Origin: a virus
Length of the DNA: 30,357 bases
Strand: one strand, 5' to 3'
Virus record (IMG/VR): IMGVR_UViG_3300021197_001954
Span: 1-30,357 of that record
Shown here: positions 1 through 30,357 of the stretch, one piece after another
How positions within the stretch are numbered: position 1 is the first letter of the stretch
Layout: the number at the start of each line of letters is the position of its first letter
The notes under the pieces: generated by a model
Database searches by the model: none
What the model saw: only the letters and a program-made list of their open reading frames with translations
Told to the model about the DNA's origin: nothing
Made by a program: the position numbers and the translations under genes

Positions 1-123
1 GACCGTAAGGCAGGGTCGGCTCAATTTAATCTGGATCAATTGCATGTTGGAAAGCAAGCCTTTGTAAAGATGCTGGCTACATCACTTGAGGCTGAAGTTG
101 AAGAGGCTGAAGTCGTAAACTAG
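1..123 (+). CDS. C-terminal end of an upstream protein (partial)
   Basis: Frame 1 is open from the first base of the window to a TAG stop at 121-123. It gives 40 residues ending in an acidic Glu/Ala/Val-rich tail (AEVEEAEVVN). The start lies outside the window. The stop is followed after 9 bp by the ATG of the next gene, whose Shine-Dalgarno (TAGGA) overlaps this stop codon, so both genes are probably in one late operon. The fragment is too short to assign a family. From its position before a tail/stabilisation gene it is probably another virion or head-tail gene, but that is inference. Confidence 0.6.
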   Translation, partial: DRKAGSAQFNLDQLHVGKQAFVKMLATSLEAEVEEAEVVN

Positions 124-132
124 GAATGTCAA

Positions 133-2247
133 ATGCCGCTAACCAAACTCCAGTTTCGCCCTGGAATAAACAAAGAGACTACGTCGTACTCTAATGAGGG
201 CGGTTGGTTTGACATGGACAAGGTCAGATTTCGGTTTGGCTTTCCTGAAAAAATAGGTGGGTGGGAGCCAACGTCTTCCGCTTACTTTTTAGGTACTTGC
301 CGCGCTTTACACCCTTGGGTGTCTTTGGAAGGGAACAGGTACTTGGGGGTTGGCACACACCTAAAGTATTACATTAATGAGGGTGGTGCGTATAACGATA
401 TTACACCTATACGTCTTACCACCACCGCAGGGGATGTTACGTTTGACGCTTCCGCCAACACACTTTCGTCAGGGGTTGACGCGGTTGTTACAACAATACC
501 ACTAACAAGTGGCAGTGGCTTCCCTGACACGGGGGTCATTCAAATTGGCTCTGAAACTATTAGTTACGCTCTATTGGTAGGAAACAACCTCACAGGTTGT
601 GTTCGTGGTTTTAACGGATCGACCGCAGCGTCTCATAGCTCTAGTGCAGCGGTTAAATGCTCTACAATTATTGTCACGGATACCGCCCACGGGGCATTAG
701 AACATGATTTTGTTACTTTTTCGGGAGCGGCTACATTAGGCGATGCGGTAACTGCTAATGTCCTTAATCAAGAATACCAAATATTTTATATTAAAGACAA
801 CAACTCATATTATATGAACGCTCGCGATGTAGCTTCAATTGAGAGCATTACAACGACAGATGGTTTGAGCAATTCTTTTGTGTTCGCAACAACTTCTGAT
901 AGCGGAAACGGTGGATCGAGTGTTGTTGGCGCATATCAAAGCATCACTGGATTGGACACAACTATAGTAGGAACTGGCTGGGGTGCAGGCACTTGGAGCC
1001 GTGGAACTTGGGGGTCAGGTGCCTCTTTAGAAGTCTCCGGTCAGACCTTACGTATTTGGTCCCACGACAACTTTGGCGAAGATCTTCTGATAAATGTTCG
1101 TGACGGCGATATATTCTATTGGGACAAGACCAATGGTCTGGGCACACGGGCCGTGAAACTTTCGTCTTTGGCAGGTGCTGCAACAACCCCGACGATAGCT
1201 AAACAGGTACTGGTATCTGATCTTGATCGGCACGTCATAGCGTTTGGGTGTGATAGTGAGCTAAACCCTGGAGTGCAAGATCCATTGCTTATACGGTTCT
1301 CGGACCAAGAATCTTTAACAGAGTGGAACTCTACAGCGACCAACACTGCGGGGGACTTGCGCCTCGGTGCTGGGTCCGAGATTATCACGGCGGTTGAGAC
1401 ACGTCAGCAGGTATTGGTGTTTACAGATGTTTCACTCCACGCGATGCAGTTTCTTGGACCGCCCTTCACATTTGGTATTAGTACTCTGTCGGAAAACATA
1501 ACTATTGCGGGACCGTTAGCGGCAATTGCCGTTGAAGACCAGGTTTTTTGGATGGGCGCTGAAGAGTTTTATGTCTTCGGTGGCGCGGTGCAGCGTCTGC
1601 CCTGCACTATTCGTGACTACGTGTTTAGCAATATTAACTCGGATCAGTTGGAAAAGATCACGGCGGGCACTAACACTGCGTTCTCAGAGGTGTGGTGGTT
1701 CTATCCTTCCGCTTCCAGCGCAGAGAACGACAGCTATGTTGTGTTCAACTACCAGCAAAAGATCTGGTATTACGGGTCCTTGAACCGCACATGCTGGCTG
1801 GATCGAGGGGTTGAATCTTTCCCTATAGCTGCTTCTCCAGACCATGCTTTATACTATCAAGAGCAAGGGCTCGATGACGGAAGCACAAATCCGGCTACAG
1901 GGATCGACGCTTACATTGAAAGTAGTCAGATAAGTTTGGGAGAGGGCGATCAATTTGCGTTTTTAAAACGTATGATTCCTGATTTAACTTTCCGAAACAG
2001 TACAAATCAAACTCCGCAAGCTACGATGACATTAAAGGCTCGCAATTTTCCTGGAGGAGCATATCTACAAAGTAACTCCAAGAGTGTAGAAAAAACAGCA
2101 ACGGTTCCTGTTGAGCAGTTTACAGATCAAGTTCATGTCCGGCTAAGAGGCAGATCGTTTGCGTTTAAAATACAGACCACGGAGACAGGTACAACGTGGA
2201 GGCTGGGATCTCCAAGGGTGGATGTTCAACCTGATGGGATGCGGTAA
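133..2247 (+). CDS. Virion tail/head stabilisation protein (P22 gp10-like, uvMED type)
   Basis: A 704-aa protein. The N terminus, with FRPGINKE (residues 8-15), YSNEGGW and KVRFRFGFPEKIGGW, matches my memory of proteins common in uncultured Mediterranean phages. These are usually annotated as phage stabilisation or tail-tube-associated structural proteins. The family is thought to help close the head-tail junction, by analogy with P22 gp10; this was not tested by search. Residues 95-185 look like an extra Ser/Thr/Gly-rich beta segment with GVIQIGSETISY and a C-x-RGFNGS motif, the kind of surface-domain insertion seen in phage structural proteins. It is followed by the family-typical segment around LRIWSHDNFGEDLL. 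The ATG at 133 is preceded by TAGGA. The stop overlaps the next start (TAATG). Role assignment is moderate; virion location is likely. Confidence 0.72.
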   Translation: MPLTKLQFRPGINKETTSYSNEGGWFDMDKVRFRFGFPEKIGGWEPTSSAYFLGTCRALHPWVSLEGNRYLGVGTHLKYYINEGGAYNDITPIRLTTTAGDVTFDASANTLSSGVDAVVTTIPLTSGSGFPDTGVIQIGSETISYALLVGNNLTGCVRGFNGSTAASHSSSAAVKCSTIIVTDTAHGALEHDFVTFSGAATLGDAVTANVLNQEYQIFYIKDNNSYYMNARDVASIESITTTDGLSNSFVFATTSDSGNGGSSVVGAYQSITGLDTTIVGTGWGAGTWSRGTWGSGASLEVSGQTLRIWSHDNFGEDLLINVRDGDIFYWDKTNGLGTRAVKLSSLAGAATTPTIAKQVLVSDLDRHVIAFGCDSELNPGVQDPLLIRFSDQESLTEWNSTATNTAGDLRLGAGSEIITAVETRQQVLVFTDVSLHAMQFLGPPFTFGISTLSENITIAGPLAAIAVEDQVFWMGAEEFYVFGGAVQRLPCTIRDYVFSNINSDQLEKITAGTNTAFSEVWWFYPSASSAENDSYVVFNYQQKIWYYGSLNRTCWLDRGVESFPIAASPDHALYYQEQGLDDGSTNPATGIDAYIESSQISLGEGDQFAFLKRMIPDLTFRNSTNQTPQATMTLKARNFPGGAYLQSNSKSVEKTATVPVEQFTDQVHVRLRGRSFAFKIQTTETGTTWRLGSPRVDVQPDGMR

Positions 2248-2543
2248 TGTCTAGAAATCTTGCGCTCCCGTTTTTTCCCGTAGCTCCAGAGGAGTATGAC
2301 CAGCAGTACTTGGCAGAGGTTGTGCGGTCTTTTTCTGTGTACTTGACGCAAATGCAGAACCCTGGAGAGGGGCGCAACACTTTTTCAGTCTTTACTAATC
2401 TTCAAACTGATGACAGCGGTTTAGAGCCTGGGGCTATCTTTAGTCACGATGGATATGTTAGAGTACCTTTAGAGTATTCTCCGTATGTCCGTGGATCTGA
2501 AGCTACGGGCGCTGTCGGTACAACAACGGTGACAATTACATGA
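2247..2543 (+). CDS. Small late-operon protein of unknown function
   Basis: A 98-aa protein whose ATG overlaps the preceding stop (TAATG), so the two are translationally coupled. The N terminus contains LPFFPVAPEEYDQQYLAEVVRSF, which I recognise loosely as a short conserved protein that follows the stabilisation protein in uvMED-type phages. No enzymatic motif, signal peptide or membrane segment is visible. The C-terminal half is rich in Gly, Thr and Val and may form beta strands, which would fit a small virion or assembly component. Its stop overlaps the next ATG by four bases (ATGA). The gene looks genuine from context; the function is unknown. Confidence 0.65.
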   Translation: MSRNLALPFFPVAPEEYDQQYLAEVVRSFSVYLTQMQNPGEGRNTFSVFTNLQTDDSGLEPGAIFSHDGYVRVPLEYSPYVRGSEATGAVGTTTVTIT

Positions 2544-2761
2544 CTATACTTACGATGCCTGATGGATCACGCTGGAAACCTTCCACAAGTTCTGATATGA
2601 TTTATTGTGTAAACTGTGATAACGCAGTAGACACGCCCGAAGAAGTTGCAAGCTACCCTGCGGGGAATTGCCCGGAATGTAGACATGCTTGGACAGGCGC
2701 TGAGAGCCGAAGCACTTTAATAACGGTAACGGCGCCAGAAGCTATTAAAGGGGAAGCATAA
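2540..2761 (+). CDS. Zinc-ribbon microprotein in virion operon
   Basis: A 73-aa protein with two CxxC pairs, C23/C26 (CVNC) and C44/C47 (CPEC), separated by 17 residues. This is the spacing of a small zinc ribbon. The region between them (TPEEVASYPAGN) would form the ribbon loop. The start overlaps the preceding gene by ATGA and the stop overlaps the next ATG (ATAATG), so it belongs to the same coupled operon. Zinc ribbons of this size bind nucleic acid or protein partners. Whether this one is packaged or acts in assembly cannot be told. The metal-binding prediction rests on the cysteine pattern only. Confidence 0.65.
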   Translation: MTILTMPDGSRWKPSTSSDMIYCVNCDNAVDTPEEVASYPAGNCPECRHAWTGAESRSTLITVTAPEAIKGEA

Positions 2762-4362
2762 TGCCGTATGATGGCTCGCAAATGATAGAAATAGATGATC
2801 GCGGTATTGGTTCGTTTATTGCATCTAATATGGATGAAATAGACGACAGTGTTTTGCTCTTTGGCGCTCCCAAGGGGCTTAATTCCATGCGAGATGTAGC
2901 CGAGCGCATGGCTAACATGGGCCGTGGTGGAGACAATTACATTGTTCACGCCTCCGAACGTGAAGTTATGGTGCCGCGAGAGGTGGCCGAAAAAAACCCT
3001 GAAATCATGGCGCGGATTAATGCGGCAATTGCGGAAGAAGGGGCGGACCCTGAGGCATATGTCGTTGGCTCTGATCGTAACTCGATTAACCCTCAAACGG
3101 GACAAAGAGAATTTTTTCTGAAAAAGCTGGTTGGGGGAATTAAGAAGGCTGTAAAGGGGGTTGTAAAAGTTTTCAAAAAAATCGCCCCAATTATTTTACC
3201 TTTTGCATTAAACACTATTTTTCCAGGTTTGGGCACGGTGTTCTCTGGCGCGCTGGGCAGCGGTTTGGGGTCGTTGGCACAAGGAAATAGTCTGAAAGAC
3301 AGTTTGAAAGCAGCCGTACTTGGGGGCGGTGTCGCAGCATTAGGGCAGGGCTTTTCTAATATGGGGTCGAAGGGTGGCTTTAGCCGAGGGTTTACTGATG
3401 CGTTTAAAACAGGCGGCCCTAGCGGAAACATGGGTCTTTTTGAAGTAAAAAAAGACTTAGCGTTTAAAGATTTTTTCCAAAACCCTTTTACTCAAGACGG
3501 AACTACGACAACAAGGACGGGATTTGAACAGAAACCTAGGCTTAGACCCAAATTAGGGGATGCGGTTGACCCTAACGTCACAGGTTCAAATTTACTTACA
3601 AAAGCGCGGCAAACCATTTTGCCCACAAAGGCTGAATTAATTGCAAAAAACTTTGCCAAGTTGGACGGGACAAAATTAGCGGGAGAAGCCTTAAAGGCCG
3701 CGCAAAAGGCCGCTGCAAACCCTGGACTTATTCAACGATTTGGACCAGCCGCGGCCCTCGGAGCAGGGGTGGTAGCGGCGGCAGGCGGATTTGACGCCCC
3801 AGACGGGACAAAATTACCGTTTGAGCCTTACCCCGAACTTACGGACGAAGAAATTGACGCGGTTCGCGTCGGTATAGCAGAAAGATATCCAGAGATTGGT
3901 GTAAACGAATCGATCGTGCCAGCTTCGTCTGTTCCTGGGTTTAATGCGGGAGCAATTATGCCACAAATGGCGGAAAGCGTTCCTAGTAACCTTTACCCGC
4001 AGTATTCGCAGCAAGGTGCTCCAAATTATGTTCCTCAAATAGCAGTTCCGTCTCTAGCAAATGTTTCGCCCCCACGAATAAATGCTGAAAACAGTGGAGT
4101 TTTCGGGTACGATCGATTTGGAAACCCAATTACAAGCGTATACGCCGCAGCAAATGGTGGCGGCATTCAGAATTTCCCACGGAGAACAGGGGGAATATCC
4201 GGTCCCGGAACAGGAACGTCGGATAGTGTCCCTGCCATGCTTTCTGACGGAGAGTTTGTAATGACTGCGGACGCGGTTCGTGGCGCAGGAAACGGCAGCC
4301 GCCAAAGAGGGATGCAAAATATGTACAGTATGATGCGACGATTTGAGGGAGGTGCGGTATAA
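2761..4362 (+). CDS. Probable internal/ejection virion protein with GPGTGTSDS C-terminal motif
   Basis: A 533-aa protein. Near residues 55-75 it has NYIVHASEREVMVPREV, a short motif of a type seen in phage tail and internal proteins. Residues about 118-215 form a Lys-rich then Gly/Ala/Leu-rich amphipathic stretch (FKKIAPIILPFALNTIF, then SGALGSGLGSLAQG), which could interact with membrane. The C terminus carries GISGPGTGTSDSVPAMLSD followed by GEFVMTADAVRGAG, a motif I have seen repeatedly in marine phage structural proteins. Together this suggests an internal or ejected core protein or a tail component. The neighbours 4362-12329 are of similar type. The start is coupled to the previous stop, and the stop overlaps the next ATG (TAATG). 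The exact role is unknown. Confidence 0.6.
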   Translation: MPYDGSQMIEIDDRGIGSFIASNMDEIDDSVLLFGAPKGLNSMRDVAERMANMGRGGDNYIVHASEREVMVPREVAEKNPEIMARINAAIAEEGADPEAYVVGSDRNSINPQTGQREFFLKKLVGGIKKAVKGVVKVFKKIAPIILPFALNTIFPGLGTVFSGALGSGLGSLAQGNSLKDSLKAAVLGGGVAALGQGFSNMGSKGGFSRGFTDAFKTGGPSGNMGLFEVKKDLAFKDFFQNPFTQDGTTTTRTGFEQKPRLRPKLGDAVDPNVTGSNLLTKARQTILPTKAELIAKNFAKLDGTKLAGEALKAAQKAAANPGLIQRFGPAAALGAGVVAAAGGFDAPDGTKLPFEPYPELTDEEIDAVRVGIAERYPEIGVNESIVPASSVPGFNAGAIMPQMAESVPSNLYPQYSQQGAPNYVPQIAVPSLANVSPPRINAENSGVFGYDRFGNPITSVYAAANGGGIQNFPRRTGGISGPGTGTSDSVPAMLSDGEFVMTADAVRGAGNGSRQRGMQNMYSMMRRFEGGAV

Positions 4363-5630
4363 TGTCCGAAGGTCTTTACGGAACAGTCAATACCCAAATT
4401 ACGCGGCAAGATCCTGAAATAGAGAAATATCGCCGTGCGCTTTTGGCCGATGTGCAAGGGTTTGTAAAAAATCAAATTGCAGATCCTCAATCTCCGCCGT
4501 CCTATCAAGTTGCGGGGCTGGGCACGGGAGAGCAGCAAGCGGTCAATCTGGCGTCTCAAGGGGTGGGCGCGTATCAGCCTTTTATACAAGGAGGCTCTCA
4601 AGCCATTAGTGGCGGCCAAGACCTTATTAATCAAGGGGGTGTAGGAGCGCTTCAGCAAGGGCTGGGCGCTTTAGGCAGTGGTCAGACATTTATTAATCAG
4701 GCTGCAAATTTAGCGGCAAATACTCGGAATGAACCATACGGGTATCAAGCTGCCGCAAATCGTGGGGTTGCGCAGACATTAGACCGTGCCGAGGGCATGT
4801 TTGGTGGGACCACGGGAAGCTTTGATCCTAGCAATATTCAGAACTTTATGAATCCTTACGAGGATCAGGCGGTAAGCCAAGCTTTGGCCGATGTAGCTCG
4901 GGCGGGGCAGCAGGAGCAGAATAGGCTTGGAGCCGCGGCTGTCGGGTCTGGGGCGTTTGGAGGATCTCGCCAAGGTATTCAAGCGGGGGAAATTTCTCGT
5001 AACGTGTTGGAGCAACAAGGACGAACCGCGGCTCAAATGCGGCAAGCAGGCTTTGTAGATGCCGCCAATCGCGCGCAGCAAGCGTTTGAGGCGTCGCAAG
5101 GCCGTGGACAGGCGGCCGCATCTCAATTAGGCCAGTTTGGTTTGCAGGGTGCGCAACAACAAGGTAATTTGGGCGTTCAATACGGGCAATTAGGTCAGCA
5201 AGACGTTTCACAACTACTCTCCATGGGCGGGCAACAACAAGCGCTTGGACAAGGGCTGGGGTCTCTCGCCAGCCAATATGGTCAGTTTGGGTCGCAACTT
5301 GGTCAACTGGGCGGGCAGCAAGCCAGCCTTGGGTCAATGCAATCTAGCTTAAATACGCAAGATTTAACAAATCTAACCGCTACCGGCGCTATGGAACGCG
5401 GAGTTCGTCAAGCTGGCCTGGACGCGCGCAGACTTACAGATACGTCGCGTCAAGCGCAGCCTTACCAACAATATGGGTTCTTGTCGGACATCTACATGGG
5501 AACACCTACTTCTCAGCAAACGGTTACGGGGCAAACCGCGCCGCAAGTTTCACCGTTTCAAACCGCGCTAGGTTTGGGTATACAAGGACTTAGTGCCGCG
5601 TCGGGCGCTAGCAGAATGGGGTTATTTTAA
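4362..5630 (+). CDS. Gln/Gly-rich DNA-transfer/internal virion protein
   Basis: A 422-aa protein with strong Gln, Gly and Ala bias. The central motif FMNPYEDQAVSQALADVARAG, continuing into NRLGAAAVGSGAFGGSRQG (about residues 164-206), is a hallmark of phage internal/DNA-transfer proteins as I know them from podoviruses and marine phages. Residues about 240-335 are a degenerate repeat of GQ/LGQ units (LGQFGLQGAQQQGNLG and similar). They probably form extended or coiled structure and may line a transfer channel. The protein is likely packaged in the head and ejected with DNA. It is coupled upstream (TAATG) and downstream (TAATG at 5628-5632). Family-level role is moderately sure; the mechanism is inference. 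Confidence 0.62.
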   Translation: MSEGLYGTVNTQITRQDPEIEKYRRALLADVQGFVKNQIADPQSPPSYQVAGLGTGEQQAVNLASQGVGAYQPFIQGGSQAISGGQDLINQGGVGALQQGLGALGSGQTFINQAANLAANTRNEPYGYQAAANRGVAQTLDRAEGMFGGTTGSFDPSNIQNFMNPYEDQAVSQALADVARAGQQEQNRLGAAAVGSGAFGGSRQGIQAGEISRNVLEQQGRTAAQMRQAGFVDAANRAQQAFEASQGRGQAAASQLGQFGLQGAQQQGNLGVQYGQLGQQDVSQLLSMGGQQQALGQGLGSLASQYGQFGSQLGQLGGQQASLGSMQSSLNTQDLTNLTATGAMERGVRQAGLDARRLTDTSRQAQPYQQYGFLSDIYMGTPTSQQTVTGQTAPQVSPFQTALGLGIQGLSAASGASRMGLF

Positions 5631-8600
5631 TGAACATACCAAATCGTTATAAAGGTTTTTCACGGTTGCCAGAAAACGTTCAGCAGCGCATGGACCCCGA
5701 ACTTGCTCAAAGATACGAAATGGGCGGACCGGTTATGCAGCGACCACTATTTCGTCAAATGGGCGGTCCCGCAGAAATGATGCCTCAAGACGCGATGGCC
5801 GCGGCCCCCGAAACAATGTCTTCCGGAATAATGAGCGGTGACGACATGGCGAGCATGGCCCTAAACAGTATTCCTCCTGAAGTATTACAAGCCGGTCAGA
5901 TGGTTGCTACAGACATGATGGACCGTTTGGACTCCGCGGAAGATATGAAGACGGTAATAGACACTATCCGCGGCGATGAGCAGCCTCTTGCGGCGCGATA
6001 CAGCGAATTAGCGGAGATGGTTGGTCCTGAGGATGCTCAAGCTACCCCCGAATCCGTACTTGCGCTAGTTCAACCCACTCTTATGCTTTCGGAGAATAGC
6101 CCAATTGACGACGGAGTAGGCGGCCTAATGGAAGGCGTCGCGGGAAATCTTCAAATGGACAATCCGGACGGGAGCTCCCCGCCCATGGCAGAAGGTCTAG
6201 GTTCTCTTATGGTACAGGGGGCGGGCAACACTCCCCCTGTAAATTTTAGTCAGGGCGGCCCTGTAAGACTACAGGGCGGTGGCGATGCTTCTCTGCAAAG
6301 CGTCTATCAAGAGATGTTGCCCTTGTACCAGAGTATTATGGGTGATTCAGAAGAGCAACGACGGGCAGGGCAGGCTCAAGCTTTGTTTGCCATATCGGAC
6401 GCTGCCGGCAGGTTTGCAGCTGGCCAGGGCGCCGGTGGGCAGGACCTACGCGGTCTTTCTCCTGCCGCTCAACTTGCAGGGGCCATGACCGGACTGGGCT
6501 CTCAATTTGGTGAAATCGATGCTGCTAATCGCAAGCAGGAGCAGTCGGTTAAGCTTGCCGCATTGCAAGCGGCGCAAAGCGATTATTCGGCAACTAAGGC
6601 GGCGGCGGCGGCGGCGGCGAACAAGGGTATTGGGGATATTTATGAGGTCATCAATTCAAAAGGCGAGCTAGTTGCAACAGTTCCACTGACCACTCAAGTA
6701 GATTTTAACGCTATACAAGAAAAATATCCTGGCACCACTGTTAGAAAACAGTTGAAACGAGCAACTCCAGATATGCTAACTATGGTCAACCCCAGCGATC
6801 TAACCAGCACCATTGCGGTTAATAAAAACGACGCGTCGGCATTCACGGCGGCCGTTGAAGGCGGCTTTGTGCCATTAGCAGATGCAAAAACTCTAGAGCA
6901 ATTTAAAAATCCTGACTCAAAGCCAATTTCTTTGTACAAAGGCAAAGAAACTGTGTTTTTCGATCTTTCGATACCCGAGCATAAAGAGCGGTATAGAAAG
7001 TTGCTTGAAAAGCCAGGTTGGACAAATAATCCAGCCGAATTTACTGCGGAAATTCAGAAAAACAAAGAAATGCTTGTCTTCAAAAATCAAGAACAAATTA
7101 AAGAAACAAACCAAATTAGCCAGGAGCTTCGCCAGCAAGGATATCTTGAAGCTGCGGAAGATCGCGAGTTTGCAGACTACTTACGGAAACGTGAGTTGAC
7201 TTTAGGCGACAAGATGAATGCGGAAGATCGTGCGAAAGAGTACGAGGCCTTCAAGTTTAAACGTGATCAAGAAGCAACTGTTAGCCAGGAGCTTCGCCAG
7301 CAAGGATATCTTGAAGCTGCGGAAGATCGCGAGTTTATTGACTACTTACGGAAACGTGAGCTCACCCTTGAAACAACATTAAATGCGGAACAACGCGCGA
7401 AAGAGTACGAGGCCTTCAAGTTTAAACGTGATCAAGAAGCAACTGTTAGCCAGGAGCTTCGCCAGCAAGGATATACTGAAGCTGCGGAAGATCGCGAGTT
7501 TATTGACTACTTACGGAAACGTGAGCTCACCCTTGAAACAACATTAAATGCGGAACAACGCGCGAAAGAGTACGATGCCTTCAAGTTTAAACGTGATCAA
7601 GAAGCAACTTTAAAACAGGAGCTTCGCCAGCAAGGATATACTGAAGCTGCGGAAAACCGTAACTTTATTGATTACTTACAGAAACGTGAGCTCACCCTTG
7701 AAACAACATTAAATGCGGAACAACGCGCGCAACAGTACGATGCCTTCAAATTTGAACGTGATCAATCGACTAACCCCGTCAAAGGTATTCCACGGGACAT
7801 TTTTGACACCTTTACGCAAGATCAAAAAGAACGTCTAATGCTAGGGGATCCGAAAGATCCACAAACGGTCAAAGGTATTCCACGGGACATTTTTGACCTC
7901 TTATCGACAGAGCAGCAACAAGCCATTGTTGTTGGGGATCAATCGCCGGGAACCCTTACCGAAAGAATGCAGGCCATTGTTCAAGACGTTGATCTTATGA
8001 ATCGTTACGGCGAAGGTAAAACAACGCCGGCGGAAGATGCTAAAATACAAGGCGCTATTTTAGAGTTGGGTGCTCCACGTCCGGGATCAGATGCGGCGCC
8101 TCCGTTGCCTGTTATTGTTCGGGAAGCCGAAGCCGCTAGAGCCCTGTTAGGTTTTCCAACACAAACAGCTTTGGAAAAACCCGTCCCAGAGGAGCTAGTT
8201 GATAACATACCTTTAAAACAGTATGGTGGTGCGTCGTTTGGAACAGGCGCGTTTATTAGAAACATTTTTAACGCAGGGTATTCTGTTTTCTTTGAAGGGG
8301 CTCCCGCAGAAAAAACAAAAGAAGGACTTACGGCACTTAATAGTTTAAACGAAAGTGCAAAAATTGCGTTTAGAAATATGACGCCGGGTCGTGCGGAAGA
8401 AGCTGTTACGAACTTTTCCAAGCTTTTGCCGGAAGGTGCAAAAATTGTTGGAAACCGCACTACCGCCATTTCCGAAATAAACGCTTTAATAGAGTTTTTT
8501 AAACGTGAAGTGGATCAGGCTCAAAAGAATTTACAATACGTTTCTTCGGGCGAAGAGAGACGAAAGGCGGAAGTGGCGCTAGAGCAGGGGATTGCTATTA

Positions 8601-8722
8601 TAAAATCGTATGATGCTTTACGACAAGGCATTGAAAAATCTTTGGCGCCAAAAGAAGACATAGGCGCAATACTGCGAAGAAACGATAAGCGGCAAAAAAA
8701 TTCCGCGGAGGAAGAAGGGTAA
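5630..8722 (+). CDS. Large internal virion protein with 55-residue tandem repeats
   Basis: A 1030-aa protein. The N-terminal 30 residues hold Met/Gly/Pro-rich MGGPVMQRPLFRQMGGPAEM, and NFSQGGPVRLQGGG recurs near residue 205. Such MGGPV/GGPV segments are common in marine phage internal proteins. Residues about 323-330 are a run of eight Ala encoded by a GGC/GCG microsatellite. Residues about 498-717 are four tandem 55-aa charged helical repeats (QELRQQGYxEAAEDREF, then DYLRKRELTL, ending EAFKFKRDQEAT), most likely a long coiled coil. Two 30-aa repeats starting VKGIPRDIFD follow. No enzymatic domain was recognised. The position between two other candidate ejection proteins suggests an internal core or ejection protein; a tape-measure-like role is an alternative. 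Start is coupled to the previous stop; the next gene starts 1 bp after the stop. Confidence 0.6.
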   Translation: MNIPNRYKGFSRLPENVQQRMDPELAQRYEMGGPVMQRPLFRQMGGPAEMMPQDAMAAAPETMSSGIMSGDDMASMALNSIPPEVLQAGQMVATDMMDRLDSAEDMKTVIDTIRGDEQPLAARYSELAEMVGPEDAQATPESVLALVQPTLMLSENSPIDDGVGGLMEGVAGNLQMDNPDGSSPPMAEGLGSLMVQGAGNTPPVNFSQGGPVRLQGGGDASLQSVYQEMLPLYQSIMGDSEEQRRAGQAQALFAISDAAGRFAAGQGAGGQDLRGLSPAAQLAGAMTGLGSQFGEIDAANRKQEQSVKLAALQAAQSDYSATKAAAAAAANKGIGDIYEVINSKGELVATVPLTTQVDFNAIQEKYPGTTVRKQLKRATPDMLTMVNPSDLTSTIAVNKNDASAFTAAVEGGFVPLADAKTLEQFKNPDSKPISLYKGKETVFFDLSIPEHKERYRKLLEKPGWTNNPAEFTAEIQKNKEMLVFKNQEQIKETNQISQELRQQGYLEAAEDREFADYLRKRELTLGDKMNAEDRAKEYEAFKFKRDQEATVSQELRQQGYLEAAEDREFIDYLRKRELTLETTLNAEQRAKEYEAFKFKRDQEATVSQELRQQGYTEAAEDREFIDYLRKRELTLETTLNAEQRAKEYDAFKFKRDQEATLKQELRQQGYTEAAENRNFIDYLQKRELTLETTLNAEQRAQQYDAFKFERDQSTNPVKGIPRDIFDTFTQDQKERLMLGDPKDPQTVKGIPRDIFDLLSTEQQQAIVVGDQSPGTLTERMQAIVQDVDLMNRYGEGKTTPAEDAKIQGAILELGAPRPGSDAAPPLPVIVREAEAARALLGFPTQTALEKPVPEELVDNIPLKQYGGASFGTGAFIRNIFNAGYSVFFEGAPAEKTKEGLTALNSLNESAKIAFRNMTPGRAEEAVTNFSKLLPEGAKIVGNRTTAISEINALIEFFKREVDQAQKNLQYVSSGEERRKAEVALEQGIAIIKSYDALRQGIEKSLAPKEDIGAILRRNDKRQKNSAEEEG
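7121..7765 (+). repeat. Four 165-bp in-frame tandem repeats
   Basis: The sequence CAGGAGCTTCGCCAGCAAGG recurs at 7121, 7286, 7451 and 7616, exactly 165 bp (55 codons) apart. The first three units are nearly identical at the nucleotide level, including silent positions. The fourth has diverged (AENRNF in place of AEDREF, and FERDQ in place of FKRDQ). The period is in frame, so unit gain or loss would change protein length without a frameshift. Near-identity of neighbouring units implies recent duplication or homogenisation. Confidence 0.95.
7778..7954 (+). repeat. Two 30-codon repeats (VKGIPRDIFD units)
   Basis: GTCAAAGGTATTCCACGGGA occurs at 7778 and again at 7868, 90 bp apart and in frame. 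The conserved core is VKGIPRDIFD. The remainder of each unit differs (TFTQDQKERLMLGD versus LLSTEQQQAIVVGD) but keeps the same pattern of Gln and hydrophobic residues, ending GD. It lies directly after the 55-aa repeats in the same protein. Confidence 0.9.
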
Positions 8723-8723
8723 T

Positions 8724-11700
8724 ATGGCAGAAGAACAGTTAGGCCCCACTATTGAGGCGGCAAAAAAACAAGGGTCTTTTTTTGGGGAAAAAATGCCTTT
8801 CGATTATGAGAAGGCTAGAGCAGAAGGCGCGACAGATGAACAGATTGCAGACTATCTAGCTCAAGAAACAGGCTACGACATAAAGAACGCGTATGCCGAG
8901 GGGGCCGCCCCTACTGATGTAATTGTATATCTTTCAGACGTAAAAGATGCGCCCTTTACCGCGCTTACTCGCGGGGTTCAGGAAGGAGGGTCTCTTTCTG
9001 CAGGTATGGTCACGGGTGGGGTTGCCGGTTTCCAAGCGGGAATGGTTGCGGCGCCTTTTCTTGGTCCTTTTGCACCTGTGGCGCCGATCGTTGGCGCAGG
9101 AATTGGCGCTTTATCGGGACTGGCCTTGGCAAATAAATTAAACGATTTTTTTATTCCCGACGATAAATTTGTAAATACTGGAATGAGGGCCGCGGGGGAG
9201 ACCTTTGGCGCATCGATTTCGCCATTACCTGTTCCTTACACTCTCGCGGCAAAGTCTCCTGGTCTTGCCGCGAGCATGTTTATTTCAGAATACGCTAAAA
9301 AGCAGGGGGGAAAGGGAGTGTACATCACTTCTGCGGACAAAATGTTGCAAACGATTCAACGGTCCCCTGGACTTTTTGGAGCATATGAGACAGGAGCCGC
9401 GGGAGCCGCGGCAGTGGCGGGAGGCGCGTCGGAAAGCGCCGATCCAGGAAATATTTTAAAGAGAATGGGCGCAGAAATGGGCGCCGCTATTGTTCTAAAC
9501 CCAATGAATATTGTTACGCGTGCAGCAGGACCTGTGAGAGAGGGCGTAAAACGTATCATGTCTCGTTTTAGCGCGGATACTCGTCAGCATAAAATCGGTG
9601 AAATGATTGTTAAAGCGTTAAACGAGGCAGGAGAGGATCCGGCCGCCCTTGCCGACGCGTTAAAAGCTATCGATCTTGAGGGTGCTCAAACAGAAATGCA
9701 GCGGCTTGCTGCCGAAAAAGGCGTTGATATTGGAAAACTTTCAACTGCGGCCCAGGTGCAGAGCCCCGTGCTCGCTCAACTGCAAGCTTCCTTGCGTAAA
9801 AATGCGCGGGTAGGGCCGACGTTAGATAACGCAGCACTTAACAACTTAGAAAAAGTAACCGACGTCGTAGACTTACTGGTTCAAATGGACGACCCCGAAG
9901 CCTTGGCGCTTGCAGCGGACCTTCAATTAGCTCAATACGAAGGAACGTTGTCGGCACTTTTAAACCAAGCGGAGGCAAAAGCGGTAGAGACCGCCGCAAG
10001 CGCCTTTACAGGGACTCAGGCCAGTGCCGCAAAAGCGGGCGATATTATCGTGACTATGACGAAAGACGTTCTAGACCAAGCCCGTAATCAAGAAAAAGCA
10101 TTGTACACTAAGATAGATAAGAAAGAGCCCGCGGAAGCGGGAAGTGTTATAGCAAAATTTGATGAACTAACCGGAGAGCTTTTGCCAGAAAGCCCCTTTC
10201 CAAGTTTAATCCGCCGTTTTGTTGGTCGAGTATCTGGCCGCGATATGGACGTCCCCGAGGACGCGGTAGTCGGGCAAATAGCCGCCTTAAACAAAGAATT
10301 GGCCGCTGCTCAAAAGAAATTTAAGACGTTGTCCGCCAAAGGCGGTGTAGCCGAAGACGAGTTGTTTGGAGCGTACCCTGATTTATTCCGGCAGCCGCAG
10401 GGAGGAAACCAAAAAGCGATACGCGATCTGGGGAACATAGTTGCCGATTACCGTGCCAAAGGTAGCGATCAACGGGGGAGCTCCTTAGATTCCACAACGC
10501 GCAACCGCGTGGCACAATTGGCAGAGGCAAAAATTGCCGAACTTTTAGCCACTGAGGAAATAACCTTTTTGCGCAGTCAACAATCTCGCGCAACAGCCGA
10601 GGCGGCGGAACAAGTTTCTGAATTGCCAGAAATCACAGTAGGCGATCTAACCGCTTTCCGCAGCGAAATGCTTTCTATGGCCCGCGATGCACGGGCCGCG
10701 GGTAATTTTCGCGACAGTAACTTTTATGGTCAAATGGCCGAGGCCGCTTTAGAAGACCTGGGACTAGGGGCTCAAATTCCTGCGGGAGAAATGCCTACAA
10801 AAAACCAGATGAATTTAAAAGCCGCTCACAACTTTAGCCGAGCGTTAAACGACACCTTTAGGCGTGCTTTTGCGGGGGATTTACTTAGTAAGAATAAAAC
10901 AGGAGCTAGTAATCTTCCTCCAGAATTGGTTGCCGATAAAATATTAGGAGGAAGTGCCAACGCAACGAATTTACGACTTCTTCAATTGCAGGATGTTGCT
11001 CGTTTTATGGCTACAAACGCGGGAGAAGAATTTGCGGGCACTACTGCGGCTAATCTTGATACGTTGAAAGGCGCGCAAGAAACTATTTTACGCTCTGCGG
11101 CAACAAGGTTTTACAACCCAGAAACCGGGCGAGTGAATATGGCCGCGTTAGGCCAATGGTCTGCTCAAAATGCAGAGACCCTTGCCGCATTTCCTTCACT
11201 ACGCTCCGATTTAAGTAGCGCGGGCACAGCGTATAAAGTGCTTGCGGACACAAAAGAAAAGAATAGCCTTTTCAGTAGAAAGTTAAACGATCAGCTTTCT
11301 TTGTCGGCATTTATGGGCGCCGATGAACGTCCTGGAGACATGATAGGGCAGTTAATTGCAGACCCCGGCAATCGAAGCGCTGTAAAAACGCCCGGCAAAA
11401 ACCTTAATGCTGCGATGCTTTCTGCTCGGAGAGCGGGAGAAAACGTTTTCAACGGTCTTCGTAGCGCAATTCTTGACCACGCTTTTGTGTATGCTGGCGG
11501 CGACCAAGGCAAAATGAACATGAAGGCTTTTCAGGACTATTTTACCAAGCCTTTGGCTCGGGGGCAGGATTCGGTCTTGAGCATCATGCGGCAGCAAGGC
11601 ATGTTCTCGGATTCGGAAGCCGTTCGTTTTAATCAGCTTTTAAAAGAAACCACTTTCGTTGAGCAAAAGATTTTGCAGGGAAAGGGCGCGGAATTAGACG

Positions 11701-12329
11701 TAGGGGACATGCCTCCCGCGGTGTTTGATTTGGTGGTTCGTGTCATAGGTGCGCGAGAAGGTACGCGGTTGGCCAAATCGATAGGAATGCCCAACTCTAT
11801 TCAGTTGCCCGGTTATTTTGCACAATTTGCTCGAAATCGTTTTTCCAATATGCCGTCAGGTTATTTTACGGATTTAATAGTTGAAGCGGCAGAAAACCCT
11901 AAAATGATGGAAAATTTAATTCGTAAAGGCATGGATAAGAAAAGTGGAAACCAACAAATAAAATTTAATAGACAGTTAAATTCTGCGCTTATTAGCGCGG
12001 GGTTCTTGCCAACAAGAGAGGAAGTGGAGAATCTGGATATTCTTCCGACAGGTCTTGTCATACCTCCCGCGCAAGCGGAAACATCCTCCGAAGAAATACA
12101 ACAGTATTTAAATAGTTTGAACACGCCTCCCTCGCAGCCGGCTCCGGTAAATCTCCCAAACACCGCGCCGCCGTCTGTGGTGACTGGAGCCCCGCCGGTG
12201 AGACAGGTTCCTCCCCGTCCTCCGGCGGCTGGTCAGCCAAATTCTACGGAGAGGCAGAATTACGCCACGTTGTTCCCTAACGATCCTATTTCGGGGCTAA
12301 TAAATTCTCGTCAACAGGGCCCTAGATAA
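8724..12329 (+). CDS. Giant internal/ejection virion protein
   Basis: A 1201-aa protein, the last gene of the virion operon. Residues about 26-72 contain two helical-hairpin units (FDYEKARAEGATDEQIADYL and a second ending in VIVYLS). Repeats like these are common at the N terminus of marine phage internal proteins. Residues about 88-138 are a Gly/Ala-rich hydrophobic segment (GMVTGGVAGFQAGMVAAPFL and onward) that could insert in membrane. The long middle is helical and Ala/Glu-rich with no catalytic motif I can identify; I see no transglycosylase signature. The C-terminal 90 residues are Pro/Gln-rich and end in YATLFPNDPISGLINSRQQG, a motif I recall from other marine phage proteins. Probably ejected into the cell envelope with DNA; this is inference from length, position and composition. 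Confidence 0.58.
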   Translation: MAEEQLGPTIEAAKKQGSFFGEKMPFDYEKARAEGATDEQIADYLAQETGYDIKNAYAEGAAPTDVIVYLSDVKDAPFTALTRGVQEGGSLSAGMVTGGVAGFQAGMVAAPFLGPFAPVAPIVGAGIGALSGLALANKLNDFFIPDDKFVNTGMRAAGETFGASISPLPVPYTLAAKSPGLAASMFISEYAKKQGGKGVYITSADKMLQTIQRSPGLFGAYETGAAGAAAVAGGASESADPGNILKRMGAEMGAAIVLNPMNIVTRAAGPVREGVKRIMSRFSADTRQHKIGEMIVKALNEAGEDPAALADALKAIDLEGAQTEMQRLAAEKGVDIGKLSTAAQVQSPVLAQLQASLRKNARVGPTLDNAALNNLEKVTDVVDLLVQMDDPEALALAADLQLAQYEGTLSALLNQAEAKAVETAASAFTGTQASAAKAGDIIVTMTKDVLDQARNQEKALYTKIDKKEPAEAGSVIAKFDELTGELLPESPFPSLIRRFVGRVSGRDMDVPEDAVVGQIAALNKELAAAQKKFKTLSAKGGVAEDELFGAYPDLFRQPQGGNQKAIRDLGNIVADYRAKGSDQRGSSLDSTTRNRVAQLAEAKIAELLATEEITFLRSQQSRATAEAAEQVSELPEITVGDLTAFRSEMLSMARDARAAGNFRDSNFYGQMAEAALEDLGLGAQIPAGEMPTKNQMNLKAAHNFSRALNDTFRRAFAGDLLSKNKTGASNLPPELVADKILGGSANATNLRLLQLQDVARFMATNAGEEFAGTTAANLDTLKGAQETILRSAATRFYNPETGRVNMAALGQWSAQNAETLAAFPSLRSDLSSAGTAYKVLADTKEKNSLFSRKLNDQLSLSAFMGADERPGDMIGQLIADPGNRSAVKTPGKNLNAAMLSARRAGENVFNGLRSAILDHAFVYAGGDQGKMNMKAFQDYFTKPLARGQDSVLSIMRQQGMFSDSEAVRFNQLLKETTFVEQKILQGKGAELDVGDMPPAVFDLVVRVIGAREGTRLAKSIGMPNSIQLPGYFAQFARNRFSNMPSGYFTDLIVEAAENPKMMENLIRKGMDKKSGNQQIKFNRQLNSALISAGFLPTREEVENLDILPTGLVIPPAQAETSSEEIQQYLNSLNTPPSQPAPVNLPNTAPPSVVTGAPPVRQVPPRPPAAGQPNSTERQNYATLFPNDPISGLINSRQQGPR

Positions 12330-12337
12330 GGTATGCG

Positions 12338-13789
12338 TTAAACAAGCCACTGTTTCGCATTTTCCCCTAATACCTTACCAGCGATATCAATTTTATCGCG
12401 CAGGGCACTTATGATCTTTTCGTCAATTGTTTTTGGCGAAATCAAATCAATGTACGTCACAGTACCCTTTTGCCCAATCCGGTGCGCGCGGTCCTCGGAC
12501 TGTAGACGTATTTCTAGATCATAACTGTTTGAATAGTACACCATTGTCTGTGCTGCGGTCAAAGTAATGCCGTAACCGCCCGTCTTGGGCTGTCCGATAA
12601 AGAAGCGAAGCGGAGAATCAGGGTCTTGAAAGTCGGTGACAATCTTTTGCCGTTCGTCTTGAGGCGTGCCACCGTAATAGGTTGCCGCCGCTTCTGGGCC
12701 AAAGCGGCGGCGCAGGGCATCAGCAATCATATGTATGTCGTGTGTCCACGTTGCCCAGATGATCGCCTTACCCTGTAGCTCGTCTACGATGGACATAAGT
12801 TCATCCAGACGTTTGTTAGGTAATGCTACTATTTCCTCATCGTCGGTGCGCAAAAAGCCGCAACATATCTGTTGCAAGCGCATGATTTGAGTCAAAACCG
12901 ATTGTGTTGTAGCTAGTTCTCCGTTCTCTAATTGAGCGAGCGCCAGTTTTTTCATTTGCACATATGCCTGTTCTTGCTCTTTGGTGAGCGGGACTTGCCG
13001 GCTAATGTAAACTTTTGCGGGCAAGTCTAGGCAGTCTTCTTTCAAAACACGGTTGCTGATCGCATCCAGCTTTGTGTTGAGTTCGTCCAGGCGTTGATAT
13101 CCGGTGATTTGTTGGAAGCTGCGATGCCCCATGGTGCGCTTTTGCACGACGGCGTAACGGCCCTGGTATGCATAATAACTATTAAACCCCAGGCACCGCT
13201 CCTCCAAGAAATCACACTGACTAAACAGGTCCATTGGAGATTTGGTGATGGGGGAGCCTGTTAAAATACGTCTATACTTGGCCAAACGACCACATTTCAC
13301 GACATTCTTTGTGCGCTGGGCTTGGCGATTTTTTATGGTAGTGCTCTCATCCACAATCATAATAGAGTTTTCATTCAACCGCAGAAAATCCGCTGCTGTA
13401 TCGGCGCCCTTAGAAGTGGATAAGGCTTCAACATTCATAACGAACAGGCGAAGCATGGGTTCGCGGTCTTTGCTGGGCAGGGCAAAGTTACGGAGCTTTT
13501 CTTTAAATCCTTTGGTAGCGTTAGCCTGCCACCGTAAAACCTCGCGCTCAATGCGGTCCGGCAAATGTATTGGAATTTCTCCTTGCACCCAGTTGTCATA
13601 AACCCCTTTTGGTGCCAGTATTAAAGCAGCGTCAATACGACCTTCTTCGTACAGCGCAGCAATAGTATCAATGGCGACCTTGGTTTTCCCCGTGCCCATT
13701 TCCATAAACAACGCGTAATACTCCGCGGACCACGATTCATTAAAGGCGGTTCGCTGGTGGTCATACGGGTCTGTTTTAAATTTGTACAT
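12338..13789 (-). CDS. SNF2/DEAD-like superfamily 2 ATPase (helicase)
   Basis: A 483-aa protein. Motif I MGTGKT is at residues 31-36, a DEAH-box variant DEST at 147-150, motif III LTGSP at 176-180 and motif VI QSEDRAHRIGQ at 430-440. The last is diagnostic for SNF2-like enzymes. Both RecA-like lobes are complete, and the length suits compact phage/bacterial SNF2 proteins. Likely an ATP-dependent DNA translocase in phage replication, recombination or fork remodelling. The ATG at 13789 has AGGAG 8 bases upstream on the minus strand. It is the only minus-strand gene between two plus-strand blocks, divergent from the replication operon and convergent with the virion operon (8 bp between stops). 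Separate regulation is therefore likely. Confidence 0.9.
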   Translation of the reverse strand: MYKFKTDPYDHQRTAFNESWSAEYYALFMEMGTGKTKVAIDTIAALYEEGRIDAALILAPKGVYDNWVQGEIPIHLPDRIEREVLRWQANATKGFKEKLRNFALPSKDREPMLRLFVMNVEALSTSKGADTAADFLRLNENSIMIVDESTTIKNRQAQRTKNVVKCGRLAKYRRILTGSPITKSPMDLFSQCDFLEERCLGFNSYYAYQGRYAVVQKRTMGHRSFQQITGYQRLDELNTKLDAISNRVLKEDCLDLPAKVYISRQVPLTKEQEQAYVQMKKLALAQLENGELATTQSVLTQIMRLQQICCGFLRTDDEEIVALPNKRLDELMSIVDELQGKAIIWATWTHDIHMIADALRRRFGPEAAATYYGGTPQDERQKIVTDFQDPDSPLRFFIGQPKTGGYGITLTAAQTMVYYSNSYDLEIRLQSEDRAHRIGQKGTVTYIDLISPKTIDEKIISALRDKIDIAGKVLGENAKQWLV

Positions 13790-13801
13790 TGCATTTTCTC
13801 C

Positions 13802-13830
13802 TTGACGCCTTCAATATATATAATTATATG
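13802..13830 (+). promoter_or_regulatory. Putative sigma70 promoter for the replication operon
   Basis: TTGACG (13802-13807), a 17-bp spacer and TATATG (13825-13830) fit a host sigma70-type promoter reading into the gene at 13889. The AT-rich interval (ATATATATAATTATAT) would also suit a divergent promoter for the SNF2 gene, but I cannot fix its boxes. The 5' leader then contains three tandem 7-bp AACCACG units (13859-13879) immediately before the Shine-Dalgarno. Confidence 0.45.
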
Positions 13831-13888
13831 CGATATGCAAGGGACAAAAAATCTCTTTAACCACGAACCACGAACCACGGAGAAAAAT

Positions 13889-14458
13889 ATGAGTAGTTTA
13901 CTCGATATGATGGAAAACGACGATTCCTCTGCCGTCCTTGAACGATTTGACGGAGAGGGACTAAAGTCGGTGGGCAAGTTAGCACGCCGCATTCGGGAAG
14001 CCGAAGAGATTATCAAGCAATCCGAAGACTTTCTTAAAGAAAAAAAGAAAGAACTGTTGAAGCTTACAGATGAAGATCTGCCTTCAGTACTGCAAGAAAT
14101 GGGCGTATCTTCGTTTACTTTGGACGACGGCTCTAAAGTAGAGATCAAGCCTTTGTACGCAGGTCACATTAGCGTTAACAACAAAGAAGCCGCTTTTGAA
14201 TGGCTTCGGAACAACGGCCATGACGACATTATTAAAAACGTCGTATCGTGTCAGTTTGGACGCGGAGAAGACGGCAAAGCTGAAGAGTTTTATGCAATTG
14301 CATCTGCTAAAGGTTATGTCGCTCAGCAAAAACAAGACGTTCACGCAAGCACTTTGAAGGCGTGGATCCGCGAACGTGTAGAAAACGGGGAAGATTTTCC
14401 CATGGAAACTTTTGGCGCATACATTTCACAGCGCGCATCAATTAAGGGAGCAAAATAA
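13889..14458 (+). CDS. Coiled-coil protein of the replication operon, unknown function
   Basis: A 189-aa protein. I place the start at ATG 13889 (MSSLLDMMEND) because CACGGAG lies just upstream; the longer frame from 13757 would run into the SNF2 start. Residues about 27-60 are strongly charged and heptad-like (KLARRIREAEEIIKQSEDFL, then KEKKKELLKL), predicting a coiled coil. The C-terminal half includes LDDGSKVEIKPLYAG and GFGRGEDGK-like beta segments. I do not recognise a family. It sits immediately before the SSB-like gene, so a role in recombination or replication is plausible. The stop is separated from the next ATG by one base. Confidence 0.62.
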   Translation: MSSLLDMMENDDSSAVLERFDGEGLKSVGKLARRIREAEEIIKQSEDFLKEKKKELLKLTDEDLPSVLQEMGVSSFTLDDGSKVEIKPLYAGHISVNNKEAAFEWLRNNGHDDIIKNVVSCQFGRGEDGKAEEFYAIASAKGYVAQQKQDVHASTLKAWIRERVENGEDFPMETFGAYISQRASIKGAK

Positions 14459-14459
14459 A

Positions 14460-15251
14460 ATGGCTAGTAAATCAGTAGCTAAAACAAAGAAGTCTGAGGT
14501 ACAGGCTTTCGATCCGAGTATGTTTGAGGCTGATGCGGGCTCGGGCAATGAAAACATGACGCGAGAGGATCTTGCGCTACCGTTTCTAAAAATCTTATCT
14601 GGTCAGGACCCGCTATTAGACGACGACACGTTTACCGGCCGCAAGGGCGATATTTACAACAGCGTGACGGGTGACGTTTATAAGGGCAAAGAGGGCATTG
14701 TTGTCGTGCCGTGCGCTTATCAGCGGGTGTTTATCGAATGGGCGCCGAGGGGTGTTGGAAGCGGTGCGCCAGTTCAAATGTATTCTCCTGCCGATGAGCG
14801 GCCAAAGGTTGAGCGCAATAAGGACGATAACAAGGACTACGTTATCGGTGGCAATGGCACGTACATTGAAGAAACTCACCAACATTTTGTTCTGGTTATT
14901 AATGAGGACGGAAGTTGTCAGTCTGCACTGATTGCGATGAAGTCCACGCAGCTAAAAAAGTCGCGCAAATGGAACTCGATGATTCAAGGTCGCACTTTGA
15001 TGGGTAAGAGCGGGCCTTTCCAAGCTCCGCGATTTAGCCACACATACATCCTCCGCTCAATTTCTGAGGAGAACAGCAAAGGTTCTTGGCATGGCTGGGC
15101 CATCAGTCTGGATGGTGTTGTGAATGACGCGGCGATTTATCAGCAAGGAAAATCCTTTGCTCAGAGCATTCAAAAGGGTGACGTTGTGGTAAAGCACTCA
15201 AACGACGAGGGCTCCGACGAAGTATCTGACGACCGTGATATACCGTTTTAA
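14460..15251 (+). CDS. ssb: Putative single-stranded DNA-binding protein with DIPF tail
   Basis: A 263-aa protein starting at ATG 14460, with GGGAG about 10 bases upstream; the longer frame from 14412 lies inside the previous gene. The body is rich in beta-type segments (GIVVVPCAYQRVFIEWAPRG; HFVLVINEDGSCQSALIAMKS), compatible with an OB-type fold, though I cannot confirm one by eye. The last 16 residues are acidic and end SDDRDIPF. This closely resembles the C-terminal tip of bacterial SSB (E. coli ends DDDIPF), which docks onto host repair and replication proteins. It lies between a coiled-coil protein and the primase, and a strong terminator follows. Another ssDNA-related recombination factor is the main alternative. 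Confidence 0.65.
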   Translation: MASKSVAKTKKSEVQAFDPSMFEADAGSGNENMTREDLALPFLKILSGQDPLLDDDTFTGRKGDIYNSVTGDVYKGKEGIVVVPCAYQRVFIEWAPRGVGSGAPVQMYSPADERPKVERNKDDNKDYVIGGNGTYIEETHQHFVLVINEDGSCQSALIAMKSTQLKKSRKWNSMIQGRTLMGKSGPFQAPRFSHTYILRSISEENSKGSWHGWAISLDGVVNDAAIYQQGKSFAQSIQKGDVVVKHSNDEGSDEVSDDRDIPF

Positions 15252-15260
15252 GTCAAACGT

Positions 15261-15288
15261 GGGCCACGTATTATGCGTGGCCCTTTTT
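15261..15288 (+). terminator. Rho-independent terminator after the SSB-like gene
   Basis: A perfect 8-bp stem, GGGCCACG (15261-15268) with CGTGGCCC (15276-15283), has a 7-base loop TATTATG and is followed by TTTTT. It sits 9 bp after the stop of the SSB-like gene and only 21 bp before the primase ATG, in the same direction. Confidence 0.92.
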
Positions 15289-15309
15289 GTATCTTAGGGA
15301 AGGACGGGT

Positions 15310-16848
15310 ATGTCAGATGTACGGAAGTTTGCCGATATTTTTGCCGGGCTAGAGCAAGCCTACGGCACGTATACAATAGATAAAACACAGGCAAACGGTA
15401 AAAAAGCGGGTAAAGCCACCGTAGTTCGCGAACCGCGGACCACGAAACACTGGGAGGGGCATCTCTCCGGAAAGGGTGTTAGTGTAGGCATTATTCCGAT
15501 TAACGAAGACAATAAGGTCAAATGGGGGTGTATCGACGTAGATACCTATCCGCTCGACCACAAGTTGTTAATATCGCAAATTAGAAAGTTGAAGCTGCCT
15601 TTGGTCGTATGTCGATCAAAGTCGGGCGGTGCACATATGTTTTTGTTTGTGAGCGATTGGATCACGGCAAAAGAGATGCAGGAAGTGCTCGGTCATATAG
15701 CCTCAGTCCTTGGCCATGGTGGCTGCGAGATTTTTCCAAAACAGATAAAACTGTTCTTAGACCGCGGAGACGTGGGCAACTTCTTGAACATGCCATATTA
15801 CAACGCGGAGGACGGCCTCCGTTACGGATTTAACGATGATGGGACTGCGGCTACTTTAGCCGAGTTTTTTGCATTACATGAGCAGTATGTTCAAACGCCG
15901 GAGCAGGTCCAGGCGCTAAAAATAGAGGATACTGGCGATGCGGTTATTCCTAGCGGCCCGCCGTGCCTTCAGATCCTTGCCAAGCAAAAGATAAGCGAAG
16001 GTGGGCGCAACAATGGATTATTTAACTTAGGCGTATACTTGCGCAAAGCTTACCCCGACAGCTGGGAATCTGAAATTCTGTCATACAATGCGCAGTATTT
16101 AGATCCGCCATTGCCGCTCAACGAAGTTAACATTGTGGCCAAGCAGCTACAGAAAAAGGATTACGCGTATAAATGCAAAGACGCGCCCATACAGTCCTAC
16201 TGCAACGCCGAGTTATGCCGTACTAGGAAATACGGCGTGGGAGCGGCTGTGACAGGGGCTACAGTGGCCAACTTGCGCAAATACAACTCTCTGCCCCCGG
16301 TTTGGTTTATGGACGTCAACGGGGAGCCTCTGGAGCTAGACACGGAGGCGCTGATGAATCAGACCGCGTTTCAACGATCATGTGTAGAGCAGTTGAACCA
16401 CCTTCCGCGGACCGCGCGCAAAGAGCAGTGGGAAGCTCGGATCAATCAATTGCTAACGGACATGACCGAGACTGAGGGCGCCATTGTGGAGGTGTCCGAG
16501 GACGCGTCGATCGATGGCCAGTTCTATGATTATCTGGAGGAGTTTTGCACGACGCTGCAAAAAGCCAATACGCGCGAGGAAATATTGTTGCGCCGACCTT
16601 ATACAGATGAGGATGAAGGGCGCATTTACTTTAGGCTTAAAGACTTTGAGGGGCACCTTCGTAAGAATAAATTCTTTGAATACAAAAGTCACAAAATTGC
16701 GCAGCGACTTCGGGATCGAAACGGTGAAAGTACTGTTATGAAAATCAAGGGTAAAGCAGTTCGTCTGTGGGTTATCCCCGCCTACGACATTGTAAACTTT
16801 GACATAGATACTCCTGATTTTGGACAAGGCGCGGAGGCACCATTCTAA
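15310..16848 (+). CDS. Archaeo-eukaryotic-type primase (TOTE/PrimPol-like)
   Basis: A 512-aa protein. The AEP-type motifs are C-I-D76-V-D78 (WGCIDVDTYPLD), S-x-H at S105-H109 (CRSKSGGAHMF) and a following FPKQ/GNFLNMPYYN region (142-165). These are the features of TOTE-type primase-polymerase domains. Residues about 216-310 form a helical C-terminal domain (EGGRNNGLFNLGVYLRK), with C219, C288, C298 and C303 as a possible metal or Fe-S site. The last 200 residues are unassigned; it ends GAEAPF. Likely makes primers for the phage family A polymerase. The start is preceded by AGGGAAGGACGGGT. No promoter was seen between it and the upstream terminator. The stop overlaps the next ATG (TAATG). Confidence 0.85.
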   Translation: MSDVRKFADIFAGLEQAYGTYTIDKTQANGKKAGKATVVREPRTTKHWEGHLSGKGVSVGIIPINEDNKVKWGCIDVDTYPLDHKLLISQIRKLKLPLVVCRSKSGGAHMFLFVSDWITAKEMQEVLGHIASVLGHGGCEIFPKQIKLFLDRGDVGNFLNMPYYNAEDGLRYGFNDDGTAATLAEFFALHEQYVQTPEQVQALKIEDTGDAVIPSGPPCLQILAKQKISEGGRNNGLFNLGVYLRKAYPDSWESEILSYNAQYLDPPLPLNEVNIVAKQLQKKDYAYKCKDAPIQSYCNAELCRTRKYGVGAAVTGATVANLRKYNSLPPVWFMDVNGEPLELDTEALMNQTAFQRSCVEQLNHLPRTARKEQWEARINQLLTDMTETEGAIVEVSEDASIDGQFYDYLEEFCTTLQKANTREEILLRRPYTDEDEGRIYFRLKDFEGHLRKNKFFEYKSHKIAQRLRDRNGESTVMKIKGKAVRLWVIPAYDIVNFDIDTPDFGQGAEAPF

Positions 16849-17381
16849 TGTCATCAGAAAGAATGAGAAAAATTTATGCTATGCGGCAGGAGCTCAATGA
16901 AAAGGGCCGGCCCCGGTATTCGTATCAAAAGATAGGCAACGAGTTTGGCATCACTCGCGAACGCGTGCGGCAGATACTGGCCAAACGTGAGCGTTTGGAG
17001 ATATGGTATGCGCGCGCCAAACAACACGATCCTTTTTTTGATTTCAGCAATATTACTCGCATGGATCAATTTATACCGCCGTTGGTGTCTATTCGCACAA
17101 CGAATGCGATACGCAACGGGGTTCCACCGACACTACGCGTGCAAGAATTTGTGGATCGGGTGGACCCGGCGGAACTTCTGGCGATACCCAATTGTGGGGT
17201 GGTTACAGTAAAAGAATTATTTGGAGCAATTGAGGAGGCTGGTTACGATGTATCGCATCTTCGGACCCCCCGGTACGGGAAAAACTACGACACTACTAAA
17301 TATGGTGGAGGAAGCCCTCTCCAATGGTACATCTCCAAATACAATTGCCTTCCTAGCCTTTACTCGGAAAGCCGCGAATGA
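16848..17381 (+). CDS. Sigma-region-4-like HTH plus alpha-CTD-like protein (paralogue 1)
   Basis: A 177-aa frame. Residues 24-45 (SYQKIGNEFGITRERVRQIL) match the helix-turn-helix of sigma factor region 4. Residues about 80-133 (SIRTTNAIRNGVPPTLRV, then PAELLAIPNCGVVTVKELF) align by eye with the C-terminal domain of RNA polymerase alpha (LTVRSANCLKAE and LLKTPNLGKKSLTEI in E. coli), i.e. a helix-hairpin-helix module. A DNA-binding regulator or RNA polymerase adaptor is the likely role. The coding end is odd: the last 45 residues lie over the UvrD-like gene in another frame (134-nt overlap). Their low-complexity look suggests that only the first 135 residues form a domain. The start is coupled to the primase stop by TAATG. 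Confidence 0.72.
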   Translation: MSSERMRKIYAMRQELNEKGRPRYSYQKIGNEFGITRERVRQILAKRERLEIWYARAKQHDPFFDFSNITRMDQFIPPLVSIRTTNAIRNGVPPTLRVQEFVDRVDPAELLAIPNCGVVTVKELFGAIEEAGYDVSHLRTPRYGKNYDTTKYGGGSPLQWYISKYNCLPSLYSESRE

Positions 17382-18747
17382 AGCCAAGGAGCGCGCCGCC
17401 ATTCGGTTTAACCTGGACCCCGAAAAAGATCTGCCATATTTCCGCACGCTGCACTCTCTGGCCTATCGAATGCTGGGGCTCAAAGACAATCAGTTAATGC
17501 AGCCGGAACACTACAATGAGTTGTCCCACAAAATAGGGATATCTTTGAATGTGTCTAAAATTTCAGACGACGATATTTTGGTGTCCTCGGATCATCCGAT
17601 TTTACAACTGATTAACCTATCGCGGCTTAAAAAAACCAAGCTACGGGACGAGTACAACAGCAGCAGCATACACGAAGCATGGACGGAGGTGGACTATGTT
17701 AATCGCGCGTACACTGCATACAAAGAGGTGCAGGGGCTAGTGGACTACACGGACATGTTGATCTCTTTTGCCACGAAGGCCGTGGTCAATTGCCCGAGAT
17801 TTAAGTTGTGTTTCATGGACGAGGCGCAGGATTTATCTCCAGTGCAGTGGGACATTGCGCACGCATTAGACGATTTGTCCGATCGAATGTATTGCGCGGG
17901 TGATGACGATCAGGCGATTTACCGCTGGGCCGGCGCAGATGTCGATCATTTTATTAATTTAGAGGGTGGGTCAGATGTATTGGAGCAATCCTACAGAATA
18001 CCCGCAAACGTACACCGCGTAGCAGAACAAGTGGCCCGTCGAATAACTCGACGATTTCCAAAGAATTATCTGCCACGCAAAGAGCCGGGCACGGTAGAGC
18101 GCGTCTACAGCGTGGGTGATATGGACATGTCTGAGGGCGAGTGGCTTGTGATGGCGCAAGCCAACTATATGCTGTCCCCCGTAGCCGAAACCCTCAAATA
18201 CAATGGGTATTTGTTCGAGCGCAACGGCCACCGGTCGATTTCCCAAAAGGTCAGTAGCGCGGTCAACGGTTGGGAGCAGATGCGGCGTGGCAAAAGTATC
18301 GACTGCAAGACCGCGCAGAACATTTATGATTACATGTCGGGTAATGGCCGGCACATAACGCGCGGATTTAAGCGGTTTAAGGCCCATGACGAAGAAAAGA
18401 TTTTTACGTTAGCCGACTTGCAAGAGCATCACGGCCTGTTAGTTCAGGGGGACATGGTATGGCATGAGGCTATGGACAAAATGCCCGATCTCGATCGGGT
18501 CTATATCACGGCGCTGTTGCGCAGTGGGGAGAAGTTTAACGCCGTGCCTCGCATAAAACTGTCCACGATCCACGGGTCAAAAGGGGGCGAAGCGGATAAC
18601 GTGGTTTTGTTTACAGATCTAACGGCGGCTGCTTTAAAGGACATGGGAGATGATATGCACCGTGTCTTTTACGTGGGCGTCACCAGAACGCGGAAAAATC
18701 TCTATATAGTAGATCCCGAAGATGTGACGAGGAGTTATGAGTTATGA
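17248..18747 (+). CDS. UvrD/PcrA-like superfamily 1 DNA helicase
   Basis: A 499-aa protein starting at ATG 17248 (MYRIFGPPGTGKT), with GAGGAGG about 10 bases upstream; the TTG-started longer frame is unnecessary. Motif I GPPGTGKT is at 6-13, Ia FLAFTRKAANEAKERA at 35-50, motif II DEAQD at 191-195, motif III GDDDQAIYRW at 218-227, then QSYRIP, motif V LSTIHGSKGGEADNVVLF and motif VI YVGVTRTRKNLYI. All SF1A motifs are intact. It is shorter than E. coli UvrD (about 720 aa), so accessory subdomains are reduced, as in compact phage enzymes. Likely unwinds DNA at the fork or in recombination. The stop overlaps the next ATG (ATGA). Confidence 0.93.
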   Translation: MYRIFGPPGTGKTTTLLNMVEEALSNGTSPNTIAFLAFTRKAANEAKERAAIRFNLDPEKDLPYFRTLHSLAYRMLGLKDNQLMQPEHYNELSHKIGISLNVSKISDDDILVSSDHPILQLINLSRLKKTKLRDEYNSSSIHEAWTEVDYVNRAYTAYKEVQGLVDYTDMLISFATKAVVNCPRFKLCFMDEAQDLSPVQWDIAHALDDLSDRMYCAGDDDQAIYRWAGADVDHFINLEGGSDVLEQSYRIPANVHRVAEQVARRITRRFPKNYLPRKEPGTVERVYSVGDMDMSEGEWLVMAQANYMLSPVAETLKYNGYLFERNGHRSISQKVSSAVNGWEQMRRGKSIDCKTAQNIYDYMSGNGRHITRGFKRFKAHDEEKIFTLADLQEHHGLLVQGDMVWHEAMDKMPDLDRVYITALLRSGEKFNAVPRIKLSTIHGSKGGEADNVVLFTDLTAAALKDMGDDMHRVFYVGVTRTRKNLYIVDPEDVTRSYEL

Positions 18748-18902
18748 AATGTTTATATTGTGGAGAGCAAATGATTCAAGGAGGGGACCACGACTGTGAG
18801 GATGACGAAGAACATTCTATTGTATCAAACTTTTCTTGTGCGAAGTGTGCGTCTTTTGCCTTGTTCTATTTTCCAAGGGAGGAAGATGATGAAACGTGTT
18901 AG
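18744..18902 (+). CDS. Cys-rich zinc-binding microprotein (52 aa)
   Basis: ATG 18744 overlaps the UvrD stop (ATGA) and reads to TAG at 18900-18902. The 52-residue product has CLYC (C3/C6), C18, and CAKC (C32/C35), with H16 and H24 in between. This is a likely zinc-ribbon or treble-clef-like microprotein. The C terminus is acidic (REEDDETC). It overlaps the start of the next gene by 14 bases. The conserved operon coupling and cysteine pairs support a real gene. The partner is unknown; the adjacent helicase is an obvious candidate. Confidence 0.62.
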   Translation: MKCLYCGEQMIQGGDHDCEDDEEHSIVSNFSCAKCASFALFYFPREEDDETC

Positions 18903-19320
18903 AGGAAATCCCTCCGTCCGTAGGATTAAACTGAATCAATATGCACTTGATCTGCGGTTGTCCGGAAAAAAATACCGAGAAGTTGCAAAGGCGCTGGGAG
19001 GCGTCTCTTTAGAACGTGCAAGACAGCGTGTCGCCGCGGGGCGCAGGGAAGCAGGACGGGTGAATCGTCATAAGAACGCCACAACTATTGGAGATTTAAT
19101 GTTGTCAGTACAACTCAGTAGCGGGTTAAAATCTTACGGAGCCGACAGCATGACGTTTGAGGAGTTCATAGATACAACAACCCCCAGATGGTACAGAGAG
19201 GTGTATGGCATAGGCCACGCCTTCTCGGAGGAGTTGTTGAAGGCGCTTCGTGAAAAGGGAGTGTCCGAGCATAAGATTAAGGCGTGGAAAAAAAGAAAAG
19301 GCCGGGTATTTAAAACATGA
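18889..19320 (+). CDS. Sigma-region-4-like HTH plus alpha-CTD-like protein (paralogue 2)
   Basis: A 143-aa protein. I choose ATG 18889 because AGGGAGG ends 6 bases upstream; ATG 18886 is also possible, and the frame extending to 18796 overlaps the microprotein. Residues 27-48 (KKYREVAKALGGVSLERARQ) are an HTH similar to that of the protein at 16848. Residues about 72-126 (LSVQLSSGLKSYGADSMTFE, then WYREVYGIGHAFSEELLKAL) repeat its alpha-CTD-like helix-hairpin-helix region. The architecture is thus shared, though sequence identity is low and the family claim comes from alignment by eye. The Lys/Arg-rich C terminus (KAWKKRKGRVFKT) favours nucleic-acid binding. The stop overlaps the next ATG (ATGA). 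Confidence 0.7.
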   Translation: MKRVRGNPSVRRIKLNQYALDLRLSGKKYREVAKALGGVSLERARQRVAAGRREAGRVNRHKNATTIGDLMLSVQLSSGLKSYGADSMTFEEFIDTTTPRWYREVYGIGHAFSEELLKALREKGVSEHKIKAWKKRKGRVFKT

Positions 19321-19646
19321 AACGTGATGAAGTGCTGGATAAGGCAAAGTCTCTAATTAACGGGGACCGGGCCAAAGACTACGGCGATGCGTATGAAAAC
19401 CACGGCCGGATTGCAGATGGTTGGAACATCATTATGAGCGGAGCCCTAAAGAGCCACGGTTACCTGACCCCGGCTCACGTCACGTTGATGATGGACTGGG
19501 TTAAAACAAGTCGTCTGATAGAGACGATAGACCACGAAGATTCGTGGATAGATAAAGCCGGATACACCGGTTTGGGCGCGGAGTTTGTCGAGCGTGATGC
19601 TCGCCCCGTAAACAAAATCATTGAGGACGTAAAAAATGCAGACTAA
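19317..19646 (+). CDS. DUF6378-like phage protein
   Basis: A 109-aa protein with the pattern RAKDYGDAYENHGRIADGWN, HVTLMMDWVKTSRLIE, and DSWIDKAGYTGLG. As I recall, this is the conserved core of the DUF6378 family found in many phages beside replication genes. Conserved Asp, His and Asp residues (D65 region, H73, D75) could form an active or metal site, but no biochemical role is established to my knowledge. It is coupled upstream by ATGA and overlaps the polymerase start by 11 bases downstream, so it sits firmly within the replication operon. Confidence 0.75.
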   Translation: MKRDEVLDKAKSLINGDRAKDYGDAYENHGRIADGWNIIMSGALKSHGYLTPAHVTLMMDWVKTSRLIETIDHEDSWIDKAGYTGLGAEFVERDARPVNKIIEDVKNAD

Positions 19647-21540
19647 AATGCAAATGCCTATGTTTCCACCAAAAACGGAGTGGGTGCCTCCAAGCGAACT
19701 CCCAGACCTTACAGATGCAAAGGAACTTTGCATTGATTTGGAAACGAAAGACCCCAACCTAAAAAACAAAGGCCCTGGGTGGCCCACTAAAGACGGCGAA
19801 ATCATTGGGTTTGCCGTAGCGACTAGCGGGTGGTCCGGATATCTGCCTGTCCGGCATTGGGGCGGGGGAAACTTGGATGAAGGCATCGTGCGACGGTGGT
19901 TGCAGAAGCAATTAAACTCCCCTGCGGATAAAATCATGCACAACGCTCAGTATGATCTGGGATGGCTGCGCGCGGATGGATACAACGTTAACGGGCGTAT
20001 TATTGACACTATGGTCACGGCCAATTTGCTGGACGAAAACCGTTTTAGTTATGCGCTGAATGCGCTGGGATATGATTATTTAGGTAAAACCAAGTCAGAA
20101 AGAGGTTTGAAAGAAGCTGCGCGGGAGTTTGGAGTGGACCCCAAAAGCGAAATGTGGAAGTTGCCGGCCATGTATGTCGGTGGATACGCCGAGGGCGACG
20201 CAACGTTGACACTGGAGCTTTGGAACCACTTTAAAACGGAAATCGCCCGAGAGGACCTTTGGTCTATCTGGGAACTAGAAAACAGCTTGCTCCCATGCTT
20301 GGTGGACATGACCCTAAAAGGGGTGCGCGTAAACCTCGATTTGGCCGAAAAATCCAAACAAACCGTTTTGAAACGAGAGAAGGGTCTGCTAAAAAAGATT
20401 AAGGGCATCGTTGGAAAGGATGTTGAAATATGGGCGGCACAATCAATAGCGCAAGCATTTGATAAGACCGGTCTGGAATATCCGCGCACAGAAAAAGGCG
20501 CTCCCTCGTTTACTAAACAATTTCTCTCAGAACATCCGCACGAATTGGCGCAATCGATTGTGCAAGCGCGCGCGTATAACAAAATAAATGGCACCTTTAT
20601 TGATGGATTGTTGCGCTACGTGGGCCCCGATGGGCGGATCCACGGGCACATAAACCAAATCCGATCCGAGGACGGCGGTACAGTAAGTGGGCGCGTATCC
20701 ATGTCCAACCCCAACCTTCAACAAATCCCGGCCCGCGATCCAGAATTAGGCCCTATGATCCGTAGCCTGTTTCTCCCCGAAGAAGGCGAGCAGTGGGCGT
20801 CCATTGACTTCTCGCAGCAGGAACCGCGGATCGCGGTGCATTATGCGGATGCCTACGGTAAAAGCACGCGGACCCAATTGGCCGGCGTAGCAGAGATGGT
20901 AGACGCCTACACCAACGACCCCAACACCGATTTTCATACCATGGTGGCTGAAATGACCGGGCTCAAACGTAAAGCCGCTAAATCTGTCGGCCTCGGCATT
21001 ATTTACGGCATGGGCGTGAACAAACTCTCCGGCGAATTGGACGTGTCCGTAGACGAAGCACGCGCGATACGAATACAATTCAACGCAACGCTACCATTCC
21101 TAAAGCAACTCAACTCTGGAGTGCAGCGGCGCCTAGAAGACCCCAGGTCCAGCGGCTCTGTGCGCTCGCTGCACGGTAGAAAGTGCCGATTTAACCTTTG
21201 GGAGCCGGACACGTTCGATATGCATAAGGCCATGCCCTACCAAGAAGCGGTCGCGGCCCACGGTCCAACGACGCGCCTAAAGCGCGCCATGACATACAAG
21301 GCTTTGAACAGGCTAATCCAAGCGTCGGCCGCGGACATGACTAAAAAGGCGTGGCTAGACGTTTATAACGCAGGACATACGCCACTGATTCAAGTGCACG
21401 ATGAATTGGCGTTTAGCGTGGATTCGTTAGATAAAGCCAAAGAAATCAGAGAAATAATGGAAAATGCCATTTCTTTGTGCATTCCAAACAAATGTGATAT
21501 TGACATGGGCGATTCCTGGGGGCAAACTACAGAAATGTGA
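19636..21540 (+). CDS. polA: Family A DNA polymerase with 3'-5' exonuclease, Leu762 type
   Basis: A 634-aa replicative polymerase. Exo I D34-L-E36, Exo II N103-x-x-Y106-D107 and Exo III Y184-x3-D188 are intact, so proofreading is predicted. Polymerase motif A is DFSQQEPRI (D391), motif B RKAAKSVGLGIIYG (445-458) and motif C VHDE (587-590). There is no 5'-3' exonuclease domain. In motif B, L453 occupies the position of E. coli Phe762, the Leu762 class reported as abundant in marine viruses. The N terminus MQTKMQMPMFPP includes QMPMF, which resembles the bacterial clamp-binding pentapeptide. It is the last gene of the replication operon, with terminators following. Confidence 0.96.
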   Translation: MQTKMQMPMFPPKTEWVPPSELPDLTDAKELCIDLETKDPNLKNKGPGWPTKDGEIIGFAVATSGWSGYLPVRHWGGGNLDEGIVRRWLQKQLNSPADKIMHNAQYDLGWLRADGYNVNGRIIDTMVTANLLDENRFSYALNALGYDYLGKTKSERGLKEAAREFGVDPKSEMWKLPAMYVGGYAEGDATLTLELWNHFKTEIAREDLWSIWELENSLLPCLVDMTLKGVRVNLDLAEKSKQTVLKREKGLLKKIKGIVGKDVEIWAAQSIAQAFDKTGLEYPRTEKGAPSFTKQFLSEHPHELAQSIVQARAYNKINGTFIDGLLRYVGPDGRIHGHINQIRSEDGGTVSGRVSMSNPNLQQIPARDPELGPMIRSLFLPEEGEQWASIDFSQQEPRIAVHYADAYGKSTRTQLAGVAEMVDAYTNDPNTDFHTMVAEMTGLKRKAAKSVGLGIIYGMGVNKLSGELDVSVDEARAIRIQFNATLPFLKQLNSGVQRRLEDPRSSGSVRSLHGRKCRFNLWEPDTFDMHKAMPYQEAVAAHGPTTRLKRAMTYKALNRLIQASAADMTKKAWLDVYNAGHTPLIQVHDELAFSVDSLDKAKEIREIMENAISLCIPNKCDIDMGDSWGQTTEM

Positions 21541-21570
21541 TATATCTCTTGTGTTGTAGGAACTGAGAGT

Positions 21571-21632
21571 AAAAAGCACTGAAACACATTGTTCTTTTCT
21601 CCAAATAAACATGCAAGGACGGTGCTTTTTTT
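21571..21632 (+). other. Long-loop hairpin between polymerase and terminator
   Basis: AAAAAGCAC (21571-21579) pairs perfectly with GTGCTTTTT (21622-21630), giving a 9-bp stem around a 42-base loop and ending in T7. With the A/U-rich base it could act as an additional terminator or form the ends of a small RNA. There is no open frame inside. This is a structure seen in the sequence; function is unknown. Confidence 0.4.
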
Positions 21633-21637
21633 GAATT

Positions 21638-21670
21638 AACCCTCCCGCCGGGCAGCGAGAGGGTTTTTTC
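21638..21670 (+). terminator. Rho-independent terminator of the replication operon
   Basis: AACCCTC (21638-21644) pairs with GAGGGTT (21659-21665). An inner CGC/GCG pairing across one mismatch extends the stem to roughly 10 pairs, and the TTTTTT run follows. It lies about 100 bp after the polymerase stop and ends where the next promoter begins. Confidence 0.85.
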
Positions 21671-21699
21671 TTGCGTAAAATCAGCTTATCTTATATATT
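21671..21699 (+). promoter_or_regulatory. Putative sigma70 promoter for the RHH gene
   Basis: TTGCGT (21671-21676), a 17-bp spacer and TATATT (21694-21699; 5 of 6 to consensus) lie between the upstream terminator and the ATG at 21726. This gives the gene its own transcription unit. The predicted start is near 21706. Confidence 0.55.
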
Positions 21700-21725
21700 C
21701 CCACATATAGGATTGGGGGTTTGCC

Positions 21726-22013
21726 ATGAATACTAAAAAATGGAAGAGCGTACTTGTCCCAAGGGCAACTTACGAGGAATTGGTGGCGGTTGCGTATATC
21801 GAGGGCAGGACCATTGGGGGTCAACTGCGGATGATGTTTGATTTTTGGAAAACCAAGAACCTTTCGGAGAACGATATGCGGGTTCTTACGGAACAAGTGC
21901 AAAAAAATAAGGTCTCTCAGAAAAAAGAGGCGGACCAAATACTTGCGGAAGCTGTAAAAAAAGAAACCGAAGAAGCTTTTAGAAAAGCTGGGATTGAGAC
22001 CTTGCGTCGATAG
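21726..22013 (+). CDS. Probable ribbon-helix-helix regulator
   Basis: A 95-aa protein. The N terminus reads as a short strand (KWKSVLVPRATY) followed by two helices with a GRTIGGQLRMMFDFW second helix. This is the layout of Arc/CopG/MetJ ribbon-helix-helix DNA-binding proteins, which act as dimers. Residues 55-95 are a charged, coiled-coil-like tail (KNKVSQKKEADQILAEAVKK). It is a monocistronic unit with its own promoter and a terminator downstream, as expected for a regulator; palindromes in the control regions of this window are candidate operators. The Shine-Dalgarno is weak (GGGGG at 21715-21719). The fold call is by pattern only. Confidence 0.6.
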   Translation: MNTKKWKSVLVPRATYEELVAVAYIEGRTIGGQLRMMFDFWKTKNLSENDMRVLTEQVQKNKVSQKKEADQILAEAVKKETEEAFRKAGIETLRR

Positions 22014-22042
22014 ATTGAGCGAGTATACTAACGGTATTGCTC

Positions 22043-22066
22043 GATTAAACATTCGCCTGTTTAATC
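22043..22066 (+). other. Perfect 9-bp hairpin in the RHH 3' region
   Basis: GATTAAACA (22043-22051), loop TTCGCC and TGTTTAATC (22058-22066) form a perfect stem without a U tract. Upstream of it, the stretch 22014-22045 has weaker partial symmetry (GAGC at 22017 with GCTC at 22039). Together with the terminator at 22085 this makes the 110-bp gap unusually structured. A small RNA or mRNA-stabilising element is possible. Confidence 0.45.
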
Positions 22067-22084
22067 TGATTGTTTCAACAACTT

Positions 22085-22127
22085 CCTCGGCTGGCTAGGT
22101 TTCGCACTGCCCAGTCGAGGTTTTTTT
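22085..22127 (+). terminator. Terminator after the RHH gene
   Basis: CCTCG-G-CTGG (22085-22094) pairs with CCAG-T-CGAGG (22111-22120), with a single internal mismatch and a 16-base loop, followed by seven T. It stops plus-strand transcription at the point where the minus-strand gene cluster ends; the T run touches the minus-strand stop codon at 22126. Confidence 0.85.
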
Positions 22128-22317
22128 AAACACGCTTCCCTGATTTACGTTTTTTTGCAGTAAACTCGCGCAAATCGCGTATTGCTATGTGAAGCTCGTT
22201 TTTTATAGAAGGCCGCGCATCTTGCCTGTACCGCTCGTCCTGTAATTTATCCACCTGGCTGCGCAAATATCTAAGTATTGCTTCATCCGCGGGAGATAAC
22301 CTGCGTTTGTCCGTCAT
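22126..22317 (-). CDS. Small charged protein, unknown (last gene of minus operon)
   Basis: A 63-aa protein starting MTDKRRLSPADE. I choose ATG 22317 because TGAGGA lies 7 bases upstream; the frame extended to 22347 runs into the previous gene. It is strongly charged (Arg/Lys/Asp/Glu), with predicted helix RYLRSQVDKLQDERYRQD and a basic C terminus TAKKRKSGKRV. No family was recognised. As the last of nine minus-strand genes it ends against the plus-strand terminator. Nucleic-acid or protein binding is plausible from charge only. Confidence 0.55.
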   Translation of the reverse strand: MTDKRRLSPADEAILRYLRSQVDKLQDERYRQDARPSIKNELHIAIRDLREFTAKKRKSGKRV

Positions 22318-22327
22318 TTCTTTTTCC

Positions 22328-22594
22328 TCATTGTTTACACATTTCACAAATGGTTGCGTCTGGTCCCATGATCATGGTCACTGGTTCACCGCACTCGGTG
22401 CAGAGACGATCAATCTTCCCGTCCTCGCACTCATAGCAGTTCTCCGTCACGTAATCGTGAAACCCCACGTCAACGTTCACGCTCCTGACGATCGGCACAA
22501 TTGTTTCAACAATCATATCGCCGCCGCAATCGGGGCATTCGTCCAGGATGGGCGTCTCTTGCAACCGAATGAGTTCGTCTTGCATTCTGCCCAT
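22328..22594 (-). CDS. Cys-rich double zinc-ribbon protein
   Basis: An 88-aa protein starting at ATG 22594, which overlaps the preceding stop (TAATG). The longer frame to 22645 lies inside the previous gene. It has CPDCGG, CYEC, CTECG and CEMC, eight cysteines in four CxxC pairs that could bind two zinc ions. The first pair and the second are separated by a long beta-rich segment (MIVETIVPIVRSVNVDVGFH), with the last three pairs close together. This looks like a zinc-ribbon/rubredoxin-type adaptor. It has no catalytic motif, and the partner is unknown. Confidence 0.62.
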   Translation of the reverse strand: MGRMQDELIRLQETPILDECPDCGGDMIVETIVPIVRSVNVDVGFHDYVTENCYECEDGKIDRLCTECGEPVTMIMGPDATICEMCKQ

Positions 22595-22728
22595 TACAAC
22601 ACCAGAGCGAACGTCAATATTGCGTAGCACAGTAGCAGTAAGCAAAGGCCGCCGACGATATCGCCCCAGATCCCGAGGCTTTCATCTAGCTCCTCGATCA
22701 TCTCACGAAGTTGTTCAAACTTATTCAT
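22594..22728 (-). CDS. Small single-pass membrane protein
   Basis: A 44-aa protein, MNKFEQLREMIEELDESLGI followed by a hydrophobic stretch of about 20 residues (GGLCLLLLCYAILTFALVL) running to the C terminus. Start 22728 is set by GGAGGT 6-7 bases upstream and an ATGA overlap with the previous stop. A charged amphipathic helix plus one C-terminal transmembrane helix predicts a tail-anchored inner-membrane peptide. Phage peptides of this size include holin-like proteins and superinfection or host-takeover factors; nothing here decides between them. No lysis genes were seen nearby. The stop overlaps the next start (TAATG). Confidence 0.6.
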   Translation of the reverse strand: MNKFEQLREMIEELDESLGIWGDIVGGLCLLLLCYAILTFALVL

Positions 22729-23081
22729 GATGTCACCTCCACTGCATGGGCATCTCTGATGATTTCCACGATGTACTCGCCTAATGTTTCGCACTTAATT
22801 TTACGTGCCTCTGTAGCAAGCCATTCAACTTGGTCGTTGCTAAGTTCATCCAAGATTGCGGATACCGATCCGAGCTTCATGTAGTTTCTGTGGTGGCTAC
22901 CGCTCGAAATTGATTTCGCTTGGGGACGCGGTATTACTCCCGCATCTCTTCCCCGCCTTAATGCAGAGTTAACCTTGCCAAATTTAAAGTCTAACTCCGC
23001 TTCGATCTCCCTACCGGACGCACCAGCCAAGCTCATTTCCCAGATCTTCAAAGTGTCTGGGCTCCTATCGTAATCTCTCAT
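22725..23081 (-). CDS. HTH-domain protein, probable DNA-binding
   Basis: A 118-aa protein starting MRDYDRSPDTLKIWEMSLAG. Residues about 13-45 (LKIWEMSLAGASGREIEAEL, then FKFGKVNSALRRGRDAG) look like a helix-turn-helix of the type used by small regulators and terminase-like subunits. The C-terminal region (ILDELSNDQVEWLATEARKI) is helical. GAGGA lies 9 bases before ATG 23081. An alternative start at 23129 overlaps the previous stop by ATGA, would add 16 residues and cannot be excluded. The stop overlaps the membrane-protein start. The regulatory role is inferred from the fold pattern. Confidence 0.55.
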   Translation of the reverse strand: MRDYDRSPDTLKIWEMSLAGASGREIEAELDFKFGKVNSALRRGRDAGVIPRPQAKSISSGSHHRNYMKLGSVSAILDELSNDQVEWLATEARKIKCETLGEYIVEIIRDAHAVEVTS

Positions 23082-23125
23082 TGGTTTGTTTTCCTCAATT
23101 TTGGTTGTGGTGAAGTACTCCATCA

Positions 23126-24115
23126 TCATGCCGCACTTCCAATCTTAGGTACGTGATAGCCCTTCTTAATTCCAAACGCGGGATGCCCTGACCAATACCC
23201 TTTAATCCACTGCATCCATTGACCCTTGATAAACTCAACATCTTTCCAATCCTCTTTGGCGTTGCGTCTCCAGTGACCTCGGGTGTAGTGGAGCGGCATG
23301 TTAAATGTCCTGGAGTCCCCATCTCTAGGCTGCACAGGTTCGTCAATGTTCCAACTAATCTTGTGCCACGCTTCCACCGGAACACCTTGCCCCTTATTCG
23401 CAGCCTTCCGTTGCTGTCGAGTACCCGCAAGACTTTGAATCACGAACCTTGGATTGTTTATCAAAGAGAACGCGCCGGATATCCCTATGATGCTAGCGGT
23501 AAAGTCGTCTATATGACCCTGTGAAAAACCGCTGGGAAACATAAGTCCCCCTCCAATCTTGTAACCTCCGCACATAAATGGAAACGCATACTCACTGACA
23601 AACCTTATATCTATAGCCCCGTCTTCCGCCTCGCGGCACAAAAATCCAACACGCCTTTGATCGACACCATCAGGTAGACCCTTGGTCCACTGGGCATCAT
23701 TCGCAGATGGCTCAGTTGCATAAGCCGAGGTTTTATCAGAAGTAATTCTGTTTTTGGGTTGGAGTTGGTCAAGTACTATAAAACAAAGAGGCGAAGGAAG
23801 ACGAGATATCGGATCAAATCTGAGAGGCTCATCCGAACCGTCATACGTCTGATCATAATAGTCGGTTAATATTTCATTGAACTCTTTACCAACGAAGTAC
23901 ATGTCCGCATGTTTCAAATCGTCAAGCACATGGCGAACCATGGTCCCCATCTCAAACTCGTTGTCGACTGATGGCGGCAACTCAATGTCGCGTTGATGAC
24001 GCGCCCACTGTTGATGACGCGCCCACTCATGTTCAGTAAACTGGTGATCTAACATCTGGCGTTGTTGAGATATTAAGTTTGTTACAAAATCAACTAAATA
24101 ATCCTCACTCATCAT
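23126..24115 (-). CDS. Unknown 329-aa phage protein with HYTRGHWRR-type C terminus
   Basis: A 329-aa protein, the largest of the minus cluster. Near residues 28-45 there is an 18-bp tandem duplication giving WARHQQWARHQ. The middle has aromatic and Gly-rich segments (YAFPFMCGGYKIGGGLMFPS). The C-terminal 60 residues carry HYTRGHWRRN followed by W-x-x-x-WIKGYWSGHPAFGI. I recall similar HxxRGHWRR-x-W-x-G tails on uncharacterised phage proteins, but I cannot name a domain. No nuclease, ATPase or membrane motif is evident. The ATG at 24115 (or 24112) overlaps the previous gene by 11 bases, showing coupling. Function unknown. Confidence 0.6.
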   Translation of the reverse strand: MMSEDYLVDFVTNLISQQRQMLDHQFTEHEWARHQQWARHQRDIELPPSVDNEFEMGTMVRHVLDDLKHADMYFVGKEFNEILTDYYDQTYDGSDEPLRFDPISRLPSPLCFIVLDQLQPKNRITSDKTSAYATEPSANDAQWTKGLPDGVDQRRVGFLCREAEDGAIDIRFVSEYAFPFMCGGYKIGGGLMFPSGFSQGHIDDFTASIIGISGAFSLINNPRFVIQSLAGTRQQRKAANKGQGVPVEAWHKISWNIDEPVQPRDGDSRTFNMPLHYTRGHWRRNAKEDWKDVEFIKGQWMQWIKGYWSGHPAFGIKKGYHVPKIGSAA

Positions 24116-24392
24116 GCGTCTCTTTTATCTCAACGCTTTGGACACGTCGGTTCAGCGCAAACGCAACGTATGATAAATCCCGTTCCAATTCATACAGCGC
24201 ATCGCGCTTCTTTTTGGAGGGGTGGGGCTCTTTATACATACGCTTCCACCATGTCGCGCCCAACTGGTAGTTAGGCAGCTTCACCGTAGCCAGCGCAAAC
24301 GCCTCTTGAAAAATAGCTTGCACGTCATCGCGCTCAAAGAACGCTTCCGCCTCTGCGTGAGCCTCGTCAATTGGTTTCAACTCCCTGTTCAT
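24105..24392 (-). CDS. Small helical protein, unknown
   Basis: A 95-aa protein whose ATG at 24392 overlaps the upstream stop (ATGA) and has GTGGAGTGGA upstream. It is helix-rich with many charged residues: EAHAEAEAFFERDDVQAIFQ, then ATWWKRMYKEPHPSKKKRDA. The central WWKR and the basic run PSKKKRD are notable. There is no recognised family. It overlaps the start of the 329-aa gene by 11 bases. It is a genuine member of the coupled minus operon, but I can give no role. Confidence 0.52.
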   Translation of the reverse strand: MNRELKPIDEAHAEAEAFFERDDVQAIFQEAFALATVKLPNYQLGATWWKRMYKEPHPSKKKRDALYELERDLSYVAFALNRRVQSVEIKETHDE

Positions 24393-24586
24393 GCTTCCAC
24401 TCCACCAATAAAACCAAACCCGCCACCGTTGCCTTCCGCGTCCATCGACAAAGATAACTCGACCGTCTGATCTCCTAATTGTAGGGTGAAAACAGGAAAA
24501 GGAGCCAGGGCCTCTTCATCTTCATCAAACCTAAAATTTGTAATCTTACAGCCTACTAGCTGGGAATAGTATTTGGTCATATCCAT
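24389..24586 (-). CDS. Small acidic protein, unknown
   Basis: A 65-aa protein starting MDMTKYYSQLVG. The ATG at 24586 overlaps the previous stop in a TGATG junction, so the longer frame to 24616 is rejected. The sequence alternates hydrophobic and polar residues (KITNFRFDEDEE; FPVFTLQLGDQTVELSLSMD), predicting a small beta sheet, and ends in a Gly-rich GNGGGFGFIGG segment. There is no metal or catalytic motif. The four-base overlap with the next start supports coupling. Confidence 0.52.
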   Translation of the reverse strand: MDMTKYYSQLVGCKITNFRFDEDEEALAPFPVFTLQLGDQTVELSLSMDAEGNGGGFGFIGGVEA

Positions 24587-25020
24587 CACGCTGCCTCCTC
24601 TTTCGGATCCCAGCAATTGTCCTTGCCAAAAATATAGGCGCCCTTGAACATTCCACCCTCGTCCACGTAAGAGGCAGAAATATCAAAACCCAACTCAGTC
24701 AAACGATCCCATACAGGAACAGGCGGAGACCACGCAGTCCAGCCTTTGAAAGCAAACCGGCCCTTCGCCTCATCGTCCGAAATCTTAAACGGCTCAGTGA
24801 TCTCAACCTCGCAGATATCCCATTTGGTGCCCCAGTGTGCGCGCCTCCAATCCATAGGCCCGTCCGGGTATTGGTCAATATTAGAGAACGAGGCTAAAGG
24901 TTGCGGCACAACAGCGTCACAGAACCGAGGATAACGCTTGAGCTCCACGTTGAAAAATAGTTCGTGAGCCATGGCCCGCGGACCTTGGACATTTACATCT
25001 AAATAACAATGATTAGGCAT
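24586..25020 (-). CDS. Api92/YubB ferredoxin-like domain protein
   Basis: A 144-aa protein. MPNHCYLDVNVQGP at the N terminus, the HWGTKWDICEVE core (about residues 62-73), FKGWTAWSPPVPVWDRLTEL and YVDEGGMFKGAYIFG together match the pattern I know for the Api92-like/YubB ferredoxin-like domain (formerly DUF1281). The family occurs in phages and plasmids as a small alpha/beta protein. Its biochemical function is not established to my knowledge. Start 25020 is preceded by GGAGGAGA and overlaps the upstream stop (TAATG). The stop overlaps the next gene (TGATG). Confidence 0.75.
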   Translation of the reverse strand: MPNHCYLDVNVQGPRAMAHELFFNVELKRYPRFCDAVVPQPLASFSNIDQYPDGPMDWRRAHWGTKWDICEVEITEPFKISDDEAKGRFAFKGWTAWSPPVPVWDRLTELGFDISASYVDEGGMFKGAYIFGKDNCWDPKEEAA

Positions 25021-25214
25021 TAGTTTATCTCCTCCGTTTCAGATACTTGAATAGAAACCGGAAAAGTTTCCCCGATTTCAATCATGCAATCAATTGCAGC
25101 AACCTTTGCATCTGCAATTGTTTCAAAACTTTTGTTGCAAAGGCTTTCGTGAACGCGACCAACAAAGTGAAAACGTCCCGAGGGTGCTTGGGTTATTATA
25201 GAAGTTTTAAACAC
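25020..25214 (-). CDS. First gene of the minus operon, unknown small protein
   Basis: Read here from GTG 25214, a 64-aa product, because GGAGG at 25226-25222 sits 7 bases upstream, an ideal Shine-Dalgarno. An in-frame ATG at 25259 would give 79 aa, but it lacks a ribosome site and lies only 8 bases after a perfect -35 hexamer, so it is probably not transcribed from that promoter. The product (VFKTSIITQAPSGRFHFVGR, then KSFETIADAKVAAIDCMIEI) looks like a small alpha/beta protein with helix DAKVAAIDCMIEIGE, similar in layout to short DUF-type phage proteins. No family assigned. The stop is coupled to the Api92-like start. Confidence 0.55.
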   Translation of the reverse strand: MFKTSIITQAPSGRFHFVGRVHESLCNKSFETIADAKVAAIDCMIEIGETFPVSIQVSETEEIN

Positions 25215-25238
25215 TGTGTTGCCTCCAAATATACACAC

Positions 25239-25272
25239 GGTATAAGATGATCTGCGCATTCGAAACTGTCAA
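25239..25272 (-). promoter_or_regulatory. Putative promoter of the minus-strand operon
   Basis: On the minus strand a perfect TTGACA (25272-25267) is followed by an ATCTTATACC region (25248-25239). The best -10-like hexamers are either TTATAC at an over-long spacing (21 bp) or a weak ATCTTA at 18 bp, so the -10 is uncertain. It would place the start of transcription between the ATG at 25259 and the GGAGG at 25226, supporting the GTG start. Confidence 0.4.
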
Positions 25273-25338
25273 GTCTAAAATAAACTATAGATAAATATCA
25301 ATTAAATCAGTCTTTTAAGAGCGTTTTTAATAAAAAGT

Positions 25339-25364
25339 GCGTCAATTTGACGCGGCAAAACCGC
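25339..25364. promoter_or_regulatory. Adjacent perfect inverted repeats in the control region
   Basis: GCGTCAA-T-TTGACGC (25339-25353) is a perfect odd palindrome with 7-bp arms. It is followed, sharing two bases, by GCGG-CAAAA-CCGC (25352-25364). They lie in the AT-rich gap between the minus operon and the 52-aa ORF, where nothing codes. A dimeric-regulator operator or an mRNA leader hairpin is the likely reading; the RHH or HTH proteins of this window are candidate binders. Confidence 0.5.
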
Positions 25365-25438
25365 TGGATCTTTGTTGTAAAAAATAGTAACATGGTTGGG
25401 AGAAGCGCGTTCAAAAGACGGAAAAAATAAAAACACTC

Positions 25439-25460
25439 GCCGCGGCTCACGGGCCGCGGC
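25439..25460 (+). other. GC-rich 5' leader hairpin
   Basis: GCCGCGGC (25439-25446), loop TCACGG and GCCGCGGC (25453-25460) form a perfect 8-bp stem ending 3 bases before the AAAGGAG Shine-Dalgarno of the 52-aa ORF. The hairpin-then-SD layout mirrors that of the repeated cassettes further right, though the sequence differs and no U tract follows. Confidence 0.6.
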
Positions 25461-25475
25461 ACCAAAGGAGTAAAC

Positions 25476-25634
25476 ATGGACCACATAAATAAAGACGCAG
25501 ACGATCTGCCAACATTCATAAATCAAATACTAGGGCCCAAAAAACAAAAAGAACCCGTTACCGTCCCCGTTACACAAAGCACGGACCGCGGGCCTTGGAT
25601 CCCGAAGGAACGAGGGGAAGAACCGCCGTTTTAG
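25476..25634 (+). CDS. 52-aa protein with acidic PPF tail
   Basis: ATG 25476 has AAAGGAG five bases upstream and reads to TAG at 25632-25634. The product (MDHINKDADDLPTFINQILG, then a KKQKE segment) is mostly polar and probably disordered, ending RGEEPPF. The acidic-Pro-Phe end recalls SSB-type tips (DIPF) and the primase end (EAPF), which may be chance. The gene lies alone in the control region between the minus operon and the terminase. An overlapping minus-strand frame lacks a ribosome site. I consider it real because of the strong Shine-Dalgarno; function unknown. Confidence 0.5.
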   Translation: MDHINKDADDLPTFINQILGPKKQKEPVTVPVTQSTDRGPWIPKERGEEPPF

Positions 25635-25954
25635 CAGGGTTACTTAGTTTCGGTTATAGTTATACGGCTAGAAAAAAAAAAAAAATAAAAAACCAAAAAG
25701 TAGCCGCAACCCATGTAACCATGTAACTTTAGTGTTATCTGTAACAAAACCAATAATTTAATGGTTACACCACTGGTTACAAAGTTACACAAAGTATAGT
25801 TAATTGTTAATCGAAGAATGTGGTTAAGGGGGTCGGGGAGTTTTTTTTAAAAAAAATAAATTCTGGAGGGCTTATATAGTGTGTTTACAAACCACCTGGT
25901 CGCCCAGTATGCTTTTGTTACGTTGAATTACAGAATAGTGTGGAGGAAAATGCT
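25635..25954. other. 320-bp AT-rich non-coding region before terS
   Basis: No gene was found. The region holds GTTACTTAG (25640-25648, also found before the clamp gene), an A14 run (25672-25685), the six-box TGTAAC/GTTACA array (25714-25789), a T8/A8 block near 25852-25867 and a Shine-Dalgarno (GGAGG) at 25942-25946 for the terminase gene. The low-melting, box-containing layout suits a replication origin, a packaging site or an operator region. Confidence 0.6.
25714..25789. repeat. 3+3 array of TGTAAC/GTTACA boxes
   Basis: TGTAAC occurs at 25714, 25722 and 25740, and its reverse complement GTTACA at 25764, 25776 and 25784. This is six exact 6-bp boxes in 76 bp, three in each orientation around an AT-rich centre (25746-25763). 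Start-to-start spacings are 8 and 18 bp on the left, 12 and 8 on the right. A TGTTAT near-match lies at 25733. The array starts about 240 bp before the small terminase ATG. Confidence 0.85.
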
Positions 25955-26614
25955 ATGGTTACGAAAAAAGTGGATAGGTACGTTGTGCCTCAGGAGGGCG
26001 CGCCACTGACGCCCACCGGAAAGAGGGTCTATCGAAAAAAATATAGTCGGGAGGAAAAACCTCTCACACGTAAGCAGGAGTTGTTTGTAAAAGAACTGGT
26101 TTCAAAAGACGGTCAGATTACAATGCGGGACGCGGCAATCAACGCGGGCTATCCCGCAGGATCGGCTAGTGTCCGGGCGTCTGAGTTGTGTAATCCGGAT
26201 CGATTTCCAAACGTGGTCGCTGCGATTAAATTGTATCGTGCCGATCTCGATCGGAAATACGGCGTTGAATACAAACGTCATCTCAGAGACCTACAAGTTA
26301 TTAGAGATGCTGCGTTGGACAGTGGGGCGTTTAGCGCAGCGGTTCAGGCGGAGTATCGGCGCGGCCAAGCGCATGGCGATATATACGTGAACAAATCCGA
26401 AATCCGACATGGCACCATCGACGGAATGTCTAAGGAGGAAGTTCTCAAAGCAATTCAAGATTTAAAGGGATCCTATGAACCAATCACTATTGACGTCACC
26501 CCAGAGGAAAAACAAAAAACCGGCAATCGGGAAACGGCGCGAAGCCGCCTTTTGGGACCAGCTGAAGAAACAAATAGCGAAGCTGCGTCCGAATTGGTTG
26601 ACCGAAAGGATTGA
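25955..26614 (+). CDS. terS: Terminase small subunit
   Basis: A 219-aa protein starting at ATG 25955, with GGAGG 8 bases upstream; the GTG 15 bases earlier lies within the SD region. Residues about 37-80 (LTRKQELFVKELVSKDGQ, then MRDAAINAGYPAGSASVRAS) are the typical small-terminase HTH with the AAxxAGY motif. It is followed by a helical oligomerisation segment (YGVEYKRHLRDLQVIRDAAL) and KSEIRHGTIDGMSKEEVL. The protein recognises packaging sites and loads the large terminase, which is not in this window. Residues 173-219 are polar, probably disordered, and are encoded over the start of the nuclease gene in another frame (140-nt overlap). The family call is good from the N-terminal half. Confidence 0.85.
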   Translation: MVTKKVDRYVVPQEGAPLTPTGKRVYRKKYSREEKPLTRKQELFVKELVSKDGQITMRDAAINAGYPAGSASVRASELCNPDRFPNVVAAIKLYRADLDRKYGVEYKRHLRDLQVIRDAALDSGAFSAAVQAEYRRGQAHGDIYVNKSEIRHGTIDGMSKEEVLKAIQDLKGSYEPITIDVTPEEKQKTGNRETARSRLLGPAEETNSEAASELVDRKD

Positions 26615-26951
26615 AAGTTGGGCGACGCCGGGATTTCCAGATGTTTTTTTGGAGGATGATCGGGGGGTGTATCACACAATTGAATTAAAACATTGTATAA
26701 CGCCTCATGTAGATCTGAGCCCGCATCAGGTTTCGTTCCACTCTAGGCATGGCAACGGCTCCAGCTGGATACTTGTTAAGTATAGCCCGCATGGTGCGGG
26801 TCGGGCATACGCTCTAATGCTGTATCATGGGTCTCAGGCGGTGGACGTTCGGATGGAAGGTCTCTCAACTAACCCTGTTTTGGAGTTGGACAGCCCCGCC
26901 AGCTGGGAACCACTGTTTCAAAGGATCGAGGCCGGCTATGTTTTTGATTAG
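26475..26951 (+). CDS. PD-(D/E)xK nuclease (VRR-NUC/resolvase-like)
   Basis: A 158-aa protein. The catalytic pattern is E46 (RIESW), GFPD56V and IE70-L-K72, the core of PD-(D/E)xK nucleases of VRR-NUC type, followed by SPHQVSFHSRHGNGSSWILV with a conserved Gln/His helix. Such phage enzymes cut branched DNA or process ends, aiding recombination, packaging or host-DNA breakdown. ATG 26475 has AAGGGA upstream. It is the only Met before the domain, so the 140-nt overlap with terS is probably genuine. It directly follows the packaging gene, hinting at trimming of branches before packaging; that link is inference. Confidence 0.8.
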   Translation: MNQSLLTSPQRKNKKPAIGKRREAAFWDQLKKQIAKLRPNWLTERIESWATPGFPDVFLEDDRGVYHTIELKHCITPHVDLSPHQVSFHSRHGNGSSWILVKYSPHGAGRAYALMLYHGSQAVDVRMEGLSTNPVLELDSPASWEPLFQRIEAGYVFD

Positions 26952-27033
26952 TTGGATTATGGACTGGCTTAACCGCCCGTTGGATCTGGACGCTGAATTA
27001 AAGAAATATAGAGATAAACGCGATCAGGATTGA
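26938..27033 (+). CDS. 31-aa micro-ORF with hydrophobic N terminus
   Basis: ATG 26938 overlaps the end of the nuclease gene by 14 bases and reads MFLISWIMDWLNRPLDLDAE, then KKYRDKRDQD, to TGA at 27031-27033. GAGG lies about 7 bases upstream. It has a hydrophobic N-terminal half and a charged C-terminal half. An internal ATG at 26959 gives a 24-aa version. The TGA is part of a TTGACG hexamer, as in the repeated cassettes. Too short to be confident; no function assigned. Confidence 0.35.
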   Translation: MFLISWIMDWLNRPLDLDAELKKYRDKRDQD

Positions 27034-27051
27034 CGTGGGGCTGTACCGGTG

Positions 27052-27071
27052 TTACTTAGACTTACTTTAAT
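27052..27071 (+). promoter_or_regulatory. Degenerate cassette-like element before the clamp gene
   Basis: TTACT-TAGAC-TTACT-TTAA (27052-27070) repeats TTACT with a 10-bp period. It matches the ATTACT/ATTACT core followed by TTAA in the four cassettes downstream. There is no GC hairpin here, but GGAGAAAAG follows before ATG 27092. A TTGACG lies upstream (27029-27034), overlapping the stop of the micro-ORF. It may be a diverged promoter of the same regulon. Confidence 0.4.
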
Positions 27072-27091
27072 TGTTCATAGGAGAAAAGAGC

Positions 27092-27700
27092 ATGGAAATC
27101 CAAATCGAAACTGCACTACTCAAAGCGGCCATGTTGGCCACGTCAAAGGACGAGGCACGCTATTATTTGAAAGGCGTTTATTTTGAATTGTCTGGAAATC
27201 ATGTCCGAATAGTTGCAACCGATGGCCACCGAATGTTTGTGGCATGTCAGGAAATGGCAAACCCTTTTGAAAATAACGTTACAATGGTTTTGCCGTTTGA
27301 CGGTTTGAAAAAGTCTTTAACAGGCCTACGGTCAAAGGATACGTTTGTATCGTGCCAGTTTGGTACGCTCCAGTCCACCATAAATGACGTGGTGATGGAG
27401 CCCGTGGACTGTACTTATCCTGACTACAAACGCGTGGTGCCGCAAAAGCTTTCCGGCGAAACCGCGCAGTTCAATCCCGTCTACCTTGGTGAAATGGGTA
27501 AAATGGCTAAATGTTTGGGCGGCGCGCTGGTAAATATTGCACATAACGGTCAAGGCCCTGCGCTGGTCAGTTTCGGTCGGTTGGACTGTTTCGCTGTTAT
27601 TATGCCCATCGATCGTTCGCGTGTTGAGCCCGCGCTAACCGCGGACATGGTAAACGATATTTTGGGCGCAAAAATCATGGACATGTTAAAGGCGGCTTGA
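27092..27700 (+). CDS. Two-domain beta-clamp-like protein (DnaN lacking domain I)
   Basis: A 202-aa protein from ATG 27092 (AGGAGAAAAGAGC upstream). ARYYLKGVYFELSGNHVRIV, followed by ATDGHR (residues 42-47), and YPDYKRVVP (109-117) match domain II of bacterial sliding clamps (E. coli RYYLNGMLFE, VATDGHRLAV, FPDYRRVLP). CFAVIMPIDR (166-175) matches the clamp end YVVMPMRL. Domain I is missing and about 27 extra residues follow. Bacterial clamps are three-domain dimers of about 366 aa. A two-domain chain would need to trimerise, as PCNA does, to close a six-domain ring. Likely the processivity clamp of the phage polymerase; the stop overlaps cassette copy 1. Confidence 0.82.
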   Translation: MEIQIETALLKAAMLATSKDEARYYLKGVYFELSGNHVRIVATDGHRMFVACQEMANPFENNVTMVLPFDGLKKSLTGLRSKDTFVSCQFGTLQSTINDVVMEPVDCTYPDYKRVVPQKLSGETAQFNPVYLGEMGKMAKCLGGALVNIAHNGQGPALVSFGRLDCFAVIMPIDRSRVEPALTADMVNDILGAKIMDMLKAA

Positions 27701-27766
27701 CCATTACTCAAAATTACTATTAAAAATAGGGCAGGGGGCAATCCTGCCCTATTTTTTTGGAGAAAA
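27697..27766 (+). promoter_or_regulatory. Regulatory cassette copy 1 (promoter-hairpin-SD)
   Basis: TTGACC (27697-27702), 17-bp spacer ATTACTCAAAATTACTA, then TTAAAA (27720-27725), the hairpin and GGAGAAAA (27759-27766). The -35-like hexamer overlaps the TGA stop of the clamp gene. This copy differs from the others at position 6 of the -35 and just before the hairpin (AATAGGG), which lengthens the stem to 10 bp. Confidence 0.8.
27726..27758 (+). terminator. Cassette 1 terminator-like hairpin
   Basis: ATAGGGCAGG (27726-27735) pairs perfectly with CCTGCCCTAT (27743-27752) around loop GGGCAAT, with T7 overlapping the stem base. It terminates transcription from the clamp side, or acts on the short leader of the next operon. 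Confidence 0.88.
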
Positions 27767-27770
27767 GAAA

Positions 27771-27956
27771 ATGAAACGAGCTATTTTTTTTGACGAGTGT
27801 GGATCCGAAATCGCGATTGATTGCGTGGGCGGTGAGACTGTCGAGCAGCTGCTCACCAGCTACCCTGAATATCAATTTAGGTATTGGGAGGATCCCGACC
27901 GCTACTATACTCGGGTCGACTATTATGACCCTGTAGAGGACACAGACAATGCCTAA
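27771..27956 (+). CDS. Cassette 1 ORFan A
   Basis: A 61-aa protein, first gene of the pair behind cassette 1. ATG 27771 lies 4 bases after the cassette SD (GGAGAAAA). It is acidic, with helix GGETVEQLLTSYP and a Tyr/Asp-rich tail (YWEDPDRYYTRVDYYDPVED). No family recognised. The C terminus overlaps the next start by 8 bases. Acidic, Tyr-rich small phage proteins are often inhibitors or DNA mimics of host factors, but here that is only a compositional hint. Confidence 0.58.
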   Translation: MKRAIFFDECGSEIAIDCVGGETVEQLLTSYPEYQFRYWEDPDRYYTRVDYYDPVEDTDNA

Positions 27957-28152
27957 AGTATGGATTAGCGCAACAATGGAAACCTATCTGACATGGGAGG
28001 GAGACGTACCCGATGACGTACCCGAAGATGAATGGCGTACATGGATCAAACACAACGTGGATGGTGGTGAGTTCATACAGCATCACGGCCTGTTTGATGG
28101 CGGTTGGTATTTGGGCGACGACGTACACTTAGTAGATGAGGGGGACGTGTGA
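27949..28152 (+). CDS. Cassette 1 ORFan B
   Basis: A 67-aa protein overlapping ORFan A by 8 bases. It begins MPKVWISATMETYLTWEGDV, with an acidic middle (PDDVPEDEWRTWIKHNVDGG) and a Gly/Asp-rich end. The nucleotide stretch around 28002-28024 repeats GACGTACCCGA, a small in-frame duplication. It is strongly acidic, and many Trp residues suggest a compact beta fold. No family. The TGA overlaps an ATG that opens a 9-codon remnant ending at cassette 2. Confidence 0.55.
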   Translation: MPKVWISATMETYLTWEGDVPDDVPEDEWRTWIKHNVDGGEFIQHHGLFDGGWYLGDDVHLVDEGDV

Positions 28153-28177
28153 TGACACATGTAATGCAACCAGCCAT

Positions 28178-28246
28178 TTGACTATTACTCAAAATTACTA
28201 TTAAATGTGGGGCAGGGGCAATCCTGCCCTATTTTTTTGGAGAAAA
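28178..28246 (+). promoter_or_regulatory. Regulatory cassette copy 2 (promoter-hairpin-SD)
   Basis: TTGACT (28178-28183), 17-bp spacer, TTAAAT, hairpin and GGAGAAAA. Identity with copy 4 extends upstream through CCAGCCA (28170-28176). Those bases here form the end of a 9-codon frame (28152-28181) reading Pro-Ala-Ile-stop, as if carried over from another gene end. One G is missing from the loop compared with the other copies. Confidence 0.85.
28210..28238 (+). terminator. Cassette 2 terminator-like hairpin
   Basis: GGGCAGG (28210-28216), loop GGCAAT, CCTGCCC (28223-28229), then TATTTTTTT. The stem is identical to the other copies while the loop is one base shorter, so the stem is the conserved part. 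Confidence 0.88.
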
Positions 28247-28248
28247 TT

Positions 28249-28491
28249 ATGGTTAACAAATCACTTCGCCCGCTCAACACCATCGCGGCAGATATTTCCG
28301 CTGATTGGAAAAAAGTAAATTTTGCAGCGGCGCCTTATTTATCCGCTATGCGCACGTTGCGTGGTATAAACGAAAATTACGGCTATGATAGCGGGCAATC
28401 GGTTGTGCGTTATTTTTTGGCGAACGCTGGGACATGGCGCGGCGAAAAAGCGCGTGAAATAAAAACCGAATTGAAGGGGATGTTAAAATGA
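28249..28491 (+). CDS. Cassette 2 ORFan A, conserved phage protein
   Basis: An 80-aa protein. The true start is ATG 28249, just after the cassette SD; a GTG frame opening at 28207 would translate the hairpin itself and is rejected. The sequence RPLNTIAADISADWKKVNFA, followed by PYLSAMRTLRGI, YGYDSGQSVVRYFLANAGTW and RG-x-KAREIKTELK, is one I have seen in phages and plasmids as a small helical protein of unknown role. The high density of recognisable residues suggests a conserved family rather than a true ORFan. It overlaps the next gene by four bases (ATGA). Confidence 0.65.
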   Translation: MVNKSLRPLNTIAADISADWKKVNFAAAPYLSAMRTLRGINENYGYDSGQSVVRYFLANAGTWRGEKAREIKTELKGMLK

Positions 28492-28751
28492 AAAAAATAA
28501 ATTTTATTCATACACCAAAAAAATTAAATGGTTATAACGTTATCGCGTTTGCACCCTGCCAGCCGCTCGATTTTAAAAATTTTATAGTTTTAATTGATTT
28601 GGGCGATAATTCTCTAACACCTTATTGTGCCGCGCATTGGAACGTCAGCGCGGGGGACGGTTGGAATGCGGGCGACTATTGCGAAACATACGCGGCCGCG
28701 TTTGAAGCCTATATCAGTAGGGCGAGCGCGGACCGATTAGTCGCTATTTGA
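28488..28751 (+). CDS. Cassette 2 ORFan B
   Basis: An 87-aa protein coupled to the previous gene (ATGA). N-terminal KKINFIHTPKKLNGYNVIAF and a core FIVLIDLGDNSLTPYCAAHW, then GDGWNAGDYCETYAAAFEAY, suggest a small alpha/beta fold with two conserved-looking Cys (C64 and C77 region). No family recognised. The end is Val-Ala-Ile-TGA, the stop being part of the TTGACT of cassette 3. Confidence 0.55.
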   Translation: MKKINFIHTPKKLNGYNVIAFAPCQPLDFKNFIVLIDLGDNSLTPYCAAHWNVSAGDGWNAGDYCETYAAAFEAYISRASADRLVAI

Positions 28752-28817
28752 CTATTACTCAAAATTACTATTAAATATGGGGCAGGGGGCAATCCTGCCC
28801 TATTTTTTTGGAGAAAA
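28748..28817 (+). promoter_or_regulatory. Regulatory cassette copy 3 (promoter-hairpin-SD)
   Basis: TTGACT (28748-28753), 17-bp spacer, TTAAAT, ATGGGGCAGG hairpin and GGAGAAAA (28810-28817). The TGA of the previous gene is embedded in the -35-like hexamer. It differs from copy 4 by one base before the hairpin (ATATGG versus ATGTGG). Confidence 0.85.
28780..28809 (+). terminator. Cassette 3 terminator-like hairpin
   Basis: GGGCAGG (28780-28786), loop GGGCAAT, CCTGCCC (28794-28800), then TATTTTTTT. Same stem as the other copies. Confidence 0.88.
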
Positions 28818-28822
28818 GAAAA

Positions 28823-29662
28823 ATGAAACACACAATCCCTACCCCGGCAACTAAAAAAGCAATCAAGGCCTCATTGGCCGCGCTGGGCTTTAAATTTACA
28901 ACTTTACTTGCCGCGCCTCTTGGCAATCCTAAAATAGCCAAGAGCCTAAAAAAGGCCGGCGTCGTGACGTTTCCTATGCACTTGGCCCCACATACTTTGA
29001 GCGGTTTTAATACTTGCGCAAGCGCGACGGAAGCTTGCATTGCCCCCTGCCTAGACAAGGCCGGCAATCCTGCGGCCGGCGATGCAAAGCGCGCGGCAAG
29101 GATAGCGCGAACACAAGCTTTTTTTCGCGCCCGCGCGTTGTTCTTGGCATTGCTTAAAATCGAAATTGACGCCGCGATAAAATACGCCGCGCGGAAAAAT
29201 ATGGATTGCGCATTCCGCTTGAATGCGACTTCTGATATACGTTGGGAGGCTGTCCGTTTCTCTTGTGGGACTACTGTTGCCGACTATATCGCGGGAAAAG
29301 GCGCGACGGCCTATGACTACACAAAGCACATTAACAGAAAAGCGCCCGCGCATTATCATTTGACCTTTTCATACTTGGGCAATGATGACCACGCGGCAAC
29401 AGCAATCGAACGCGGGCAGAACATCGCCGTTGTGTTCGATACGCCACGCGGAAAACCATTGCCCGCGTCGTTAAACATTGCGGGCAAGCGCCTTGCTATT
29501 CACGACGCAGACGAACACGACGCGCGGTTTTTAGATCCGCGTGGCGTGGTTTGTGGCTTGCGCTTTAAATATGATACCACGCGCGGCGCATTGCCACGAC
29601 GCGACCAGCTGGCCGCCGGCATTGCATCAGGTTTTGTGATTAGTGGAAAGGTGGCGGCGTAA
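28823..29662 (+). CDS. GP88/DUF7227-like phage protein
   Basis: A 279-aa protein starting at ATG 28823, 5 bases after the cassette SD; the TTG frame from 28808 translates the SD and is rejected. A Cys-rich motif (NTCASATEACIAPC, about residues 63-76) is followed by RIARTQAFFRARALFLALLK and FRLNATSDIRWE, then YDYTKH, HLTFS and IHDADEHDARFLDPRGVVCG. This resembles phage GP88/DUF7227-type proteins, whose function is unknown to me; the Cys cluster may hold a metal or Fe-S centre in a barrel-like fold. Richer in GC and Ala than its neighbours, so perhaps separately acquired. The stop overlaps the next ATG (TAATG). Confidence 0.68.
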   Translation: MKHTIPTPATKKAIKASLAALGFKFTTLLAAPLGNPKIAKSLKKAGVVTFPMHLAPHTLSGFNTCASATEACIAPCLDKAGNPAAGDAKRAARIARTQAFFRARALFLALLKIEIDAAIKYAARKNMDCAFRLNATSDIRWEAVRFSCGTTVADYIAGKGATAYDYTKHINRKAPAHYHLTFSYLGNDDHAATAIERGQNIAVVFDTPRGKPLPASLNIAGKRLAIHDADEHDARFLDPRGVVCGLRFKYDTTRGALPRRDQLAAGIASGFVISGKVAA

Positions 29663-29853
29663 TGTTTCAATTGTCTTGGAGTATTAACCATGGGAATAAT
29701 AACATAGAGGATTTTTTCACGATACATGATGACCTTTTGAGCGCAAAAAAGGATTGTGAAAATATTAATTCGGAAACTGTGCTTCATTGCTGGTCGATAT
29801 CAAAAATAATTGCTGCGTCCGAGCCGCATTGGGTGGATCCGCCAGCCATTTGA
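29662..29853 (+). CDS. Cassette 3 ORFan B
   Basis: A 63-aa protein coupled to the previous stop by TAATG. It begins MFQLSWSINHGNNNIEDFFT and contains CENINSETVLHCWSISKIIA. It is AT-richer than its upstream partner. It looks like a small alpha/beta protein without known motifs. It ends Pro-Pro-Ala-Ile-TGA, and this CCAGCCATTTGA end is the same sequence found as a remnant before cassette 2. The stop is embedded in the TTGACT of cassette 4. Confidence 0.55.
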   Translation: MFQLSWSINHGNNNIEDFFTIHDDLLSAKKDCENINSETVLHCWSISKIIAASEPHWVDPPAI

Positions 29854-29914
29854 CTATTACTCAAAATTACTATTAAATGTGGGGCAGGGGGCAATCCTGC
29901 CCTATTTTTTTGGA
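29850..29914 (+). promoter_or_regulatory. Regulatory cassette copy 4 (promoter-hairpin-SD)
   Basis: TTGACT (29850-29855), 17-bp spacer, TTAAAT, hairpin and T7-GGA (to 29914). Identity then ends: the SD becomes GGAAGG before ATG 29925, showing that the conserved unit stops at the start of the SD. Upstream identity with copy 2 includes CCAGCCA. Confidence 0.85.
29882..29911 (+). terminator. Cassette 4 terminator-like hairpin
   Basis: GGGCAGG (29882-29888), loop GGGCAAT, CCTGCCC (29896-29902), then TATTTTTTT. Same stem as the other copies. Confidence 0.88.
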
Positions 29915-29924
29915 AGGTATAAAA

Positions 29925-30113
29925 ATGAAAAATTATGAATTCTGGTTAGAGAGTGACTATGGTGCAATGTTTGGCCTCATTGAGGCTAAATCGGAAGCAC
30001 ATTTTATTGAAATACTCCGCCAAGATCACCGCGCGGATATCGGCGCTGATGGAGCGTTTGATTGCCCAGCCACGGGTGCTGAAAAATTTATCGACTGGAA
30101 CCTAAAAGCTTAA
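29925..30113 (+). CDS. Cassette 4 single gene, small unknown protein
   Basis: A 62-aa protein starting at ATG 29925 after GGAAGG; the longer GTG frame from 29877 runs through the hairpin and is rejected. It begins MKNYEFWLESDYGAMFGLIE, followed by AKSEAHFIEILRQDHRADIG. A strand-helix pattern with a C-terminal FIDWNLKA suggests a small alpha/beta protein. No family recognised. It is the only gene of its unit, where the other cassettes carry two, and a strong terminator follows 23 bp after its stop. Confidence 0.58.
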   Translation: MKNYEFWLESDYGAMFGLIEAKSEAHFIEILRQDHRADIGADGAFDCPATGAEKFIDWNLKA

Positions 30114-30136
30114 TTAAAATTTAAACCACGATATAG

Positions 30137-30165
30137 CCCGCGCCGATATCGGCGCGGGTTTTTTT
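30137..30165 (+). terminator. Strong terminator closing the cassette region
   Basis: CCCGCGCCGA (30137-30146) pairs with TCGGCGCGGG (30149-30158), a perfect 22-bp palindrome with a TA centre, followed by seven T. It ends the last cassette transcript. Confidence 0.93.
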
Positions 30166-30357
30166 ATGCTCACCCGCTGTTCAAATAAAATAAAGTAAGA
30201 CAAGGCGCCCGCGGCGCGCCCGCCGTGGCTTAAACGTATGAGCCCGTGCGCCGTGCGCCGTGGTACGCGACCAGCTGGCCGGCAACGATCGATCAGCGGA
30301 CCAGCGGACCAGCGGACCAGCGGACCAGCTGGCCGGCAACGATCGATCAGCGGACCA
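30166..30357. other. GC-rich, repeat-filled right end without a convincing gene
   Basis: After the terminator the sequence becomes GC-rich and repetitive: GGCGCCCGCGGCGCGCCCGCC near 30206, two GTGCGCC units near 30245-30258, then the repeats at 30269-30357. A frame from ATG 30238 stays open to the window edge (40 codons), but it lacks a ribosome site and encodes only repeat-derived Arg/Gly/Pro/Ser. ACGCGACCAGCTGGCC at 30265-30280 is also found at 29599-29614 within the GP88-like gene, suggesting duplication of its 3' end. Confidence 0.5.
30269..30357. repeat. Direct repeat pair (35 bp) with 8-bp tandem units
   Basis: The 35-bp unit starting GACCAGCTGGCCGGC and ending AGCGGACCA occurs exactly at 30269-30303 and 30323-30357, period 54 bp. 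Between and overlapping them GCGGACCA is repeated four times in tandem (30296, 30304, 30312, 30320). The unit contains the palindromes CCAGCTGG and GATCGATC. The window ends exactly at the end of the second unit. Confidence 0.9.

Follow-up and report, generated by a model that had tools for sequence, protein, structure and literature searches.

Organization of the island

The window, that is the whole stretch of DNA analyzed here, is the 30,357-nt viral record IMGVR_UViG_3300021197_001954. All the features described below are on its + strand. A dnaN-like sliding clamp gene (27092..27700; Pfam DNA_pol3_beta_2, 5.5e-13) is the fixed gene on the left side of an island of short cargo genes, in which every gene block is preceded by a copy of a repeated sequence of about 70 nt, hereafter the joint. 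The first block contains A1 (27771..27956, 61 aa) and the ORFan A2 (27949..28152, 67 aa), which overlap by 8 nt and encode acidic proteins, both with a pI of 4.1; a homologue of A1 (45% at the amino acid level) occupies another slot in the related contig L098. The second is formed by B1 (28249..28491, 80 aa), assigned to phrog_13953, of unknown function, and B2 (28488..28751, 87 aa), with a 4-nt overlap; the homologues of B2 in L097, L093, L098 and L107 likewise lie immediately 5' of a joint. In the third block C1 (28823..29662, 279 aa; Pfam GP88, 4e-33) overlaps by 1 nt the ORFan C2 (29662..29853, 63 aa). C1 is 94% identical at the nucleotide level to a gene of L005, an otherwise unrelated contig, and the likeness is limited to 28822-29654, from the start codon to near the stop. 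The last joint is followed by a single gene, D1 (29925..30113, 62 aa), whose homologues in L017, L019, L020 and L098 are found on the opposite strand, outside the island; a terminator-like hairpin with a T run (30135..30165; hairpin 30135-30160, 11 bp, 9 GC) closes the island after D1. No similarity among the cargo proteins of the window was found by blastp at E<=1. The arrangement described in an earlier note on this DNA, three pairs and one single gene before a predicted terminator, all mutually unrelated, is confirmed.

The four cassettes of that note were also located with all their parts, at 27697, 28178, 28748 and 29850, with pairwise identities of 0.86-0.93; a repeat search of the window returned a single 86-nt family with spacings of 481, 570 and 1102. 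Every joint has the form TTGAC(C/T)-17-TTAAA(A/T), followed by a GGGCAGG/CCTGCCC hairpin, T7 and a Shine-Dalgarno (SD) sequence, which is GGAG in copies 1-3 and GGAAGG in copy 4. Joint 1 (27697..27770) is composed of TTGACC (27697-27702), TTAAAA (27720-27725), a hairpin (27722-27756; core 27729-27749, apex GGGCAAT), T7 (27752-27758) and GGAG (27759-27762). Joint 2 (28170..28248) starts with a CCAGCCA tail, followed by TTGACT (28178-28183), TTAAAT (28201-28206), the hairpin (28207-28232), T7 (28232-28238) and GGAG (28239-28242). The same elements in joint 3 (28748..28822) are TTGACT (28748-28753), TTAAAT (28771-28776), hairpin (28777-28803), T7 (28803-28809) and GGAG (28810-28813), and in joint 4 (29842..29924), which again has the CCAGCCA tail, TTGACT (29850-29855), TTAAAT (29873-29878), hairpin (29879-29905), T7 (29905-29911) and GGAAGG (29912-29917).

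Four 70-nt copies at such identity are not the product of chance; a fifth copy was not found in the 30,357-nt record using the 21-nt promoter core with up to 3 mismatches. The TTGAC of joints 1, 3 and 4 contains the stop codon of the upstream gene, its TGA ending dnaN, B2 and C2, respectively; in joint 2 it ends just a 9-codon remnant. The CCAGCCA directly upstream of joints 2 and 4 (28170 and 29842) makes up the final codons of a gene that precedes them, which points to one of the two having been copied from the other.

Phage affiliation and occurrence of joints

The DNA polymerase is nearest to those of HTVC023P, DSL-LC04 and HTVC027P, with no T4-type relation; the attribution to a podovirus-like marine phage is supported by its kinship with HTVC023P-type pelagiphages, which are classed as Podoviridae. 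No significant match to the joint was obtained at blastn sensitivity among 50,697 phage records, and hence no sequence relation to the T4 promoter-early stem-loops (PeSLs) or other isolated phages was found; searches against isolated phages and plasmids gave weak matches only. A match in Synechococcus phage DSL-LC02 was rejected as an unrelated hairpin-SD likeness, and the sole match of the core in a genome contig, inside the coding sequence of a serA-like gene from SAR116, was taken as chance.

Six IMG/VR relatives (L097, L093, L098, L107, L101 and L094) have joints of their own, internally similar and located in the equivalent interval, bounded by dnaN and the gene for the large terminase (terL). 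In the records of two relatives of about 60 kb that were scanned whole, G033 and G017, all pattern matches of the joint motifs fall in the island. The contigs with hairpin joints are all metagenome assemblies.

The leader hairpin

Across the wider group, the hairpins have a G(C/U)AA apex, mostly within a GGGCAA loop on covarying stems. Ranked by how many different 6-bp stems carry them, GGGCAA stands second among 3243 hexaloops (25 stems; mean 2.4), and 70 of the 73 GGGCAA hairpins with a stem of at least 5 bp are on the + (coding) strand. Covariation analysis of 25 leaders revealed that all six pairs (6/6) had changed on both sides, with 96.7% of cells paired vs 67.3% in shuffles. Among 244 leaders chosen by gap length alone, the G[CT]AA apex occurs in 55 and the mirror apex in 2; the controls gave 2/211 in genes and 12/244 in shuffles. 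The hairpin mostly starts 1-8 nt after the -10. Not all members of the group possess it: HTVC023P, a relative in culture, contains repeated leaders of the AACTAACAAAG type and no GC hairpin joints, indicating that the hairpin is not universal, and repeated ACATACAGGAGAAA leaders are present in DSL-LC04, a metagenome-assembled phage (PMC10611076). A kissing-loop pairing of the leader loop with the terminator loops (CATTGT), proposed by eye, was dropped, since GGGCAA gives only three pairs.

A conserved apex on covarying stems, almost always sense-oriented and at this short distance from a promoter-like -10, appears to be new. Rfam returned 0 matches above the gathering threshold in 16 sources, just weak sub-threshold ones; the leader hairpin, a well-defined RNA element open to direct testing, has no Rfam entry. 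Tentatively, and short of calling it probable, we propose that the G(C/U)AA-apex (mostly GGGCAA) hairpin may be an undescribed and widespread phage RNA element, which a factor of phage or host origin would recognize through the loop and which would mark the mRNAs of the exchangeable accessory island; the joint versions would have become private to each lineage by concerted evolution, channelling cargo exchange to close kin. A different reading, possible although on the unlikely side, is that a factor binding the 5' hairpin, for antitermination in the manner of lambda boxB or HK022 put, or for translation control, keeps the copies alike in place of recombination. The invariant loop, the freely varying and covarying stems, the sense orientation and the fixed place between -10 and SD are in line with it. 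However, a trans-acting factor would preserve the loop, but not all ~70 nt of the joints of a genome; moreover, no candidate RNA-binding protein was identified, and the short units leave antitermination little to bridge.

Predicted promoter and termination signals

The promoter-like score of 60 leaders exceeds that of shuffles (6.28 vs 3.09), with 23/60 at p<=0.05. A simple sigma-70 consensus scan of the window did not list the joint promoters, because TTAAAT, the weak window-type -10 hexamer, matches TATAAT poorly; promoter and terminator activity are predicted from sequence. A tandem 10-bp periodicity, noticed by eye in the promoter segment, was mostly not significant against shuffles (p(max) 0.04-0.94), and N4-type hairpin promoters were rejected, since the promoter-like hexamers precede the hairpin.

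The hairpins of the window joints are terminator-like, with T7, and those of L093, L097 and L098 have U-rich runs. These features would fit plain promoter-terminator spacers comparable to the T4 PeSLs, in which the hairpin merely terminates the upstream gene and GCAA/GUAA is a generic stable loop with no leader function, GNRA loops being common stable caps. We consider this explanation unlikely. The GGGCAA hexaloop, with its unpaired GG, is not a minimal GNRA loop, yet it is found on 25 distinct stems; in contigs of the L148/L165/L142 type the apex hairpin lacks a T run and a separate terminator-like hairpin is present upstream of the promoter; the T run of L094 is short and broken (CCCCCTTTGCTTTGGAG), and termination can therefore not be what is conserved in all cases.

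Homogenization of joints and cargo turnover

The earlier note considered the joints as mobile cassettes and proposed to search for their core in related genomes. None of the other viral contigs searched contains the exact core, and the 21-nt promoter core, the 33-nt hairpin core and a degenerate core have no viral-contig match outside the record; what the relatives contain at the same place are diverged joint sets of their own. Judging from these searches, each phage has its own joint sequence and that of the window is not mobile between genomes, contrary to the original proposal. The note had also named the observation that would speak against it, the same gene order with unrelated intergenic sequence. 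The closest relative, L097, comes close to this, since it retains the order of dnaN and B2 and its joints have an identity of only 0.62-0.63 with the same-position joints of the window, far below the likeness of the window's joints to one another; but the L097 joints are alike among themselves (0.65-0.75).

L107 and L093 share 92-94% DNA identity (94% in core DNA). Joints 2 and 3 of L107 are 99% alike mutually and 88-90% compared with the L093 joints at those positions. Between L093 and L098, orthologous joints have identities of 0.82-0.90, vs 0.75-0.86 for joints within a genome; this residual positional signal indicates that homogenization is episodic. Cargo changes accompany these patterns: relative to L093, L107 has a deletion of one gene together with joint 1, has lost a 161-aa gene before joint 3 and has acquired a new 74-aa gene immediately behind the joint-3 leader. 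Altogether, comparison of L093, L098 and L107 revealed gene insertions, deletions and replacements at joints between close relatives, with ends not always exactly at the joints. The view that the joints are kept as the cargo changes is borne out, as homogenized standard units recurring in the relatives, and the module before each short gene block probably serves as a plug-in point for accessory genes.

Purifying selection toward the same regulator, acting alone and with no recombination between joints, would account for the promoter motif and the loop being the most conserved parts, and for the positional identity retained in L093 and L098. It is nevertheless improbable: positions that look selectively neutral likewise agree inside a genome and differ from one genome to another, joints 2 and 3 of L107 reached their likeness within a short divergence from L093, and window joints 2 and 4 have even the tail of the upstream gene in common. 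A small MITE-like element spread within the window's genome, suggested by several near-identical copies of one short sequence, is very improbable, given the lack of terminal inverted repeats and target duplications, the single orientation of all copies exactly between stop and start codons and the diverged homologous joints at the same places in relatives.

The best explanation, which we hold to be probable, is that the joint is a compact repeated expression module, formed by a sigma-70-like promoter, a GC-rich hairpin and an SD sequence, and that recombination between joints homogenizes them and moves accessory blocks. The -35 TTGAC would double as the source of the stop codon for the upstream gene, and the hairpin would start at the predicted transcription start. 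For read-through transcripts from the upstream gene, hairpin and T7 are expected to work as an intrinsic terminator; transcripts begun at the joint would carry the hairpin as a 5' terminal leader with the conserved G(C/U)AA apex, which probably protects or tags the mRNA. Through gene conversion, unequal exchange or exchange among co-infecting relatives, near-identical joints would recombine; this would homogenize them within a genome and allow accessory gene blocks to enter, leave and move about the dnaN-terL island. Several observations speak against this reading: the -10 hexamers of the window type are weak and most of the 60 leaders score above p=0.05, a T7-bearing hairpin so close behind +1 could stop the transcripts that begin at the joint itself, the T run of L094 is poor, homogenization is episodic and cargo changes do not always coincide with joints. 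With joints evolving in concert in sister genomes, sequencing offers a direct test of how repeated regulatory signals stay alike amid cargo exchange.

The suggestion of an anti-defence island finds partial agreement: the gene framed by joints 1 and 2 in L094 is ArdA-like (antirestriction), which fits such a role; in the window's own cargo no defence or anti-defence match was found, and PADLOC gave no match among 48 cargo proteins. If the proposed reading is right, anti-host and anti-defence genes are to be sought between terS/dnaN and terL, behind the joints.

Comparison with known systems

The PeSLs of T4-type phages were reportedly described by Arbiol et al. in 2010 and Comeau et al. in 2014. 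According to one account, they combine a repeated sigma-70-like promoter with a stem-loop between small non-essential genes, in a variable region (PMC4503421). The joints share with them the repeated promoter-like part and stem-loop, the gene shuffling and the homogenization within a variable region. They differ in belonging to non-T4, HTVC023P-type phages; in the hairpin, which sits at the predicted +1 (mRNA 5' end), after the promoter and immediately in front of the SD; and in the conserved G(C/U)AA apex, the -35 overlapping the upstream stop codon and the phage-specific sequence version.

In cluster K mycobacteriophages, some of the small genes carry SAS elements, an invariable 13-bp GGGATAGGAGCCC, where their translation starts; roughly half of these elements have an additional inverted repeat upstream (ESAS, a 17-bp inverted repeat with variable spacer), and the consensus is genome-specific (PMC3203893). 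The joints are likewise repeated before small genes with a genome-specific consensus, but they contain a promoter-like segment and a tight hairpin whose loop is conserved; the 13-bp SAS was not found in the joint sequences of the window and its relatives.

Phage hairpins near the transcript 5' end include lambda nut/boxB, of which boxB is recognized via a GNRA-like loop. Another is the put RNA of HK022, a long-range antiterminator in early operons (PMC9378689). The joint hairpins are similar in position; unlike HK022 put, they precede many short units. Lambdoid morons are accessory genes with their own promoter and terminator, each with individual signals. The cargo resembles them in being accessory genes with a predicted promoter and terminator, whereas the joints are common and homogenized. 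If the proposed reading is right, these joints would represent a second, independent case, outside T4-type phages and in an abundant marine phage group, of standardized joints for swapping small accessory genes.

Phage identity and organization of the joints

The window is a fragment of 30,357 nt from IMG/VR. The DNA polymerase encoded in it is nearest to those of the named phages DSL-LC04 (55%), 023Pt_psg01, HTVC023P and HTVC027P (range 48-55%); since the HTVC023P-type group is described as Podoviridae pelagiphages (PMC9599517), the assignment to a podovirus-like marine phage in the earlier note is supported. The four repeats that it reported, here named joints, are indeed found at 27697, 28178, 28748 and 29850; they are about 70 nt long, 86-93% alike in pairwise comparison, and all contain TTGAC(C/T), a 17-nt spacer and TTAAA(A/T), together with a hairpin whose arms read GGGCAGG/CCTGCCC, a T7 run and a Shine-Dalgarno sequence (SD). 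The gene pairs proposed behind them are also present, as the overlapping pairs A1/A2, B1/B2 and C1/C2, while D1 is single; no similarity to one another was found among the cargo genes behind the four copies. The genes dnaN, B2 and C2 end with the TGA within the TTGAC of the joint, and in joint 2 this TGA closes merely a nine-codon remnant. The bases CCAGCCA directly upstream are common to copies 2 and 4, suggesting that one was probably copied along with the tail of a gene.

Elsewhere in the window, 16848-17381 (+) encodes a protein that is matched by Pfam to sigma-70 region 4 (2.3e-06). Its C-terminal part resembles by eye an alpha-CTD-type helix-hairpin-helix, and its DSL-LC04 counterpart is annotated as RNA polymerase sigma-G factor; this protein could help to recognise the TTGAC promoters. 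About four 165-nt tandem repeats (7052-7765) lie within a large structural gene (5630-8722).

Joints in related phages

Relatives were gathered from IMG/VR, 80 by polymerase and 80 by small terminase; the small terminase is present in 102 loci, in 35 of which the large terminase is also found downstream. The accessory island, from terS/nuclease(/dnaN) to terL, spans about 3.5-5.7 kb in these relatives. Joints occur at 2040, 2620 and 3540 in L097, the closest relative (TerS 90%), at 2700, 3560 and 4546 in L093, and two to six times per locus in L098, L107, L101 and L094. In the records G033 (59.7 kb) and G017 (61.0 kb) every match to the promoter (up to three mismatches) or hairpin motif (up to two) falls within the island. 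In a single MAFFT alignment, with ends set by hand, mean joint identity is 0.90 inside the window and 0.70 in L097, 0.79 in L093, 0.81 in L098, 0.99 in L107, 0.63 in L101 and 0.64 in L094; compared across genomes, no window joint exceeds 0.70, and the values against the joints at the same positions in L097 are 0.62-0.63. All genomes with hairpin joints are metagenome assemblies, where short repeats can be misassembled; this is unlikely here, since seven contigs taken from several samples show the same pattern, with reading frames intact on both sides.

In several relatives many GC repeats (GACCAGCTGGCCGGCAACGATCGATCAGCG; CGTGGCCC, in tandem in L101) occupy the spacer that separates the island from terL, as at window 30265-30357, L101:8425-8627 and L095:35080-35360; this spacer may be a site of packaging or replication, and is likely the reason why the window contig ends here. 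In L094 the large terminase frame, at about 10485-11690 (+), apparently breaks off at MPPRH, where an intein-like insert (LALDTPVLTVAGWKTIGTVEVGDFVYGSDG...) follows, and resumes at NTKSEFASFLFPAW.

Cargo turnover

L093 and L107 share 92-94% identity across their common DNA. L107 lacks both a 133-aa gene and joint 1; the 161-aa gene that preceded joint 3 is lost except for its last bases, and L107 carries a new 74-aa gene directly 3' of the joint-3 leader, so that the previous first gene is now second. Joints 2 and 3 of L107 are 99% alike, versus 82% at the same places in L093, a likeness that recent joint-to-joint gene conversion or unequal exchange explains best. A positional signal is retained among the joints of L093 and L098, thus homogenisation is episodic.

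Cargo can also move alone: C1, a GP88 gene (window 28823-29662), is 94% identical in nucleotides to L005:5001-5846, on an otherwise unrelated contig, and the similarity begins at the start codon and stops 8 nt short of the stop codon, which shows a recent horizontal transfer of a single cargo gene without the joint. HTVC023P has a GP88-like gene in the same island too (L096:15305-16003). In L011, whose polymerase is 99% identical, an additional small gene that has a ATGGAGAAAAGAACATG start of its own (L011:10756-11126; window 25423-25430) is inserted immediately ahead of the GC hairpin at 25439 of the window, and a second extra segment lies near window 25034.

Among 48 cargo proteins from nine genomes, Pfam matches were GP88, ArdA (1.1e-32), DUF7227, DUF932, DUF7249 and Kyano_Gp96, and PADLOC found nothing in the same set. 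The ArdA-like gene (L094:7477-7992) is the sole gene between joints 1 and 2 of L094, the slot occupied in the window by A1/A2; both of these proteins are acidic (pI 4.1), which is compatible with a DNA-mimic role but is no evidence for one.

The hairpin as a proposed leader element

In other relatives (for example L148, L165, L142, L132 and L071) the joints are of another type, composed of a terminator-like hairpin, a TTTACT-18-TATAAT-like promoter, a short GGGCAA-loop hairpin and an SD; in the window-type joints the apex is GGGCAAT or GGCAAT. Across 156 loci (1.40 Mb), 25 distinct 6-bp stems carry the hexaloop GGGCAA, against a mean of 2.4 per hexaloop; it ranks second after cUUCGg, and with stems of at least 5 bp 70 of 73 such hairpins lie on the + strand of the loci. 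Seven GAAGT/GCTTC copies sit in a coding gene and were left out of the leader set. The 25 leader hairpins display changes on both sides at 6/6 pairs (41 cells vs 11.9 in shuffles); as they were pre-selected for pairing and loop, the test of record is the one on leaders picked by gap length only. There, a G(C/T)AA-apex hairpin occurs in 55/244 island leaders and the mirror apex in 2, against 2/211 intragenic and 12/244 shuffled controls; the loci are partly related or overlapping, with the largest duplicates removed, and these counts do not represent independent events. The mean promoter-like score upstream of 60 such hairpins is 6.28, compared to 3.09 in composition shuffles, with p<=0.05 for 23 (3 expected); the distance from the -10 end is mostly 1-8 nt, suggesting that the hairpin begins at about +1. 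An Rfam search of the leader hairpin matched no family. GGGCAA hairpins are also found outside the island, each time the second in a tandem pair before a gene (L062:14232, L071:5500 and L159:468, among others), an arrangement that recalls HK022 put.

Proposed working and known systems

The sequence pattern itself is shown; from it we infer promoter activity, termination, a leader function, and recombination as the cause. Most likely, each joint would equip a gene block with a start, a leader and an SD of its own, and would also close the preceding block; near-identity would make the joints natural sites of homologous exchange, which in turn would keep them alike. Among known systems, the promoter-early stem-loop (PeSL) cassette of T4-type phages comes closest; the joints would work like it but are not members of it, either by host group or by sequence. 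What goes beyond PeSLs is the conservation of the loop.
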